NCBI RefSeq assembly: GCF_000376225.1
Contig: NZ_AQXL01000133.1
Span: 1 to 64,000, forward strand
Direction of reading: 5' to 3'
Origin: Effusibacillus pohliae DSM 22757
GTDB taxonomy: Bacteria > Bacillota > Bacilli > Tumebacillales > Effusibacillaceae
Length of the DNA stretch: 64,000 nucleotides
Shown here: piece after piece, positions 1-64,000 of the stretch
Layout of the letters: every line of letters starts with the position of its first letter
Position numbering within the stretch: position 1 is the first letter of the stretch
The notes under the pieces: generated by a model
What the model was told of the DNA's origin: nothing
The model's database searches: none
Seen by the model: only the letters and a program-made list of their open reading frames with translations
Program-made: the position numbers and the translations under genes

Positions 1-144
1 GGTGACCAGGTGCTGGCCTCTGCCTTGCTCGACCGGCTCCTACACCACGCCACCACCATCAACATCCGCGGCAACAGCTACCGGATGAAGGACAAGCTGC
101 GTGCCGGGGTGACACATGCGCTGAAGGAGGAGGTGACCGCGTAG
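1..144 (+). CDS. istB: IS21-family helper ATPase IstB, C-terminal 47 residues
   Basis: The frame is open from base 1 to a TAG at 142-144. The translated end contains LLDRLLHHATTINIRGNSYR followed by a lysine-rich tail, the characteristic C-terminus of IstB/DnaC-like AAA+ ATPases that assist the IstA transposase. The Walker motifs lie upstream of the window. The gene is the distal one of the istA-istB pair, so its own end marks the right side of the element. Whether the full-length protein is intact cannot be judged. Confidence 0.8.
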   Translation, partial: GDQVLASALLDRLLHHATTINIRGNSYRMKDKLRAGVTHALKEEVTA

Positions 145-158
145 ACCGAACATATGTC

Positions 159-250
159 TGGGGAATGATGCGCGATGATTTTGGGGAACTGAATCCGCTG
201 TTTGTGGGGAATTGAGCGCGATTTTTTTGGGAAGTTTTAATCCGCTATTG
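159..250 (+). repeat. Two imperfect 46-bp direct repeats in the IS21 right end
   Basis: Copy one runs about 159-204 and copy two about 205-250. Both begin TGGGGAAT, carry GCGCGAT near the middle and end AATCCGCT(G/A)TT. They are probably transposase-binding sites of the insertion sequence. Confidence 0.6.
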
Positions 251-253
251 ACA

Positions 254-754
254 ACGCCCAATCCGCCGGAACCGGATCCGGTTGGTTCCGACCTGTACAA
301 AACGGAAAAATCGTACGGCAAATGCGAAGTGATCCTGTATTCGCCCGACCATAGGGCGATGCTGCCGGAACTGCCGGTGGAACATATCGAGAAGCTGGTG
401 GAGGCGGGCGACCCAGCTTAATTTGGGCAGTTTATGAGCCAGTCGCACGAGTCGCTGCGTGATCTGAATGAAGTAACCGGTTTCGAGCTGGACGCTCTGT
501 TTGAGGCAGCGCCCAAAAGCGAAGGCTGCATCGGAACCAGGATGACGGAGGCGGGCCTTGGCGGATGTACGGTAAGCCTCGTGTACCGGGATGCACTACC
601 GGATTTTGCAGCGCGTGTGGCGCAGGGGTACCAGCTGAAAACCAGGCGAAAACAAAACCAGGCGAAAACGGGGTTGACACCGACGTTCTATATTTGTGAT
701 ATTGGCGATGGTGCACGTGAAATTACGGGGGAGGTGGAAGGATGTCCGTTTTAG
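254..754 (+). pseudogene. galT-galK deletion remnant: GalT head fragment fused in frame to GalK tail
   Basis: From 254 the frame reads NPPEPDPVGSDLYK, then YGKCEVILYSPDH and LPELPVEHIEKLV, the N-terminal part of galactose-1-phosphate uridylyltransferase. Without a frame change it passes to EAGDPA, a TAA at 419-421, then FGQFMSQSHESLRD and later TPTFYICDIGDGA, the C-terminal part of galactokinase. GalK proteins usually have Gln where the TAA stands, so one C-to-T change of CAA explains it. The IS21 insertion removed the GalT start, a deletion removed the rest of galT and the front of galK, and a nonsense mutation followed. An ATG at 434 could in principle start a 106-residue GalK tail, but it would have no kinase domain. 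The last codons overlap galE by 13 bp, showing the ancestral order galT-galK-galE in an operon. Confidence 0.85.
638..669 (+). repeat. 16-bp perfect tandem duplication inside the galK remnant
   Basis: AAAACCAGGCGAAAAC occurs at 638-653 and again at 654-669. It lies in a stretch that is absent from ordinary galactokinases just before the conserved TPTFYICDIGDGA tail, so it is a replication-slippage scar in a gene no longer under selection. Confidence 0.8.
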
Positions 755-1728
755 TGACGGGCGGCGCCGGCTATATCGGCAGCCACACGGTGGCTGAACT
801 GCTGGTGCAAGGGGAGGATGTAATCATTCTCGACAATCTGGAAAAAGGCCACCGGCCGGCCGTTTTGACAGAGGCATTTTATCAAGGGGATATCCGTGAC
901 GAGGGATTGCTCGACAAAATTTTCACCGAGCGTCAGATCGAGGCGGTGATTCATTTTGCGGCCAGCTCCCTGGTCGGGGAAAGCGTGCAGGAACCCTTGA
1001 AATATTACGACAACAATGTTGTCGCGGCGCAGAAGCTGCTTGCGAAGATGAACGAACATGGCGTCAAGAAAATCGTCTTTTCGTCAACCGCCGCCACATA
1101 TGGGGAACCGAAGCGCATCCCGATCGAGGAAACGGATCCGACCGAACCGACCAGCCCATACGGGGAAACGAAGCTGGCAATCGAGAAAATGCTGAAATGG
1201 TGCGACCAGGCGTATGGCATTAAGCATGTGTCACTGCGCTACTTTAATGCGGCCGGTGCGCACCCGGACGGTCACATCGGGGAAGACCACACGCCGGAGA
1301 CGCATCTGATTCCGATCATTCTGCAGGTCGCGTTGGGCCAAAGGGAGTTTGTCTCGATTTTTGGCGACGATTATCCGACGGAGGATGGCACCTGCATCCG
1401 CGATTACATCCATGTGATGGATTTGGCAAACGCCCATTGGCTCGCTTTAAAGCGTCTGCGGGAAAGCAACGAGAGCGGCATCTACAACCTGGGTAACGGA
1501 GCCGGCTTCTCGGTCAAGCAGGTGATCGACAAGGCGAGAGAGGTCACGGGGCATCCGATTCCGGCCCGCATCGGTCCGCGCCGGGCAGGCGACCCAGCCG
1601 TCTTGATCGCTTCCTCCGAAAAAGCGAAACAAGAGTTGGGCTGGCAGCCGAAATACAACAGCCTGCAGCAAATCATCGAAAGCGCCTGGAACTGGCACAA
1701 ACATCATCCGCAGGGGTACAAAAAGTGA
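742..1728 (+). CDS. galE: UDP-glucose 4-epimerase
   Basis: GalE interconverts UDP-galactose and UDP-glucose in the Leloir pathway and supplies UDP-galactose for surface polymers. The 328-residue protein has the usual length. The Rossmann NAD motif TGGAGYIGSH is at residues 6-15, and the catalytic YxxxK of the short-chain dehydrogenase fold is Tyr140/Lys144 within SPYGETK. A conserved RYFNAAG follows. The start has GGAGGTGGAAGG just upstream and overlaps the galK remnant by 13 bp, so it was translationally coupled in the old gal operon. Because galT and galK are destroyed, its surviving role is probably UDP-galactose synthesis for glycans rather than galactose catabolism. A strong terminator follows. 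Confidence 0.95.
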   Translation: MSVLVTGGAGYIGSHTVAELLVQGEDVIILDNLEKGHRPAVLTEAFYQGDIRDEGLLDKIFTERQIEAVIHFAASSLVGESVQEPLKYYDNNVVAAQKLLAKMNEHGVKKIVFSSTAATYGEPKRIPIEETDPTEPTSPYGETKLAIEKMLKWCDQAYGIKHVSLRYFNAAGAHPDGHIGEDHTPETHLIPIILQVALGQREFVSIFGDDYPTEDGTCIRDYIHVMDLANAHWLALKRLRESNESGIYNLGNGAGFSVKQVIDKAREVTGHPIPARIGPRRAGDPAVLIASSEKAKQELGWQPKYNSLQQIIESAWNWHKHHPQGYKK

Positions 1729-1761
1729 AGTGCGCGCCAGTCGACCAGTGGTATTTGATGG

Positions 1762-1798
1762 CAGTCGGCCTCCGCAAAGGGCCGACTGGTCTTTTTTT
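1762..1798 (+). terminator. Rho-independent terminator after galE
   Basis: A perfect 9-bp stem CAGTCGGCC / GGCCGACTG (1762-1770 and 1780-1788) with a 9-nt loop is followed by a run of seven T. Confidence 0.85.
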
Positions 1799-1989
1799 GA
1801 ATGGTTCCCTCACTACCAACGTCCCGTCCTCCCATTTCCCGATAGTGACGCGTTCTTTTTTTGGGACTGTTTCCTTCACCACCCCCACATTCTGCCGACC
1901 GCCTGCGAATCCTGTATGTGGCGGTTGAAATTTCAGAAAAGTAAATATTTAAAATCGGGATTTGCTGATGGATAGGAGGAGATGTACGA

Positions 1990-3819
1990 ATGAACCGCCG
2001 AAAGATGGGAAAATGGGGGGCAGTTCTTTCCGTTTTGACCGGTGTCGCGGCCCTGCTGGGACCGGGGCAGACCGCACAGGCGGAACTGGCCGGTACCGGC
2101 ATACCGGCGGCAACCGCTGTCGCAGCCGGAGCATGGGAAGCGTATGACCGACCCGCCCAATATGCCGTTCTGACGGAGACGGATGTCAAGATTCCGATGC
2201 GGGATGGGGTGATCCTGGCAGCCAATGTGTACCGTCCCAACGCACCGGGCACATTCCCGGTGATCCTGACGCAAACTCCGTACAACAAAAATTCGCCGCT
2301 CGGCGCAGCCAACACCTTTCTGGTGGAGCGAGGCTACGCGCATGTGGTGGTGGATGTCAGGGGAACGGGCGGTTCGCAAGGGGTATGGGAATCGTTCGGT
2401 GAGGCCGAACAGCGGGACGGGTACGAACTGGTTGAATGGGCGGCCCGTCAACCGTGGAGTGACGGCAAGGTCGGGTTGTGGGGGGCGTCCTATATGGCGA
2501 TCAACCAGATTTTCACCGCCGCCCAACAACCGCCCGGCCTGAAAGCCATTTTTCCGATCGTTCCAATGGCCGATTCGTACCGTGACATTCTGATGTCAGG
2601 TGGGTTGGTGAACACCGGGTTCATACCGCTGTGGCTGGGTCTGGTGACCGGTACCAGTTTGCTGCCGCCGACCTATACCCTTGCCGATCCGGTGCGGGGC
2701 GCGACCACTCTGTCGGGGCATGCCTCCCAGATCGGCAACTTCCAGACGAGTTCTTTGACGTCAGTCCTGACAGGCGGCGAAATGGCGTATGACGGGCCGG
2801 GCAACAAGCTTCGATCACCGATTCGCGTTGTCGATCGGGTGCAGGTTCCCGCTTTTGTAGTTGGCGGGTTGCACGATATTTTCCAACGCGGGGAGCCGCT
2901 GTTGTACGAACAGTTGAAAAAGAGGGTGAACGCCAAACTGCTGATCGGCAATTGGACGCACGGGGACTTCGGCAGCGGATTGCCGGCCGACGGAGTGCCA
3001 ACGCTCAACCAGCTCGCGCTGCGCTGGTTTGACTTCTATCTGAAAGGCATCCAGACGCGCGTTGACCGAATCCCTGCTGTCACGCAGTACGTGTTGGGGA
3101 AGGGGCATTTTGAGGTGCAGCCCGACTGGCCCCACCCGCGCATCAACATCCAAAAAATGTATCTGCACGCTAACGGCCAGCTTTCCAGCGAGCAAGCGGC
3201 GACGCTGGAGCCGTCAGAGCGGATGCTGCAGCAACCAGTGAACGGAATCTGTTCCGGCAGCGCAAACCAGTGGACAGCCGGCTTGCTCGGGGCCGTACCC
3301 TGCACGAAGGACAACCGCTTGACGGAGTTGACCGAATTGACCTACACTACCGCGCCGCTGAAGCGGGACCTGAAGCTGTCCGGTCCGATTGCCGCTGAGG
3401 TGTATGTCTCGACGACCGCCAAGGATGCCGTACTGTCCGTCCGGGTCACCGATGTGGCACCCGACGGGGCGTCCACCGAACTGACAGCCGGTTGGCTTGC
3501 CACCTCGTTCCGGGCTCTCGATCTGGCGAAAAGCCGGGTGGTCGACGGCGAAATCCTGCAGCCCTGGCATCCGTTTACCAGGGAGTCTGTACTACCGGTG
3601 ACGCCGGGGGAGATCATGCCACTCAATGTGGAGATTTTCCCCACCAATGCGGTGATTCCGGCCGGCCATCGCCTGCGGGTTGCAATTGGACCAAGCGATT
3701 TCCCGCATGCGCTGTCGCCGCTGCCGCAGCTTGCCAACCAGGCTGGCGGGATGGTCCAGATTTGGCACGGTCCTGAATATCCGTCCACCATCCTGTTGCC
3801 GGTCGTTCCGGAAAAATAA
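1990..3819 (+). CDS. Secreted CocE/NonD-family (X-Pro dipeptidyl-peptidase-like) alpha/beta hydrolase
   Basis: A 609-residue serine hydrolase of the CocE/peptidase S15 family, whose members cleave esters or acyl bonds. The N-terminus has a charged start, a hydrophobic stretch and a likely signal peptidase site after AQA (residue 31), so the enzyme is probably exported. The nucleophile elbow is GASYMA with Ser167, preceded by a GSQG oxyanion-type segment (VVDVRGTGGSQG). A catalytic Asp is plausible in GGLHDIFQRG and His in WTHGDFG. The C-terminal jelly-roll region characteristic of the family fills the last ~230 residues (LSGPIAAEVYVST). The ATG has AGGAGGAG 8 bp upstream. It is a single-gene unit between two terminators. 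The substrate is unknown; cocaine esterase activity should not be assumed from family membership. Confidence 0.88.
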   Translation: MNRRKMGKWGAVLSVLTGVAALLGPGQTAQAELAGTGIPAATAVAAGAWEAYDRPAQYAVLTETDVKIPMRDGVILAANVYRPNAPGTFPVILTQTPYNKNSPLGAANTFLVERGYAHVVVDVRGTGGSQGVWESFGEAEQRDGYELVEWAARQPWSDGKVGLWGASYMAINQIFTAAQQPPGLKAIFPIVPMADSYRDILMSGGLVNTGFIPLWLGLVTGTSLLPPTYTLADPVRGATTLSGHASQIGNFQTSSLTSVLTGGEMAYDGPGNKLRSPIRVVDRVQVPAFVVGGLHDIFQRGEPLLYEQLKKRVNAKLLIGNWTHGDFGSGLPADGVPTLNQLALRWFDFYLKGIQTRVDRIPAVTQYVLGKGHFEVQPDWPHPRINIQKMYLHANGQLSSEQAATLEPSERMLQQPVNGICSGSANQWTAGLLGAVPCTKDNRLTELTELTYTTAPLKRDLKLSGPIAAEVYVSTTAKDAVLSVRVTDVAPDGASTELTAGWLATSFRALDLAKSRVVDGEILQPWHPFTRESVLPVTPGEIMPLNVEIFPTNAVIPAGHRLRVAIGPSDFPHALSPLPQLANQAGGMVQIWHGPEYPSTILLPVVPEK

Positions 3820-3835
3820 GGCGAAGCAGCAAACA

Positions 3836-3868
3836 GGGGAGCCCCGGACAGGGTGCGTCCCCTTTTTT
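3836..3868 (+). terminator. Rho-independent terminator after the CocE-family gene
   Basis: GGGGAGCCCC pairs with GGGTGCGTCCCC allowing two single-base bulges, followed by six T. Confidence 0.7.
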
Positions 3869-4044
3869 CACGATGGCCACGCGATCTGACAAGCTCTCCT
3901 GTCTGATCCATGCCAGATTAATCTGTTCGCTGAATTCCAGGTCTTCCGCGGAACATTTTGCTGATGCTTTTTGCTGGAGAAAACACGGACAAATGTGGAA
4001 CATTTTTTAGCTTATAAACGATGGAAAGCAGTAATATTTATGGT

Positions 4045-4053
4045 TGGTATAAA
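4045..4053 (+). promoter_or_regulatory. Candidate extended -10 promoter for the MFS gene
   Basis: TGGTATAAA is an extended -10 element about 60 bp before the MFS start codon. No good -35 is present. The rest of the gap 3820-4116 holds only the upstream terminator and AT-rich sequence. Confidence 0.4.
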
Positions 4054-4116
4054 ATCTATATGTAATATCAGCTTATTTGCATCGATGAGACAATTGTTTT
4101 TCTAGGGAGGAACATT

Positions 4117-5343
4117 ATGGTTGGGTTGTACAGGTTGATTGGATGGCGGAATTTTGCCATCATTCTGACGGCAGACACGTTGTCAAATTCCGGATTGTGG
4201 TTCGGAATCCTGGCCAACCTGCAGTTCTTGCAGATGACAGTTCCGTCCGATTTTGTCCGCTCGTTGATCTTGGTCGCCGGTCCGGTGCTGGGGATTCTGA
4301 TCAGCCCGAAGGCGGGGGTGGTCATCGACCGGCATGCGAAGAAACGGGTGCTGATGGTCAGTAGTTTGCTGCAGCTCGCTTCCGCCGTGATGATGATGAC
4401 TGCGATGTATTTACAGTCGGTGCCGTTGATGGTGGCCGGATTGTTGATCGCCAACGTGGGCAACTCGCTTTATATACCGACCCTGCAGAGCGTAATTCCG
4501 ATGGTGGTACGAAAGGAACACCTGGTGCGGGCGAATGCGGCGTATTCCAACCTGGTGACGATGACGAGGATTGGTGCGACAGCGGTGGCCGGTCTGCTGT
4601 TAACCGTATTGCCGTTATATGGAATGTATATCGCCGTATTTCTATTTTACTGTGTGATGACGGCGTTTCGTTATTTGCTGCGTTTTGAGGAGCAACCTGC
4701 CAATTCCTTCAACCAGGCGAAGCAGAAAATTTCGTTTTTCGAGGTGTTCCCGTTGCTGCGGGCCACCCCGCCGCTGCTGTTTGTGATCGCCGCAGGCACG
4801 TTGGTATTTTTGTTCCTGGGAGGATTTAATCTGCTGATTTTGAAATTCAGCGAAACACAGAATGACCCGGCGCTGAAAGGCTGGCTGTACACGATCGAGG
4901 GGATTTTTGTCCTGATCGGCGGGTTTGCCGTTCGCAAATGGTTCTCCGGCGGCGATTTGCTGCGGCGCAGCGTGTTTTTGCTGGCGGGAGTGGCGGCGAG
5001 CATCTTTTTGATGCATTTTGCCGATCAGCAATGGGAAGTGATGGCCGGGTTCGGGCTGTTCGGCCTGATGCTGGGCGCGTGGTCGCCGATGCAAGCGGTG
5101 ATTCCGCAATTGCTCGTGCCGGAAGACATACGAGGCCGCTATTTTGCTTTGCAGGCGATGTGGAACCGGACCATGTTTCAACTGGCGCTGCTGCTGACGG
5201 GAGCGATGCTGGATCTGATCGGGCTCGCGCACTATTTGCTGGTGCTGTCGATAGTGATTTTTGCCGGTTTTCTGGTGATGCTGGTGTCCATCACGCAACA
5301 GAAGCTGCGGGTGGAGAGCCCTCGGCAAAACGTGGCGGTGTGA
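4117..5343 (+). CDS. MFS transporter, probable drug/metabolite exporter
   Basis: A 408-residue integral membrane protein with about 12 hydrophobic segments, the normal size for a major facilitator. The end of the first half carries the cytoplasmic loop PKAGVVIDRHAKKRVLM, which matches the loop 2-3 motif of MFS drug exporters in a relaxed form. It resembles the enterobactin/macrolide exporter branch (MFS_3/Bcr-like), but the substrate cannot be read from sequence. The ATG follows AGGGAGGAAC. It stands alone: a terminator lies before it and the next gene has its own promoter. Confidence 0.85.
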   Translation: MVGLYRLIGWRNFAIILTADTLSNSGLWFGILANLQFLQMTVPSDFVRSLILVAGPVLGILISPKAGVVIDRHAKKRVLMVSSLLQLASAVMMMTAMYLQSVPLMVAGLLIANVGNSLYIPTLQSVIPMVVRKEHLVRANAAYSNLVTMTRIGATAVAGLLLTVLPLYGMYIAVFLFYCVMTAFRYLLRFEEQPANSFNQAKQKISFFEVFPLLRATPPLLFVIAAGTLVFLFLGGFNLLILKFSETQNDPALKGWLYTIEGIFVLIGGFAVRKWFSGGDLLRRSVFLLAGVAASIFLMHFADQQWEVMAGFGLFGLMLGAWSPMQAVIPQLLVPEDIRGRYFALQAMWNRTMFQLALLLTGAMLDLIGLAHYLLVLSIVIFAGFLVMLVSITQQKLRVESPRQNVAV

Positions 5344-5376
5344 GCCAATCAATCTCACTCGGAAATTGTAGTTTGA

Positions 5377-5385
5377 TGGTATACT
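5377..5385 (+). promoter_or_regulatory. Candidate extended -10 promoter for the coiled-coil gene
   Basis: TGGTATACT, an extended -10 element, lies 22 bp before the ATG at 5407. A -35 is not clear. Confidence 0.4.
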
Positions 5386-5406
5386 TGAAAATAGAAACAG
5401 GGAAGG

Positions 5407-5754
5407 ATGATCGAAATGGATGAAACGAAAAAGTTGCTGACGGCCATTTTGGAACGTTTGGAAATCCAGGGCGCCGAAATCAAAGGGCTGCACGGAGAAG
5501 TGAGCGGGCTGCGGACCGAAGTAAACGAGCTTCGTACTGAAGTAAACGAGCTTCGTACTGAAGTAAACGAGCTTCGTACTGAAGTAAACGAGCTTCGTAC
5601 TGAAGTAAACGAGCTTCGCACCGAGTTGAGGGAATTCAAACAGGAGGTTGCACAGCGATTTGATCAACTGGAAGAAAAGATCGATTATGTGACGGAAAAG
5701 GTGAGGGAGCATGACCGAGATATTTTCAGTTTAAAACGGAAATCGAAAGCTTGA
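5407..5754 (+). CDS. Small coiled-coil protein built from heptad repeats
   Basis: A 115-residue, highly charged protein without signal peptide or membrane segment. Residues ~30-75 consist of repeated EVNELRT heptads, exactly one coiled-coil turn unit each, encoded by 21-bp DNA repeats. The tail QRFDQLEEKIDYVTEKVREH continues the coil and ends HDRDIFSLKRKSKA. The same tail pattern (FDQL, then EHDKDIYILK) occurs in the protein at 22810-23091, so the two are paralogues. A related repeat-built protein lies at 60303-60653. Function is unknown; such short coils usually act as oligomerisation or scaffold modules. The start follows GGAAGGATGATCGAA. Confidence 0.7.
   Translation: MIEMDETKKLLTAILERLEIQGAEIKGLHGEVSGLRTEVNELRTEVNELRTEVNELRTEVNELRTEVNELRTELREFKQEVAQRFDQLEEKIDYVTEKVREHDRDIFSLKRKSKA
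5518..5622 (+). repeat. Five tandem 21-bp units coding one heptad each
   Basis: Units start at 5518, 5539, 5560, 5581 and 5602. The first four are identical; the fifth differs by two bases at its end. A degenerate sixth unit (EVSGLRT) precedes them at 5497. Each unit encodes EVNELRT, so copy-number change keeps both frame and heptad register. Confidence 0.95.
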
Positions 5755-5984
5755 TTGATGGATCCCCTGCACGTACCCTCCGCTTGTTCCGCCGGGGACT
5801 GATCATCCGCGGGATCCGCAGTTTGGCAACGCATACAGCATTGTGATCTATTCAGCAAGCATCAGTTGAGCAATCTGTCTTTTCACTGCGAATCCCTATG
5901 TCCCGACTTTTGTTCTGCAGTTTCGTCTGCGACCTGCGTATTTCTGCTCGTCTGGCGAATACAATGAATGTGGGAGGGATGCCG

Positions 5985-7088
5985 ATGAGTTGGTTTTGGA
6001 AGTGGAGAAACAAACCAGCCGTATCGAATCCTGAACGTTTGTTGAACTACATAGTCAATACGGAAGCGGACGGGCAGCTTTCCCAGAGCGGCATTTTTCA
6101 AAGTTCGGACGCCCAACTGAAGCGAATGATCCGGCATATCGTCGAATTTTTCAAGGAACAACCGGGTCCCCGCCGGCTGATGTTTTATTGCCACGGGGGG
6201 CTGGTTACGGAAGCGGAGGCGGGAGCGGCGATTGAGAGCCGTTACCAGACGTTTCTGGGAAACCGTATCTATCCGGTGTTTTTTATCTGGCAGTCCTCTT
6301 TTTTGGAGGTGCTGGAAGATCATTTGCGGGAAACGGTGCATGAGCGTGTCTATGAAATGTCGGGCGTTGACACGGCGGTGGATGAAGTGATCGAGGAAGC
6401 GGCGAAGCTGTTTCCGGAACCGTGGAACGCGATGAAACACCGGGCGGAACAGGTGTTTGCCAGCCAAGGCGGCGGCTGGCGGTTTTTGCTGTTGCTGGCA
6501 AAAGCGCTGCAGAAAGAGCGGCTGCAGGCGGAAGTGCATCTGGTTGGCCACAGCGCCGGATCGATCTTGCTGTACACTTTGTTGAAGCAACTGTTAGACG
6601 GGAAAGCGGAAGTGTATCCGTATCTGAAAATCATTACCTGTAGTTTGTATGCGCCCACCTGCACAGTCGATCAGTTTGAAAATGCGTTTGCCCGTGCGAT
6701 CGATCGGCTGCTCCTGAAGCGATTTTTCCTTTACACGTTGAGTGACGAACTGGAACGGACCGATCCGTCGGTGCCTTTTTACAGCAAATCGATCCTGTAC
6801 CTGATCAGCCGGGGGTTGGAGGCACAGCAGGGAGACAAGCCGATTTTCGGGATGGAGATATATGCAAGGACGAACCCATCGCTGCAAAGCATTCTTGCGA
6901 AGGGGAAAGGAGCATGGGTGCTGGCCGATCGGGAAAGCCGGCCGGTGTATTTTCCGGCGCCGTCCGGTCTGCTCGAGCTTGTCAGCCGCGCCAGGGAGCA
7001 CGGCGATTTCAGCACCGATCCTGCAACGTTGAATTCGACGCTGTGCACCATCCTGAACTGCAATCAACTGCTGGCGGAATTTCAATAA
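5985..7088 (+). CDS. Alpha/beta-hydrolase-fold protein of unknown function
   Basis: A 367-residue cytoplasmic protein. LVGHSAGSILLY around residues 187-198 is a nucleophile elbow with Ser190, and RRLMFYCHGGLV near residue 65 resembles the oxyanion strand HGG of lipases and esterases. The C-terminal region contains FGMEIYART and a His (REHGDFS) that could complete a triad. The start ATG at 5985 was chosen because GGGAGG sits 7 bp upstream; an upstream in-frame ATG at 5898 has no ribosome-binding site. It lies 28 bp before the NAD(P)HX repair gene and may be co-transcribed. I recognise the fold but not a named family. Confidence 0.65.
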   Translation: MSWFWKWRNKPAVSNPERLLNYIVNTEADGQLSQSGIFQSSDAQLKRMIRHIVEFFKEQPGPRRLMFYCHGGLVTEAEAGAAIESRYQTFLGNRIYPVFFIWQSSFLEVLEDHLRETVHERVYEMSGVDTAVDEVIEEAAKLFPEPWNAMKHRAEQVFASQGGGWRFLLLLAKALQKERLQAEVHLVGHSAGSILLYTLLKQLLDGKAEVYPYLKIITCSLYAPTCTVDQFENAFARAIDRLLLKRFFLYTLSDELERTDPSVPFYSKSILYLISRGLEAQQGDKPIFGMEIYARTNPSLQSILAKGKGAWVLADRESRPVYFPAPSGLLELVSRAREHGDFSTDPATLNSTLCTILNCNQLLAEFQ

Positions 7089-7116
7089 AGCAACAGTCGG
7101 TCAAGGAGGAACTTCC

Positions 7117-8640
7117 ATGTATGTCGTAACATCCGGGGAAATGCGGGCGTTGGACCGGTATGCGATCGAGGCGGTCGGCATCCCGTCGCTGGTATTGATG
7201 GAAAATGCGGGGCGGGAAGTGGCTCGCCAGGTGCATGATTATTTTTACGGAGAAAAAAAGGCATGGCTGCTGCTCGCTGGAAAAGGAAACAATGGGGGCG
7301 ATGCGATCGTGGCCGCCCGGCACTTGGCCGAGTGGGGGCACCGTGTGCAGATCGTTTACGCGGAACCGCCGGAACGGCTCGCGGGCGACGCGGCGATTCA
7401 GCGGACGATTGCGGAAAAGATGGGGATTGCGTCGTGTGTTTTCAAACCCGATGCGATCGACTGGCGGGGATTCGACGGAGTGGTAGACGGATTGCTGGGA
7501 ACGGGTGCCAAGGGTGCGCCGCGCGAACCGTATGCCGCTTTGATTCGGGAAGCGAACGCCAGCGGCTTGCCGATTTTTGCGATTGATATTCCGAGCGGGC
7601 TCGATGCCGATACGGGTGCGGTGTACGATCCGTGCATCCGAGCGGTTCGGACGATCACACTGGCGTTTCTCAAACGCGGGCTTGTTCAATATCCGGGAAA
7701 AACGGCGGCAGGGGATGTAACGGTTGCGGCGATTGGGATTCCTGAATCATTGGCGGACAGGCACGGGGTGCAAACCTTTTTGCTGAATGACCGGACCTTG
7801 CGGCAGCGGCTGGCGGTAGATCCATCGCTTCCGCGGGAAGCAGACACGCATAAAGGGACGTACGGTCATGTGCTGATCGCCGCCGGATCGCGCCGCATGA
7901 GCGGGGCGGGAATCCTGTGCGCGAAAGCGGCGCTGCGGGCCGGGTGCGGACTGGTCACATGGGCGGTGCCTGACAGGCTGGTCGACCCGCTGCTCGGACA
8001 TGTACCGGAAGTGATGCTGGTCGGTGTGCCGGATGAGGGGCGCGGTGACTGGACAGCTACATCACCGCAGGATCTGTTGGCGTTGGCAAGCGGCAAAGAT
8101 GCGGTCGCGATCGGGCCGGGACTGGACCGGTTCGTGGGCGGCGAGCGGTGGATGCAGGTCTTATGGGAAGGCGTCGCATGTCCGCTCGTGCTCGATGCGG
8201 ACGCATTAAACATGATCGCCGGCGTATTGGAAAAATGGCCCCGCCGGCAAGCGCCGACCGTGATGACACCGCATCCCGGAGAAATGGCCCGGCTGGTAAA
8301 CGGATCGGTGTGGGAAGTGCAAGCGGACCGAATCGGGGTGGCCCGCCGGTTTGCCATGCGGCACGGTGTCGCACTCGTGCTGAAAGGGGCGCAAACGGTA
8401 GTAGCCACTCCCGAGGGAGCGGCTTACATCAACACAACCGGCAATCCCGGCATGGCTACCGGCGGAACGGGAGACGTTCTGACCGGAATCATCACCGGCT
8501 TGCTGGCACAAGGATTGGATGCGGAGCAGGCCGCCTGCCTGGGCGTGTACCTGCACGGACGGGCAGGCGACGAGGCGGCCGCACGATTTGGCATGCATGG
8601 CATGTTGGCGGGAGACATGATAGATATCCCATTCAAGTGA
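7117..8640 (+). CDS. nnr: Bifunctional NAD(P)H-hydrate epimerase / ADP-dependent NAD(P)H-hydrate dehydratase
   Basis: This fused repair enzyme epimerises and dehydrates hydrated NADH/NADPH (NAD(P)HX) back to the active cofactors. The N-terminal YjeF_N epimerase domain (about residues 1-215) has GKGNNGGDAIVAARHL and DGLLGTGAKG. The C-terminal carbohydrate-kinase-like dehydratase domain (about 225-505) has IGPGLDR, VLDADALN, TPHPGEMARL and the nucleotide-binding TGGTGDVLTG. At 507 residues it has the standard length. The start follows AAGGAGGAAC. It is a housekeeping gene; in many Bacillota it lies near acpS or alr, which are not seen here. Confidence 0.95.
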   Translation: MYVVTSGEMRALDRYAIEAVGIPSLVLMENAGREVARQVHDYFYGEKKAWLLLAGKGNNGGDAIVAARHLAEWGHRVQIVYAEPPERLAGDAAIQRTIAEKMGIASCVFKPDAIDWRGFDGVVDGLLGTGAKGAPREPYAALIREANASGLPIFAIDIPSGLDADTGAVYDPCIRAVRTITLAFLKRGLVQYPGKTAAGDVTVAAIGIPESLADRHGVQTFLLNDRTLRQRLAVDPSLPREADTHKGTYGHVLIAAGSRRMSGAGILCAKAALRAGCGLVTWAVPDRLVDPLLGHVPEVMLVGVPDEGRGDWTATSPQDLLALASGKDAVAIGPGLDRFVGGERWMQVLWEGVACPLVLDADALNMIAGVLEKWPRRQAPTVMTPHPGEMARLVNGSVWEVQADRIGVARRFAMRHGVALVLKGAQTVVATPEGAAYINTTGNPGMATGGTGDVLTGIITGLLAQGLDAEQAACLGVYLHGRAGDEAAARFGMHGMLAGDMIDIPFK

Positions 8641-8686
8641 CGCGCAGCTCCGAGTTGAATTCCGACGCCGCCCACATCAAACCGGG

Positions 8687-9727
8687 TTAGCCGACCTGTT
8701 CCTCCATCTTGAATTTCGGAGTGGGAACCGGTTTGCTCGCTTTGACCGGAACGCCAAACACCATGTAGTTGAGCACTTGAGATACGTATCGCTGGCCGGG
8801 GATCCCGGAGGCGTAACGGATTTGGCCGGTACGGGACCAGTCAAACGAGTGCATTTTCCAAACAAGCCGTTTGACTTCGCCTTCGTCGATCCATCCTTTG
8901 TCTGGCTGCCAAGCCGCTTCCAAAATGTTGCGGCCGACGGTGGCGCAGCTCATCAACCCCATCACGCTGCGCAGCTTGAAGGCGGTTTTCGAATTCCACG
9001 CCTCTTCAAACACGCGGCTGATCTCCCGGAAGTAAACCATCACGGCAAGCCGTTTCTGCTCCAAACCGAGTTCTTCCAGCGGGCTGCCTTGGATCATCAG
9101 TTCGCAGGCCCGTTTCAGATGATCGAGCGTAAACGGTCGCTCCGTCGTTTTCTTTGTCACCACCACAACCAGATTATAGAACGGCGAATCGGTGCGCTCC
9201 GCCAGGTCGATCGCAATTCGCGCATATTCCTCTTTGTCCCGTTTCAGGTAGACGAGAAGGGATTTTGTCAGACCAACCTGGTTGGTGTTGATCGTATCAA
9301 AAATCGACACTTCCTCTTCCGGATACAGCACATGAAAAGCGAGAAACGGCACAGGCAGCGGTTCTTCGTTCAGCAACTGCCGGTGGTATTTGTCGATCCC
9401 GCCCAGCCGGTGTTGACCGTCGATCACACGGGCTGGCCCCTGGCAGGTCAGCCGGCCGAAATCGGGAAAATTCGGGTCGTATGGCTCAAACGTCCATTTT
9501 CCGTCGGCGTTCAGGATGATGGGCGTCAGGCAGGCATCGTCCTGCTCCAGATACTTTGCATACGACAAGGCGCGGGCGCTGTCGAAAGGACGTTGGTAGC
9601 CTGTTCCGTCCGGATGGTTGTACAGCGGGATGGTCGACAGGGCATCTGCATGCTGCGACATCAGATTGCCTTGATAGATAATTCGTCCTTTTTGTTCCGA
9701 ACGGATCACTCGTTCAATCGTTATCAT
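8687..9727 (-). CDS. Orphan DGQHR-domain protein (DndB-like)
   Basis: A 346-residue protein with the signature DGQHR at residues 103-107 (ARVIDGQHRLGG) and a conserved FDTINTNQ segment about 60 residues later. These mark the DGQHR/DndB superfamily. DndB is a regulatory ParB-like ATPase of phosphorothioate DNA modification. No dndCDE, dndFGH or restriction genes are in the window, so this is an orphan and may serve a different DNA- or defence-related role. The ATG at 9727 is preceded by AAAGGAG on the minus strand. It is transcribed convergently with the nnr gene. Confidence 0.75.
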   Translation of the reverse strand: MITIERVIRSEQKGRIIYQGNLMSQHADALSTIPLYNHPDGTGYQRPFDSARALSYAKYLEQDDACLTPIILNADGKWTFEPYDPNFPDFGRLTCQGPARVIDGQHRLGGIDKYHRQLLNEEPLPVPFLAFHVLYPEEEVSIFDTINTNQVGLTKSLLVYLKRDKEEYARIAIDLAERTDSPFYNLVVVVTKKTTERPFTLDHLKRACELMIQGSPLEELGLEQKRLAVMVYFREISRVFEEAWNSKTAFKLRSVMGLMSCATVGRNILEAAWQPDKGWIDEGEVKRLVWKMHSFDWSRTGQIRYASGIPGQRYVSQVLNYMVFGVPVKASKPVPTPKFKMEEQVG

Positions 9728-9840
9728 TCTGTATTGCTCCTTTCGGTCTGTCTGAGAGTGCGTATATTACTATATGAGCAGTAGGCGTATTTATCATTTT
9801 GTCCAAAAAGTAGTAGGATAAACATGTTGGCCGGCCTGTC

Positions 9841-10542
9841 CTAGGAATTCGGTGACGACAACACGTATACCCGCACGTTTTTCTTGACGCCAAACCGGAT
9901 GGCTTGTCCCACGTCTTCCATATACACATCGATCCGATTGCCTTTAATGGCCCCGCCCGTATCTTCGGCCGTGCGAATGCCTACCCCCTCGATATACACT
10001 TTGCTGCCGTAGGGGATGATCCGCGGGTCGACGGCGATCGTGCGGCCTTCCGTGGCGCGCTTGCCGGTGGATGTGATCCCGTATGCCGGATGTCCCGGAT
10101 ATTTGCCTGTCGATTCCGGACCGGACGTGTAGGCGGTCAGGGTGACCGTCAGGATTTTATCGATGCCGGTAACGGCTGGAATTTCCTGTTGTGACAAATG
10201 TTTCGGAATGGTCAACGTTTGCCCGACTTGCAAAAATCTAGGGTCGGTTACGTTGTTCAGCGCGATCAGCGTTTGGATATCGGTGCTGAATTGTTGCGCC
10301 AGTTGATACAGTGTATCACCCTGTTTCACTGAATATGTGACAAACTGGTCATTGGAATTTGCCACACCGGAGCGGGATGCCAGCAGATCGCCTGCCGGCT
10401 TTTGGCTGGAATCGGCAACTGTCAATGATTCGTTCTCGCAGTCACATTGTTCCTTCGCCAGGCTTACTGCGGCAAACGGCTGCAGCAACAAGCTGACGGC
10501 CAACAAAATTCCCAGCATGCAAATCGAAGCCCATTTTTTCAT
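9841..10542 (-). CDS. Secreted LysM and 3D-domain cell-wall protein
   Basis: A 233-residue exported protein: charged start, hydrophobic core, likely cleavage after SLA (residue 29). A LysM peptidoglycan-binding module spans about residues 68-113 (YSVKQGDTLYQLAQQF ... VGQTLTIPK). A 3D domain follows from about 130 to 228, with its three aspartates at D172 (AVDPRIIPYG), D194 and D205 (DTGGAIKGNRID). The 3D fold is a double-psi barrel related to MltA lytic transglycosylases, and family relatives such as YocH act as muralytic enzymes. GGGAGGAG precedes the ATG. A terminator of the upstream minus-strand gene separates it from the nitronate monooxygenase gene. Confidence 0.9.
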   Translation of the reverse strand: MKKWASICMLGILLAVSLLLQPFAAVSLAKEQCDCENESLTVADSSQKPAGDLLASRSGVANSNDQFVTYSVKQGDTLYQLAQQFSTDIQTLIALNNVTDPRFLQVGQTLTIPKHLSQQEIPAVTGIDKILTVTLTAYTSGPESTGKYPGHPAYGITSTGKRATEGRTIAVDPRIIPYGSKVYIEGVGIRTAEDTGGAIKGNRIDVYMEDVGQAIRFGVKKNVRVYVLSSPNS

Positions 10543-10627
10543 ACAGATTCTCCTCCCAAAATTGGTATTGCCATCAACTAGAATGGACCGATTTGAGAGG
10601 ATCTAAACCTAAAAACAATAAAAAATC

Positions 10628-10654
10628 AAAAAATGCTAGACATAAAGTCTAGCA
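10628..10654 (-). terminator. Terminator of the nitronate monooxygenase transcript
   Basis: Perfect 8-bp stem TGCTAGAC / GTCTAGCA with a 5-nt loop; on the minus strand it is followed by TTTTTTGATTTTTT. Confidence 0.85.
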
Positions 10655-10776
10655 CGTGGAAACGCAGAGGCTGTCGCAAACGGTTGACTGTTGCATTTTA
10701 CAGATTCTGGGGGAAGAAAGGAGGGACATGCGGGCTTGTCACCCGGATGAGGATTTCCGGTCATCCTCCCGATTTT

Positions 10777-11748
10777 TTATTTGCCAAAAATCGTCCGGAC
10801 GCTTTGCAGCGACCCGATTACTTCGCCTGCTTCCCGGGCGAGATTGCGGACCACGTCGGTGGCACTTTCGATCGAGTCGATCAGTCCGACCGCCTGCCCG
10901 CAGTTCATCCAGCCTTCGTCAACCCGGCCCTCGATCGCCGCCACCCGATTGTTGACCCCGCGGATGTAGGGAAGAAGCTGCTCGACGGTCGGATTCGTTT
11001 TTTCGAATTCGAGGATTTTTTCGGCAAACGGTGATTTCAACACGCGCAGCGTGCGGCCAATGCTTCGCTCCAGCACCACCGTCGCGTGATCCTCCGCTTG
11101 CACCAACAGATTTTTGTAATTTTCGTGCGCTTCACATTCTTTGGTGGCGACAAAACGTGTGCCCAACTGCACGCCTTCAGCGCCGAGGGCGAAAGCTGCG
11201 GCCACCCCCTGGCCGTTGGCGATGCCGCCTGCTGCGACGACGGGGATTTTGACTGCCCGGGTGACTTGCGGCAGCAACGCGAACAACGTCATTTCCAACG
11301 GGCTGTCGTGTCCACCCGCTTCGAATCCCTCGCAGATCACCAGATCGGCGCCCAATTCCTCCGCTTTTAACGAGTGTTTGACAGATGCGGTCATCACCAT
11401 GACTTTCAAACCCACTTCTTTAAACAGTGGGATCAGCGGTTTCGGGTTCCCGGCCGACAGGCTGACGGCGGTCAGTTTGTCTTTCATTTCGAGGATCGCT
11501 TCGATGTAGGGGGTGTTGTCCGAGTGCTCGCTGATCGGCAGGTTGGCCCCGAACGGCTTGTCAGTCAATTCGGCGGCGATCCGCACCTGCTCTTTAAAAT
11601 TGTCCGGCGTGCGTCCGGCGGTTCCCACCTGGCCAAAGCCGCCTCCGTTGGAAACGGCCGCGGCGAGCGCCCCGTTTCCCACATACGCCAATCCGCCCTG
11701 TAAGATTGGATATTGGATGCCCAACAGTTGACAAACTCGATTTCTCAT
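10777..11748 (-). CDS. Nitronate monooxygenase family flavoprotein
   Basis: A 323-residue FMN-dependent TIM-barrel protein of the 2-nitropropane dioxygenase/FabK family. Motifs include IQYPILQGGLAYVGNG at the start, GFEAGGHDS around residue 145, and the phosphate-binding strand IPVVAAGGIANGQG followed by GAEGVQLGTRFVATKE. Family members oxidise alkyl nitronates such as propionate-3-nitronate; some are enoyl-ACP reductases. Its position divergent from an acyl-CoA operon and the shared FadR-like control region suggest a role in fatty acid or nitro-acid metabolism. A truncated paralogue lies at 23421-23907. Confidence 0.88.
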   Translation of the reverse strand: MRNRVCQLLGIQYPILQGGLAYVGNGALAAAVSNGGGFGQVGTAGRTPDNFKEQVRIAAELTDKPFGANLPISEHSDNTPYIEAILEMKDKLTAVSLSAGNPKPLIPLFKEVGLKVMVMTASVKHSLKAEELGADLVICEGFEAGGHDSPLEMTLFALLPQVTRAVKIPVVAAGGIANGQGVAAAFALGAEGVQLGTRFVATKECEAHENYKNLLVQAEDHATVVLERSIGRTLRVLKSPFAEKILEFEKTNPTVEQLLPYIRGVNNRVAAIEGRVDEGWMNCGQAVGLIDSIESATDVVRNLAREAGEVIGSLQSVRTIFGK

Positions 11749-11850
11749 GGTGGCTCTCTCCTTCGCTGGAACGGCATTGCACCGCAGCTTATTTTCGAAA
11801 AAGACGCACTTTTATCATAGCAATCTATCTAATTTCCAACAATACGATTA

Positions 11851-11866
11851 CTGAATACTGATTCAG
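11851..11866. promoter_or_regulatory. Inverted repeat in the divergent control region
   Basis: CTGAAT-ACTG-ATTCAG, a 6-bp perfect dyad with a 4-nt centre, 28 bp from the FadR-type box. It resembles a degenerate second operator. Confidence 0.45.
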
Positions 11867-11893
11867 AGGAAAACAAATATCGGCGATCGAAAA

Positions 11894-11911
11894 TGAATGA
11901 ATACTCATTTA
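11894..11911. promoter_or_regulatory. FadR-type (TetR family) operator
   Basis: TGAATGAATACTCATTTA matches the Bacillus subtilis FadR box TGAATGANTANTCATTCA at 17 of 18 positions. In Bacillus FadR represses beta-oxidation genes until long-chain acyl-CoA binds it. The box lies about 95-110 bp before the HMG-CoA-synthase-like gene and 145 bp from the divergent nitronate monooxygenase. No fadR gene is in the window. TAGAAT at 11939 could be the -10 of the rightward promoter. Confidence 0.7.
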
Positions 11912-12003
11912 ATCATTCTATTTTGACTAGTTCTGTAGTAGAATAAAGAAAAGCGTCAAACGACCGTTTGGTTTACTAGGTGTTGCAGAAGGGCGGGGGG
12001 AAG

Positions 12004-13431
12004 ATGGTCGGGATTGTTTCGTATGGTGCGTATATTCCTTATTACCGGTTGGACCGGAAAAAGATTGCGGATGCGTTCGGGGAGCGGGCGATGGGTGGCG
12101 AGAAGGCGGTGGCCAATTTTGACGAGGACAGCGTGTCAATCGCTGTCAGCGCCGGATTGGACTGTTTGCAGGGGATCGATGCCAGTGGCATTGGCGCTCT
12201 GTTCTTTGCGTCAACGACCGTGCCTTATGAGGAAAAACAGGCGGCGAGCACGATCGCGGCCGCACTGGATCTGAAAAAGAGCACCCGGGTAGCCGATGTG
12301 ACCGGCTCGTTGCGAGGATCTTCCGCCGCGCTGCTCGCGGCGTTCGATGCGGTACAGGCAGGCGGGGAACCGGTGCTGGCGGCGGCTGCCGATTGCCGGT
12401 TGGGCGCTCCGCAGGGAACGAATGAGCAGCTGTTTGGCGATGGCGGGGCCGCCTTGCTCATCGGCCGGGGGGACGACGTGGTCGCCCGCGTGCTTGCGGT
12501 GTACAGCCATACGGAGGAGCAGATCGGGGTCTGGCGCAATCGGGGAGACCGGTTTGTGCAGAGCTGGGAAGAGCGTTTTGTGCACACGGTGTACGTCCAG
12601 ACGGTGGCCGCGAGCGTGCGCGGGGTGCTGGCGAAAAGCGGATTGCAGCCGGCCGATTTTTCCAAGGTGGTGATCGCGGGGCCTGCTCCCCGGGCGCAGT
12701 TGGCGGCGGCTGCAAGCCTTGGCTTCCAGCGGGAACAGGTGCAGGATCTGCTGCTGGATACGGTGGGGATGACCGGTACGGCGCATGCGCCGATGATGCT
12801 GGCGGCCGTTTTGGAACAGGCTAGTCCCGGCGACCGCATCCTGTATGTTAGCTTCGGGGAGGGCAGCGACGCGATCATCTTCGAGGTGACGGAGGCGATC
12901 CGGCGACTGCCGCAACGGCGGGGGATTCGCGGGCATCTGCCGGTGAAAAGCGACCGGCTGCGCTATGCGGACTACTTAAAGTGGAGAGGGATTCTTCCGA
13001 CCGAGCCGGCTCGCCGGCCGGAAACGCCACGCCCATCCGTTACGGCGATGCACCGCAATTATCAGCAGAATCTTGCGTTGTACGGATCGAAATGTCTGGA
13101 ATGCGGCACGCCGCAGTTTCCCAAACAGCGGGTGTGCGTGCAGTGCCAGGCGAAAGACCGGATGGAAGACTACCGATTCTACGGCAGGACGGCGAAAGTA
13201 GCCACGTACACGATCGACCACCTGGCGGCCAGCCCGGCGCCGCCGACGGTGGTGGCGGTGGTTGATTTTGCCGGCGGTGGGCGGATGATCTGCGAAGTGA
13301 CCGATTGCGATCCCGCCGAAATGCGGATCGGCATGGAACTGGAGATGACGTTCCGCCGCTTGTATGAAGCGGGCGGCATTCACAACTACTTCTGGAAAGC
13401 GAAACCGAAACGGGAGGGGGGAGCGCAATGA
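12004..13431 (+). CDS. HMG-CoA-synthase-like protein fused to a DUF35 zinc-ribbon/OB-fold domain
   Basis: A 475-residue two-part protein. Residues 1 to about 320 are a thiolase-fold HMG-CoA synthase-like domain starting VGIVSYGAYIPYYRL. Residues about 350-475 are a DUF35 domain: a zinc ribbon with CLEC and CVQC, then an OB fold ending in an aromatic tail. The segment where HMG-CoA synthases carry the acyl-accepting Cys (ACYGGT-like) reads VTGSLRGSSAAL here, with Leu in that place, so ordinary synthase chemistry is doubtful. DUF35 proteins tether thiolases and aldolases and pass CoA substrates between them. The next gene, overlapping by 4 bp, is an SCP2-type thiolase, the expected partner. ATG 12004 was chosen; a GTG at 11980 is an in-frame alternative. 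Confidence 0.8.
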   Translation: MVGIVSYGAYIPYYRLDRKKIADAFGERAMGGEKAVANFDEDSVSIAVSAGLDCLQGIDASGIGALFFASTTVPYEEKQAASTIAAALDLKKSTRVADVTGSLRGSSAALLAAFDAVQAGGEPVLAAAADCRLGAPQGTNEQLFGDGGAALLIGRGDDVVARVLAVYSHTEEQIGVWRNRGDRFVQSWEERFVHTVYVQTVAASVRGVLAKSGLQPADFSKVVIAGPAPRAQLAAAASLGFQREQVQDLLLDTVGMTGTAHAPMMLAAVLEQASPGDRILYVSFGEGSDAIIFEVTEAIRRLPQRRGIRGHLPVKSDRLRYADYLKWRGILPTEPARRPETPRPSVTAMHRNYQQNLALYGSKCLECGTPQFPKQRVCVQCQAKDRMEDYRFYGRTAKVATYTIDHLAASPAPPTVVAVVDFAGGGRMICEVTDCDPAEMRIGMELEMTFRRLYEAGGIHNYFWKAKPKREGGAQ

Positions 13432-14612
13432 GCAAAAAAGGGATAGCCGACCGGGTGGCGGTGATCGGCATGGGGTGCACGAGGTTTGCCGAGCACTGGG
13501 AGAAAAGCGCCGAGGATTTGCTGGTGGAAGCGGCCTACGAAGCGTTTGCCGATGCCGGCGTGGAACCGGCCGATATCGACGCCTGCTGGTTGGGGACATT
13601 CACGTCCGGCCTGTCGGGCTTGACGCTGTCCGGGCCACTGAAAACGCAGTATTTGCCGGTGACGCGGGTGGAAAATATGTGTGCCACTGGCTCGGAGGCG
13701 TTTCGCAACGCTTGCTATGCAGTGGCGTCCGGCGCTTATGACATGGCGCTGGCGATCGGCGTCGAGAAGCTGAAGGATTCCGGTTACAGCGGACTGGCGA
13801 TTCCCGAACCTCCGAATGATGGCACTGCGCCTGCGATTACCGCGCCCGCCGCGTTTTCGTTTTTGGCGCCCGCTTATTTTGCGAAGTACGGATTGGATCC
13901 GAAGCAAGGGAAAGAAGTATTGGCCCGGATCGCCTGGAAGAACCATCGCAACGGCTCGCTCAACCCGAAGGCGCAGTTTCGCAGTGAGGTGCCGCTCGAT
14001 TCGATTTTGCAATCGCCGATGGTGGCCGCACCGCTTGGTATCATGGATTGCTCCGGGGTGGCGGACGGGGCGGCCGCCGCGATCATCGTGCGGACGGAGG
14101 ATGCCCGCAGGTTCCGGAGCGATCCGATGTATGTAAAGGCGCTGGCGATCGCGGCCGGGCCGGGGGACGGGCGGCTGCGGCAGGATTTTGATTTCACGTC
14201 GATCCGGGAGAATGTGCGGGCGGCGCAAGACGCCTACCGGCAGGCGGGGATCACCGACCCGCGAAGGCAGATCGACATGGCGGAGGTGCACGACTGCTTT
14301 ACGCCGACCGAGTTGGTGATTTACGAAGATCTCGGGTTCAGCGAACGCGGGCAGGCGTGGAAAGACGTGCTGAACGGCGTGTTTGACCTGGAAGGGGAAC
14401 TGCCGGTCAACCCGGACGGCGGACTGAAATCGTTCGGCCATCCGATCGGCGCCAGCGGCCTGCGAATGCTGTATGAGATGTATCTGCAGTTCCAGGGAAG
14501 GGCGGGAAAACGACAGCTTCCCAATCCAAAAATCGGGCTGACCCATAACCTGGGCGGCTTTCCCTGGCAGTGCGTGTCGTTTGTGTCGATCGTCGGGAAA
14601 GAGCTGGGATAA
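13428..14612 (+). CDS. SCP2-type thiolase / acetyl-CoA acetyltransferase family protein
   Basis: A 394-residue thiolase-superfamily enzyme of the sterol-carrier (SCP2/Ltp2) branch. The nucleophilic Cys is near residue 85 in ENMCATGSEA, VHDCFTPTE replaces the NEAF loop of ordinary thiolases, and the catalytic His lies in SFGHPIGASG. The C-terminal THNLGGFPWQC replaces the usual CxGGG loop. Such enzymes cleave 3-oxoacyl-CoAs with alpha branches, and some (Ltp2 with a DUF35 partner) act as retro-aldolases in steroid side-chain breakdown. The ATG overlaps the end of the DUF35 fusion gene by 4 bp, so the two are translationally coupled and very probably form one complex. Confidence 0.85.
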   Translation: MSKKGIADRVAVIGMGCTRFAEHWEKSAEDLLVEAAYEAFADAGVEPADIDACWLGTFTSGLSGLTLSGPLKTQYLPVTRVENMCATGSEAFRNACYAVASGAYDMALAIGVEKLKDSGYSGLAIPEPPNDGTAPAITAPAAFSFLAPAYFAKYGLDPKQGKEVLARIAWKNHRNGSLNPKAQFRSEVPLDSILQSPMVAAPLGIMDCSGVADGAAAAIIVRTEDARRFRSDPMYVKALAIAAGPGDGRLRQDFDFTSIRENVRAAQDAYRQAGITDPRRQIDMAEVHDCFTPTELVIYEDLGFSERGQAWKDVLNGVFDLEGELPVNPDGGLKSFGHPIGASGLRMLYEMYLQFQGRAGKRQLPNPKIGLTHNLGGFPWQCVSFVSIVGKELG

Positions 14613-14673
14613 ACGGAAGCTTTACGTCACTTTGATGGGGATTGATGATGGGGATGATTATGGGGGTGTTTCG

Positions 14674-15819
14674 ATGAGCCACTTGTATCTGCGCGAGGAA
14701 CACCGGATGTTTCGCAACACGTTGCGCAAGTTCCTGGAAAAAGAGGCGATTCCCTATTTTGATCAATGGGAGAAGGAACGGATGGTGCCCCGCTCCTTCT
14801 GGAAGAAGCTGGCTGCGCAGGGGTATCTGTGTCCGGCGGTCGACGAAAAATACGGCGCGGCAGGGGCGGACTGGGCCTATTCGGTGGTGATCATCGAGGA
14901 GTTGGAACGGATCGGTACCGGCTTGACAGGGATCAGTTTGCACAATGAGATCGTGGTCCCGTACATCACCGCCTACGGCACGGAAGAGCAGAAGCGGCGC
15001 TGGCTGCCGGGGTGCGCAAGCGGGGATCTGATCACGGCGATTGCGATGACCGAGCCGGGGACCGGTTCCGACCTGGCGAACATCCGGACGACCGCCATCC
15101 GCGACGGGGATCACTATATATTGAACGGACAAAAAACGTTCATCACCAACGGCATTCAAGCGGATTTGGTGCTGGTCGCCTGCAAGACCGATCCGCAAGC
15201 GGTGCCGCCGCATAAAGGGATCAGCCTGCTGTTTGTCGAGCGCGGCACGCCGGGGTTTTCGCGCGGGCGAAAACTGGACAAAATCGGGCTGTACAGCCAG
15301 GACACGGCCGAGCTGATTTTTGAGGATTGCCGGGTTCCGGTTGATAACCTGTTGGGGCAGGAAGGCAAAGGGTTCCTGTATCTGATGGAAAAATTGCAGC
15401 AGGAGCGGCTGGTCGTGGCGATCGGTGCAGTGGTCAATGCGGAAGAGATGCTGAGGATGACGATCGACTATGTGAAAACGCGGGAAGCATTCGGGCAGCC
15501 GATCAGCAAGTTTCAGCATACGCAGTTCAAGATCGCCGAGATGGCGACCGAAATCGAAGTCGGCCGGGCGTTTGTCGACCAGCTGATCGCCGACCATATC
15601 GCGGGCAAAGACATTGTCACCAAAGTATCGATGGCGAAATGGTGGACGACCGAGATGGCGAAACGGGTGGCCGCCCAATGCTTGCAGCTGCACGGCGGCT
15701 ACGGCTACATGGAGGAATATCCGATCGCCCGCCGCTACCGCGATACACCGGTGGCTGCGATCTACGCGGGCAGCAATGAGATCATGAAGCTGATCATCGC
15801 GAAAAATCTGGGGTTGTAG
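14674..15819 (+). CDS. Acyl-CoA dehydrogenase
   Basis: A 381-residue FAD-dependent acyl-CoA dehydrogenase that introduces the alpha-beta double bond in acyl-CoA and passes electrons to ETF. Signatures: AMTEPGTGSDLA (first family motif), FITNGIQADL, the second motif LQLHGGYGYMEEYPIARRYRD, and the catalytic-base region IYAGSNEIM near the C-terminus. The start at ATG 14674 follows GGGGGTG and the first residues LREEHRMFRNTLRKF are the normal family N-terminus; the frame stays open further upstream but without a ribosome-binding site. It belongs to the FadR-type operon. Confidence 0.92.
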   Translation: MSHLYLREEHRMFRNTLRKFLEKEAIPYFDQWEKERMVPRSFWKKLAAQGYLCPAVDEKYGAAGADWAYSVVIIEELERIGTGLTGISLHNEIVVPYITAYGTEEQKRRWLPGCASGDLITAIAMTEPGTGSDLANIRTTAIRDGDHYILNGQKTFITNGIQADLVLVACKTDPQAVPPHKGISLLFVERGTPGFSRGRKLDKIGLYSQDTAELIFEDCRVPVDNLLGQEGKGFLYLMEKLQQERLVVAIGAVVNAEEMLRMTIDYVKTREAFGQPISKFQHTQFKIAEMATEIEVGRAFVDQLIADHIAGKDIVTKVSMAKWWTTEMAKRVAAQCLQLHGGYGYMEEYPIARRYRDTPVAAIYAGSNEIMKLIIAKNLGL

Positions 15820-15852
15820 GATTGGACAAAAGTTTTTGCGGGAGAGGGGAGC

Positions 15853-16308
15853 ATGCAAAAAGACATCACAAAATGGATCGGCCGCCAGTTCGGGCCGTAC
15901 ACGTTTGTGGTTGAACGGGGAAAAATCCGCGAGTTTGCGCTGGCGATCGGCGACGACAATCCGATCTACACGGATCGTGAACAGGCGGTTTCGGCGGGGT
16001 TTCCGGACATCCCGGTTCCTCCTACGTTTGCAACCGTGATCGACATGTGGGGCGGACCCGATTTTTTTCAGTTGGTGGAGCAGCTGCAGTTGAATCTGCT
16101 AAAAGTGCTGCACGGCGAGCAGGAGTACGAATACCTGGCGGACATCCATCCGGGTGATGAGATCACCGCCCGAACCGAGGTGGTGGATGCTCAAGTGAAA
16201 CAAGGGGCGAGCGGCGGGATGAATCTGCTGACGCTGGAGACCCGCTATCAAAACCAGCGCGGGGAAACGGTCCTGATCGGCCGTTCGAAGATTGTGGAAC
16301 GGTTTTGA
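15853..16308 (+). CDS. FAS1-like / MaoC-type dehydratase N-terminal hotdog protein
   Basis: A 151-residue hotdog-fold protein resembling the HadA/ChsH1 type subunit (MaoC_dehydrat_N). It shows FVVERGKIREFALAIGDDNP near the start, then IPVPPTFATVIDMW, and YEYLADIHPGDEITARTEV. This subunit usually lacks the catalytic Asp-His pair and forms a heterodimer with an R-specific hydratase partner. The partner is the next gene at 16435. GGGAGAGGGGAGC precedes the ATG. Together the pair would hydrate 2-enoyl-CoA to 3-hydroxyacyl-CoA. Confidence 0.85.
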   Translation: MQKDITKWIGRQFGPYTFVVERGKIREFALAIGDDNPIYTDREQAVSAGFPDIPVPPTFATVIDMWGGPDFFQLVEQLQLNLLKVLHGEQEYEYLADIHPGDEITARTEVVDAQVKQGASGGMNLLTLETRYQNQRGETVLIGRSKIVERF

Positions 16309-16434
16309 CGGACCGTTGTCCGCTGAGGAACAGTTCCTGATGGGCGTTTCTCGTTCAGGACGAACCCGGATGAAGGACCGCTGCCGGGCATCGTTTCCGG
16401 TGGCAGAAGACAAACGACCAAGGAGGGGAATCGG

Positions 16435-16860
16435 GTGGAACCGATCAAACGTTGGGCAGCAGGTGATGAACTGCCAGCGATCGTCAAACAGCCGGTCACT
16501 CACACACAGTTGGTGCGTTACGCCGGTGCGTCGGGCGACTTCAATCCGATTCACACGGTGGTGTCGGTGGCGCAGCAGGCGGGACTGGGCGATGTGATTG
16601 CACACGGCATGCTGATTATGGGATTTGCCGGGCAAGCGATCTGCACCTGGTTTCCGCGCAAGGATCTGCGGCGCTTCAAGGTGCGGTTTGCGGCGATGAC
16701 CCGTCCCGGGGAACAGATTGTCGTCAGCGGCAAAGTGGTGGAACGGATCACGGTGGGCGGGGAGCCTCGGCTGCTCTGCAATGTGGCGGCAAGCAACCAG
16801 GACGGGGAAACGAAGCTGAAAGGCGAATTTGAGGTGGCATGGAGGGAGCGGGCGGAATGA
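16435..16860 (+). CDS. MaoC-family enoyl-CoA hydratase (hydratase 2 type)
   Basis: A 141-residue hotdog-fold hydratase. ASGDFNPIHTV in residues ~38-48 carries the catalytic Asp and His of R-specific enoyl-CoA hydratases, and GDVIAHGMLIMGFAG is the typical following helix. The GTG start has AAGGAGGGG 5 bp upstream, a strong site. Its stop codon overlaps the SDR start (ATGA). With the preceding FAS1-like subunit and the SDR it reproduces the hydratase and dehydrogenase parts of the peroxisomal multifunctional enzyme 2. Confidence 0.88.
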   Translation: MEPIKRWAAGDELPAIVKQPVTHTQLVRYAGASGDFNPIHTVVSVAQQAGLGDVIAHGMLIMGFAGQAICTWFPRKDLRRFKVRFAAMTRPGEQIVVSGKVVERITVGGEPRLLCNVAASNQDGETKLKGEFEVAWRERAE

Positions 16861-17669
16861 GCATGCTGCAGGGAAAAGTGGCGATTGTCACCGGCTCGGG
16901 ACGCGGAGTCGGCCGGGCGGCGGCCGATATGTTGGCGGAGCACGGGGCGGCAGTGGTGATCAACGACCTGGATGAAGCGCCGGCGGCGGAAGCGGTGGCG
17001 GCAATTAAGGAAAAAGGGGGTCAGGCGATCAGTGTGGTCGGCAGCGTGACCGATCCGGATTTTCCGAAACGGGTGATGCAGCAAACGATCCAGGCGTTCG
17101 GCCGCCTGGATATTCTGGTCAACAACGCGGGTTACACGTGGGACAGCCTGATTCACAAAATGACGGACGAACAGTTTCAGGCGATGCTCGACGTCCATCT
17201 GATCGCCCCGTTCCGGTTGATCCGGGAAGCGGCCCCCTACATGCGGGATGCGGCCAAAACGGAGATGGAACAAGGGCAGACGGTGTATCGAAAGATCGTC
17301 AATGTGTCGTCAGTAGCCGGCATCATGGGCAATGTCGGACAGGCGAACTATGCGTCGGCGAAAGCCGGGGTGATCGGCTTGACGAAGACGATTGCCCGCG
17401 AATGGGGGTCGTTCAACATCAATTGCAACGCCGTCGCGTTCGGTTTAATCGACACCCGCCTGACCCAATCGAAGGAAAAAGGGGAAACGGTGCAGGGGGT
17501 GGCGATCGGCATCCCGGAAAAAGTCCGCCAGATGTTTGAACAGTCGATTCCGCAACGCCGGGCCGGCACTCCGGAGGAAGCGGCGGCAGCGATTTTCTAT
17601 CTGGCTTCCCCGCTGTCCAATTATGTGAACGGTCAGGTGCTGAATGTCAACGGAGGATTTTACACCTGA
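16857..17669 (+). CDS. Short-chain dehydrogenase/reductase, probable 3-hydroxyacyl-CoA dehydrogenase
   Basis: A 270-residue classical SDR: cofactor motif TGSGRGVG at residues 12-19, LVNNAGYT, the catalytic Ser in VNVSSVAG, and YASAK with Tyr165/Lys169. It resembles the dehydrogenase domain of 17-beta-HSD type 4 and FabG. ATG 16857 (ATGA overlap with the MaoC gene) was preferred over an upstream in-frame ATG at 16839, because the GGAGGG site lies between them. In this operon its likely substrate is the R-3-hydroxyacyl-CoA made by the MaoC pair. Confidence 0.88.
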   Translation: MSMLQGKVAIVTGSGRGVGRAAADMLAEHGAAVVINDLDEAPAAEAVAAIKEKGGQAISVVGSVTDPDFPKRVMQQTIQAFGRLDILVNNAGYTWDSLIHKMTDEQFQAMLDVHLIAPFRLIREAAPYMRDAAKTEMEQGQTVYRKIVNVSSVAGIMGNVGQANYASAKAGVIGLTKTIAREWGSFNINCNAVAFGLIDTRLTQSKEKGETVQGVAIGIPEKVRQMFEQSIPQRRAGTPEEAAAAIFYLASPLSNYVNGQVLNVNGGFYT

Positions 17670-17729
17670 TCGGTTTCGCCGGGCTGGTTGGAAGCCGATG
17701 GAAAGCTGGACAGCCGTGCGGAATAACGG

Positions 17730-18938
17730 ATGGGGGGAAACGAGGTGGCCGGGCACAGTGGAACACGTCACAAGAAGCCGCTGCAAGGAATCCGCATCGT
17801 CGATTTTTCCCGCTATCTGCCGGGGCCGTACGCCACCTGGCGGCTGGCCGGCATGGGAGCGGAAGTGATCAAGGTGGAACCCCCGGACGGGGGCGATCCG
17901 GCCCGGTATTTGGCGGAGCGGCGGGATGGCACCGGTTTGATTTTTCTGGCCAACAACCGGAACAAAAAAAGCGTCACGATCAACCTCAAGCGGCCGGAAG
18001 GACGGCAGCTCGCCTTTCAGTTGGCGTGCCAGGCGGATGTGGTGATCGAAGGGTACCGCCCCGGGGTGGCGGACGCGCTGGGCATCGGGTATGAACAGAT
18101 CAGGCGGGTGCGGCCGGACATCATCTACTGCTCCCTCACGGGATTCGGCCAGACAGGTCCCTTGCGCGATCTCGCCGGGCACGACCTGAACTATCTGGCG
18201 CTGAGCGGCGTACTCTCGCAGTTGAAAGACCGGGACGGGAGACCGGTTCAACCGACCGTCCAATTCGCCGATTTGATTGGCGGGATGGCGGCTGCGGAGG
18301 CGATTTTGGCCGCATTGGTGAAACGTTCTTTTACATCGGAAGGCAACTATCTGGATATTTCGATGACCGATGCGCTGATCCAACTAATGAACACCCATAT
18401 GCTGTATCAACAGGTGTTGGGAATCGGGCAAGGGGTCCCCGTCCTGGGCGGCGGGTTCGTTTGCTATCACATCTACGAAACGGCCGATTGCAGGTTTGTC
18501 ACTCTGGGAGCGCTGGAAAGCAAATTTTGGACGAATTTCTGCCGGGCTGTCGGACGGGAGGAATGGATCTCTGCACAGTTCAGTCCGGCGGTCGAAGCGA
18601 ATCCGATTTTTCCGGAACTGCAGGCGCTGTTCCGCAGCCGTACACGGTACGAATGGACCGCCTTGGGGCGGCAGGCGGACTGTTGCTTGACGCCAGTGCT
18701 GGAAACGGGCGAGATGATGGATCATCCACATGTTCGGGAAAAGAGGAGTGGGCGGGGCGGTGAGACGGGCACAGGGATGATGGCGACCGGGATGGGGATA
18801 GGTGCCCTGTTTGGGGACGGCGGCGGGACGGATGCCCCGGCACCTGCGCTCGGGCAGCACAACCGCGAGATTTTGCAGGGGCTGCTTGGCGCAACGGATG
18901 CGCAGCTCGAGGAATGGGAAAAACAAGGGGTTGTCTGA
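17730..18938 (+). CDS. CaiB/BaiF class III CoA transferase
   Basis: A 402-residue formyl-CoA-transferase-family enzyme. It transfers CoA between acids, activating a carboxylic acid for beta-oxidation. Typical segments: IRIVDFSRYLPGPYATWRLA at the N-terminus, GAEVIKVEPPDGGDPAR, NNRNKKSVTINLK, and the catalytic Asp in VQFADLIGGMAAA. The C-terminus has ALGQHNREIL. A GTG at 17745, just after a GGGGGGAAACGAG stretch, is an equally plausible start. A glycine- and threonine-rich insertion (GRGGETGTGMMATGMG) before the C-terminus is unusual for the family. A terminator follows. Confidence 0.88.
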   Translation: MGGNEVAGHSGTRHKKPLQGIRIVDFSRYLPGPYATWRLAGMGAEVIKVEPPDGGDPARYLAERRDGTGLIFLANNRNKKSVTINLKRPEGRQLAFQLACQADVVIEGYRPGVADALGIGYEQIRRVRPDIIYCSLTGFGQTGPLRDLAGHDLNYLALSGVLSQLKDRDGRPVQPTVQFADLIGGMAAAEAILAALVKRSFTSEGNYLDISMTDALIQLMNTHMLYQQVLGIGQGVPVLGGGFVCYHIYETADCRFVTLGALESKFWTNFCRAVGREEWISAQFSPAVEANPIFPELQALFRSRTRYEWTALGRQADCCLTPVLETGEMMDHPHVREKRSGRGGETGTGMMATGMGIGALFGDGGGTDAPAPALGQHNREILQGLLGATDAQLEEWEKQGVV

Positions 18939-19057
18939 GCGCGAAAGTCGGCGATTGGTCTTTACAAACCGCACTGGGCAGAATATGATGAAAATAGAAA
19001 AAACGAACTGTTGCATCCGCCGGACTTCCTTGCCGGGGAGCCAGTACGCGGATGACA

Positions 19058-19108
19058 AGCCAGTCGGGCTGCAAGCTTTGTTTGCGGTTGGCTGGCTCTT
19101 GTTTTTTT
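19058..19108 (+). terminator. Terminator between the two CoA transferase genes
   Basis: AGCCAGTCGG pairs with TTGGCTGGCT (with wobble), then CTTG and seven T. It should end or attenuate the first acyl-CoA transcript before the gene at 19159. Confidence 0.65.
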
Positions 19109-19158
19109 CGGAGGCAGCTGCACAAAATTTCGCTGCACCACGATTTGGGAGGTGAACC

Positions 19159-20343
19159 ATGGGGGCGCTGGACGGGTTGAAGGTGATCGATTTGACGCGG
19201 GTGCTGGCGGGGCCTTACTGCACGATGATCCTGGGTGACCTGGGGGCGGATGTGATCAAGATTGAAGCACCGGGCGGGAGCGACGAGACGCGCGGCTGGG
19301 GGCCGCCGTTTGCGGGGGATCAGAGCGCGTACTATTTGACCGCCAACCGCAACAAGCGGGCGATGACGCTGAATTTGAAGGAAGCGGAAGCGAGGGACAT
19401 CCTGCGGACGATGGTGAAGTCGGCCGATGTACTGATCCAAAACTTCAGGACCGGCACGATGGAAAAATGGGGTCTCGGCTACGACGATCTGCACGCGCTC
19501 AACCCGCGGTTGATCTACTGCTCGATCAGCGGTTTCGGACAATCCGGTCCCTACAAGGACTTGCCCGGTTACGACTACGTCGTGCAAGCGATGGGCGGCA
19601 TGATGAGCATCACCGGCAGCGAGGAGTCCGGTCCGATGAAAGTGGGCGTGGCGATTGCCGACATCGCAACCGGCTTGTATTGCACGATCGCGATTCTGGC
19701 CGCGCTGCAGGAGCGCCACCGTTCCGGCAGGGGACAGCAGATCGACATCGCGCTGCTCGATTCGCAGATCTCGCTGCTTGCCAACGTCGCCAGCAATTAT
19801 CTGGTCTCGGGTCAGATTCCGAAACGATACGGCAACCAGCATCCGAACATCGTTCCCTACCAGACGTTCCGGGCGAGCGACGGGGAGATGGTGGTGGCTG
19901 TCGGCAACGACCGTCAATTTCAAAAATTGTGCGAAATCATCGACAAGCCGGAACTGGCTGGCGATCCGGCGTTTCGGAGCAACTCGGAGCGGCTCGCCAA
20001 CCGCGACCGGCTGATCGAAATGTTGCAAGCGGAATTTCTCCGCAAATCCTGCAAAGAATGGCAGGAATTGTGCACTTCCGCCGGGATTCCGGCCGGTCCG
20101 ATTTACAACCTGCAGCAGTTGTTCGACGATCCGCATGTGGCGGCGAGAGACATGAAAATCGAGATGTCCCACCCGACAGCCGGACAGATCCGGCTGGTGG
20201 GCAGTCCGCTGAAACTGTCGCGCAGCCGGGTGGAGATCAAGCGGCATCCGCCGCTGGCCGGCGAGCACACGCGGGAGATCTTGCGGGAATACGGATTTGC
20301 GGACGAGCAGATCGACGACTGGCTGGCCCGAAATATTCTCTAA
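19159..20343 (+). CDS. CaiB/BaiF class III CoA transferase
   Basis: A 394-residue second CoA transferase of the formyl-CoA-transferase family. It has LKVIDLTRVLAGPYCTMIL at the start, GADVIKIEAPGGSDETRGW, NRNKRAMTLNLK, SGFGQSGPYKDLPGYDYV and the catalytic Asp in VAIADIATGLYC. It is closer to the canonical family than the copy at 17730. GGGAGGTGAACC precedes the ATG. It is followed 90 bp later by an acyl-CoA dehydrogenase of the glutaryl-CoA-dehydrogenase-like branch, so the pair may activate and oxidise a dicarboxylic or branched acid. Confidence 0.9.
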   Translation: MGALDGLKVIDLTRVLAGPYCTMILGDLGADVIKIEAPGGSDETRGWGPPFAGDQSAYYLTANRNKRAMTLNLKEAEARDILRTMVKSADVLIQNFRTGTMEKWGLGYDDLHALNPRLIYCSISGFGQSGPYKDLPGYDYVVQAMGGMMSITGSEESGPMKVGVAIADIATGLYCTIAILAALQERHRSGRGQQIDIALLDSQISLLANVASNYLVSGQIPKRYGNQHPNIVPYQTFRASDGEMVVAVGNDRQFQKLCEIIDKPELAGDPAFRSNSERLANRDRLIEMLQAEFLRKSCKEWQELCTSAGIPAGPIYNLQQLFDDPHVAARDMKIEMSHPTAGQIRLVGSPLKLSRSRVEIKRHPPLAGEHTREILREYGFADEQIDDWLARNIL

Positions 20344-20433
20344 AACTAAATGGCGAGGATGTCCGCGCGATGAACCCTGCGGTCCGCGCGCTGCACCCTT
20401 GCAGAACAAAACCAAAAAGAGGTGATCCGGAAG

Positions 20434-21660
20434 ATGAATTTTGCATTTTCCAGCGAACAGGAAGCGGTCCGCAAACTGGTGCGGTCGTTTGTCGACAAGG
20501 AAATCATGCCGTACATCCAGGAATGGGATGCGCAAGGCCATTTTGAACGGGGTATTCTGAAACGGCTGGCGGAACTGGAGTTGATGGGCGTCTGCATTCC
20601 GGAGCGTTACGGCGGCAGCGGCATGGACTACAACACGCTGGCGATCGTGTGCGAGGAACTGGAGCGCGGGGATACCGCTTTCCGCACGGCGGTGTCAGTG
20701 CATACCGGCTTGAACAGCATGACGATTTTGCAGTGGGGCAACGAGTTCCAGAAGCAAAAATATCTGGTGCCGCAAGCGCGCGGCGAAAAAATCGGGGCGT
20801 TCGGCCTGACCGAGCCGGGAGCCGGATCGGATGTGGCGGCGATGGCGACAACGGCTGTCCGCGACGGCGATTTGTACATCCTCAACGGTTCGAAAACATG
20901 GATTTCCCTGTGTGACGTGGCGGACCATTTCCTGATTTTTGCGTATACGGACAAAAGCAAAAAGCACCGCGGCATCAGCTGTTTCATCGTCGAGCGGACG
21001 TTCCCGGGCGTCACGACAAGAGCCATCAAAGGAAAATTGGGCATTCGCGCGGGCAACACCGGCGAAGTGTTTTTGGAGGATGTGCGGGTGCCGGCGGAAA
21101 ATCGGTTGGGGGAAGAGGGAGAAGGCTTCGCAATCGCGATGTCGGCGCTTGACAACGGGCGCTTTACCGTGGCCGCGGGCGCTTGCGGTCTGATTCAGGC
21201 GTGCCTGGAAGCGAGCCTCAAATACTGTCATGAGCGGGAAACGTTCGGCAAAAAAATTGGCCAACACCAGTTGGTGCAGCAGATGATCGCCAAGATGGTG
21301 GCAGGTTTGGAAACGTCCCGCCTGCTCGTCTACCGCGCCGGCTGGATGAAAAATCAGGGCCTGCGCAACACGCGGGAAACGTCGCTGGCGAAATGGGTGG
21401 CGTGCGATGCAGCGTTTAACGCGGCGAACGACGCGGTGCAAATTCACGGTGCATACGGCTATTCGAACGAGTATCCGGTGGAACGCTATCTGCGCAATTC
21501 GAAAGCGCCCGTGATTTACGAAGGGACGCGGGAAATCCACACGATCATGCAGGCTGAGTACGCGCTTGGCTACCGGACGGATAAACCGCTGCGCAAGATG
21601 CTGCCCGCGTGGCCGTTTGAGGAGGTGGAAACCGCGAACGATCTGCAGGACATCTTGTGA
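20434..21660 (+). CDS. Acyl-CoA dehydrogenase, glutaryl-CoA-dehydrogenase-like
   Basis: A 408-residue flavoprotein with GLTEPGAGSDVAAM, TWISLCDVADHF, IHGAYGYSNEYPVERYLRN and the catalytic Glu region VIYEGTREIHTIMQ. The combination TREIHTIMQAEYALG is the C-terminal pattern seen in the glutaryl-CoA/short-chain branch. ATG 20434 follows AGAGGTGATCCGG; an in-frame GTG at 20422 lies within that ribosome-binding region and was not used. Likely co-transcribed with the CoA transferase upstream. Confidence 0.9.
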   Translation: MNFAFSSEQEAVRKLVRSFVDKEIMPYIQEWDAQGHFERGILKRLAELELMGVCIPERYGGSGMDYNTLAIVCEELERGDTAFRTAVSVHTGLNSMTILQWGNEFQKQKYLVPQARGEKIGAFGLTEPGAGSDVAAMATTAVRDGDLYILNGSKTWISLCDVADHFLIFAYTDKSKKHRGISCFIVERTFPGVTTRAIKGKLGIRAGNTGEVFLEDVRVPAENRLGEEGEGFAIAMSALDNGRFTVAAGACGLIQACLEASLKYCHERETFGKKIGQHQLVQQMIAKMVAGLETSRLLVYRAGWMKNQGLRNTRETSLAKWVACDAAFNAANDAVQIHGAYGYSNEYPVERYLRNSKAPVIYEGTREIHTIMQAEYALGYRTDKPLRKMLPAWPFEEVETANDLQDIL

Positions 21661-21751
21661 TTGACTCCCGTTTCCCCGTCCCGGTACCATAAGGACATGA
21701 CCGAATGGCTGCCTTCTTCCGGGGGCGCTCGGGCGCATCGTGGCAGGTAGA

Positions 21752-22117
21752 ATGGTAGGACAGGAGAGGGTGGGGGAGTTGTTTGCCGGGAAGTCGATTT
21801 TTATCGCGGGACATGCAAAACTGCCGCAGGGCATGGCGGCCAAAAGCGTTTTTGATTCGCTGACGATCACGGCGGAAGTCGACAGCAAATACGGGGTGAT
21901 CCTGGAAGCGTCCTGCACGCTGGCAACCGAACACGGCAGGAACTTTATCGGGTCCCTGCTGCGGGGGCACAGTCTGCGAGAGGGGATCGACGAGCTGATC
22001 GAACTGGTGCAGCGCCATTATCTGGGAAAAGCGCAAAACGCGCTGGTCGCCGCACTGCGGGATCTGCATGTGCAATACGAAAATCTGATCAAACAGACAG
22101 GAGGACGCTTGCCGTAA
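21752..22117 (+). CDS. DUF3870-family protein
   Basis: About 121 residues. The core FIAGHAKLPQGMAAKSVFDS, then EVDSKYGVILEASCTLATEHG and IGSLLRGHSLREGIDELIE fits the DUF3870 family, small proteins found beside acyl-CoA and amino-acid catabolism genes in Bacillota and Clostridia. The conserved Cys in ASCTLAT is present. No biochemical role is known. The start is uncertain: GTG 21740, ATG 21752, GTG 21770 and TTG 21779 are all in frame, and AGGAGAGG at 21762 would favour one of the later ones. Confidence 0.7.
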   Translation: MVGQERVGELFAGKSIFIAGHAKLPQGMAAKSVFDSLTITAEVDSKYGVILEASCTLATEHGRNFIGSLLRGHSLREGIDELIELVQRHYLGKAQNALVAALRDLHVQYENLIKQTGGRLP

Positions 22118-22184
22118 GGCAGCCGTTTCTTTTTGGTGGGGAGGAGAAAAATCTGCTACACTATCGATTAGAAAAACGGATGGG

Positions 22185-22691
22185 GTGGCGGACGTGGATG
22201 CAACAAAAATGGTTCTGACGCTGGCGATCGGTACGATGGGCGGGTTGATCGGCTACAAGTTAAAAATTCCGGCCGGCGCGATGATCGGATCGTTGGGGGC
22301 GGTGGCGCTGTTCAACCTGTTTCACGGCTCACTGGGAAAAATGCCAAGCGGCGTGATCACCGCCGTCCAGATCGTGCTCGGTTCCTCGCTCGGGCTGTCG
22401 GTCACCAAGGGCTTGTTCGGCGATTTGAAAACCGCCTGGCTGCCGGCGCTGCTGATCGCCGGAACCTACCTGCTGGCGAGCATTGCGGTCGGTTTTCTCG
22501 TGTCCAAAATAACCGGCTGGGATCTGTTGACCTCCCTGTTCAGCGCAGTACCGGGAGGTCTGGCGGATGTGGTGGCGGCAGCCCAGGGCATAGAGGGAGT
22601 GAAGACGGTCGATGTGATGCTGATTCACACCGTCCGGCTGGCGGTGGTGCTGCTGTCGATCCCGATTTTGGTGAAGCTGTTTGGCAAATAG
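22185..22691 (+). CDS. AbrB-family (ammonia monooxygenase-like) membrane protein, half-length
   Basis: A 168-residue hydrophobic protein with about five membrane segments. GGLIGYKLKIPAGAMIGSLG and SAVPGGLADVVAAAQGIEG are hallmarks of the membrane AbrB duplication domain. Most members carry two copies (about 350 residues); this one has a single copy, so it probably dimerises. Not related to the DNA-binding AbrB. GTG 22185 is used; GTG 22194 and ATG 22209 are alternatives. Function unknown, possibly transport or regulation at the membrane. Confidence 0.75.
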   Translation: MADVDATKMVLTLAIGTMGGLIGYKLKIPAGAMIGSLGAVALFNLFHGSLGKMPSGVITAVQIVLGSSLGLSVTKGLFGDLKTAWLPALLIAGTYLLASIAVGFLVSKITGWDLLTSLFSAVPGGLADVVAAAQGIEGVKTVDVMLIHTVRLAVVLLSIPILVKLFGK

Positions 22692-22809
22692 GGATGGGGT
22701 CCGCAAAAAGAAGGATCCGGCAGGTTGGTGGCGAACTATACCGGGAAGGCAACTTTATGTCACCGATCGATTCCGAAAAAAGAAAAAAAAAGGTAAAGGA
22801 GCGTTCGCG

Positions 22810-23091
22810 ATGTCCGACCAACTGAAAAACATCGAGGAAAAGCTCAGCCAGCTTGTCACGATGGTGGCCAGCCTCCGTACGGAACAACAGAGCATGCGGC
22901 AGGAAATGAACAGCATGCGGGAAGAAATGGATCAGCGTTTCGACCAGTTGCGGCAGGAAATGAACCAGCGATTCGATCAGTTGCAGAAGAGAATCGACGA
23001 CGTCAGCCAATCGGTAAATTTTCTTGTCCACAAGACGGGCGAACATGACAAGGATATTTACATTTTGAAACAGCGCGTAATGAGTTTGTAA
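22810..23091 (+). CDS. Small coiled-coil protein, paralogue of the one at 5407
   Basis: A 93-residue charged coil. Repeats of RQEMNSMREEMDQRFDQL type give a continuous heptad pattern, and the tail GEHDKDIYILKQRVMSL matches the tail of the 5407-5754 protein (REHDRDIFSLKRK). ATG 22810 follows AAAGGAG with 8-nt spacing; the open frame upstream of it is lysine-rich and probably untranslated. A terminator follows at 23143. Function unknown. Confidence 0.7.
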   Translation: MSDQLKNIEEKLSQLVTMVASLRTEQQSMRQEMNSMREEMDQRFDQLRQEMNQRFDQLQKRIDDVSQSVNFLVHKTGEHDKDIYILKQRVMSL

Positions 23092-23142
23092 GCCGCAATT
23101 TCAATACAGGTTATCCCTTCCCAGGCGATAACGACATTTGAG

Positions 23143-23165
23143 CTGACCTCCGGGTCAGTTTTTTT
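23143..23165 (+). terminator. Terminator after the coiled-coil gene
   Basis: CTGACC-TCCG-GGTCAG stem-loop directly followed by seven T. Confidence 0.85.
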
Positions 23166-23170
23166 ATTGG

Positions 23171-23187
23171 TTGGCACGATTATTGCG
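23171..23187 (+). promoter_or_regulatory. Sigma-54 (-24/-12) promoter
   Basis: TTGGCACGATTATTGCG contains TGGCACG, four bases, TTGC, a full match to the conserved core of the sigma-54 consensus TGGCACG-N4-TTGCW. It lies just after the preceding terminator and about 50 bp before the decayed enoyl-CoA hydratase start. A sigma-54 activator is encoded at 38024. Confidence 0.85.
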
Positions 23188-23232
23188 GGAAAAATCGGAC
23201 AGAAAAACCAATTTCAGTCGGGAGGGATGCAG

Positions 23233-23357
23233 GTGGAATTTGTAAAGTATCGCAAGGTGGGAAAAGTGACCCATCTGTCCCTGAACAATGGGACGCCCGA
23301 AATGCCCTGCGGGCGGAAATTTCATTGTGGTTCAACCGATGGTTGTCAATGGGAGGC
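23233..23357 (+). pseudogene. Enoyl-CoA hydratase N-terminal fragment, frameshifted
   Basis: GTG 23233 has GGAGGG 6 bp upstream and begins EFVKYRKVGKVTHLSLNN, the usual first strand of crotonase-family hydratases (the NN-P-D-x-R-N-A-L motif). A frame change near 23291 is needed to continue as ARNALRAEISLWFNRWLSM, which fits the next helix. After that no crotonase sequence remains, so most of the gene is gone. It sits directly downstream of a sigma-54 promoter. Confidence 0.6.
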
Positions 23358-23420
23358 CGCAAGATCGATAAGTCGATTTTGAATTATCAAACCATTTTTG
23401 CTGAGGCGAGGAGGAAAAAC

Positions 23421-23907
23421 ATGCGGACGCGAATTACCGATCTTCTGCAAATTCAATATCCAATTGTTTGCGGCGGCATGTTTCGGGTGGGTCGTGCTGC
23501 TTTGGCCACAAGCTGTCGATGCGGTAACCATTCCGGTACTCGCGGGAGGTGGGGTGGCGGACGGACGCGGTCTGGCTGCGGCACTGGCGTTGGGAGCGGA
23601 AGGGGTGGTGATGGGAACGCGTTTTTTGGCCACTCAGGAATCGCCTGTGCACGAGAACGTGAAGCGATGGATGTTGGAAGCGTCAGAGATGGATACGGCG
23701 CTCATCCAAAAATCGATTGGATCGGCGTCACGGGTGGCCCGCAACTCGGTTGCGCTGGAAGTGATGAAAGCGGAAGCAAACGGGGCCACGCTTGCGGAAC
23801 TGCCCCCACTGATCACGGGACAACGATCTGTACGTGTGTACAACGACGGGGATGTGGAAGCCGAACAAATCATTTCCCGATTGGGTGGGCGAATAAGTCA
23901 CAACTGA
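23421..23907 (+). pseudogene. Nitronate monooxygenase with internal deletion and frameshift
   Basis: The ATG at 23421 follows GAGGCGAGGAGG and starts RTRITDLLQIQYPIVCGGM, matching the start of the intact paralogue at 10777-11748. Near 23500 it jumps to another frame at PQAVDAVTIPVLAGGGVADG, and from there the C-terminal half is good: GAEGVVMGTRFLATQESPVH and a normal end. About 170 central residues are missing and the two halves are out of frame, so no functional barrel can form. Confidence 0.85.
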
Positions 23908-24072
23908 CTTGACTGATGCAAAGTTGACTTAATCGAGGTTACTTTTGGGAAAGGGCGAGCCCTTTTTGCGGGGCGGAATGCGAATTTGAGAAACTGCGCG
24001 TTTCCGCGATCCGAACAGTTTCGCCAGTGCGAACGCATCGGTTGCAAGATGAATTTACTTAATTTTTATACT

Positions 24073-24089
24073 TTGGCATGTATTTTGCA
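24073..24089 (+). promoter_or_regulatory. Sigma-54 (-24/-12) promoter of the second acyl-CoA operon
   Basis: TTGGCATGTATTTTGCA has TGGCATG, four bases, TTGCA, one base from the consensus with exact spacing. It lies about 95 bp before the hydroxyacyl-CoA dehydrogenase start. An imperfect dyad GTTTCGC-CAGT-GCGAAC at 24018-24034 is a possible activator site. The rest of 23908-24184 shows no gene. Confidence 0.85.
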
Positions 24090-24184
24090 CTATGAAAAAA
24101 ATAATGTGGACGGTCGGTGGAACATGGGCAGAAATCGTGTGACGCGGAAGAACCGCCGTCGGAATCGAAAGTGGGGGAAACGCC

Positions 24185-25063
24185 TTGCCAGTGAAACGGA
24201 TTGCAGTGATCGGCGCGGGAGTCATGGGACAGGGAATTGCTTATGCCGCCGCCGTGGGAGGGTTTCGGGTAACTCTGCACGATGTCAAGCAGTCGGCGAT
24301 GGAACGGGCCTATCAGCAGATCCAACGGGATGTGCAGGCAGGGATGCAGCGGGGAAAACTGACGCAAGCGGAAGCGGATGCGGCACTCGCCCGCATCGAG
24401 TTAAGCGAAACTCTTGCAGATGCGGCCAGGGGGGCCGATTTGGTAATCGAAGCCGTGCTGGAGTTGATGGATCTGAAGGTGAATCTGTTCCGGCAATTGG
24501 ATGAGATTTGTGCGCCGCACACGATCCTTGCGACCAACACATCCACCATGAGTCCGACCGAAATAGCAGCCGGTACCAAACGGCCGGACCGGTGTGTGGC
24601 GATGCATTTTTTCAACCCGGTACCCAAGATGAAGCTGGTTGAGATCATCCGCGGCATGGATACGTCCGATCAGACAGTGGAAATCGCGCGGTCTGTCGCC
24701 GAGAGGATGGGAAAAGAAACGGTGGAGGTCAACGAATTCCCGGGATTCGTGCCGGGACGAATCAGCGCTCTGGTCGGCAACGAAGCGATGTATATGCTAA
24801 TGGAGGGTGTGGCCAGTGCGGAAGATATTGACAAGGCGATCAGATTGGGACTCGGCTATCCGATGGGACCGCTTGAGCTGGCCGATCTGGTTGGGTTGGA
24901 TTCGCGATTGCGCAACCTGGAATATTTGCACAAGACGCTCGGAGAGAAGTACCGGCCTTGTCCTCTGCTTATCAAGTATGTGAAAGCGGGTCGCCTCGGC
25001 AAGAAAACAGGTCGCGGGATCTTTGAATACGATGCGGACGGTCGCCGGATGACCGGCCAATAG
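24185..25063 (+). CDS. 3-hydroxyacyl-CoA (3-hydroxybutyryl-CoA) dehydrogenase
   Basis: A 292-residue NAD-dependent dehydrogenase of normal length that oxidises S-3-hydroxyacyl-CoA to 3-oxoacyl-CoA. The Rossmann motif GAGVMGQG is at the N-terminus; LATNTSTMSPTEIA and the catalytic His in MHFFNPVPKMKLVEI follow, then the NEFPGFVPGRI hinge and the C-terminal helical domain. TTG 24185 with GTGGGGG 7 bp upstream was chosen; GTG 24191 is an alternative. First gene of the sigma-54 operon. Confidence 0.92.
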   Translation: MPVKRIAVIGAGVMGQGIAYAAAVGGFRVTLHDVKQSAMERAYQQIQRDVQAGMQRGKLTQAEADAALARIELSETLADAARGADLVIEAVLELMDLKVNLFRQLDEICAPHTILATNTSTMSPTEIAAGTKRPDRCVAMHFFNPVPKMKLVEIIRGMDTSDQTVEIARSVAERMGKETVEVNEFPGFVPGRISALVGNEAMYMLMEGVASAEDIDKAIRLGLGYPMGPLELADLVGLDSRLRNLEYLHKTLGEKYRPCPLLIKYVKAGRLGKKTGRGIFEYDADGRRMTGQ

Positions 25064-25146
25064 GATAGCTGACCTGGCGGTTGTAAGCGATGCCGCAAAC
25101 GAAGAACCGCAACAACGATGCAACGGCAGGAAGGTGGAAGCAAAAA

Positions 25147-26319
25147 ATGGATTTCACGCTCGCGGATGACATTCAGGCGATCAGACAGATTGTGAAAGAA
25201 TTTGTGGGGAATGAAGTGGAGCCGGTCGCCCATTTGATTGAAGAAAACGACGAAATCCCGCCGAAGATTGTGGAAATGGCGAAGGAAATGGGGCTCTTCG
25301 GCATCAGCATCCCGGAGGAGTACGGCGGCCTTGGCTTGGGGATGGTGGGCAAGTGTGCGGTCTACGAAGAGTTGGGCAAGACGCATAACGGATTTACGAC
25401 ACTGGTCGGCGCGCACACCGGAATCGGTTCCGTCGGTATCGTGGAGATGGGGAATGAAGAACAGAAGCGGCGTTATTTGCCCAAAATGGCTACCGGCGAA
25501 TGGATTGGCGCATTTGCCCTGACCGAACCCAGTGCCGGATCGAACGCGACCAATCTGAAAACGACCGCTGTGCGCAAAGGGGACCGGTACATCCTGAACG
25601 GTTCCAAGCACTTTATCACCAACGCGAAAGAGGCGCATGTGTTCACTGTCATGGCGGTCACAGATCCGGGCAAAGGGGCGAAAGGCATCACTTCTTTCAT
25701 TGTGGAGAAAGATTTTCCGGGATTTGTCCTCGGCAAAACGGAAAAAAAGATGGGGCTGCGCGGCTCCCATTCCTGCGAACTGTTTTTTGAAGACCTCGAG
25801 GTGCCGGTTGAAAATCGGCTCGGCGAGGAAGGCGAGGGCTATGTCAACGCGTTGAAAATTCTGGCCAATGGTCGCGCCGGACTGGCCGCCCGCAGTCTCG
25901 GTTCCTGCCAATACCTGCTGGACAAATCGGTCCAGTATGCAATGGAACGAATCCAATTCGGCAAACCGATTATCGAACAGCAGGCGGTTCTCCATATGCT
26001 GTCCGATATGGCGATGGAGATCGAAGCCCTCCGTTGGCTGGTGTATCGGGTGGCCTGGATGACCGATCAGGGAATGAACGTCATCAAAGAAGCGGCGATG
26101 GTTAAACTTTACGGCTCGGAAGTCTACAACCGGGTCGCCGACAAGGCGGTGCAGGTGCACGGCGGGCTGGGGTATATCGCGGAATATCCGATCGAACGTT
26201 TCTACCGGGACGCCAGAATTACAAGAATTTACGAGGGGACGTCGGAGATTCAGCGCAACATCATCGGAGCCCAGCTCATCAAAGAGTACAGGAAAAAACA
26301 TTCACCCATGGGGGTGTAG
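25147..26319 (+). CDS. Acyl-CoA dehydrogenase
   Basis: A 390-residue acyl-CoA dehydrogenase of the short/branched-chain type. Motifs: ALTEPSAGSNATNLKTTA, LNGSKHFITNAKEAH, KMGLRGSHSCELFFED, QVHGGLGYIAEYPIERFYRD and YEGTSEIQRNIIG with the catalytic Glu. ATG 25147 follows AGGAAGGTGG; the upstream in-frame ATG at 25090 would add a non-homologous basic leader. It shares about half its residues by eye with the next gene, a tandem duplicate. Confidence 0.92.
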   Translation: MDFTLADDIQAIRQIVKEFVGNEVEPVAHLIEENDEIPPKIVEMAKEMGLFGISIPEEYGGLGLGMVGKCAVYEELGKTHNGFTTLVGAHTGIGSVGIVEMGNEEQKRRYLPKMATGEWIGAFALTEPSAGSNATNLKTTAVRKGDRYILNGSKHFITNAKEAHVFTVMAVTDPGKGAKGITSFIVEKDFPGFVLGKTEKKMGLRGSHSCELFFEDLEVPVENRLGEEGEGYVNALKILANGRAGLAARSLGSCQYLLDKSVQYAMERIQFGKPIIEQQAVLHMLSDMAMEIEALRWLVYRVAWMTDQGMNVIKEAAMVKLYGSEVYNRVADKAVQVHGGLGYIAEYPIERFYRDARITRIYEGTSEIQRNIIGAQLIKEYRKKHSPMGV

Positions 26320-26340
26320 CGGAAGGAGAGGCGAGGCGGG

Positions 26341-27483
26341 ATGGTGCAGTTTTCCGAAGAATTGCGGCAAATTGCCAGGACAGTCGAGGAATTTGTCGAC
26401 AATGAAGTGGAACCTTACGCAAATCTGATCGAAGAAGAGGACTATGTACCGGGTCATGTGCTGGAGAAGGCAAAGCGATTGGGACTCTACGGGATGGGCA
26501 TTCCGGAAGAATACGGCGGTCTTGGGCTCGGCGTCGTGGGCAAGTGTCTGATTCTCGAGAAAATGGGCCGCACCCACAACGGATTTGTGTCGATCATCAG
26601 CGCCCACACGGGAATCGGCAGCACCGGAATCGTACGATTTGGCAGCGAGCACCTGAAGCGGACATATCTGCCCGATCTGGCGCAAGGAAAGCTGCTGGCC
26701 GCCTTTGCTTTGTCCGAGCCGGAAGCGGGTTCGGATGCGACCAACATCAAAACGCGGGCGGAGAAAAAAGGAGACCGCTGGATCTTGAACGGCATGAAAC
26801 ATTTTATCACCAACGGCCCGTATGCCGATCTGTTCACCGTGATCGCCGTTACCGATCCGGCAAAAGGGGTCAAGGGCGGATTTACCGCATTTGCCGTCGA
26901 GAAAAAATTCCCGGGCTTCGAGGTGGGGGCGGTAGACAAAAAAATGGGTCTTCGCGGTTCGCACACTTGCCAAATTTTCTTTGAGGATTGCGAAGTGCCG
27001 GAGGAAAACGTGATTGGCGAAGTCGGAATGGGATATGCTTCGGCGCTAAAGATTTTGGCGGAGGGCCGCTGTACACTGGCTGCCCGCGCTTACGGTTCCT
27101 GCCTGAAATTGATCGAACTGGCGGGCGACTACATGAAACAGCGCGTGCAGTTCGGCAAACCGATCGCGGAGAATCAGGGCCTGCGGTGGATGCTTGCGGA
27201 TATGGCAACGGAAACGGAAGTGGGCCGAGCTTTCAATTATACAGTGGCGCAGAAACTGGAAAATGGCGAAAAAGCGATCAAAGAAGCGGCCATGACAAAG
27301 CTGTTTGCCACCGAGACGTTCAACAAGGTGGCCGATCGGGCGCTGCAGATGTTCGGTGGGATCGGATATATGAAAGAGTATGCCGTGGAGCGGTTTTACC
27401 GTGACGCACGGATCACCAAAATTTACGAGGGGACCAATGAGATCCAGCGTAACATCATAGCGGCCCAGTTACTGGCCAACTAG
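26341..27483 (+). CDS. Acyl-CoA dehydrogenase (tandem paralogue)
   Basis: A 380-residue acyl-CoA dehydrogenase closely similar to the preceding gene: ALSEPEAGSDATNIKT, KHFITNGPYADLF, KKMGLRGSHTCQIFFED, MFGGIGYMKEYAVERFYRD and YEGTNEIQRNIIAAQ. GGAAGGAGAGG precedes the ATG, 21 bp after the upstream stop. Two tandem copies suggest different chain-length preference within the same pathway. Confidence 0.92.
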   Translation: MVQFSEELRQIARTVEEFVDNEVEPYANLIEEEDYVPGHVLEKAKRLGLYGMGIPEEYGGLGLGVVGKCLILEKMGRTHNGFVSIISAHTGIGSTGIVRFGSEHLKRTYLPDLAQGKLLAAFALSEPEAGSDATNIKTRAEKKGDRWILNGMKHFITNGPYADLFTVIAVTDPAKGVKGGFTAFAVEKKFPGFEVGAVDKKMGLRGSHTCQIFFEDCEVPEENVIGEVGMGYASALKILAEGRCTLAARAYGSCLKLIELAGDYMKQRVQFGKPIAENQGLRWMLADMATETEVGRAFNYTVAQKLENGEKAIKEAAMTKLFATETFNKVADRALQMFGGIGYMKEYAVERFYRDARITKIYEGTNEIQRNIIAAQLLAN

Positions 27484-27529
27484 ATTCATAGAGATGACGG
27501 AGGGATTGGGATGAACACCGAGGAGGAAT

Positions 27530-27850
27530 TTGGACGCGAAGCGGGAACTGTTCGCCCAATTGGATCGTCTGACCCCGCCGCATGCCATCCTGGCTACGAA
27601 CAGTTCGACAATTGTCAGCTCGAAGTTGGCTGACGCAACGAACCGGCCGGCGCTGAATCATCCGATTGGGCCGTTTGCCCTGATGGATCTGACCGGCATC
27701 GACGTGAACTATTATGTGCGAATGCAACGCATGCAGGAAACGGGGAATCCGGAATTGGGGCCGAAGCAATCGGTGGTGGAGAAGTTTCAAAAGGGCGAGC
27801 TTGGCCGGAAAACCGGAAAAGGCTGGTATGCCTATACAAAGGGGCAGTGA
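27530..27850 (+). pseudogene. 3-hydroxyacyl-CoA dehydrogenase remnant lacking N-terminus and middle
   Basis: The frame reads LDAKRELFAQLDRLTPPHAI and LATNSSTIVSSKLADATNRP, the end of the NAD domain of a hydroxyacyl-CoA dehydrogenase, then passes directly to LNHPIGPFALMDLTGIDV, the C-terminal dimerisation domain, ending GRKTGKGWYAYTKG. The GxGxxG cofactor loop is missing in front and about 100 residues including the catalytic His (FFNPVP) are missing in the middle, yet the join is in frame. It may be translated from TTG 27530 (AGGAGG just upstream) but cannot be an active enzyme. Confidence 0.85.
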
Positions 27851-27853
27851 GAA

Positions 27854-29044
27854 ATGAAAGACGTAGTGATTGTAAGCGCTTGCCGCACGGCAATCGGAAA
27901 ATATGGCGGTACCCTGACGCCAGTCAATCCGGAGGACCTGGCGGATGTCGTCATACGGGAAACGATCAAACGGGCGCAGATACCGAAAGAGTCGGTGGAA
28001 ATGGTGATTTTGGGCCATGTTCGCTCGACCAGCCGGGCGAACAATATTGCACGGGTTGCAGCGCTGAAGTCGGGGTTGCCGATCTCCACTCCGGCTTATA
28101 CCGTCAACATGCTGTGCGGTTCTGGCATGCAGGCGATCAGCCTGGGAATGAAGGAGATCGTGACGGGGACGGCCGATATCGTGGTCGCGGGCGGCACGGA
28201 AAATATGAGCCAGTCGATTTTCTACCTGCGCAATATTCGCAACTCCGATCTGCCGCCGGAATTGGTCGACGCAAACTTGGAAGGCGGGCCGGGGTCGCAG
28301 CCGATGGAGATATACGGAAAGGATCTGGGAATGGGCCAAACGGCGGAAAACGTCGCGGAAAAATACGGCATCAGTCGGGAAGATCAGGACCATTTTGCCT
28401 ACGAGAGCCAGAAAAAAGCGGCAAAGGCGATTGCGGACGGCAGGTTACGGGAAGAAATCGTTCCGGTTGATGTGAAGCAGAAAAAAGAAACGATCCGGTT
28501 TGAGGTGGACGAATTTCCCCGGCCTGACACGACGGTCGAAAAATTGGCCATGCTGCGGCCCGCCTTCCGGCCGAATGGAACGGTCACTGCCGGGAATTCC
28601 TGCGGGCGTAACGACGGGGCGGCTGCGGTCGTACTGATGTCGGCCGACAAGGCCAAGCAACTGGGGATTGCTCCGTTGGCGCGGATCGTTACGTTTGCTG
28701 CCGCCGGTGTCGAACCGGAATATATGGGGATCGGGCCGGTTCCCGCCACCCTAAAGGTTTTGCAACGGTCCGGACTGACGCTGCAGGACATTGACCTTGT
28801 GGAACTGAACGAAGCTTTCGCCGCCCAGTCGGTCGCATGCATCCGGGAATTGGGACTTGATCCGACAAAAGTCAACGTCAACGGCGGAGCGATCGCGTTG
28901 GGACATCCGCTCGGATGCACGGGCACACGGCTTGTCGTGACGTTGGCGTATGAGATGAAACGCCGCGGCACACGGTACGGTTTGGCAACCCAATGTGTAG
29001 GCGGCGGACAGGGCGTTGCCATGCTCATCGAAAATCTTGCCTAA
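27854..29044 (+). CDS. Acetyl-CoA C-acetyltransferase (thiolase)
   Basis: A 396-residue thiolase II. Catalytic Cys in [12 protein letters not shown] near residue 90, [27 protein letters not shown] with the catalytic His, and the C-terminal Cys in [13 protein letters not shown]. It splits 3-oxoacyl-CoA with CoA, or makes acetoacetyl-CoA. It starts 4 bp after the decayed dehydrogenase stop. A second thiolase is at 35215. Confidence 0.95.
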
Positions 29045-29073
29045 CCGATTTTTTCGGGAAGGAGGAGTTAGAA

Positions 29074-29736
29074 TTGCCTGCAAAATTTATGACGGCGCAA
29101 GAGGCTATTTCGTTGATACCGAACGGAGCAAGCATAATGGTCGGAGGATTTGGCTTGTCGGGGCAGCCTCTGTCCCTGATCGAGGCATTGCTGAAGACCG
29201 ATGTCAGGGATTTGACCGTGATCAGCAACAATGTCGGGCAACCGGGGCAGGGGCTTGGCAAACTGTTGCTCGACAATCGGCTGAAAAAGGCGATCGGAAC
29301 CTACTTCACCAGCAACCCGGACGTTTCCAGGTTTAAGCGGGAAGGCAAGCTGGAAGTGGAATTGCTGCCGCAGGGTACGTTCAGTGAAGCGATCCGGTTG
29401 GGGGGCAGCGGCATCCCGGCGTTTTACACACCGACCGCGGCAGGCACTCTGCTGGCGGAAGGAAAGGAAACGAGAGTTTTCGACGGCCGCGAATATGTGC
29501 TGGAGAGAAGCCTGCGGGCGGATGTGTCGCTGATCAAAGCGTACAAGTCGGACCGCTTTGGAAATCTGATCTACTATAAAACGGCGAGAAATTTCAATCC
29601 ACTGATGGCGATGGCGGCCGATCTGACAATTGCGGAAGTGGACGAAATCGTTGAGATTGAAGAACTGGACCCGGAAATCGTTGTGACACCTCATATCTTT
29701 GTCGATATTGTAGTCCGGAAGGAGGTGATCGCATGA
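29074..29736 (+). CDS. scoA: 3-oxoacid CoA-transferase subunit A
   Basis: A 220-residue class I CoA-transferase alpha subunit. GGFGLSGQPLSLIEALL is the family signature, followed by TVISNNVG and GGSGIPAFYTPTAAGT. Start is TTG 29074, placed 7 bp after AAGGAGGAG. The stop overlaps the scoB start (ATGA). With scoB it moves CoA between succinyl- or acetyl-CoA and acetoacetate or a related 3-oxo or short-chain acid. Confidence 0.93.
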   Translation: MPAKFMTAQEAISLIPNGASIMVGGFGLSGQPLSLIEALLKTDVRDLTVISNNVGQPGQGLGKLLLDNRLKKAIGTYFTSNPDVSRFKREGKLEVELLPQGTFSEAIRLGGSGIPAFYTPTAAGTLLAEGKETRVFDGREYVLERSLRADVSLIKAYKSDRFGNLIYYKTARNFNPLMAMAADLTIAEVDEIVEIEELDPEIVVTPHIFVDIVVRKEVIA

Positions 29737-30416
29737 TCGATTACCGGCCCTACATCGCCTGGCGGGCGGCGCAGGAACTGGAAGACGGCGATATCGTCAA
29801 TCTGGGGATCGGGATCCCTGTCTTTGTGGCGGATTACATTCCTCCCGAACGGCAAGTGTTTCTACACTCGGAAAACGGTATTTTGGGTGTTGGGCCTACC
29901 CCTCCGCCCGAACGAGTCGATCCGGATCTGATCAATGCCAGCAAACTTCCGATTTCGGAGATGCCGGGGGCGTCATACTTCGATTCTGCCCTGTCGTTTG
30001 CGATGATGCGGGGCGGACATGTCGACAAAACGGTGATTGGTGCCCTGCAGGTCAGCGAAACAGGAGATATTGCCAACTGGGCGGTTCCCGGCAAAGACGT
30101 GCTCGGAGTGGGAGGGGCGATGGACTTGATCGTAGGGGCCCGGACGGTGATCGTTGCGACGACCCACCTGGCCCCTGACGGCAAGCCGAAGTTGCTTCCC
30201 TCCTGCACTTACCCGCTGACAGCCAGAGGCGAAGTCGATATTCTAGTGACAGAATATTGCGTATTTCGTTTTGTCGATTCGAAAATGATACTGGAAGAAT
30301 TGGTTGATGATATGTCACTCGAACGATTGAAAGAGATTACGCCGGCGAACTTCGAGTTGTCACGGAACTTTCGGGTCGTCCACCGGCCAGATTGGCTTAA
30401 GCAAACTGCGTCGTAA
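29733..30416 (+). CDS. scoB: 3-oxoacid CoA-transferase subunit B
   Basis: A 227-residue beta subunit. HSENGILGVGP carries the catalytic Glu of the SENG motif, and LGIGIPVFVADYIP and WAVPGKDVLGVGGAMDL are typical. It overlaps scoA by 4 bp, ensuring equal synthesis. The next gene is a Liv-type binding protein, so the CoA transferase may activate the acid that the transporter imports. Confidence 0.93.
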   Translation: MIDYRPYIAWRAAQELEDGDIVNLGIGIPVFVADYIPPERQVFLHSENGILGVGPTPPPERVDPDLINASKLPISEMPGASYFDSALSFAMMRGGHVDKTVIGALQVSETGDIANWAVPGKDVLGVGGAMDLIVGARTVIVATTHLAPDGKPKLLPSCTYPLTARGEVDILVTEYCVFRFVDSKMILEELVDDMSLERLKEITPANFELSRNFRVVHRPDWLKQTAS

Positions 30417-30447
30417 CCAATAACGGGAGAGAAAGAGGGGGTTAAAC

Positions 30448-31723
30448 ATGAATTTCAAAAAACGATTGGTGTCTGCTGCATTATCCGCCACGTTTGTAAC
30501 GGGTCTGCTGGCCGGATGCTCAGCCGGTACGTCGGGCTCGGCGCAATCGTTAAAAATCGGGGTGGCGTTCCCGGTGTCGGGCAATCTGGCGAAAATCGGG
30601 CAAGCCTGTACAAACGGCGTTGAAATTGCGAAGGACATTGTAGAAGGACATTGTAAATGAACAGCCGAACGCCAAGAAAATCGAGTTGGTGAAAGCGGAC
30701 ATCCCGGATGCGACTGCTGCGGTCAACGAAGTGAACCGCTTGATCAGCCAGGAGAAGGTAAAGACGATTGTCGGGGTGTATGCAAGCCCACTGGCGATGG
30801 CCGCGTCGGAAGTGACCGAACGGAACAAGGTGGTGCTGTGGGAAGTGGCTGCCACCGACCCGCGGGTCACCGGCAGGGGATACAAGTACATTTTCCGGCC
30901 GAATCCGAATGCCTCCAGTTACGGGCCGGCGACGATCGAATTTTTGACGAAAGAAGTGGCGCCAAAACTCGGGTTGCAACCCTCCCAGATGAAACTTGCG
31001 ATTTTACGTGAGGACGGGGATTTTGGCACGGGTGTCACGAACGCGACGAAGGAAGCGGCGCAAAAAGCGGGCATACCTGTCGTCGGGGAAATCAAATACA
31101 ATGCCAAGACGACCAATGACATGACATCGATCATTCTGCAACTGAAGCAACTGAATCCCGACGTTTTGGATGTGGTTCAATATGACACCGATGCACAATT
31201 GTTCTGGAAACAGGCAAAACAACTGGGGTACAGCCCAAAAGTGGTGATTGGCAACGGCGCCGGCCAAAGCTCCGACAATTTTGGCCAAACATTCGGCAAG
31301 GATGCGAACGGTGTGCTGGATACATCGAGTGCGATGGTGATCAACAAGCAGGCCCTCACACCGGAAGCCCAACAGCTCGAGGAGCAGTTTTTCAAACGCT
31401 ACAAGGAAAAATTCGGGAAAGAGCCGGATCTGATCGCAAAACTGGCGTTTTCTTCCGCTTATGTGCTATTTCACGACGTCTTGCAAAAGACGGGAACCAC
31501 CGACTCCGAGAAGGTTCGTCAACAGGCTCTGGCGCTTGATCTGCCGGTAGGCTCGACCCCTGTTGGCTGGGGAGTCAAATTTGGCGAGGATGGCCAAAAC
31601 ACCAGGGCGCAGATGGCGGTGATGCAGTGGCAAAGCGGCAAATTGAATGTGGTGTATCCGGAAAAATTCGCGGTTGAGAAAGCGATCCTCATTCCGCTTC
31701 CCGCTTGGAATGAACGGAAATAG
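30448..31723 (+). pseudogene. Liv-type ABC transporter substrate-binding lipoprotein, frameshifted by a 13-bp duplication
   Basis: ATG 30448 starts a lipoprotein signal with lipobox LLAGC, then SLKIGVAFPVSGNLAKIG of a periplasmic-binding-protein type I fold. At 30630-30655 a 13-bp tandem duplication shifts the frame and produces a TGA at 30658-30660. Removing one copy restores VEIAKDIVNEQPNAKKIELV without any other change and the frame then runs to 31723 for about 420 residues, a normal LivJ/K length. The rest is undamaged, so the mutation is recent, reversible by slippage, or a sequencing/assembly artefact. It heads the livHMGF genes. Related proteins bind branched-chain amino acids, amides, urea or aromatic and short-chain acids. 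Confidence 0.9.
30630..30655 (+). repeat. 13-bp perfect tandem duplication
   Basis: GAAGGACATTGTA at 30630-30642 repeated at 30643-30655; cause of the frameshift in the binding-protein gene. Confidence 0.95.
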
Positions 31724-31743
31724 CAGGGATGATCAGCAGGGAG

Positions 31744-31778
31744 GGACCGGTCAAACGGGTTGTCCGTCTGACCGGTCC
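31744..31778 (+). promoter_or_regulatory. Intercistronic hairpin between binding protein and livH
   Basis: Perfect 10-bp stem GGACCGGTCA / TGACCGGTCC with a further inner ACGG/CCGT stem, no T-run after it. Such hairpins between a binding protein and its permease usually stabilise the 5' mRNA and lower permease expression. Confidence 0.6.
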
Positions 31779-31804
31779 GCCTGAAAGACAAGGGGGGTGA
31801 ACAA

Positions 31805-32689
31805 ATGGATATCGTTCTGCAGCTTTTGGTGTCGGGCGTTTTGTTGGGCGGAATTTATGTGCTGGTCAGCATCGGGCTGACTTTGGTGTTTGGCGTGATG
31901 AAGATCGTCAATTTCGCGCACGGGGATTTTCTGATGTTGGGGATGTTCGGCGCTTTCTTCCTGTTTCAGTCGCTTGGGCTGAATCCGTACGTGTCCATTT
32001 TCGTGATGGCGCCGGCACTGTTTCTGCTGGGAACGATCGTCTACCAAACGATCGTCGGGCGAACGATTTCGCGGTCACCCGTCGTCCAGATCTTTGCGTT
32101 TATCGGGTTGTCGGTCGCCTTGCAAAACCTCGCGCTGGTTCTGTTTTCCGCCGATTATCGCGCGCTCAACACGCCGCTTGTGAACAAGGTGTTTCAGGTG
32201 GGGCCGGTGCATGTCAGTTTCGCGCTGCTGGCAGCTTTCCTGGTCGCGAGCATCATCACGCTGCTGCTGTTTTTGTTCCTGCATTACACCTATACCGGGA
32301 AAGCGATTCGTTCCGCTTCGCAGGATCGATTCGCCGCTACGCTGATGGGGATCTCGAACCAGAAGATTTATCGGTTCACTTTCGCTCTCGGCCTGGGACT
32401 TTTGGGAATCGCGGGATGTCTGTTGATTCCGATCTATTCTGTTTATCCGACTGTCGGTGAACAATTCGCACTGATCGCATTTGTTGTGGTGGTACTCGGC
32501 GGACTGGGGAGTCTGCCGGGAGCGGTTGCGGGGGGAATTTTGATCGGGTTGATCGAGACATTGAGCAGTTATTTTATTGCGCCGTCGATGAAGCAATTGG
32601 TGTACTTCTGCGTGTTTATTCTGATCCTGATCCTGCGTCCCAACGGTTTGTTCGGAAAACCGGGCGCTGCGGAGGTGGCGGCGGAATGA
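31805..32689 (+). CDS. livH: Branched-chain amino acid-type ABC transporter permease LivH
   Basis: A 294-residue permease with about eight membrane segments. GIYVLVSIGLTLVFGVMKIV and NFAHGDFLMLG are the N-terminal signature of LivH-type permeases; the EAA-like cytoplasmic loop is in SASQDRFAATLMGIS. GGGGGGTGAAC precedes the ATG. Forms the membrane channel with LivM. Its stop overlaps the livM start by 4 bp. Confidence 0.92.
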   Translation: MDIVLQLLVSGVLLGGIYVLVSIGLTLVFGVMKIVNFAHGDFLMLGMFGAFFLFQSLGLNPYVSIFVMAPALFLLGTIVYQTIVGRTISRSPVVQIFAFIGLSVALQNLALVLFSADYRALNTPLVNKVFQVGPVHVSFALLAAFLVASIITLLLFLFLHYTYTGKAIRSASQDRFAATLMGISNQKIYRFTFALGLGLLGIAGCLLIPIYSVYPTVGEQFALIAFVVVVLGGLGSLPGAVAGGILIGLIETLSSYFIAPSMKQLVYFCVFILILILRPNGLFGKPGAAEVAAE

Positions 32690-33708
32690 GTCTGGAACAG
32701 GTCGGTGCTTCGGTGCCGGTGGAGAAAAAGCAAAAATTCACTCTGAAAAATGGCATGCAGCTGGCGGGAATCCTCCTATTGCTCCTGCTGCCGCTCGTTT
32801 TGCAGGAGCAGGATTTTCTGGTTGACACTTTGATTATGATCGCCCTCTGGGGGTTCGTCGCAAGCGCCTGGAACATAGTCGGCGGCTACGGCGGAATGTT
32901 GTCGCTCGGACATGCCGCGTTTTTCGGCATTGGCGCCTACACCTCGACGATTTTGTTTGTCAAATACGGAGTTTCGCCCTGGATTGGAATAATGGCGGGG
33001 GCTGTGGTGGCGGGATTGTTCGGACTTTTTATCGGAGCTGTTACGCTGCGTTTGCACGGTCCGTTTTTTTCACTCTGCACGATCGCGGTGGCGGAAGTTC
33101 TGATGATTATCGCGATCAATTGGCATTCCCTGACGCACGGCTCCGGCGGCATTCCCGTTCCTTTCCGGCCCGGCGCCGTCAACATGATGTTTGACAACAA
33201 GGTGACCTATTTCTATCTGGCGGTTGCGCTGCTGGCAATTCCTTACGGATTGTCCCGCTGGATGAACCGTTCCCATTTTGGCTATTACCTGATCGGCGTG
33301 CGGGAAAATGAACAAGCGGCGCTTGCGCTTGGTATTTCCAGCGTGAAAATTCGCCTGATCGCGATGGTGATCAGCAGTTCCCTGACAGCGATGGGCGGAA
33401 CATTCTACGCCCAATACATCGGCATCGTCGAGCCTTTGCACGAGTTTTCCTTCCAGTTGTCCGCCCAGATTGCCCTGATGGCGATTATCGGCGGCATCGG
33501 CACAGCCGGCGGGCCGATTTTTGGAGCGGCCCTGATCACTCTCCTGGGGACCGTGCTACGTTCAACGCTGGGCGGGGCACAGGGGGGAGTACAGGCGGTG
33601 GTGTACGGGTTGTTGCTTGTGGTGGTGGTTCTCGTTATTCCACAAGGCATTGTGCCGTGGTTTAACAGGTTCATGGCGAAACGGAAGCGAGGGTCTGTCC
33701 ATGCTTAG
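32686..33708 (+). CDS. livM: Branched-chain amino acid-type ABC transporter permease LivM
   Basis: A 340-residue permease with a hydrophobic core and signatures YGGMLSLGHAAFFGIGAYTS, LRLHGPFFSLCTIAVAE and IGVRENEQAALALG (cytoplasmic coupling loop). It starts in an ATGA overlap with livH and ends inside the start of livG (8-bp overlap). Normal length for the family. Confidence 0.92.
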   Translation: MSLEQVGASVPVEKKQKFTLKNGMQLAGILLLLLLPLVLQEQDFLVDTLIMIALWGFVASAWNIVGGYGGMLSLGHAAFFGIGAYTSTILFVKYGVSPWIGIMAGAVVAGLFGLFIGAVTLRLHGPFFSLCTIAVAEVLMIIAINWHSLTHGSGGIPVPFRPGAVNMMFDNKVTYFYLAVALLAIPYGLSRWMNRSHFGYYLIGVRENEQAALALGISSVKIRLIAMVISSSLTAMGGTFYAQYIGIVEPLHEFSFQLSAQIALMAIIGGIGTAGGPIFGAALITLLGTVLRSTLGGAQGGVQAVVYGLLLVVVVLVIPQGIVPWFNRFMAKRKRGSVHA

Positions 33709-34429
33709 CGTGCAACATCTGACAAAACGGTTCGGCGGATTGGTAGCGGTCGACGATGTCAGCTTTGAGATTGAGGAAGGGACCATTTTCGGAATTATCG
33801 GACCGAACGGAGCGGGAAAAACCACGTTGTTCAACTTGATCACGGGCAATCTTGTGCCGGACAAAGGGGAGGTTCGTTTCCAGGGGCAGCCGATTACCGG
33901 CAAAAAACCGCATCAAATCGCTGCGCTTGGAATTGGACGGACGTTTCAGATTGTCAAACCGTTTGCCGGCCTGACGGTGGAACAAAACGTGATGATGGGA
34001 GCCCTGCCCAAACACGCTTCGTTTCATGATGCGAAACAGTATGCCCGCAATGTCATCGATCTGTTGGAAATGACGCCGTATCTCAATGAAGAAGCCCGCT
34101 CCCTGCCTGTCGGGTTGAAAAAGAAACTGGAACTGGCGCGGGTACTTGCGACAAAACCCCGTTTGCTGTTCCTCGATGAGGTGATGGGAGGGCTGAATCC
34201 GAAGGAAGTGCAGGATATGTTGCAAGTGGTTCGCGATTTGAACCGGGAACAGGGGATTACGATCTGTATGATCGAACACGTGATGGCTGCCGTTGTGGCT
34301 TTATGCGAAAAAATCGTCGTTTTGCAGCAAGGGCGCAAACTGGCGGAAGGTTCGGCTGCAGAAGTCACCCGCAACCCGGTGGTGATCGAAGCGTATCTGG
34401 GAGGCGATTTTGCCCATGCTGGAACTTAA
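33701..34429 (+). CDS. livG: Branched-chain amino acid-type ABC transporter ATP-binding protein LivG
   Basis: A 242-residue ATPase. Walker A GPNGAGKTT, Q-loop region, Walker B RLLFLDEVMGGLNP and switch His in MIEHVM. The signature motif is unusual: SLPVGLKKKLELAR instead of LSYGQQRRLEIAR, so the LSGGQ Ser-Gly pair is reduced to PVG. ATG 33701 was chosen because homology starts at LSVQHLTKRFGG; the open frame upstream is livM in another frame. Part of the livHMGF operon. Confidence 0.9.
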   Translation: MLSVQHLTKRFGGLVAVDDVSFEIEEGTIFGIIGPNGAGKTTLFNLITGNLVPDKGEVRFQGQPITGKKPHQIAALGIGRTFQIVKPFAGLTVEQNVMMGALPKHASFHDAKQYARNVIDLLEMTPYLNEEARSLPVGLKKKLELARVLATKPRLLFLDEVMGGLNPKEVQDMLQVVRDLNREQGITICMIEHVMAAVVALCEKIVVLQQGRKLAEGSAAEVTRNPVVIEAYLGGDFAHAGT

Positions 34430-35120
34430 CAACGTCAATGCCTATTACGGTGACGTGCAGGTGTTGCGAGACATTTCGTTATCTATAAGAAAAGGAGAAA
34501 TCGTGACGATTGTCGGGGCAAACGCAGCGGGCAAGTCGACGATTCTGAAGGCGATTTCCGGGACGGTCCCGAATGCGGAGGGAAGCATCCGGTTTCAAGG
34601 CGAGGAATTGACCGTCATTCCCGCTCACCAACGGGTGGAAATGGGATTGGTACATGTTCCGGAAGGCAGACGGCTGTTCCCGCACTTGAGCGTCCGGGAA
34701 AATCTGGAGATGGGAGCATACATCAAACGAGCCCGGTTGCAAAGGATGCAAACGCTGCAGTACGTATATGGCCTGTTGCCGCGGCTGAAGGAACGCGAGA
34801 AGCAAATGGCCGACAGTTTGAGCGGCGGCGAACAGCAGATGTGTGCGATCGGCAGAGGACTGATGGCGAGACCGGAGCTGCTGATGTTGGATGAACCGAC
34901 GTTGGGGCTTGCGCCGATTTTGGTGCAATGGGTGTTTCAATTGATCCGTCAGATTCGCGACTCGGGAGTAACGATCCTGCTGGTCGAACAGAACGCCCAC
35001 AAAGCTTTGGAAGTCGCCGACCGCGGATATGTGCTCGAGAACGGACGTATTGTCATGGAAAGTACGGGTGACGAACTGCTACGCGATCAAGGGCTGCGCA
35101 AAGCGTATCTTGGGATGTAA
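34416..35120 (+). CDS. livF: Branched-chain amino acid-type ABC transporter ATP-binding protein LivF
   Basis: A 234-residue ATPase with Walker A GANAAGKST, the signature LSGGEQQMCAIGRGLMARP, Walker B LLMLDEPTLGLAP and switch His-like VEQNAHKAL. It lies 14 bp inside the end of livG and follows GGGAGGCG. Last gene of the transporter set; a thiolase follows after 94 bp. Confidence 0.93.
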   Translation: MLELNNVNAYYGDVQVLRDISLSIRKGEIVTIVGANAAGKSTILKAISGTVPNAEGSIRFQGEELTVIPAHQRVEMGLVHVPEGRRLFPHLSVRENLEMGAYIKRARLQRMQTLQYVYGLLPRLKEREKQMADSLSGGEQQMCAIGRGLMARPELLMLDEPTLGLAPILVQWVFQLIRQIRDSGVTILLVEQNAHKALEVADRGYVLENGRIVMESTGDELLRDQGLRKAYLGM

Positions 35121-35214
35121 CGCGCATCCATATGCGGCCAAGTGCGTACTAGTGAAGCGGAGTGGCATGGAAGAGGGATCTTGGAATGTGACAGCATCAT
35201 GGGGAGGGAAGAAG

Positions 35215-36411
35215 ATGAGCGGAGTTGTCATTGCCGAAGCTGTTCGAACAGCGATTGGAAAAATGGGCGAGACGCTGCGAGATGTTGAGGTCGATCATCT
35301 GGCGGCGAAAGTCATTGACGAGGTTTTAAAACGCAGTGGCATTGAAGGAACGGAAGTGGATGAGGTTATCATGGGGCAAGCCAAACAAAGTACGGACGCG
35401 CCGAATATGGCGCGGGTCGCCCTACTGCGAGCGGGGCTGCCGGTTGAGGTGCCTGGTTATACCGTGCATCGGCAATGCGGTTCTGGACTGCAGGCGATCA
35501 ATAACGCTGCGCAGCAGATCCAGTGCGGGCTTGCCAACATCATTGTGGCGGGCGGGGCGGAAAGCATGAGCACAGCCCCCTATTACATTCGGGGTGCCCG
35601 CTATGGACTGCAAGCGGGCAACGGACAACTGCTTGACCCAAATACGGAAAGCCAGCCCCGCTCACAGCCGCCGGAAATCTACGGCAACGATTTGACGATG
35701 GGAATGACGGCCGAAAACCTCGCCGAAAAATACAGCATCAGCCGGCAGGAACAGGACGAGTTTGCTTTTCTCAGCCAAAGCCGTGCGGCATATGCCATAT
35801 CAGCCGGCAAATTTAAAGATGAGATTGTTCCTTATGAAATCAAGGGGAAAAAGGAAACGATCCAGTTTGAAGTGGATGAACATCCGCGACTTACCTCGAT
35901 CGAAAAATTACTCACTTTGCCGCCCGTTTTCAAGCGGAACGGGACGGTGACCGCCGGCAATTCCAGCGGCCGCAACGACGGGGCGGCAGCCGTGCTCGTG
36001 ATGGCGGAGTCAGAGGCGGAAAGGCGCGGCTTGAAACCGAAAGCGCGGATTTTGGCGCAGGCCGTATCAGGGATTTCACCGGAGATTATGGGAATTGGTC
36101 CGGTTCCCGCCACCCGCAAGGCGTTACAAATGGCAGGCCTGCAGTTGGAAGATATCGATCTGATCGAATTGAATGAAGCATTTGCCGCACAGGCGTTGGC
36201 TGTCATTAAGGAGTTGGGGGTCGGACTGGAAAAAGTGAACGTGAACGGCGGAGCGATTGCGCTCGGGCATCCGCTGGGAGCCACCGGAGCGATCCTGATG
36301 ATCAAACTGTTGAACGAAATGGAGCGTCGCGGCGCCCGTTACGGGCTGGTCACGCTTTGCATCGGCGGCGGACAGGGAATCACGACGATTGTTGAAAATC
36401 TTCGGCGATAA
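35215..36411 (+). CDS. Acetyl-CoA C-acetyltransferase (thiolase), second copy
   Basis: A 398-residue thiolase with Cys in [41 protein letters not shown] and TLCIGGGQGITTI. It is a paralogue of the thiolase at 27854. ATG 35215 has GGGGAGGG 7 bp upstream; the open frame before it is not thiolase-like. Probably transcribed with the liv genes. Confidence 0.94.
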   Translation: MSGVVIAEAVRTAIGKMGETLRDVEVDHLAAKVIDEVLKRSGIEGTEVDEVIMGQAKQSTDAPNMARVALLRAGLPVEVPGYTVHRQCGSGLQAINNAAQQIQCGLANIIVAGGAESMSTAPYYIRGARYGLQAGNGQLLDPNTESQPRSQPPEIYGNDLTMGMTAENLAEKYSISRQEQDEFAFLSQSRAAYAISAGKFKDEIVPYEIKGKKETIQFEVDEHPRLTSIEKLLTLPPVFKRNGTVTAGNSSGRNDGAAAVLVMAESEAERRGLKPKARILAQAVSGISPEIMGIGPVPATRKALQMAGLQLEDIDLIELNEAFAAQALAVIKELGVGLEKVNVNGGAIALGHPLGATGAILMIKLLNEMERRGARYGLVTLCIGGGQGITTIVENLRR

Positions 36412-36429
36412 CCGGGAGATGACTTTACA

Positions 36430-37941
36430 ATGGTGCCACTTTGGCTGGAAGGGACAGTGCGCCTGTCCCTTTTCGCTTTGGCAATCCTGCATTTGGTGGA
36501 TGTGTTTTTCGACGCAACCTGGTCCCATAGGGCGCTGTACGTGATCCTTGTTTTCCTGTTGTTGACGGGGTTGTTCGCGGTGCGGGGAATCGCTTTGATT
36601 ATAAGCGGTCTGATGCTGTTCTTCGGGCACCTGTTGCTGTTCCTGCACGGGGGAACTTTTGGCCAATGGGGAGACGCGATCACGAAAAACGTACCGCTAT
36701 TGAGTTTGCTGATTCTGGTACCGCTGATTCAGATACCGTTTCAGGCGGGCGGATTTCTGCAGGCGGTCGAGCAGTTTGTCAGACGTTCCTTTGATTCGCA
36801 ACGGAAAGTCGTGATTGTGTTTGGAACGGTGGTGTTTGTGATCGGTTCCTTGTTGAACCTGGGAGGTCTACGCTTTTTGTCCTCCCTGGCGGAACCGATG
36901 GAGCAACGCTACGGCGATTTGGTGCTGCGAATCATGTGCCGCAGCTTTGTATCGAGCATCATGTGGTCTCCTTATTTTGCTACAGTTGGGCTGACCCTTT
37001 TTTACCTGCATCTGCCGGTGCAAACTTTTCTGCCGCCGGCATTGACACTATCGCTGTGCAGCCTGGCGGCCGCGTTTTCGTATACATTGTTCGAGGAGTC
37101 TCGCGTTGTTTCAGCAACCATCCGCTCTGACGCCGGAGGGTTGATACCGGAAATGGCCAGCGCGGCGGAACCAGCCTGGGACGGCCCGGGCGATACCCGT
37201 TCGCTCGGGAAGTGTTTAGACGCACACCGAATAGGCGGAGATGATCGTAGGGACGTAATCGGATCACACGGAAACTGTACCAGCGGAACCGAGTCCAGGC
37301 GCAAACTGCAGGTATTTTTTCTGCTGCTCTTTTGCCTTCTGGCAGCCGCATTTGTCCTGGAACAGGTGACTCGCCTGTCGATGCTGACAGTGATCTCCGT
37401 TTTGTCTCTCTGCTTTCCGCTGCTTATGTGGGGCTTTGTCGACAAGACGGGAGCGTTGCAAGGGGTGAAAGGCTACATGAGTGGCATCAGCAAACTGGTG
37501 ACCGAAGTGATGCTGTTCACTTCAGCCGGCTTTATGGGCGGGGTACTTTCGACACTCGACCTGGGAAGCAGGGTGGCGGGGGTGTACGGCCCGTTGGCGA
37601 AGTGGGGCGTATATCCGGTGATTTTCGCTTGCATCACCACCGTGCTGCTGCTTGCGCTCCTGTTTGTCCATCCCATCTTGAGCGCGACAGTCCTTCTGAC
37701 ATCGGTTCCGCCTGATTTTCTGGGAATTCATCCGATCACGATGGGGTTGTCCGTGCTGGCGGGATGGTCGATCTCCATGACCGTTTCTGTGATTTCTCCG
37801 TTTATTGTGATCATGTCGGGCATTTTTGAAAAAAATCTGCTGGAAGCAGGCTGGCGGCAAAACAGGCGGTATATGCTGGTCATGACAATTTTTCTGAGCC
37901 TTGTGATATGGGGGATCGACAGGCTGTTTCTGCACGCCTGA
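36430..37941 (+). CDS. Polytopic membrane protein, putative ion/organic-acid transporter
   Basis: A 503-residue protein with about ten to twelve hydrophobic segments in two halves. They are separated by a hydrophilic stretch of about 65 residues (roughly 228-292) rich in Gly, Asp and Arg. The layout resembles the ion transporter (IT) superfamily, such as DcuC- and CitM-type carriers, but I cannot name a family. It starts 18 bp after the thiolase stop and precedes the sigma-54 activator, so it may import or export an organic acid of this pathway. The composition of the central loop differs from its surroundings. Confidence 0.6.
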
Positions 37942-38023
37942 ACAGCTGATTGCAAAGAGGAATCCGGTTGACCGAAAGAGAAGTCATAACAAGCGGGGGA
38001 CTTCACGGAACGGGGGAATCGTC

Positions 38024-39775
38024 ATGCAGAAAGTCAAAGAAGCGGCGGTCGCTGCAAGCATTGAGATTGGCGTTGTTCTGCTGAACCGTGTGGGATCTGT
38101 CATTTTTGCAAATGATCCGATCAGGCGATGGTTGGGACAATCAAACGGGCAACTGATAAAAGAATTTCTCATCGGGGAGGACCGATTGTCCCGGATGCTT
38201 GATTCGGGGACATCGGCCGACTGGCACGTGTCGCTTGGCCAACTGGACCTGCAAATCAATGCGTACCCGTATTTGAACGAACGGAATGAGCCGGGCATTT
38301 TGTTGACAGTGTACAACACGGTTCCAATACAGAACATGCAGCAGCGATTGCTTGAGATGAAGGCGGCGGCGGATGAGCTGGATGCGATTTTTCAAAATTC
38401 GTACGATGCCATTTACATCGTGGACGAAAACGGAATCACACTGAAAACGAATGACGCGATCGAGCGGCTGACAGGCATTCCGAAGGAATATTATATCGGC
38501 AAGGATCTGCGTTATCTGGAAAAGCGGGGGATCGTCCAAAAATCGGTCTCGTTCGAGGTGATGAAACAGAAAAAGCCGGTTACTGTCATCCAGGAGAACG
38601 CCCTGGGCAAGGTGTTGCTGATTACGGGAAGTCCCGTTTTCAACGAGCAGGGAGAGGTCATCCGGATCGTCACCAATCTGCGGGACATCTCCGAGTTAAA
38701 TCGCCTGCGGGAAGAGTTGTCGCAATTGCGTAAATTCCATGCCGGGGATGAGCCGGTGGTCGTTGTCAGCAAAGCGATGCAGAAGGTGGTTGACCTCGCC
38801 CGGCGGGTGGCCAATACCGATACCACAGTGCTGTTGTTGGGCGAATCGGGTGTTGGGAAAGAAGTGGTGGCCCGCATGATCCACCGAAACAGCGGACGTT
38901 ACGAAAAAGGGGCGTTCATCAAAGTGAACTGCGGAGCCATCCCGCCAGAACTGCTGGAATCGGAACTGTTCGGCTACGAGTCGGGTGCGTTTACCGGCGC
39001 CAAAAAGGACGGCAAACCCGGCATGTTTGAATTGGCTCATGAAGGCACACTGTTTCTTGACGAGATCGGCGAGTTGCCGCTCCATCTGCAGGTAAAGCTG
39101 CTGCGGGTGCTGCAGGATCAGGAATTCCACCGCGTGGGGGGCGTCAAGCCGATCAAGGTGAATGTCAGGATCATTGCCGCCACCAACCGCGACTTGAAAA
39201 AGATGGTGGCGGACGGTACATTCCGGGAAGATTTGTACTACCGGCTGCATGTGGTGCCGATCGAAATCCCGCCTTTGCGCAAACGACAGGCGGACATTCT
39301 GCCGTTAATCCGGTTTTATCTAGACAAATTCAACCGCAAATACCAGTCGGCCAAGACCATGAGTAGCGAAACTTTGCAGATATTGCAGCGATACAGGTGG
39401 CCGGGCAACATCCGGGAACTGGCCAACCTGATCGAGCGGCTGTTGGTGACCATCCCGTCACACGAGATTCGTCCCGAACATCTGCCGAATTTGGATACTT
39501 CGGCGTGCTTTCAGGCAAAACAGGCGTCCGGGAGGGATTGGCAAGACGCGGATCCGGCCGTCTCTTCCGCAAACCCGGACGTTTTCCTGGACACGATCGG
39601 ACAGGCGGGAGGTTTGCAAGCGGCGATCGAACAATATGAACACAAACTGGTGGAAGCCGCCTATCAGCGATTCGGCAGTTCGTATGAAGTGGCGAAAGCG
39701 CTGAAGATCAGCCAATCGACAGCCATCCGCAAGGCGTACAAATATGGAATTCGAATCAAAACGGAAGAGGTGTGA
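38024..39775 (+). CDS. PAS-domain sigma-54-dependent transcriptional activator
   Basis: A 583-residue bacterial enhancer-binding protein. Two PAS-like regions (about 8-110 and 118-230, the second with [17 protein letters not shown]) precede the AAA+ domain. That domain has Walker A GESGVGKE near residue 272, the sigma-54 contact loop GAFTGA near 322, Walker B LFLDEIGE near 343, and [10 protein letters not shown] Fis-type HTH ([20 protein letters not shown]) ends the protein. All elements needed for open-complex formation with RpoN are intact. It lies inside the acyl-CoA cluster whose two promoters are sigma-54 type, so it is the probable regulator; the PAS domains may sense an acyl or redox signal. 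Confidence 0.93.
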
Positions 39776-39778
39776 TTG

Positions 39779-40076
39779 ATGGAATACAGAAATATTTTGA
39801 TCGAGGTGGAGGAAGGTATAGGGGCTAGTCACGCAGGTGACTCAGCCGGAAAACTTGATTCCGGCCGTTCGTGCCACAGCCGATGCGATCCTTGCCAAAG
39901 GGCCGCTTGCGGTGCGGCTGGCCAAGTTGGCGATCCAGACGGGGCTGGAGACCGATTTGCAGACGGGATTGGTAATTGAAAAATTGGCTCAGGCGGTTCT
40001 CTTCACAACGGAAGACAAGCGGGAAGGGACCAGCGCGTTCCTGGAGAAACGAAAACCCCATTTTCAGGGGAAATGA
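39779..40076 (+). pseudogene. Enoyl-CoA hydratase with central deletion
   Basis: ATG 39779 starts EYRNILIEVEEGIG, the first strand of a crotonase. After about 15 residues the sequence jumps, with a frame change at an ATAGGGGCTAG junction, to LVTQVTQPENLIPAVRATA and ends EDKREGTSAFLEKRKPHFQG, the normal C-terminus of enoyl-CoA hydratases. Roughly 170 residues including both catalytic Glu are missing. It directly follows the activator gene. Confidence 0.85.
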
Positions 40077-40088
40077 CAGGAGGCAACC

Positions 40089-40502
40089 ATGGCAGACACC
40101 AACTATTTGCAAGAACTGCAGGATTATTTCTCGGACGTTCCGTTTTGGCGGCATATCGGTTGCGTGATCGAAGACGTGGCGGATGGGCATGCGGTGCTTT
40201 CCCTGAAAATTGAACCGCATCATCTGAACGGAAATCTAACGGTGCACGGCGGCGTCTATGCCACCCTGCTGGACAACGCGATGGGCTTGGCGGCACGGGC
40301 AACGGCCGGCCGCTTTCAGGCAACCACTCACATGAACGTCCATTTTCTGGCGGCGGTCGATGCGGGCACGATCTATGCCCGCGGCCGGGTGGTGCATCGG
40401 ACGAAACGAACCGTCACCACGGAAGCGCGAGTGGAAACAAAAGACGGGACGCTGTTGGCGATCGCCACCGGGACATTCCGGGTGTTTCAGGAGCGTGCGT
40501 GA
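40089..40502 (+). CDS. PaaI-family hotdog thioesterase
   Basis: A 137-residue thioesterase-like hotdog protein. NLTVHGGVYATLLDNAMGLA contains the HGG and Asp/Asn region of the PaaI/4-hydroxybenzoyl-CoA thioesterase family; TTHMNVHFLAAVDAG is the next strand. Such enzymes release free CoA from stalled acyl-CoA intermediates. ACAGGAGGC precedes the ATG, 12 bp after the decayed hydratase. Confidence 0.9.
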   Translation: MADTNYLQELQDYFSDVPFWRHIGCVIEDVADGHAVLSLKIEPHHLNGNLTVHGGVYATLLDNAMGLAARATAGRFQATTHMNVHFLAAVDAGTIYARGRVVHRTKRTVTTEARVETKDGTLLAIATGTFRVFQERA

Positions 40503-41007
40503 GCGACTTGGGGTTTGATTGGCGATGCCAACTGGCACGCCTGCAGGCCATGGCGGTTGCTGGGGCTGCGTTTCCAGCCGCCGTTTAGGTGATCGACGGC
40601 TTGCTTAACGGGCAAGCGGGGATGGGAACGACATCCGGCACATCGTACAGCATCTTGTGTAAAAAATAGCATGTTTCCGGCAGGTGGTGTTCGAGAAACC
40701 GGAGGGTGACCCGGCTCAGCACCTTGCATGCGGGCGTTTTTGCCATTGGATTTTTTCGTAAACTTTGTTTCTATTTTCCACATGCCGTGAGCACGCTTCT
40801 CTTGGCATAACAAATGTGATGTTCGGAGGTATATTGAAGAGTCAAGCCATTACGCGGAGCGCATTTCTCCACAAGAGAAGGGAATGAGACCCGTGATGTC
40901 GAAAATCCTGGATGGGTGATTCGCGCATTCTGGATGTGCTGTTGGCTGCTTGGAAAACCCACTGAGCATGTGGCAGGGAAACCTTTTTCTGTATGGGAGG
41001 AAACAGA
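40503..41007. other. 505-bp intergenic region
   Basis: No gene with clear family support. It contains one plausible minus-strand small frame (40585-40746, listed separately) and GGAGGT at 40826 followed by a TTG and 17 codons that stop before the TPR gene. No terminator with a good T-run was found. Confidence 0.4.
40585..40746 (-). CDS. Possible small protein of 53 residues, unrecognised
   Basis: An ATG-to-TAA frame on the minus strand reading MAKTPACKVLSRVTLRFLEH and ending PIPACPLSKPSIT. Composition and codon use look coding (balanced charges, GC-rich third positions) but there is no ribosome-binding site before the ATG. It could be the end of a decayed gene. Low confidence. Confidence 0.25.
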   Translation of the reverse strand: MAKTPACKVLSRVTLRFLEHHLPETCYFLHKMLYDVPDVVPIPACPLSKPSIT

Positions 41008-42096
41008 ATGGAATCTGCAAAACGCGCCCGCCTTGAGGGGCGGAAAACCGGAGCATTTGATCAGGAGTACGGGAAGCGGGGCGAAACGGAGACGATGTTT
41101 GAAGAAGCGTTGGAACAGATGGGGAAGGGACATCACAAAAAAGCGTTCAAGCTGCTGCAAAGTGTCCTGCGGATTTCCCCTGAGTTTGTGCCAGCCTACT
41201 TTGGACTTGCCATTCTGTCTTTGCACAAAGAAGACAGGGCCGGGTTTGAGGAACAGATGCGGCTCGCGTATGAACATGCCGCTCAGGAAGATGAGAAGGT
41301 TGAGGTTCTGATTACGAAATCACAAATGCTGCTCGACTATGGGGAGCCGGAAAAAGCTTTGGAAGTGTTGAAGGAATGTCAGGCCGAACACCCGGGCCAT
41401 TCCCTCCGGCTCAATACTCCCCTGGTCGAAGCGTATCTGGAACTGGACAGGAAAGAAGACGCGTGGAACCTAGTGCAGTCAGCTATCCCCTCACAGGAAG
41501 CGCAGCATCCGGACCATTTTCCGATTTTCATCAACTGGATCTTGCTAATGATAGAACTGGAAAAATGGGACTTGTGGGGAAAAATTCAAACTCGCGTCAA
41601 GCAGTTTCTGAAATCGATCCAGGAGGAGGAAGATCGGTCGAGCATTCTGGAAACCCTGCTGGAGGAACACGACGAGTATTTCGAGTTGGCTTGCTACCGG
41701 GGTGCGGAGGTGTTTGCCGATTTGGCCCATTTTTTGGATCCGATGAATCCCGATTTGTTTGAAATCAGGAAAAAAGCGCGTGAAATGGCGCAATTGGAAA
41801 GAGAGTTCGAGCGCATGCGGGATGATGAGCAGCTGTTTCCATTGGTTCAACTGCAAGCTGTCGAATGGTTCTATGAATACGTGCTGGATCCGGATACATT
41901 CTCGGAAATGATGAATGAGATTCCGCCTGACGTACTCAGTCAGTTGGAAATGATGAACGAGGAATATGCCGCCGGGATTCTCAGACTGAAAAAGGAGTAC
42001 CCGCTGCTGTACAAGCATGATCGGGACAGGTGGGACAAGCTGTTTGCAGAAAAAACGGCCGGTTTGAATCGTGAGGCGAGACGACGGCTGAAGTAG
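41008..42096 (+). CDS. TPR-repeat protein of unknown function
   Basis: A 362-residue acidic cytoplasmic protein. MFEEALEQMGKGHHKKAFKL and the following FVPAYFGLAILSLHKEDRAG show paired tetratricopeptide helices, continuing to about residue 150; the C-terminal half is helical and rich in Glu. Such proteins are protein-protein adaptors. ATG 41008 follows GGGAGGAAACAG; an in-frame ATG 15 bp earlier overlaps that site. No functional partner is evident nearby. Confidence 0.7.
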   Translation: MESAKRARLEGRKTGAFDQEYGKRGETETMFEEALEQMGKGHHKKAFKLLQSVLRISPEFVPAYFGLAILSLHKEDRAGFEEQMRLAYEHAAQEDEKVEVLITKSQMLLDYGEPEKALEVLKECQAEHPGHSLRLNTPLVEAYLELDRKEDAWNLVQSAIPSQEAQHPDHFPIFINWILLMIELEKWDLWGKIQTRVKQFLKSIQEEEDRSSILETLLEEHDEYFELACYRGAEVFADLAHFLDPMNPDLFEIRKKAREMAQLEREFERMRDDEQLFPLVQLQAVEWFYEYVLDPDTFSEMMNEIPPDVLSQLEMMNEEYAAGILRLKKEYPLLYKHDRDRWDKLFAEKTAGLNREARRRLK

Positions 42097-42475
42097 AAAG
42101 TGGCCCAAGCGATACAAAACACCTGTTGCCTAAATCCTGTAGACGAATCATGCTACACTGGTATCACCCGAAAAGTCATAGGCCCCACGCTGAAGGCGGG
42201 GGCTTCTGCGCCAGAAGGTTCGTGACAACCACTCAAATGGAGGGGCTGGCCGCCATCAGGCAAATGGCTGTTTTGTCGAATTGGCTGGACAAGTCTCTGC
42301 CAAATGAAGCCAGGCAGTCCACATTACAAATCGTGTGCTCCAACGACTTTCAAAAAGATCGCAGTAAAGTTGCACGGAGCATAGGATTTCGGTGCAATTT
42401 TTGTTTTCGACAGCGATTTCGCTCCGTCAATGATTCTATGGTTAATCCTATGGCAGATGCAAATGTTGATTTTTG
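42097..42475. other. Intergenic region with a possible IS605-type end remnant
   Basis: No convincing gene. CCCCACGCTGAAGGCGGGGG at about 42183-42202 followed by CTTCTGCG resembles the right-end hairpin of IS200/IS605 elements; no transposase remains. The terminator-like hairpin at 42370 is listed separately. Confidence 0.35.
42370..42402 (+). terminator. Possible terminator downstream of the TPR gene
   Basis: TTGCAC / GTGCAA 6-bp stem with a 16-nt loop and five T. The stem is short and lies 270 bp after the gene. Confidence 0.35.
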
Positions 42476-44245
42476 TCAAACTGCAAACTTTCTTGTCTCG
42501 TCATCCAGTTGATTCATCATGTTGACCAGTGTGAGAGTCGATTGTTGCAACTGTTCCGCCTCGATCAGCTGCCGTTCGCTGATCGCCTGCACCTGTTCCG
42601 CACTGGCCAGTGTGTTACGCGAAATGACGCGTACCGCCGCCAATTTATCCTTCAACTCCAGCACTTGCTCCGCCCATTTTTCAAGCAGCCGGACCGTGCC
42701 GGTGACCTTTTCCTCCGTCTCCCGAATCCCTTGCTGCACGCTTTGCATCGCCTCTTTTGCCTGCATCGCTTCCGCCAGGCTGTGCTCCATTTCCTGCTTT
42801 CCGGTTCGTGTCGCCTCGATCGCCCGCACCGCTTCGCGTTCGATCGACTCCGTGAAGCGGTCGATCTCTTCCGCCGCCCGCTTGCTCTGATCTGCCAGTT
42901 TTCGCACCTCCTGTGCCACCACAGTAAATCCGCGTCCTGCTTCGCCCGCCCGGGCCGCCTCGATCGTCGCATTTAGGGACAGCAGATTGGTTTGCTCGGC
43001 GATTCCCCGGATCGTTGCCAGAATGCCTCTGATTTGCTGCATCCCGTTGACCAGCCGGACGACCGAGTCGCTGGTTTCCTCCGACAGGATCGCGGCCTGC
43101 TGCATACGCTGCGCGCTTCCTTCGACCACCGGCATTCCCCGGTCGATGTCCCGTTTCATCCGCTCTGCGATGCTGCTTGTCTCCTGCATGATGGCCACCA
43201 GTTGGGCCGCCTGTTCGCTCATCTCTGACATACGGGCTGCCGACACATCCACTGCGCTCGCCTGTTGCCGCGCTCCGTTTCCGATTTCCTGCATCGCAAC
43301 CGACGTTTCCCGAAACTCCTGTCTGTTTTTCTCAACCGCTGCCAGCAGCGAACGGGAAGCGTCTGTTCCCGCACCGATCCCGCTGTTCAGTCGCCGGATC
43401 AGCGCGCCTATCGTTTGCAACATAGCGTTCAGCCTGGCTCCCACAGCCGCCAGTTCCTGCACCACGTTTGTCTCCTGCATCCGCACCCGCAAATCGCCGT
43501 CCGCCACCTGTTCCATGACTTTTTGCATCGCGGACAGCGGCCGCACCATTCGGCGGATCAGCCAGAGGATCGCCCACACGCTGAAGACCAGCACCACCAC
43601 CGCAACCGTCAGCGCGATCATCCGTACCCGGTACACGGACGCCAGATACCCATCATCCAGCACCTCCAGGACGTAGTACCATCCTTTTTCCGGGATCGCC
43701 TCGAAAATCACGGTTCGCCGCTGACCGTCCCGCTGGGTGGCCAGGACGCCGGTTTTCTTTGATTTGATCTGCGGGAACGCATTCGGGTCAAGCCCGGTTT
43801 GCGGCGGTTGGGCGAGTACCGTTTCGCCCTGTTCCGTGAGGACCCATTGTCTCGGCTGCCAGCCGTTCTGATTCAAGCGGGCCGCTTCCTTGGTCAGCAA
43901 ATAGTCGATCTCCCCAGGTAACTGCCTGGAATCGACGGTGCTGAGCAGCAGATTCACTTTTTCGTGCAGGATGGCGGCCGACCGTCGGAGGTCGCCGATC
44001 ACCAGGGAGCGGATCGTTTTTTCCGCCTGAAAATAGACCAACCCCCCAGTCGTCAGCACCGCCAGCACGATTAGGAGCGCCACGGCAAACGACAATTGTC
44101 CGCTCAGGGTGCGCGACAAAATCAACCGGCGTTTTCGCGCGGCAAGCGGATCAAATACCCGATTTCCTTTGAAAAAACCGGGCCACTCCTTTTGTAGGAT
44201 CGCATTCAGTAAATCGTGCCACTTGTTGAACCCGTTTTTTTGCAT
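42476..44245 (-). CDS. Methyl-accepting chemotaxis protein
   Basis: A 589-residue transmembrane receptor. A first membrane helix near residues 50-72, an extracytoplasmic sensor of about 130 residues, a second helix near 208-230 ([20 protein letters not shown]), a HAMP linker ([20 protein letters not shown]), and the signalling coil with the hairpin tip [19 protein letters not shown] and [16 protein letters not shown]. The tip contacts CheA and CheW. The sensor resembles a single Cache-type domain ([15 protein letters not shown]). The ligand is unknown. A single-gene unit on the minus strand. Confidence 0.92.
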
Positions 44246-44603
44246 ACGCTTCCCCCAATGTTCGACAGGTTATGCCCACAATGTAGCAGGTGAATGTAAA
44301 GCCCGTGTAATTGTAAGGTTAATTTTGGGACAAGAGAGCGCACAAAAACCCCGGTTCGCGTACTAACCGGGGTTTACAGCCGGAATTCATTTTCGGCTGA
44401 GATGTTCAACAGCTATGTTGTTTCGCAACAGGGGTGGCAGAGGGAGAAGCATTGTTGAGTGGGCCAGAGAAGCGTTGCAATCCGGAAAACCGGGCATCGA
44501 CCGAACACCGGCACGGCGGCCGCCACTACCGTGAAAGCGTCGGAATCCGGAAAATCAGGCATGCTTGTTGAGGGAAACGCGGGGATTGGCCGCGTGGCGC
44601 TCT
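44246..44603. other. Intergenic region between receptor and patatin genes
   Basis: Holds the promoter region of the receptor and a strong hairpin listed as a terminator. 44375-44603 has no recognisable gene. Confidence 0.5.
44343..44374 (-). terminator. Terminator for the minus-strand patatin transcript
   Basis: Perfect 10-bp stem AACCCCGGTT / AACCGGGGTT; on the minus strand the stem runs into five T. Confidence 0.7.
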
Positions 44604-45491
44604 CTAATGAGAGACGTCTTCGAAAAGGGCCCGGATCTGATCGATCCGCTCGCGCGTGTAGCAGTACCCGGCTTCCACACACTGGGCCACTTTGTGAAAA
44701 TCGAGCGCGCCCACATAGCCGACGTGCGGGTGCAGGGACAGGTCGGCATGCTGGTGCTCGTACGCCATTTGATCCCGCAAGTTGAGATTGATCACATGCG
44801 CAAAAATTGACAGAGCGGAGCGCAAATCGCCAACATCGGCGTTGGCGAAAGCGGTTACCGTGTCGACGGCGATCACCCGTTTGGCGCCCAACGCCCGCAC
44901 CACTCGCACCGGGCAATTGAGGGATACGCCGCCATCGGCCAGGATGTACCTCTGCCAGCGAACCGGTTGAAAGATCACCGGAATCGCGCAGCTGGCCTGG
45001 ACCGCCTGGCCGATCGTCAGCTCCGATTCGGTCCGGTATCCCGGCACGGGTTTGTTGGCAAACACAACCGGCTGCCCGTCGCGCAGATCGGTGGCCACAA
45101 TGCCGCATGCCATGCGAAAAGCGGACAGCGGCTGGCCATCGGTCAGCTCCTCTACCAGCAAGCGCAGCCGGGTTCCTTTGATCCAGCCGTCCAGGTGCGG
45201 ACGGCGCAGCAAAATTTTGGCGAGGATCGCCTTCCAGTCATAGTCCAAATGGCGTTTGGTAAACCGCGGCATGATCCGCTTCATTTTTTCAGGTGAAAAA
45301 CCGTATGCATACAGAGCGGCCACCATCGCCCCGGAACTGCTTCCGGCGATCTGGGTAATGGCGAATCCCGCCTCTTCCAGCGCCTTGATCACGCCAACAG
45401 CGGCCGCTCCGGATACGCCGCCTCCCGCCAGCGCCAATCCCACCGGCAGCCGGTTTGTGCCGGGCGGCGGCGCGGCCATGTCGGTGTTCAT
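44604..45491 (-). CDS. Patatin-like phospholipase (RssA type)
   Basis: A 295-residue serine-aspartate dyad hydrolase. LALAGGGVSGAAAVGV holds the oxyanion glycine loop, GSSSGAMVAALYA the GxSxG nucleophile, and ILADGGVSLNCPV the DGG catalytic Asp. Family members hydrolyse phospholipids or lysophospholipids. The ATG at 45491 follows AAAGGATGG; the frame continues upstream to 45518 but without homology. It is the last gene before the terminator at 44343, downstream of two membrane-protein genes on the same strand. Confidence 0.9.
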   Translation of the reverse strand: MNTDMAAPPPGTNRLPVGLALAGGGVSGAAAVGVIKALEEAGFAITQIAGSSSGAMVAALYAYGFSPEKMKRIMPRFTKRHLDYDWKAILAKILLRRPHLDGWIKGTRLRLLVEELTDGQPLSAFRMACGIVATDLRDGQPVVFANKPVPGYRTESELTIGQAVQASCAIPVIFQPVRWQRYILADGGVSLNCPVRVVRALGAKRVIAVDTVTAFANADVGDLRSALSIFAHVINLNLRDQMAYEHQHADLSLHPHVGYVGALDFHKVAQCVEAGYCYTRERIDQIRALFEDVSH

Positions 45492-45602
45492 GCATGTCAC
45501 CATCCTTTTTTTGATCACGGATGATCAACTCGGCGTTGCGATGTGCACGGAAGCACGAATGCCGAACACGCCGCTTTTTGCCTCCGTGCCAGTTGGGCCG
45601 GT

Positions 45603-46580
45603 TCACTCCACCGCCTTCCGTCGCAGATTCCACCAGGCCAGCAAACCAAACGGGATCGGCAGCCAGTAGGTGAATCCCCGGTACAGCAAGGTGACTGCCG
45701 CCGCAAGCTCGGTTGGGACGCCCAGCAGGGCGAATGTACCGACCATTGACAGTTCGAACACCCCCAACGTGGTGGGCAGAAACGTCAAAAATGAGAGAAG
45801 GATTGCAATGCTGTAGCCTGTCCAGATAAGCGGCAGCGAAACCGTCGAATGAAACGCCGCAAAACAGATCCACAGCATCGCCACCCGAACCGGATACAAG
45901 CCCCATAGCAATAACAGGGGGAACAACAAGTCCCGCCTGTTTTGCCAACTCCAGCGCGTATACGCATGGGTTGATTCGACGGCCGACAGCAGCCGGGGAT
46001 ACCTGCTGAGCAGCGGCCGGTTTTGCAGGCGGCGGATGACCGATTCGGATCCGCTCACCGCCGCCACCCCGAGCACAAACGCCACACATCCGGCAGCGAG
46101 GCCGATCAAGAGCGGCGCTTGGTTAGGCAGGGGCACTGAATCGAGCACAAAAAGCGGGATCAGCAACAGCGGAACGATCTGTGCGTATCCCAGCACGAAT
46201 GTGGTGGCCGTCATTTTGATCGAGTCGGACACTGCGATGCCGCACCTGCGAGCCAGCCACACAAATGAACTCATGCCGGCTGCTCCACCGCTCGGCAACA
46301 GCCGTTCGATGGTTTCGGCCGCCAAGAGCAGTTGCAGTTGATCGAACAGCGAATGGCGGACACCGAGCGACCGGTAGACTAGCCGGTTTGACTGCGCGGC
46401 CAGCGTCAGGAAAAGGATTTCCAGCGCGGCAAGCACCGCGATCGTATCGGGTTCAACCTGCTTCAGATAGAACGGCAGCCGGGAGAGATCGGAGCGTCTG
46501 GCGTGGACGAACCAGGCGAGCACTCCAAGGCCCGAAAGGAAAAACAGGTACCTGGCGTTCGCATACACTCGTCGCTTCAA
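45603..46580 (-). CDS. LPG synthase-type (UPF0104/AglD) integral membrane protein
   Basis: A 325-residue protein with about eight membrane segments, matching the flippase-like transmembrane region of lysylphosphatidylglycerol synthase without the catalytic domain. The segments LLPSGGAAGMSSFVWLARR and SFLTFLPTTLGVFELSMVG are typical. Such stand-alone proteins are thought to move lipids or lipid-linked sugars across the membrane. TTG 46580 directly abuts the stop of the MFS gene, so translation is probably coupled. Confidence 0.85.
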   Translation of the reverse strand: MKRRVYANARYLFFLSGLGVLAWFVHARRSDLSRLPFYLKQVEPDTIAVLAALEILFLTLAAQSNRLVYRSLGVRHSLFDQLQLLLAAETIERLLPSGGAAGMSSFVWLARRCGIAVSDSIKMTATTFVLGYAQIVPLLLIPLFVLDSVPLPNQAPLLIGLAAGCVAFVLGVAAVSGSESVIRRLQNRPLLSRYPRLLSAVESTHAYTRWSWQNRRDLLFPLLLLWGLYPVRVAMLWICFAAFHSTVSLPLIWTGYSIAILLSFLTFLPTTLGVFELSMVGTFALLGVPTELAAAVTLLYRGFTYWLPIPFGLLAWWNLRRKAVE

Positions 46581-47792
46581 TCAATCCACCAGTTCCTTCG
46601 CGCGCGTTTCCTGGCCGAGCAGCAACACGGTAAGCGCCCCCAGCAGTGTGATCGCAAAGAAGATGTCAAAAATGACGGCGAACGGAACGTGTGCTGGTGC
46701 CAGATATCCGATCAACAGCGGGCCCAGGATGCCGCCGATGCGGCCGACTGCCGCCGCCATGCCCGAACCGGTGGTGCGGAACGCGGTTGGATACTGTTCC
46801 GGTGTGTACGCATAGAGCGCACCCCACGCACCGAGGTTGAAAAATGACAACAGGATGCCCGCCGTGACCAAACCGGTCGTACTGGTGGCATAGCCGAACG
46901 CGTAGGCACTGACAGCCGTCAGCGCGAGATAGCTGACGAGCACGAATTTGCGGCCGATTCGTTCGATCAGCCAGGCGGCGCTAAAATAGCCCGGCAATTG
47001 GGCAAGCGTCATGATCAATACGTACTGGAAGCTTTTGATCAGGGTGAAGCCCTTCATCACCATCACGGTCGGCAGCCAAAGAAAAATTCCGTAGTAAGAG
47101 AACACGACGCAAAACCAGAGAACCCACAGCATCAACGTCGGGCGGGCATATTCGCGCGACCAGACGGCGACCATGTTGCCGAGCAGCGAACGCTGCTGCC
47201 GGGCAGCTGCCTGCAGACGCGGCGAGTCGGGCAGATTCCAGCGCAGATACACCGCATACAATGCCGGCACGGCTCCGGCCAGCAGGGCGGCTTGCCAACC
47301 GTAAACCGGAATGATGAAAAAGCCGACGATCGCCGCCAACAGCCAACCGCCCGCCCAAAAGCTTTCCAGCAGCACGACGATCCGCCCCCGCTGGCGGGCC
47401 GGTACGCTTTCCGACACGAGCGTGGCGGCCACCGGCAATTCGCCGCCCAGCCCGACCCCGATCAGGAAACGCAACAGCGCGAGCACCGCAAATGTCGTGG
47501 CGAGCGCCGACAGCCCGCTGGCAATGCTGAACAGCAGCAAGGTGAAGAGAAACACCGGTTTCCGCCCCACACGGTCGGCGAGCACTCCGGCCAGCAAGGC
47601 GCCGACCGCCATGCCGATCCCGTTGATGCTGCCAAGCAAGCTGATCTGCTCGGCACTTAAGTTCCAATCGGCTTTCAGGGCGGCGAAAATGAAAGCCGCC
47701 AGCCCCACATCCATTGCGTCAAACAGCCAACCGATGCCTGCGATCGCCAGCAGTTTGCGGTGGGCTGACCATTTCGCGGCCAATGTCGTCAT
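46581..47792 (-). CDS. MFS transporter, metabolite:H+ symporter type
   Basis: A 403-residue carrier with 12 predicted membrane segments. GVLADRVGRKPVFLFTLL matches the conserved loop 2-3 motif GxxxDRxGRR, and LIERIGRKFVLVSY repeats it in the second half. It belongs to the sugar/aromatic-acid:H+ symporter group. The start follows GAAGGAGGATCCCCG. A perfect inverted repeat 50 bp upstream is a likely operator. First gene of a three-gene minus-strand run with the LPG-synthase-like protein and patatin. Confidence 0.88.
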   Translation of the reverse strand: MTTLAAKWSAHRKLLAIAGIGWLFDAMDVGLAAFIFAALKADWNLSAEQISLLGSINGIGMAVGALLAGVLADRVGRKPVFLFTLLLFSIASGLSALATTFAVLALLRFLIGVGLGGELPVAATLVSESVPARQRGRIVVLLESFWAGGWLLAAIVGFFIIPVYGWQAALLAGAVPALYAVYLRWNLPDSPRLQAAARQQRSLLGNMVAVWSREYARPTLMLWVLWFCVVFSYYGIFLWLPTVMVMKGFTLIKSFQYVLIMTLAQLPGYFSAAWLIERIGRKFVLVSYLALTAVSAYAFGYATSTTGLVTAGILLSFFNLGAWGALYAYTPEQYPTAFRTTGSGMAAAVGRIGGILGPLLIGYLAPAHVPFAVIFDIFFAITLLGALTVLLLGQETRAKELVD

Positions 47793-47845
47793 CGGGGATC
47801 CTCCTTCGATACATCCTTTGTGATTGTGATTTTGTGATTTTTAGA

Positions 47846-47869
47846 ACAAATGGTTGTTACTCCATTTGT
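47846..47869. promoter_or_regulatory. Perfect inverted repeat upstream of the MFS gene
   Basis: ACAAATGG-8 nt-CCATTTGT, 54-77 bp before the minus-strand ATG. The size and symmetry fit a dimeric repressor operator. A triple TGTGATT repeat lies between it and the start codon. Confidence 0.55.
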
Positions 47870-48222
47870 AGCGAAAAATTTTGTGAAAAACAAGAACAAA
47901 GTCGGCATCTGCGATGCTGGTTTCGGCGGAGATTCAGGGGGCATTGTCGGAATTGGCGGTCGCGATGGAATCGAAAGGGTTTGACGGTTCGCGCAATCGA
48001 ACTTTTTACCGGGAAGTTCGGATCGGGGCTGCAGATGCTGTTTTTGCCGGATTGCTGCGGCGATCAATGGGCTGATCATCACCATTTCATGAGGGGGGCG
48101 GGGCCGCCGCACTGGAAGTCGAGCGGAAACGGATGGAGCAGCATTTTCTGATCTCCATTCAGTATGAGTACCTGTTCAGGGAAATGGCCTACCGCAAAGA
48201 GACCTGGCCTGTATAACGGCAC

Positions 48223-48258
48223 AAAAAACCGGCGAGCGGCCGAAACAGGCCTTCGCCG
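48223..48258 (-). terminator. Terminator of the malic enzyme gene
   Basis: CGGCGA...TCGCCG outer stem with an inner GGCC/GGCC pairing, then six T on the minus strand, directly after the stop codon. Confidence 0.85.
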
Positions 48259-48260
48259 AT

Positions 48261-49475
48261 TTATAACACCGACAGCTTTTGGTCGCCTTCCGGCAGGCCG
48301 ACACTCCTTGCGACGCCGGAATCGACTGCAGCTTTCGCAACGGCTGCCGCCACACTTGGCGCCACCCGCACGTCGAACGGATGCGGGATCACATATTCGC
48401 TCCGCAGCTCTTCCTCACTTACCAAACCGGCGATCGCATAAGCGGCAGCCACTTTCATTTCCTCATTGATGGCGGTTGCCCGAACATCCAAAGCACCGCG
48501 GAAAATACCGGGAAAAGCCAGCACATTGTTGATCTGGTTGGGATAGTCGGAACGGCCCGTCCCCACCACTTTCGCGCCGGCTGCCAACGCCGCTTCCGGC
48601 AGAATCTCCGGGTCCGGATTGGCCATCGCAAAAATGATCGGATCCCGGTTCATGCTCCGCACCATCTCTTGCGTCACCGCACCGGCCACCGATACGCCGA
48701 TAAACACATCGGCGCCGGCGATTACATGTTCCAGGGAGCCTCTGATTTTTTCCGGGTTCGTGTTTTTCGCGACCATTTCCTTGATCGGGTTCATTCCCTC
48801 CGTCCGCCCGTCAAAAATCGCCCCCTTCGTATCGCACAGGATCACGTGGCGAACGCCCATCGACAACAACAGTTTGACGATCGCGATGCCGGCTGCCCCG
48901 GCGCCGTTGATGACGACACGAATCGCCTGCAGGGACTTGCCGACCACTTTCAAGGCGTTGATCAAACCGGCCAGCGTCACGATCGCCGTCCCATGCTGGT
49001 CGTCGTGAAACACAGGGATGCTCATTTCCTGTTTCAACCGTTCCTCGATGATGAAACAGGCGGGGGCGGCGATATCTTCCAGATTAACGCCGCCAAACGT
49101 CGGCTCCAGCAGTTTGACGGTCTCGACGATCCGGTCGACATCGGTTGTGTTGAGACACAGTGGCACCGCATCCACACCGGCAAACCGTTTGAACAGAATC
49201 GCTTTTCCTTCCATCACCGGCAGCGCCGCTTCCGGACCGATATTGCCCAGGCCGAGCACGGCCGTTCCGTCGCTCACCACCGCCACCAGATTGCCCTTGC
49301 TGGTGTATTCGTACACTTTCTCCTTTCGGTTAAAGATCTCCTTGCAGGGCTCCGCCACTCCCGGCGAATAGGCGAGGCTCAGGTCGTGCGCATTATTGAC
49401 CGATACTTTCGATACAACGCTCAGCTTCCCTCGGTGCGACCGATGCAACTGCAGGGCGTCCTCCCGCAAAGCCAT
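48261..49475 (-). CDS. NAD(P)-dependent malic enzyme
   Basis: A 404-residue malic enzyme of the short bacterial type that decarboxylates malate to pyruvate and CO2. Typical segments: [32 protein letters not shown], the metal and substrate site [18 protein letters not shown] and [12 protein letters not shown], the Rossmann loop [14 protein letters not shown], and [13 protein letters not shown] 49475 follows AAGGATGG with good spacing; the frame extends four codons further to 49487. It is divergent from the glycolate oxidase genes. Balances C4 and C3 pools when acetyl-CoA or glyoxylate is the carbon source. Confidence 0.94.
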
Positions 49476-49630
49476 GCAAACCACCATCCTTGTCGTTCTG
49501 CAAAAACAGGCCTTGTTCCGAATGGCGGAACAACGTTCTGTTGATTGATATTGACCTTACTATACCACCTTTCACACGGTTTGGGAATATCTTTTTCGTC
49601 TTTTCTGATATTTCGTTACTTTAATTGCGA

Positions 49631-49652
49631 CACATGATCAGGGGATCATGTG
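49631..49652. promoter_or_regulatory. Operator-like inverted repeat before glcE
   Basis: CACATGATC-AGGG-GATCATGTG, a perfect 9-bp dyad that ends 3 bp before the -35 of the rightward promoter. Placement fits an activator or repressor of the GntR type. Confidence 0.6.
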
Positions 49653-49655
49653 CAC

Positions 49656-49684
49656 TGGACAATATTTTGCCGATTTTTTATAAT
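49656..49684 (+). promoter_or_regulatory. Vegetative promoter of the glcEFD operon
   Basis: TGGACA, 17 bp, TATAAT: a perfect -10 and a good -35 with optimal spacing. Transcription would start near 49691, leaving a 180-nt leader before glcE. Confidence 0.7.
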
Positions 49685-49751
49685 ATTCTCAGTCATCGAG
49701 TCATCTGATCTCATGTATGTGCCGGAGCGGGCGGGGTGAAACATCCCCCGG

Positions 49752-49765
49752 TGGAAGCGCTTTCT
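49752..49765. promoter_or_regulatory. Possible CcpA cre site in the glcE leader
   Basis: TGGAAGCGCTTTCT matches the cre consensus TGNAANCGNWNNCA except for the last base. At about +60 it could act as a roadblock for catabolite repression. The rest of the gap 49476-49870 has no gene. Confidence 0.4.
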
Positions 49766-49870
49766 AAAAGGCGCATTCGCAGACTCCACTGTATCGTACA
49801 TCCAGAGGCAGGGACGAGTTCTGAACCGTTGGCGAATGCAAGTTTGCGATCAGGTAGAGGAGGGGAGAGG

Positions 49871-51208
49871 ATGCAAAAAGCAGCGGTTGACGGATGGAAA
49901 ATCCGTTCCGATTTGCTGGAACTGGTTGGCTCCGCATCTGTATCGGAGTGTTCCGGCGTGTTGAAACGCAAGTTAGGAATCTCTGCCGCTGACCTGCTGC
50001 TGGTCGAACCGGACAGCGAGGAGCAGGTTGCGGCGGTGCTCGCATATGCCAATCGACGGCGCTTGGCGGTGGTGCCGATCGGCAACGGGCAGCAGCTGCA
50101 TATCGGATCGGTCCCATATGCCGTCGATCTGTTGTTGTCATCGCGGCGGTTGAACGGGTTTGTGGAACACTCGGTAGGCGACCTGACGGTGACCGTGAAA
50201 GCGGGGACCCCATTTCAGGAACTGCAGGAATATTTGAAACAGCACGGCCAATTCGTCCCGGTCACGCCGCCCACCTTAGCCAGGTCGACGATCGGCGGGC
50301 TGGTGGCGACCGCCGCCATCGGGCCGGAGCGGGTGTTGTACGGCTCCTGGCGGGATCATGTGATCGGCTTGCGGTTGGTCTACCCGAACGGGCAGGTGAT
50401 CCGGACAGGCGGCAAAGTTGTAAAGAACGTGGCCGGATACGACATGAACAAACTGTTCGTCGGCTCGCACGGCACGTTGGCTTTCATCGCGGAAGTGACG
50501 TTGAAACTGCGGCCCTACCCGAAGCACCGTGAATTGGTGCTGGCGGTCAGTGAGGGACCGGCCCAACTGATCGAATTGGCGGCGCAGGTCCTCGCGTCGG
50601 AGTGCATTCCAAGCGCATTGGAATTGATTCGCGCGAAGGACAGCGGGAGCAGAGAAAACGGAACCGGCTCGTACCGCTTGGCCATCGGCTGTGACGAGGT
50701 GGAAAGCGCCGCTCGCTACCAGGACAATCGCATCCGGCAAATGGCGGCAGACATCGGCGGCATTCAACTGACCACCCTGGTAAACGAAGACGTGGAAACA
50801 TTCTGGTCCGTCTACCGGGACGCGTGGCAGCAAACAACCGCCGATTCCCTGCTGATCCGTGCGGCCTGTCCGCTGCCGCAGATGGAAACGGTGCTCCGGC
50901 GGTTTGAAACAGAATCCGCAACCCGCCATGTCAAAATCGAATACGCGGCCAGCCTCGGCACCGGCACGTTGCGGATCCGGCTGCAGGCGGACGATGGCGG
51001 GACACTGGTCGACACGGCGGCGAGCTTGCGGGAACTGGCGGAGGCAACCGGCGGCTACGCGGTGATTGAACATGCGGAGCCGGAACTGAAGCGGAAGCTG
51101 GACGTCTGGGGGACGATTCGCGGCGGACTGTCGCTGATGAAAGGCATCAAACAAACGATTGACCCGGCCGGCATCCTCAGCCCCGGCCGCTTCGTGGGAG
51201 GGATCTGA
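49871..51208 (+). CDS. glcE: Glycolate oxidase FAD-binding subunit GlcE
   Basis: A 445-residue PCMH-type FAD-binding protein, the regulatory FAD subunit of the GlcDEF glycolate oxidase complex. VVPIGNGQQLHIGSVPYAVD and LARSTIGGLVATAAIGPERV hold FAD-contact glycines, followed by TGGKVVKNVAGYDMNKLFVG and the C-terminal end DPAGILSPGRFVGG. ATG 49871 follows GAGGAGGGGAGAGG. It is followed after 1 bp by glcF. The complex oxidises glycolate (or lactate) to the 2-oxo acid and feeds electrons to the respiratory chain. Confidence 0.9.
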   Translation: MQKAAVDGWKIRSDLLELVGSASVSECSGVLKRKLGISAADLLLVEPDSEEQVAAVLAYANRRRLAVVPIGNGQQLHIGSVPYAVDLLLSSRRLNGFVEHSVGDLTVTVKAGTPFQELQEYLKQHGQFVPVTPPTLARSTIGGLVATAAIGPERVLYGSWRDHVIGLRLVYPNGQVIRTGGKVVKNVAGYDMNKLFVGSHGTLAFIAEVTLKLRPYPKHRELVLAVSEGPAQLIELAAQVLASECIPSALELIRAKDSGSRENGTGSYRLAIGCDEVESAARYQDNRIRQMAADIGGIQLTTLVNEDVETFWSVYRDAWQQTTADSLLIRAACPLPQMETVLRRFETESATRHVKIEYAASLGTGTLRIRLQADDGGTLVDTAASLRELAEATGGYAVIEHAEPELKRKLDVWGTIRGGLSLMKGIKQTIDPAGILSPGRFVGGI

Positions 51209-51209
51209 C

Positions 51210-52598
51210 ATGAGCGGCGGCAACCATCAATTGACGCTGGCGAATTCCACGAATTCCAACTACAAATGGCCCGACCCGCCCGATCCCGACAAATTTTCCG
51301 TCTGCGTACACTGCGGCTTGTGCCTGGACGCCTGCCCGACCTACCAGGAAACGGGCAACGAAGCGCAGTCCCCGCGCGGCCGGGTGTATCTGATCAAGGC
51401 GGTGGCGGAAGGAAAATTGGAGATCAACGATTCGTTCATCGATCCGGTTTTCCGCTGTCTGGATTGCCGGGCGTGCGAAACCGCCTGTCCATCGGGCGTT
51501 CAGGTGGGAGCGCTGATTGAGGAGGCGCGGGGCCAGATTCGGCAAGCGCAACCGTTGACCGGTTTCAAAGGGATCATCAGCAATGCCTTTTTGAAGGGGA
51601 TTTTCCCCCATCCCAACCGGCTGCGTAAACTGGGCAAACTGACTCGATTCTACCAGAAATCGGGCTTGCAAAAAATGGCCCGCCGCACCGGCATCATGAA
51701 GCTGTTCCCGCCCCACCTGCGCGAAATGGAGGCCGCCATGCCGGAAGTGCCGGCGAGAACGTCGCGCGAGGCGCTCGGCACCTATCTGCCGGCGATCGGC
51801 CAAAAACGGGGCACGGTCGGCCTGCTGCTCGGCTGTGTGATGGATGTGCTGTACGCCGACATCAACATGGCGACCGCCCGGGTGCTGGCGAGAAACGGGT
51901 TTGACGTGGTGATGCCGCAGGCGCAGGGCTGCTGCGGGGCCCTGCAGGTGCATGCCGGCGAGCGGGACACGGCGAAACGGATGGCACGTACCAATATCGA
52001 CGCGTTCCTGCAAGCGGGCGTCGACTACGTGATCCTGAACGCGGCGGGATGCGGCGCGGCGGTCAAGGAATATCCGGAACTGCTGCATTCCGATCCGGAT
52101 TACAAAGAGAAAGCGGAGCAATTCTCTGCCAAGGTGCGCGACATTTCCGAATTTCTGGTGGAAGTGGGGTACGAGCCGCCGAAAGGCCGGGTCGAGCTGA
52201 AAATCACCTATCACGACGCGTGCCATCTGGCGCACGCCCAGAAAATCAGGACGCAGCCCCGCCAGATTTTGCGCTCGATTCCAGGGGTGGAACTGGTCGA
52301 GATGCGGGAATCGGACCGCTGTTGCGGTTCCGCCGGCATCTACAACCTGACGCATCCGGAAATGGCCGGCCCCCTGCTCGATCGAAAAATGGCTGACGTG
52401 CCGCAAGGCGTCAACTGCATCGCCACGGGCAACCCGGGCTGCATGATGCAGATTCAGGTCGGCGTCAACCGGATTGACGCTAGCATGGAAGTCGCCCACA
52501 CGGTGACGCTGCTCGATCGGGCCTACCAGGCGGAAAAGGAATTGTCGCAGGAAGCGGCACAAGCCTATCAAACGGCTGGCGGGAGGGAAGGCGCATGA
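51210..52598 (+). CDS. glcF: Glycolate oxidase iron-sulfur subunit GlcF
   Basis: A 462-residue electron-transfer subunit with two [4Fe-4S] ferredoxin motifs, CVHCGLCLDACP (from residue 32) and CLDCRACETACP (from residue 83), followed by two CCG domains around GCCGALQVHAG and RCCGSAGIYN. ATG 51210 follows GGGAGG, 1 bp after the glcE stop. Its stop overlaps the glcD start by 4 bp (ATGA). Passes electrons from the FAD subunits to the quinone pool. Confidence 0.94.
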   Translation: MSGGNHQLTLANSTNSNYKWPDPPDPDKFSVCVHCGLCLDACPTYQETGNEAQSPRGRVYLIKAVAEGKLEINDSFIDPVFRCLDCRACETACPSGVQVGALIEEARGQIRQAQPLTGFKGIISNAFLKGIFPHPNRLRKLGKLTRFYQKSGLQKMARRTGIMKLFPPHLREMEAAMPEVPARTSREALGTYLPAIGQKRGTVGLLLGCVMDVLYADINMATARVLARNGFDVVMPQAQGCCGALQVHAGERDTAKRMARTNIDAFLQAGVDYVILNAAGCGAAVKEYPELLHSDPDYKEKAEQFSAKVRDISEFLVEVGYEPPKGRVELKITYHDACHLAHAQKIRTQPRQILRSIPGVELVEMRESDRCCGSAGIYNLTHPEMAGPLLDRKMADVPQGVNCIATGNPGCMMQIQVGVNRIDASMEVAHTVTLLDRAYQAEKELSQEAAQAYQTAGGREGA

Positions 52599-54025
52599 CG
52601 CACGAGCAACTGATCGCCGAACTGCAAAAAATCGTAGGCAGGCAGTCGGTCCTCTACAAGCCGGATGACCTGCTGGCGTATGAATGTGACGGATTTACGA
52701 TCAAGAAAAACCGGCCGCGAGCCGTGGTGTTTCCCGACAACACGGAGCAGGTGGCGGCGGTCGTCAAATTGCTGCACCGGGAGCGGATCCCGTTTATCCC
52801 GCGCGGGGCGGGCACCGGCTTGTCCGGCGGGGCGATTCCGATCGGCGGCGAGGTGCTGATCAGCCTGGTCAAGATGAAGCGGCTGTTGGCGGTCGATTTT
52901 CGCAATCGGGTGGCGGTCGTCGAACCGGGCCATGTCAATCTTCGGTTGACGAAAGCGATCGAGCACGAAGGCTATTATTATGCGCCCGACCCGTCGAGCG
53001 GGATGTCCTGTACGATCGGCGGGAATGTCGGAGAAAATGCGGGCGGACCGCACTGCCTGAAATACGGGGTGACCAGCAACCATGTGCTGGGACTGGAAAT
53101 GGTGCTGCCAAACGGCGAGATCGTCACGCTCGGCGGCACGGTGCCCGATCTGCCCGGATATGATCTGACCGGCCTGGTGGTCGGATCGGAAGGCACGATG
53201 GGGATCGTGACGAAGGTGTTTGTGCGGATTTTGAAAAAGCCGCAGGGTGTCAAAACGATCCTCGCCCTCTACGATTCGGTGGAGGACGCCAGCCAGACGG
53301 TATCGGCGATTATTGCCGAGGGAATGATCCCCGGTGCGCTGGAGATGATGGATCGCATCGCGATTGAGGGCGTCGAAGCTGGCACCTATCCGGTCGGCTA
53401 TCCGAAAGATCTGGCTGCCGTGCTAATTATCGAGCTGGATGGGCTGACAGCGGGAATGGAGGAAATGGCCAGCCAGATTGTGGAGATCTGCCGGCGTCAC
53501 CATGTGCGGGAAGTCCGTGTGGCGCAAAACGACAAGGAGCGGGCCTTGTGGTGGTCCAACCGGAAAACGGCGTTTGGCGCGATGGGCAACCTGTCGCCCG
53601 ATTATCTGGTGCAGGACGGGGTGATCCCGCGCAGCCGCCTGCCGGAAGTGCTGCAGCGAATCGCCGAGATTAGCCAACGTTCCGGCCTGCGCATCGCCAA
53701 CGTGTTCCACGCCGGAGACGGCAACCTGCATCCGCTGATTTTGTTTGACTCCCGCAAGCCTGGCGAAACGGAACTGGCGGTCAAAGTCGGCTCGGAAGTG
53801 CTGCAGGTGTGTGCCGACGTCGGCGGCAGCATCACCGGCGAACACGGTATCGGAATTGAGAAGCAAAACGACATGACGAAAATTTTCACACAGGAAGAAC
53901 TGGACGCACAAGTCGCCATCATGCGCGTGTTCAACCCGGATAACCTGTGCAACCCGGACAAGATTTTCCCGAAACCGTCCCGGTGTGCCGAGGTGAAGAA
54001 AGCGGCTGCAGTGCATACGCATTAA
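52595..54025 (+). CDS. glcD: Glycolate oxidase catalytic FAD subunit GlcD
   Basis: A 476-residue FAD-linked oxidase of the GlcD/D-lactate dehydrogenase family. PRGAGTGLSGGAIPIGGEVL and YAPDPSSGMSCTIGGNVGEN are FAD-binding segments; GLRIANVFHAGDGNLHPLIL holds the catalytic His and the C-terminus has GEHGIGIEKQNDM and FNPDNLCNPDKIFP. Order glcE-glcF-glcD, tightly overlapping, one operon. Enables growth on glycolate or 2-hydroxy acids, in line with the malic enzyme next door. Confidence 0.94.
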   Translation: MTHEQLIAELQKIVGRQSVLYKPDDLLAYECDGFTIKKNRPRAVVFPDNTEQVAAVVKLLHRERIPFIPRGAGTGLSGGAIPIGGEVLISLVKMKRLLAVDFRNRVAVVEPGHVNLRLTKAIEHEGYYYAPDPSSGMSCTIGGNVGENAGGPHCLKYGVTSNHVLGLEMVLPNGEIVTLGGTVPDLPGYDLTGLVVGSEGTMGIVTKVFVRILKKPQGVKTILALYDSVEDASQTVSAIIAEGMIPGALEMMDRIAIEGVEAGTYPVGYPKDLAAVLIIELDGLTAGMEEMASQIVEICRRHHVREVRVAQNDKERALWWSNRKTAFGAMGNLSPDYLVQDGVIPRSRLPEVLQRIAEISQRSGLRIANVFHAGDGNLHPLILFDSRKPGETELAVKVGSEVLQVCADVGGSITGEHGIGIEKQNDMTKIFTQEELDAQVAIMRVFNPDNLCNPDKIFPKPSRCAEVKKAAAVHTH

Positions 54026-54112
54026 TGGCAAGGCAAGTTGAACCGGTGCCTGATCGATGAAATAGGATGCGAAAACCTCTCGGGAGTGATCCCGGGAATG
54101 ATCCGACGCTGC

Positions 54113-54141
54113 TTGACTTGCCCGCAATCATCCGCCATAAT
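54113..54141 (+). promoter_or_regulatory. Strong promoter convergent to the small toxin gene
   Basis: TTGACT, exactly 17 bp, CATAAT. Transcription would start near 54148 and run antisense across the 3' region of the holin-like toxin transcript. There is no plus-strand gene for 600 bp, so the product should be a non-coding RNA. Confidence 0.65.
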
Positions 54142-54147
54142 GTGGAT

Positions 54148-54291
54148 AGAACCGTTTCCCTCAGCATACAATAAAACGACCGCAGGTGCTGCAACACCCG
54201 CGGCCGGTACAATAGATTGCCTTCGGGCAGTCGGCTCAATTGGAACGACGATCAGGAATAGACCGCGATCCGATGGCAAGGGCGGTCTATT
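54148..54291 (+). ncRNA. Candidate antisense RNA antitoxin
   Basis: Inferred transcript from the promoter at 54113. It would overlap the 3' untranslated part and stop codon of the toxin mRNA. It ends in this proposal at the 10-bp stem AATAGACCGC / GCGGTCTATT (54257-54291), which has only a weak T-tract. Inside it the toxin terminator hairpin (54180-54203) is shared by both strands. The 3' end is a guess. Confidence 0.35.
54171..54203 (-). terminator. Terminator of the small toxin mRNA
   Basis: CCGC-GGGTG...CACC-TGCGG stem on the minus strand followed by TCGTTTTATT. Confidence 0.5.
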
Positions 54292-54370
54292 TCCGTTTCT
54301 GGAACGACAGTATAGCAACGAGCAACAGCCCGAACGAAATCATCAAAGAGATGGTTTCGTATACTGTCAT
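54287..54370 (-). CDS. Putative holin-like toxin, 27 residues (type I toxin-antitoxin)
   Basis: A very short frame beginning MTVYETISLMISFGLLLVAI and ending SFQKRK: a single membrane helix with a basic tail. This is the pattern of the holin-like/TxpA-type toxins of Bacillota, which insert into the membrane when over-produced. It has an unusually strong ribosome-binding site (AAAGGGGGTGA) and its own promoter (TTGTGA-18-TATACT). A convergent promoter 3' of it gives the expected antisense antitoxin. It lies alone between glcD and a WYL regulator. Confidence 0.75.
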   Translation of the reverse strand: MTVYETISLMISFGLLLVAILSFQKRK

Positions 54371-54435
54371 GGCCTCACCCCCTTTCGAGGGAGTGAGCCG
54401 ACCACCCTTGCGAGCCGATTCTATTGTACAGGTAT

Positions 54436-54465
54436 AGTATACCAACCGTCAGCGACCGTTCACAA
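54436..54465 (-). promoter_or_regulatory. Promoter of the small toxin gene
   Basis: On the minus strand TTGTGA, 18 bp, TATACT, about 65 bp before the ATG. The surrounding sequence GGTATAGTATACC is a palindrome. The rest of the gap 54026-54748 (54466-54748) shows no other gene. Confidence 0.55.
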
Positions 54466-54748
54466 TCCCCACGAGCATGGCGAATTCCGCTTCTCTCATC
54501 ATTCTCCTCGTCCCTTTCATCTCCCGATCTGCCAAGTCATTGGCGCCTCATTTTTCGACCGGCTGATCAGAGTGCAGCCGATTTTGATTGAACCTGGATC
54601 CCGACCGTGGAACAGATGCTCAAAGATGCAATAGGGATGAGTACCGATCACAATCCGCGCCGTTCCATGTGCAGGTTTTTCCATTTTGAGCTGAATTTTG
54701 CAGGAAAAACGGCGGAACGGGGTGAATGTATTCCATAGGTGATCGAAA

Positions 54749-55699
54749 ATGAACCAGGTGCAACGGCTGTTCTTCATTCTCACCACCATTCAACAGAACG
54801 AAGGCGTGACTGCTCCCGAATTGGCAAAATTGTGCAATACCTCCGTTCGGAGCATTTACCGCGACATTCGCCGATTGGACGATATCGGCATTCAAATCAT
54901 GCTGAAGGGAAACAAAGGATATTATTTGGTCGACAAGTTCCAGGCTCCCGCCCGATTGGCACCGGAAGAATATTTGGCGATTTCTCTCTATCCAATTTTG
55001 TCCGGGCAATCGAAACTGAAGGAGCATCCGTTTCAGCAATCGTTCCGGTCAGCGATGGAGAAAATTTTGACCCGTTTCAAAGTGAACGACGAACTGTTGC
55101 AACTGGGCAAACGCCTGCGAATTCACTCGAAACCGATGAATCCGCAGCAGGAAGGCATGCTGCAAAAAGTGATCGAAGGCATCATCAGGGAAGTCACGTT
55201 GGACTGCACCTATTATGCGATGTACCGGGAAGAACTGACCGCCCGTAAAATGGATCCCTATTACCTGGTGCCCCGCGCAGGCCATCTGTATTTGATCGGT
55301 TTCTGCCATGAAAGAGAGGACATCCGGACGTTTCGTCTCAACCGGTTTCAATCGGTGCAGCTCACCCGTGAAAAGTTTGTGCTTCCGGCCGATTTTGATA
55401 TTGACCGGTATTTGGCGAATCTGTGGGGCATCCAGGCGGAAGCGGATGAAGTGACGTTCAAGGTGCAGTTTTCAAAGGAAGTGGCCCGTTACATAAAAGA
55501 GGAAAGGTACGAATCGAATCCGCAGCTGATCGATCAGCCGGACGGATCTCTTTTGCTCATTGTGACCACACGCGGCCCGGCCGAATTTTTGCGCTGGATG
55601 AAACAGTACGGAAAGCACGCGGAATTGCTGGAACCGGAGAGCTATCGCCAACAACTGCTGGAAGAAATTCGCGAGATGGAACAAAAATACAGCCGGTAG
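54749..55699 (+). CDS. WYL-domain helix-turn-helix regulator (YafY type)
   Basis: A 316-residue regulator. The N-terminal HTH_11 domain (MNQVQRLFFILTTIQQNEGV, then APELAKLCNTSVRSIYRDIR) binds DNA; the WYL domain lies around residues 140-215 (ITLDCTYYAMY-like, YYLVPRAGHLYLIGF and IRTFRLNRFQSV); a C-terminal WCX domain follows. WYL domains bind nucleic acid or small ligands. Such regulators often control the adjacent gene; a TGACA-5-TGTCA palindrome lies just downstream. Confidence 0.9.
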   Translation: MNQVQRLFFILTTIQQNEGVTAPELAKLCNTSVRSIYRDIRRLDDIGIQIMLKGNKGYYLVDKFQAPARLAPEEYLAISLYPILSGQSKLKEHPFQQSFRSAMEKILTRFKVNDELLQLGKRLRIHSKPMNPQQEGMLQKVIEGIIREVTLDCTYYAMYREELTARKMDPYYLVPRAGHLYLIGFCHEREDIRTFRLNRFQSVQLTREKFVLPADFDIDRYLANLWGIQAEADEVTFKVQFSKEVARYIKEERYESNPQLIDQPDGSLLLIVTTRGPAEFLRWMKQYGKHAELLEPESYRQQLLEEIREMEQKYSR

Positions 55700-55712
55700 A
55701 ACTTGCGTTCCC

Positions 55713-55743
55713 TGACAGAATGTGTCACGCTGACCGGTATAGT
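55713..55743 (+). promoter_or_regulatory. Palindromic operator and -10 downstream of the WYL gene
   Basis: TGACA-GAATG-TGTCA (55713-55727) followed after 10 bp by TATAGT (55738-55743). The palindrome occupies the place of the -35, as in activator-dependent promoters. It would drive the leader of rmuC or a decayed gene in 55745-55941, where open frames exist on both strands without known homology. Confidence 0.5.
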
Positions 55744-55941
55744 GAAGGTATCAACACCGGGAAAGGGGACACTGGGAGGGGTGCAAACTCAACGCGCCCT
55801 TGGGCGGTGATTGCCTGACCGTCCAGGAGAAGGGACAGCGAATTCGATGCAAACCCGATCCTGCCATCATCGAGGAACTGGTCGATTTTTTCCGGAATGT
55901 TGAGGGCGCAATAGTAGAGTATCATCAACGGAGGAGTCCAA

Positions 55942-57264
55942 GTGAGCGAACTGTTACTGATTCTGTCAATTGCGTTCAATGGTGTGGTGCTGCTGATCCT
56001 GCTCGTGAAAAAATCGGCTCCGCCTGCATCCGAGCATCTTCGGGAGCAGTTGGCGCTACTCGAGAAGGGAATCGACAAATTGGAGCAAGCGTTGCGCGAC
56101 GAACTGGCACGCAACCGGGAAGAAGCGAGCAGGTCGGCGAAACTGGTGCGGGAAGAGATCACCCATTCGTTTGCCAATTTGAGCCATACGCTGCTTTCGA
56201 ATCTGGGCGAGCTGGCGACGCAGCAGAAAAACCTGCTGGACAGTTTTTCCCGGCAACTGGCGGAACTGACGCAGATGAACGAGCAGAAGCTGGAAAAAGT
56301 CAGAGGCACGGTGGAACAGAAACTGACCCTGCTGCAGGAAGACAACAACAGGAAGCTGGAGCAGATGCGGCAGACGGTCGACGAGAAGCTGAACGAAACG
56401 TTGGAGAAGCGGCTTGGCGAATCGTTCAAGCTGGTGAGCGAGCGATTGGAGCAGGTGCACAAGGGGCTCGGCGAGATGCAAACGCTCGCGTCCGGCGTCG
56501 GCGACCTGAAAAAGGTGCTGACTAACGTCAAAACGAGGGGTACGCTGGGTGAAATTCAACTGGAAAATCTGCTGGAGCAAATTTTGACGGCCGAGCAATA
56601 CGACAAGCAGGTGGCCATCAAACGGGGAAGCGGCGAGCGGGTCGATTTCGCGATCAAGCTGCCGGGAAAGGACGACAGTCAAAAACAGGTCTGGCTGCCG
56701 ATCGATTGCAAATTCCCGCTGGACGATTACCAGCGGCTGCTCGATGCGCAGGAAGCAGGGGATTTGCAGGCGGCCAACGAAGCGGCGAAACTGCTGGAAA
56801 ACCGCATCAGGCAGGAAGCGAAGGCGATTCAGGAAAAATACATCCAGCCGCCGCAGACGACCGATTTTGCCATCCTGTTCCTGCCGATCGAGGGGCTGTT
56901 CGCGGAAGTGTTGCGCCGCTCCGGCCTGTGGGAAACGCTGCAGCGCGATTACCGGGTGATCGTCACCGGGCCGACCACCATCACCGCCTTGCTGAACAGC
57001 CTGCAGATGGGGTTCCGCACACTGGCCATCCAAAAGCGTTCGAGCGAGGTGTGGCAACTGCTTGGCGCCGTGAAAACGGAATTTGCCCGCTTTGGCGCCA
57101 TTCTGGAGAAAACGCAGAAAAAGCTGCAGGAAGCAAGCAACACGATCGAGGACGCCGCCAAAAAGTCCCGCACGATCGAACGCAAACTGCGTACGGTGGA
57201 AGAATTGCCGGCGGGAGAGGCGGACCGCCTGCTGCAGGAGCTGGAGATCGCGGGGGTGGAGTAG
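55942..57264 (+). CDS. rmuC: DNA recombination protein RmuC
   Basis: A 440-residue protein. A single N-terminal membrane helix (LLLILSIAFNGVVLLILLV) is followed by about 150 residues of coiled coil and the conserved RmuC nuclease-like domain: NVKTRGTLGEIQLENLLEQI, VDFAIKLPG, LPIDCKFPLDDYQRLLDAQE and ILFLPIEGLFAEVLRR. The PD-(D/E)XK-like site is in the KFP strand. In E. coli it limits recombination at inverted repeats, and it is linked to DNA protection. GTG start follows GGAGGAG. The next gene is a tandem AAA ATPase 62 bp away. Confidence 0.93.
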   Translation: MSELLLILSIAFNGVVLLILLVKKSAPPASEHLREQLALLEKGIDKLEQALRDELARNREEASRSAKLVREEITHSFANLSHTLLSNLGELATQQKNLLDSFSRQLAELTQMNEQKLEKVRGTVEQKLTLLQEDNNRKLEQMRQTVDEKLNETLEKRLGESFKLVSERLEQVHKGLGEMQTLASGVGDLKKVLTNVKTRGTLGEIQLENLLEQILTAEQYDKQVAIKRGSGERVDFAIKLPGKDDSQKQVWLPIDCKFPLDDYQRLLDAQEAGDLQAANEAAKLLENRIRQEAKAIQEKYIQPPQTTDFAILFLPIEGLFAEVLRRSGLWETLQRDYRVIVTGPTTITALLNSLQMGFRTLAIQKRSSEVWQLLGAVKTEFARFGAILEKTQKKLQEASNTIEDAAKKSRTIERKLRTVEELPAGEADRLLQELEIAGVE

Positions 57265-57326
57265 GTCGCGTCGCTGCCGTGCCGCATACGATGTACCAGT
57301 AGATGCGCGGAAGGGAGAAAAATCGT

Positions 57327-60125
57327 ATGCGAACGGTGAAAGTAACGGTGGAGAAGGATCATTGGCTTGCCGCATTGCGTGCTCTGTTTGCAGGCGTTTG
57401 GGCGGCGCGGCCGGACCGGATGATCAGGCTGCGATTCGATTCAATCCATGATTTGTTGATCCTTATTGACGAGGATGCGGACAGCAGTTGCAAAATCTCG
57501 TTGCCGATGCGGCAGGAAGCAGCCTGCTCTAGGCTGGAGTGCCTGGTGCCTGCCGGGAAACTGGAACCGCTGAACCAACTTTTTCAATCAGGCAAGGGGG
57601 TGGTCACTGTAACCTGCCGGCTTACCACTCTCTCGTTTCAATTAGGAAACAAGCGGTTCCATGTACCCAACCGGATTGTCGGAGGATTGCCTGCCGAAAA
57701 AAAGCAGTCTGCGGCGGTTGACAGTCTGGACGGCCCACCGGAGGAGGGGATTGGGTTCGCGATTCCCGATCCTCAGGATCGGGTTGTTCGTTTCATGCTC
57801 GCCAACACGCGACTGTTGCTGGACGCTGTGGAATCATGCAAAAGTTCGGCGGTTCGTATGCAAATCGGCGACGGGGTGGTTCGCATCCAGATGCTGGAGT
57901 TTCCGGTGCAATCACGGGCGGCAGCCAACTATCTGCTGCCGGGAGAAGTGTTTTATAACCGATTGTTCCAGATGCCCGAGGGGGTGATCGTCAATGCTGC
58001 GATTGGCAGTAGGTTGCTTAGCTTTTCAAGCGTGGCGGCGGGAGTCCAACGGGAAATCACGATCAAGCCCTATCCCAGTACGACGCTGTATATTACGAAG
58101 TCCGATTTTGCCAAAAAACCGGGCCATGAGGACAGTTTATGGACGAATGTCAGCATGCTGACGGACAAAGAGCGGAGGAGACTGAAGATTTTTGACAATC
58201 AGCCGACCGCATCGAACTTGCAAGAACAGGCGCCCGTATCGGATGGACCCCAGCGCGATGCAGAGGAGGTACGTTTCCGTCCCGACCCGGAGAGGCCGCT
58301 CGGCGATGCAATCGAGATGGAATACCTGCCAATAACGGAAGCTCCGTCCGGCGATATATCGAAGGTGCCTGAACCTGCAACGGAGCTGGAATCTCCTGAC
58401 GAGCTTGGGGACCCGGCAGCAGCGTCTCCACACCACACAACGGGCGCAAAACGTCTTTTCGAAGTTGAGCCTGGGGAAGAACCGTTGCCGGAGACGGCCG
58501 AATCGGCCCTCGAGTCGCTGGAAAAATTGCCCGGTCTCACACTCGTCAAAAAACAGATCCGGGAGATCGCACAGTTCGCCGCATTCCGGCAAAGAAGGGC
58601 GGAGGCGCTCGGCATCCCGGCGAATCCGCTGACGTTGCACATGGCGTTTCTTGGCAATCCGGGCACCGGCAAGACGATGGCCGCCCGCATGCTGGGGAAG
58701 ATTTTCAAGGAGTTGGGGCTGCTCGCGAAAGGTCATGTGGTGGAGGTCGACCGCCAGTCGCTGGTCGGCGCCTATATGGGCCAGACGGAAGCGAATCTGC
58801 GGAAATGCGTAAAACGGGCGATCGGCGGCATTCTCTTGATCGACGAAGCGTATGCATTGTACAAAAAAGACTCTGGCAAGGACTTCGGACTGAACGTCAT
58901 TCACGGCCTGGTCAAGGTGATGGAAGATTGCCGGGATCGGTTGGTGGTGATTTTGGCCGGTTACAAACAGGAAATGCAGGAGCTGCTGAACGCCAATCCG
59001 GGGCTGCGGGAGCGGATTCCGTTCCATCTCGAATTTCCCGACTTTACGGAGGAAGAATTGCTGCAGATCGGTGAGTATCTCGCCTTGCAGGATCATTACG
59101 TGCTGGCGGACGATGCGAAGGAAGCGTTGATCCGGCAAGCGATGCGGCAAAAAATCGACGAGACGTTCGGCAACGCCCGCACCGTCCGCAATTTGATCGA
59201 GAAAGCGAAGATTCGCCACGCCGTGCGGGCGATCGCGGGCGAACCATCGGAAGCTGCGTATACCACACTGACGGCGGCCGATTTTGCCGATGTTGACGAA
59301 GAATCAAAATCGGACAGTCTGGGCAGTGTGTTGGCTGAGCTGGATCAGTTGGTCGGGTTGGAGCGGGTGAAGGAGTGGGTGAGACAAATCGTCGACATGC
59401 TGCACCTGGAGCAAAAGCGGCGGCAATACGGTTTGACAGACGAACCGATTACCCTGCATATGGCGTTCACCGGCAATCCGGGCACGGGCAAGACGACGGT
59501 CGCCCGTTTGCTGGGCAGGATCCTGCGCCATATGGGACTGCTGCCGAAAGGGCACTTTGTGGAAGCGAGCCGCAAAGACCTGGTGGCCGGTTACATCGGG
59601 CAAACGGCCACCAAAACGGCGGACAAAATCAAAGAAGCGCTGGGCGGCGTCCTGTTCATCGACGAAGCGTACGCGTTAGCCGGACGCGGTCGCGAGGATT
59701 TCGGACAGGAAGCGATTGCCACCCTGATCAAGGAGATGGAGGACAAAAAAGGGCGGCTGACCGTGATTCTGGCCGGCTATCCGCAGGAAATGGAGGCGTT
59801 GTTCCGGCTCAACCCGGGGCTGAAAAGCAGGGTTCGCTTCACGATCGAGTTTCCCGACTATACGGCGAGCGAATTGGTCGAGATTGTGAAAAGGAAAGCG
59901 GAAGCCACCCGCTACCGGTTATCAGAGGCGGCGGAAGAAAAATTGTGGGGGTATTTCCTGCGGCAATGCCTGGCGTCAGGGGGGGATTTTGGCAATGGGC
60001 GGTTGGCGGAAACGATCTTTGAGCAAGCGAAAATGCGCATGTCAAGACGAATCAGCCGCCTGCTGGGCGAAACAAAACCGGAATTGCTGTGCACGATCAC
60101 GGAAGAGGATATTGAGACGGATTGA
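57327..60125 (+). CDS. Tandem CbxX/SpoVK-type AAA ATPase with an unrecognised N-terminal region
   Basis: A 932-residue protein. Two CbxX/CfqX-type AAA+ modules are present. The first has Walker A GNPGTGKT near residue 442 and GGILLIDEAY near 500; the second has GNPGTGKT near 715 and GGVLFIDEAY near 772. Each carries a pore-like Y-M/I-GQT segment (VGAYMGQT, VAGYIGQT) and the FPDFTEEEL or FPDYTASEL lid. Both sites look active. Residues 1 to about 290 are not AAA; they are beta-rich with LVPAGKLEPLNQLF and LGNKRFHVP, faintly like a sliding-clamp (DnaN) domain, and a low-complexity acidic linker follows (about 300-390). ATG 57327 follows GGAAGGGAG. SpoVK-like tandem AAA proteins act in sporulation, Rubisco activation or type VII secretion; which applies here is unknown. 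Confidence 0.85.
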   Translation: MRTVKVTVEKDHWLAALRALFAGVWAARPDRMIRLRFDSIHDLLILIDEDADSSCKISLPMRQEAACSRLECLVPAGKLEPLNQLFQSGKGVVTVTCRLTTLSFQLGNKRFHVPNRIVGGLPAEKKQSAAVDSLDGPPEEGIGFAIPDPQDRVVRFMLANTRLLLDAVESCKSSAVRMQIGDGVVRIQMLEFPVQSRAAANYLLPGEVFYNRLFQMPEGVIVNAAIGSRLLSFSSVAAGVQREITIKPYPSTTLYITKSDFAKKPGHEDSLWTNVSMLTDKERRRLKIFDNQPTASNLQEQAPVSDGPQRDAEEVRFRPDPERPLGDAIEMEYLPITEAPSGDISKVPEPATELESPDELGDPAAASPHHTTGAKRLFEVEPGEEPLPETAESALESLEKLPGLTLVKKQIREIAQFAAFRQRRAEALGIPANPLTLHMAFLGNPGTGKTMAARMLGKIFKELGLLAKGHVVEVDRQSLVGAYMGQTEANLRKCVKRAIGGILLIDEAYALYKKDSGKDFGLNVIHGLVKVMEDCRDRLVVILAGYKQEMQELLNANPGLRERIPFHLEFPDFTEEELLQIGEYLALQDHYVLADDAKEALIRQAMRQKIDETFGNARTVRNLIEKAKIRHAVRAIAGEPSEAAYTTLTAADFADVDEESKSDSLGSVLAELDQLVGLERVKEWVRQIVDMLHLEQKRRQYGLTDEPITLHMAFTGNPGTGKTTVARLLGRILRHMGLLPKGHFVEASRKDLVAGYIGQTATKTADKIKEALGGVLFIDEAYALAGRGREDFGQEAIATLIKEMEDKKGRLTVILAGYPQEMEALFRLNPGLKSRVRFTIEFPDYTASELVEIVKRKAEATRYRLSEAAEEKLWGYFLRQCLASGGDFGNGRLAETIFEQAKMRMSRRISRLLGETKPELLCTITEEDIETD

Positions 60126-60302
60126 ACTTCAAGCTGCCGAACGGGCGCCGCTGTGCCGGAGGACGCCTGTTCGGACGGCAACTTGCGGGCACGTTGCTGG
60201 TCTGCCGTTCGGTAAGATAAAGGCGTCCAAACGGAAAGGATCAAAAGGAACGACTGTCGGGTGCAGAATCTCGATGTGAAAGGTGAGTAGCGATACGAGG
60301 GA

Positions 60303-60653
60303 TCATTCAGCGGCAATCAGTTTCTTGATCAGACGCACATCCGTTTCCACTTTGTCCATCCTGGTGAACAGTTCGGCAATTTGAGCCGATTGTTCAGTAT
60401 TGCGGGCGACTTGCTCATAGATCGTGTCGAGTTTGCGATGCACGGCTGCGAGATCCTGCTTGGTTGCAAACTTCTCAAGATCCTGCTTGGTTGCAAACTT
60501 CTCAAGATCCTGCTTGGTTGCAAACTTCTCAAGATCCTGCTTGGTTGCAAACCGCTCAAGATCCTGCTTGGTCACCATGTCAGCTTTCATTTGCTTCATT
60601 TCGGTTTCCATGTGGTCCAGTTTCGCGAGAATTTGTTGCAGTATCTGTTCCAT
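60303..60653 (-). CDS. Small coiled-coil protein with KFATKQDLE repeats
   Basis: A 116-residue charged protein, MEQILQQILAKLDHMETEMK, then a block of 9-residue KFATKQDLE repeats coded by 27-bp DNA repeats, then HRKLDTIYEQVARNTEQSAQ and an ending VETDVRLIKKLIAAE. The ATG at 60653 follows AAAGGTGGTG; GTG codons at 60662-60665 belong to that site. It resembles in design, not in exact sequence, the coiled-coil proteins at 5407 and 22810. KQDLE repeat proteins occur widely in Bacillota with unknown function. Confidence 0.7.
   Translation of the reverse strand: MEQILQQILAKLDHMETEMKQMKADMVTKQDLERFATKQDLEKFATKQDLEKFATKQDLEKFATKQDLAAVHRKLDTIYEQVARNTEQSAQIAELFTRMDKVETDVRLIKKLIAAE
60459..60566 (-). repeat. 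Four tandem 27-bp units
   Basis: Units start at 60459, 60486, 60513 and 60540; three identical, the last with a two-base change. Each encodes nine residues, so length changes stay in frame. Confidence 0.95.
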
Positions 60654-60753
60654 CCGGGTCACCACCTTTCGTCCGTGATATTCCTATCCTACCATACACG
60701 TGTCCCGTTCGAAAGCCGGAACACATATGATTCCGGAAGGGGACGGGAAGAAG

Positions 60754-60783
60754 TTGATTCGACTCTTCCGGCTTTGGTAAAAT
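60754..60783 (+). promoter_or_regulatory. Promoter of the MATE exporter gene
   Basis: TTGATT, 18 bp, TAAAAT, about 60 bp before the ATG. Confidence 0.6.
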
Positions 60784-60796
60784 AGATGCTGGGAGG

Positions 60797-60816
60797 CCGC
60801 AGGCAGAAGCCTGCGG
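60797..60816 (+). promoter_or_regulatory. Leader hairpin of the MATE gene
   Basis: CCGCAGGC-AGAA-GCCTGCGG, perfect 8-bp stem with a 4-nt loop just after the predicted transcription start, followed by TTTATGTTTTC. It may be a weak attenuator or mRNA stabiliser. Confidence 0.5.
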
Positions 60817-60841
60817 TTTATGTTTTCAAGGGGGACGAAGC

Positions 60842-62188
60842 ATGTTCCAGAACTGGAAAAAGATCCTGTTGCTGGCGATTCCCTCGATCGTTTCGTTCGC
60901 GTCGATGACGGTCACCGGCACGATTAATCTGATTTTGGTGGGAAAATTGGGGGCGTTGGCGATCGCCGTCGTCGGCGTATCCAACATCATCATGTATAAC
61001 GCGTGGGCCCTGTTTTCCGGTATCGGCCATACGGTCAACTATCTCGTGGCGCAAAACTATGGCGCGAACGATATGAAAACAGGGGTTGGGCGTACCTACA
61101 TGGCGCTCTATCTGTGTCTGGCGGCCGGGCTGTTCGTGTTGTTGACGGGGGCGGTGGCCAACGACGACATTTTGCGGCTGATGGGCGGTAGCGGCGAACT
61201 GGTGGCGTCCGGCGAGGGGTATTTGCGCCTCCGCTTTTTTGCCATGGTGTGTTCGATCTTCGCGTTTGTGTTTCACGGATTTTTCCGCGGGATCGAGGAT
61301 ACGAAAACGCCGATGGTGATTTCGCTTGCCGCCAATCTGGCGATGATTTTCTTTACATACGGGCTGACGTACGGAAAATGGGGCTTTCCCGAACTGGGGC
61401 TGAACGGCGCCGGCTGGGCGATTTTGCTGGGGGAAGCGATCGGGCTTCTCTGTTGTCTCTATGTATATTTTATCAGGCTGCATCCGCGTTACGGGACGCG
61501 GTCGCGAGTCATGTTCGATTGGGCGGAGTCCAGGCTGATTTTGGCGGAAAGCGGTAAATTGGGCCTGCAGGAATTCGCTTTGAGTGTTTCGATGTTCGTG
61601 TTTACCATGTTTCTTACCCGCTTGGGCACGAACGCGTTGGCGGCCAACGAAGTGGCACTGAATGTGATGGGATTCGGTTTTATGCCGGCGTTTGCGTTCG
61701 GAGCGACGGCGACGCTTCTCGTCGGGCAGGAAGTGGGGAAAGGCAACCCGTTTACGGCAAGGCGGATGGGGACTGACACAGCGGTTTTGGGCAGCGTGTT
61801 CCTGCTGCTGCTCGGACTGGCTGAATTTTCGTTCGCGGAGCCGGTGGCGCGGATTTATTCGGACGACCCGCAGGTATACAAATTGGCAGCAGAGTTGATC
61901 GAGGTGTCCGCTTTTTTGCAAGTGTTTGACGGCCTGCTCAATTTTTATGCGGGCGGCTTGCGGGGGATCGGCGACACCACGTTCCTGCTGAAAACCTCCC
62001 TGGTGCTGAGCTGGCTTCTGTTCATCCCCTTGAGCTACTTGCTGACGTTCGTCTTGGGGCTGCACAGTATCGGCGCCTGGCTGTCACTGTATATTTTTCT
62101 GATGGTGTTTGGACTGACCATGATGATTCGCTATTACCGCGTCGACTGGGAAAATGTGCAGATGAAGTCGGCGGGGCGCGGGGTGTAG
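60842..62188 (+). CDS. MATE-family efflux transporter
   Basis: A 448-residue exporter with 12 membrane segments in two homologous halves, the standard MATE size. Typical segments: IVSFASMTVTGTINLILVGK, VSNIIMYNAWALFSGIG, FFRGIEDTKTPMVISL and GGLRGIGDTTFLLKTSLVLS. It exports cationic drugs or metabolites by Na+ or H+ antiport. AGGGGGACG precedes the ATG. Single-gene unit with its own promoter. Confidence 0.93.
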   Translation: MFQNWKKILLLAIPSIVSFASMTVTGTINLILVGKLGALAIAVVGVSNIIMYNAWALFSGIGHTVNYLVAQNYGANDMKTGVGRTYMALYLCLAAGLFVLLTGAVANDDILRLMGGSGELVASGEGYLRLRFFAMVCSIFAFVFHGFFRGIEDTKTPMVISLAANLAMIFFTYGLTYGKWGFPELGLNGAGWAILLGEAIGLLCCLYVYFIRLHPRYGTRSRVMFDWAESRLILAESGKLGLQEFALSVSMFVFTMFLTRLGTNALAANEVALNVMGFGFMPAFAFGATATLLVGQEVGKGNPFTARRMGTDTAVLGSVFLLLLGLAEFSFAEPVARIYSDDPQVYKLAAELIEVSAFLQVFDGLLNFYAGGLRGIGDTTFLLKTSLVLSWLLFIPLSYLLTFVLGLHSIGAWLSLYIFLMVFGLTMMIRYYRVDWENVQMKSAGRGV

Positions 62189-62313
62189 GGGATGCCGAAT
62201 TGCAAAGCGGCCGGAATCGGAAGCAAGCGGTCAAATTCCTGCAAATGAAGGAGAAAACCAGGAAAAAACAGACAACACAGACAATCACCCGCACAGCCCG
62301 CGTGTTTTTGGCG

Positions 62314-62343
62314 TTGAGAAGCGGCGCCCAATTTTTTTATAGT
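62314..62343 (+). promoter_or_regulatory. Promoter upstream of the sugar nucleotidyltransferase gene
   Basis: TTGAGA, 18 bp, TATAGT. The start would fall near 62350, inside the CIRCE element, giving a 230-nt leader. Confidence 0.65.
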
Positions 62344-62347
62344 ATTG

Positions 62348-62374
62348 CTAGCACTCGATGTAAATGAGTGCTAA
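62348..62374 (+). promoter_or_regulatory. CIRCE element (HrcA operator)
   Basis: CTAGCACTC-9 nt-GAGTGCTAA differs from the CIRCE consensus TTAGCACTC-N9-GAGTGCTAA at one base only and lies at the start point of a good promoter, the normal place. No heat-shock gene is nearby: the next gene is the sugar nucleotidyltransferase at 62583. The gap 62189-62582 holds no other gene. Confidence 0.85.
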
Positions 62375-62582
62375 TAAATAAGCTGACTATTCGGATAATC
62401 GCGTACATAGCCGATCGGGCAAACCGTTATCGTCCCTAGCACCTAGGAAAAACTGAATGTCTGTGCGACAGCAAGAAGGTTGTTCATATTGGAAGGTAGC
62501 TGCAAGCTTTCACTATATGCGCAATGCTTCTTTTTTCATTTTTTCCAGGCGAATCCAATTCCAAATGGAGGAGGACGATACG

Positions 62583-63623
62583 ATGAAAGCATTGTTGTTG
62601 GCTGGTGGTTTGGGTACCCGGTTGCGTCCGTTAACTGAAAATCTGCCAAAACCGATGGCGCCGGTCGGCAACCGCCCGTGGCTGGAACATCTCATTCTGC
62701 ATTTGAAGCAGCAGGGCATCCAGGAGTTTGTGATCGCCGTCAAACATTATCCGGAAATCATCCAAAACCGCCTGGGCGACGGCCGATCCCTCGGTGTCCG
62801 GATCGAGTATTCGGTGGAAGAATCGTTGCTCGGCACCGCCGGCGCGATCAAACATGCGGAGGATCTGCTGAGTGACCGGTTCCTTGTGGTCAATGCGGAC
62901 ATCATTCACCAGGTGTCGATCCTGCCGCTGCTCGAATACCACATCCAGCACAAAGGGTTGGTCACGATCGGTTTGACCGAGGTGGAAGACCCTTCCCACT
63001 ACGGAGTGGTGGAGCAGAACGCGTTTGGCGAGATCCTTCGTTTTGTCGAAAAACCGGCTTTGCACGAAGCGCCTTCCAAACTGGTTAACGCCGGCATCTA
63101 CGTGATGGAAAAAGAAGCACTTCAGTGGATCCCGAAAAACAGGGAGGTGTCGATCGAGCGGGAGACGTTCCCCTTGCTGATCGAACAGAAGGCTGGCGTG
63201 TATGGGAAAACGATCGAGGGGTACTGGCTGGACATGGGCACGAAAGACCGGTACCGCAAGCTGCATTGGGATTTGCTGGACCGCAAGTTCGCGCTGCCTC
63301 TGAAAGAGAAACCGCAAGGCAACGGAATCTGGCTGGGCGAGCACACAACGGTCGGGTCCGGCGTGCTGTTCGTTCCACCTGTTGTCATTGGCGACCATGT
63401 ACATATCGGGGAACGCAGCGTGATCGGCCCGTACGCGGTGATCGGGGATCGGTGTGAAATCGGCAAGCATGTGCGCTGTTCGGAAACCATCCTGTGGGAC
63501 GACTGCAAAGTGCATGACGCCGCCCAGTTAAAAAATTGCATCTTCGGCTACGGCTTGGAGGTGGGAGCCAGCCACATTTTGCACGAGGCGGTGATCAATC
63601 GGATGGCGGGGGTGCAGCGATAA
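62583..63623 (+). CDS. Sugar-1-phosphate nucleotidyltransferase (mannose-1-phosphate guanylyltransferase-like)
   Basis: A 346-residue enzyme that makes a nucleotide sugar from sugar-1-phosphate and NTP. The N-terminal pyrophosphorylase motif GGLGTRLRP, then ENLPKPMAPVGNRPWLEH with the catalytic Lys, LLGTAGAI and FLVVNADII (the metal Asp). The C-terminal third carries left-handed beta-helix hexapeptides (VIGDHVHIGERSVIGPYAVI). The ATG follows GGAGGAGG; an upstream in-frame ATG at 62457 lacks a convincing site. Its stop overlaps the next glycosyltransferase start. Likely first gene of a glycan cluster. Confidence 0.9.
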   Translation: MKALLLAGGLGTRLRPLTENLPKPMAPVGNRPWLEHLILHLKQQGIQEFVIAVKHYPEIIQNRLGDGRSLGVRIEYSVEESLLGTAGAIKHAEDLLSDRFLVVNADIIHQVSILPLLEYHIQHKGLVTIGLTEVEDPSHYGVVEQNAFGEILRFVEKPALHEAPSKLVNAGIYVMEKEALQWIPKNREVSIERETFPLLIEQKAGVYGKTIEGYWLDMGTKDRYRKLHWDLLDRKFALPLKEKPQGNGIWLGEHTTVGSGVLFVPPVVIGDHVHIGERSVIGPYAVIGDRCEIGKHVRCSETILWDDCKVHDAAQLKNCIFGYGLEVGASHILHEAVINRMAGVQR

Positions 63624-64000
63624 TGCAAGTGGCATATGTCAGCACGTACGTTCCGAAAAAATGCGGTTTGGCAACTTACACACACCATTTGCGGCAAAAC
63701 GTGAAAGACGCGAGATGGTGGAAAGGGATGGATCCCGTAATTGTCCTCAGCGACGGCAACGATCAGACGGATCCCGGCAATCCGGCCCTCTGGCCGCTGC
63801 CGAAAGAGCAGCGTGACGCGTATGCAAAAATGGCCGACAAAATCAACCAAAGCGATGTGTCCCTGGTTTCTTTGCAGCATGAGTTCGGCATTTTTGGCGG
63901 GGAAGCGGGCGCTTACATTCTGGATTTTGTACGGCAACTGAAAAAGCCTTTGATCACCACTTTTCACACCGTATTCGAAAATCCGGCCGAACCCTACCGT
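63623..64000 (+). CDS. Glycosyltransferase family 4, N-terminal part (runs off window)
   Basis: 126 codons are visible and the frame is open at the window end. VAYVSTYVPKKCGLATYTHH is the GT-B N-terminal nucleotide-binding strand and loop typical of GT4 enzymes with the CGIA/CGLAT motif, and VSLVSLQHEFGIFGGEAGAY with FHTVFENP follows. The start ATG shares TAATG with the stop of the nucleotidyltransferase gene. It probably uses the sugar nucleotide made by that enzyme. Confidence 0.88.
   Translation, partial: MQVAYVSTYVPKKCGLATYTHHLRQNVKDARWWKGMDPVIVLSDGNDQTDPGNPALWPLPKEQRDAYAKMADKINQSDVSLVSLQHEFGIFGGEAGAYILDFVRQLKKPLITTFHTVFENPAEPYR

Follow-up and report, generated by a model that had tools for sequence, protein, structure and literature searches.

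A CIRCE operator precedes a predicted GDP-mannose and glycosyltransferase operon in Effusibacillus pohliae and is conserved at orthologous loci in ten families

The DNA analysed here, called the window, is a stretch of 64,000 nucleotides of Effusibacillus pohliae DSM 22757. Window coordinates are the same as contig coordinates, and the end of the window falls inside an operon whose genes encode, in this order, a sugar nucleotidyltransferase, a GT4 glycosyltransferase, a protein of (alpha/alpha)6 fold (ORF3), a phosphomannomutase (PMM) and ManA. The operon ends at about contig position 68428. Its features, and those of the region in front of it, are the following.

62314..62343, plus strand: sigma-A-like promoter TTGAGA-18-TATAGT (10/12 matches)
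62348..62374, no strand assigned: CIRCE operator CTAGCACTC-GATGTAAAT-GAGTGCTAA, found by pattern searches and kept in orthologous loci
62473..62535, plus strand: attenuator-like leader hairpin with a U run (AAGAAG-N2-TGTTCATA ... TATG-N-GCAA-N-GCTTCTTTTTT), shared by eight leaders from three families
62567..62574, plus strand: ribosome binding site GGAGGAGG, read from the sequence; start codon at 62583
62583..63623, plus strand: sugar nucleotidyltransferase, mannose-1-phosphate guanylyltransferase-like, with left-handed beta-helix repeats, 346 aa (Pfam PF00483 and Hexapep)
63623..64000, continuing to contig position 64816 (L011:3623-4816), plus strand: GT4 glycosyltransferase, 126 of 397 codons within the window (Pfam Glycos_transf_1)
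about 64836..65918, plus strand: ORF3, (alpha/alpha)6-fold protein according to the fold model of a Cohnella homologue
about 65962..67383, plus strand: phosphomannomutase, under the cut-off of every NCBIfam model listed
67466..68428, plus strand: ManA (mannose-6-phosphate isomerase), passing the curated score

The nucleotidyltransferase contains both the NTP_transferase domain and the hexapeptide left-handed helix. Its best NCBIfam model was NF052502 (E 4.5e-76), and since the score of 256 bits is under the cut-off of 440, the protein is labelled only as mannose-1-phosphate guanylyltransferase-like. Its nearest solved relatives are mannose-1-phosphate guanylyltransferases (8yre, 1.3e-51), and the PMM and ManA genes of the operon favour GTP and mannose-1-phosphate as the probable substrates. 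The stop codon of this gene overlaps the start codon of the GT4 gene (TAATG). In the PDB the GT4 profile matched a number of GT4 enzymes, including the GDP-mannose-dependent PimA (9.2e-11) and, slightly better, Tll1590 (5.3e-12). No match was obtained when ORF3 of this genome was compared with Pfam and NCBIfam. Among 33 homologues of ORF3, eight matched GH127 weakly (best 7.2e-5) and seven GH88 weakly (best 7.3e-5), and a profile search of the PDB gave a single match, 7tem (1.4e-15). The model of a Cohnella homologue (pLDDT 74, pTM 0.79) folds as an (alpha/alpha)6 toroid; in structural comparison the unassigned exported protein 7tem came first (Z 28.6, 3.2 A over 317 residues), followed by GH76 mannanases and sugar 2-epimerases (Z about 20-24). 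The resemblance of ORF3 to the GH76 and AGE epimerase families is one of fold, without a sequence-family match. No promoter-like sites were found on the plus strand from 63600 to the ManA stop codon. Just past ManA there is a terminator-like hairpin at 68483-68499, for which a role as operon terminator has weak support; terminator-like sites numbered 16 in the operon region as compared to 10.4 in shuffled sequences.

A gene for a MATE transporter (60842-62188, plus strand) stands directly ahead of the operon promoter. A MATE homologue (46-48% identity) is located past ORF3 or the cluster in three relatives of family f11 (G059, G199 and G140; loci L141, L228 and L229; genomes, loci, contigs and families are cited by our own handles). 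Past ManA, at a distance, a gene for a LacI-type regulator is followed by a GH130 mannobiose phosphorylase gene (contig C133, 68792-71295; NF050092, 625 bits, cut-off 550), and promoter-like sites occur some 340-380 nt upstream of the latter. The same contig carries a second, longer nucleotidyltransferase paralogue at 96152-97174 (819 aa frame, 37% identity). Within the window, a small protein with KFATKQDLE-type tandem repeats is encoded at 60303-60665 (minus strand), between an AAA gene and the MATE gene. At 54181-54428 (minus strand) the Rfam family BsrG (RF01412) was matched with 117 bits (E 3.3e-27), and a short frame on the same strand encodes a small hydrophobic peptide; this looks like a type I toxin-antitoxin locus.

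HrcA with its operator CIRCE is the textbook switch for protein chaperones. The mechanism of HrcA and the CIRCE consensus are taken from PMC3842655. An earlier note on this DNA had claimed that a CIRCE element one base off the consensus lies on the start point of a TTGAGA-18-TATAGT promoter, and that a mannose-1-phosphate guanylyltransferase-like gene and a GT4 gene follow. All of this was borne out. The sequence at 62348-62374 is CTAGCACTC-N9-GAGTGCTAA, which differs from TTAGCACTC-N9-GAGTGCTAA at one of 18 arm positions, and the two genes are present at 62583-63623 and from 63623. The site overlaps or follows the sigma-A-like promoter, as a CIRCE element should: the -10 box ends 4 nt upstream of it, so that transcription would begin within the left arm. 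The region 61500-64000 contained 2 promoter-like sites versus 1.5 in shuffles, hence the match to TTGAGA-18-TATAGT is by itself not beyond chance.

When up to three mismatches over the 18 arm positions were allowed, 62348-62374 was the sole match within the 64,000-nt window, and none was found in 100 dinucleotide shuffles of the window. At the same stringency the whole genome (3.36 Mb, 135 contigs, 99.85% complete) contained exactly three sites, those of hrcA (L001), groES-groEL (L002) and the sugar operon, and the reversed pattern gave no site. A looser genome search (14 positions, up to three mismatches) returned mostly noise (52 matches versus 41 for the reversed pattern); its exact matches were again the same three sites. 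The genome encodes HrcA (TIGR00331, 376 bits, cut-off 197). We regard the operator and its conservation, described below, as firm, and infer, as very likely, that HrcA binds at 62348-62374 and that the operon is heat-inducible.

The earlier note had raised the question whether groESL or dnaK of this genome also carry CIRCE. As the other two sites proved to be those of groES and hrcA, the sugar operon is the third predicted member of the HrcA regulon. Fifty CIRCE loci with at most one mismatch on the core, three from this genome and 47 from relatives, were sampled: 24 were beside hrcA, 19 beside groES, two were sugar operons (our own and that of G007) and five were others. Four of these five have a perfect CIRCE ahead of a putative htpG (Hsp90) gene, recognized from the protein sequence (L016, L028, L038 and L067, at about 1501-1525). 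The 61 genomes concerned, E. pohliae included, contain 2-4 such sites each. With so few CIRCE loci, most of them at hrcA or groES, the regulon is small and tied to stress, and a conserved sugar operon stands out in it.

Conservation of the site was assessed in 398 genomes spread evenly over the class. The nucleotidyltransferase was found at 1e-75 or better in 47 of them (48 matches); eight matches were dropped as a different, longer protein (open frames of 799-882 aa), leaving 40 loci. For each locus the 600 nt upstream were searched, and the best CIRCE-like site was scored over 16 core arm positions with an N9 spacer. A CIRCE or near-CIRCE site (0-3 mismatches in 16, always N9) was present at 32 of the 40 loci, in 10 families, which answers in the affirmative the earlier note's question about relatives. 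Ten loci had no mismatch, three had one, 12 had two and seven had three, so that 19 of the 32 sites deviate at two or three core positions; the remaining eight loci had 6-8 mismatches. Core arms with at most one mismatch were seen throughout families f1, f5 and f25 and at five of six f26 loci. With up to three mismatches, the reversed pattern was found at 0 of the same 40 upstream regions, the true pattern at 0 of 40 stretches of 600 nt of coding sequence from the same loci, and mononucleotide shuffles matched in 6 of 2000 cases. Other spacers (5-8 and 10-13) with the same arms gave 0 or 1 of 40 loci each, as compared to 32 with a spacer of 9. The distance between site and start codon ranged from 50 to 331 nt. 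A promoter (at least 8/12) whose -10 box ends at most 15 nt from the site was found in 26 of 32 loci versus 209 of 1600 shuffled sequences; the six loci without it were the three of f25, both of f10 and that of G095. Among the site-bearing loci, identity of the nucleotidyltransferase goes down to 45%.

Of the eight loci without a site, five make up the whole of f29, and f6, f19 and f11 contribute one apiece; the f11 locus is a match that lacks GT4 and ORF3. GT4 and ORF3 follow downstream in 39 of 40 loci. In the retrieved stretches PMM was present at 21 of the 40 loci, ManA at 25, and either or both at 31. PMM or ManA was nearby in 31 of 32 loci with the site versus 0 of 8 without, indicating that within these 40 loci the operator accompanies GDP-mannose genes. 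Using the GT4 protein as query, 58 matches were obtained in 56 of the 398 genomes, 19 of them outside the 40 loci and covered by 18 further regions. Eleven of these regions, which have no nucleotidyltransferase match, contain the site (1-2 mismatches) and seven do not; six of the 11 belong to genus g12 of family f11, with the site about 197 nt ahead of GT4. Since PMM and ManA were seen in only one of the 18 regions (that of G270, which has the site) and in none of the seven site-less ones, the association between operator and GDP-mannose genes does not extend to them.

Nineteen Cohnella loci (64-67% identity) keep the order nucleotidyltransferase-GT4-ORF3, and no site with up to three mismatches was found in any of the 19. 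In G003, a genome of the same genus as the window (420 contigs, 95% complete), the operon was not found, and only the groES and hrcA sites were present. In a tree of GT4 proteins (62 rows, five of them Cohnella) presence of the site was clustered and required six changes; several forks were open and there were long-branch warnings, and a single origin of the site is therefore not claimed. The state of the site in f29/f6, f8 and Cohnella may reflect loss or gain.

In four families (f11, f16, f34 and f40) most sites have one arm changed to TTAGCAGCC or TTATCAGCC. The sole f16 locus and the majority of f11 loci have TTAGCAGCC-N9-GAGTGCTAA, and the f34 and f40 loci have TTATCAGCC. The change is consistent, with TTA(G/T)CAG(C/A)C at 15 of 15 loci. 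In the 398 genomes the altered form occurs in 23, once in each, ahead of the nucleotidyltransferase (14 genomes), GT4 (6) or ino1 (3), and the alteration is found in the left or in the right arm of the repeat. The f11 genomes G019 and G042, which have the altered form, also contain two perfect CIRCE each; in G019, G042 and G059 there are two or three perfect CIRCE elsewhere, and the one that was read in each belongs to hrcA or groES. The two changed bases break stem pairs of the repeat and the other arm does not compensate, which argues for a DNA operator rather than an RNA stem. The altered element is probably a weaker HrcA site.

Between CIRCE and the start codon, two different conserved types of leader structure were predicted. 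The U-run hairpin (63-88 nt) was found at eight loci of f1, f5 and f26, including the window. Run on 16 genomes with E up to 0.1, a model built from these eight leaders (R1; 150 candidates scored per genome) matched those eight places and the reverse strand of seven, and nothing else. Covariation was slight, with 1 of 17 predicted pairs changed on both sides in eight sequences, and the closing stem aligned poorly, so the structure rests on single folds. A search of the window leader for known RNA families found none in Rfam, either at the gathering score or with E relaxed to 1. For the ribosome site of this leader the predicted probability of being unpaired rose from 0.12 at 37 °C to 0.43 at 65 °C; as 30% of shuffles were equally closed, an RNA thermometer is not supported here. 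In the predicted folds of f11, f34 and f38, a CUUUCAU-like segment pairs with the start AUGAARG and a UCUCU-like segment with the ribosome site. All bases of the start codon were paired in 14 of the 16 folds predicted for f11, f34, f38 and f40, as compared to 7 of 24 others. Arm-shuffle duplex z-scores of the relatives' hairpins were strong only in f38 and otherwise modest or weak. Predicted hairpins that would hide the ribosome site and start codon of the nucleotidyltransferase are located at L143:1925-2023, L137:1999-2097 and L135:9791-9889 (minus strand), and in relatives. The f11, f34 and f38 hairpin is thus a lead, a candidate RNA thermometer by its predicted fold, and the folds of both types suggest that the leader might serve as a second layer of control after HrcA.

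CIRCE-like sites were also found ahead of genes for the synthesis of di-myo-inositol-phosphate (DIP). The inositol-phosphate synthase gene ino1 was present at 1e-60 or better in 10 of the 398 genomes; at this threshold the E. pohliae genome gave no match. Five of the ten have a CIRCE-like site (2-3 mismatches) 211-257 nt upstream of ino1. In five genomes ino1 adjoins a gene for the bifunctional IPCT/DIPPS (DIP synthase), the arrangement expected of a DIP pathway, and the site was present in 5 of 5 of these versus 0 of 5 without IPCT/DIPPS (Fisher p 0.008, the five site-bearing genomes coming from three genera only). For one of the five site-less genomes just 308 nt of upstream sequence was available; this is G003, which has ino1 and in which no site was found within the 308 nt. 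In G036 and G054 the order on one strand is groEL, site, ino1, IPCT/DIPPS. The IPCT/DIPPS of G080 matched the solved enzyme 4mnd (3.8e-57) and the NCBIfam model NF041135 (1.7e-87) below its cut-off; two such proteins scored 294 and 263 bits with this model, the cut-off being 580. The 56 genomes with GT4 and the ten with ino1 do not overlap, which on its own proves little because an overlap of only about 1.4 is expected by chance. By its title, a study of Esteves et al. (2014) is said to have found DIP and mannosylglycerate interchangeable in heat adaptation of Pyrococcus furiosus. Both compounds are described as thermolytes in PMC4685198. The CIRCE-like sites on DIP genes are our main reason for reading the mannose operon as a thermoprotectant pathway.

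These observations are compatible with the following mechanism. At normal temperature HrcA would occupy the CIRCE element where transcription begins and keep the operon silent. Upon heat shock GroESL would be occupied by unfolded proteins and HrcA would be released, so that the operon would be transcribed along with groESL and the hrcA operon. Its enzymes would convert fructose-6-phosphate to GDP-mannose and then to a mannose-containing product, which might be a small soluble thermoprotectant (compatible solute), the counterpart of DIP in some relatives. On balance we lean towards this reading as a whole, i.e. a working HrcA operator and an operon released by heat shock that makes a mannose product, most likely a small soluble thermoprotectant; the mannose product and the physiological role are deduced from the gene content. 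The proposal of the earlier note, heat-induced glycan synthesis under HrcA control, is supported by the sequence comparisons as far as HrcA, heat and a sugar operon are concerned. Since the same kind of site precedes DIP-synthesis genes, "glycan" may be better replaced by a small mannose-containing solute. Control by HrcA has against it the 8 of 40 loci, 7 of 18 further GT4 regions and 19 of 19 Cohnella loci that lack the site, as well as the 19 imperfect sites among the 32; the GDP-mannose route has against it the low NCBIfam score of the first enzyme and the rarity of PMM and ManA in the further GT4 regions; and the thermoprotectant has against it that a surface glycan fits the operon genes too and that a MATE gene is adjacent.

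Such a surface or wall glycan (capsule, S-layer or teichuronic-type mannan), placed under HrcA so that the envelope is repaired after heat, is a possible product, though we consider it rather doubtful. GT4 genes are frequent in surface glycan clusters, and weak matches to the NCBIfam models TuaC and EpsE were seen. The MATE family belongs to a superfamily related to sugar flippases, and the MATE gene lies just ahead of the promoter here and past the cluster in three f11 relatives. Capsule genes are among those altered in ctsR or hrcA mutants of L. plantarum, according to PMC3842655. On the other hand, the family-matched genes from the promoter to the ManA stop include no polymerase or exporter, and the parallel sites are on DIP genes, which serve a cytoplasmic solute pathway. 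An intracellular storage mannan, made by the operon and degraded by the (alpha/alpha)6 protein or the downstream GH130 enzyme, would account for the resemblance of the ORF3 model to GH76 alpha-mannanases and sugar epimerases, the weak GH127 and GH88 matches of its homologues, and the mannobiose phosphorylase gene downstream. It is unlikely, however: the GH130 gene stands behind a separate LacI-type gene and has a homologue near just 7 of 40 loci, and the best match of the ORF3 model is 7tem rather than GH76, in a fold that does not fix function.

Two explanations dispense with HrcA control. The palindrome might be kept for another factor or as an mRNA-stability hairpin, as the consistent altered arm in f11, f16, f34 and f40 could suggest, when G019, G042 and G059 have perfect CIRCE elsewhere. 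This is very unlikely, given that the altered arm breaks two stem pairs without compensation and the change can be on either side, and that families f1, f5 and f25, like all but one of the six f26 loci, keep core arms with no more than one mismatch. The site might also be the relic of a chaperone gene, since deleted, with the sugar operon behind it by accident; in the CIRCE sample 43 of 50 loci are indeed those of hrcA or groES, and four more were read as htpG. The earlier note had named a groES fragment deleted between 62374 and 62583 as the event that would overturn its reading. GroES and GroEL queries gave no match to 62189-62620 even at E 1000; a weak HrcA match upstream of the site (35 aa, 34%, E 0.021) was taken as chance. 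The absence of a GroES or GroEL remnant from 62189-62620, and an arrangement kept across 10 families even where the nucleotidyltransferases are as little as 45% identical, rule out a groES relic, and we give a chaperone relic of any kind hardly any credence.

Among known systems, the CIRCE/HrcA regulon of Bacillota (groESL and hrcA-grpE-dnaK-dnaJ) is the closest: it shares the operator, the N9 spacer, the position at a promoter and the presence of HrcA in the genome. It differs in that the target here is a GDP-mannose and glycosyltransferase operon without a chaperone, and in that one arm is altered in several families. The DIP pathway (ino1 and IPCT/DIPPS) follows a CIRCE-like site in five of the 398 genomes, and ino1 was not found at 1e-60 in the window genome. 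The mannosylglycerate pathway of thermophiles resembles the proposed one in using GDP-mannose as donor; to our knowledge the known mannosylglycerate synthases belong to other glycosyltransferase families, whereas the enzyme of the operon is a GT4. Mannosylglycerate, as the product of the operon may be, is a solute tied to heat (PMC4685198). The PimA-type GDP-mannose-dependent GT4 enzymes are a remote profile match (9.2e-11), and no phosphatidylinositol gene was seen in the operon. In heat-shocked Pyrococcus furiosus, myo-inositol-1-phosphate synthase, an enzyme of the route to DIP, was induced with a log2FC of 4.0, together with HSP20 and VAT1, and some of the heat-shock genes named are under Phr (PMC10746257, in the part consulted). 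If inositol-phosphate synthase is among the Phr genes, the Phr regulon works alike; it is archaeal, its repressor and operator are unrelated, and a mannose operon is not mentioned in that part of PMC10746257. In the open-licence PMC literature (titles and abstract openings), no link of HrcA or CIRCE to the synthesis of GDP-mannose, DIP or compatible solutes was found among the matches listed.

Extended to the relatives, the proposal, which is tentative and to which we give somewhat less than an even chance, is that in many Bacilli HrcA governs both chaperones and a thermoprotectant, a GT4-made mannose compound in most lineages and DIP in others, with softened CIRCE sites for tuning and, in several families, a start-codon hairpin as a second heat control. 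If true, protein repair and solute protection would be wired in bacteria to one sensor, the load on GroEL, and the synthesis of chemical chaperones would be under HrcA, perhaps in the manner of the archaeon Pyrococcus furiosus. It would further imply that a heat-induced mannose compound and the enzymes that make it await description, having been reached through the operator and not through a protein family.
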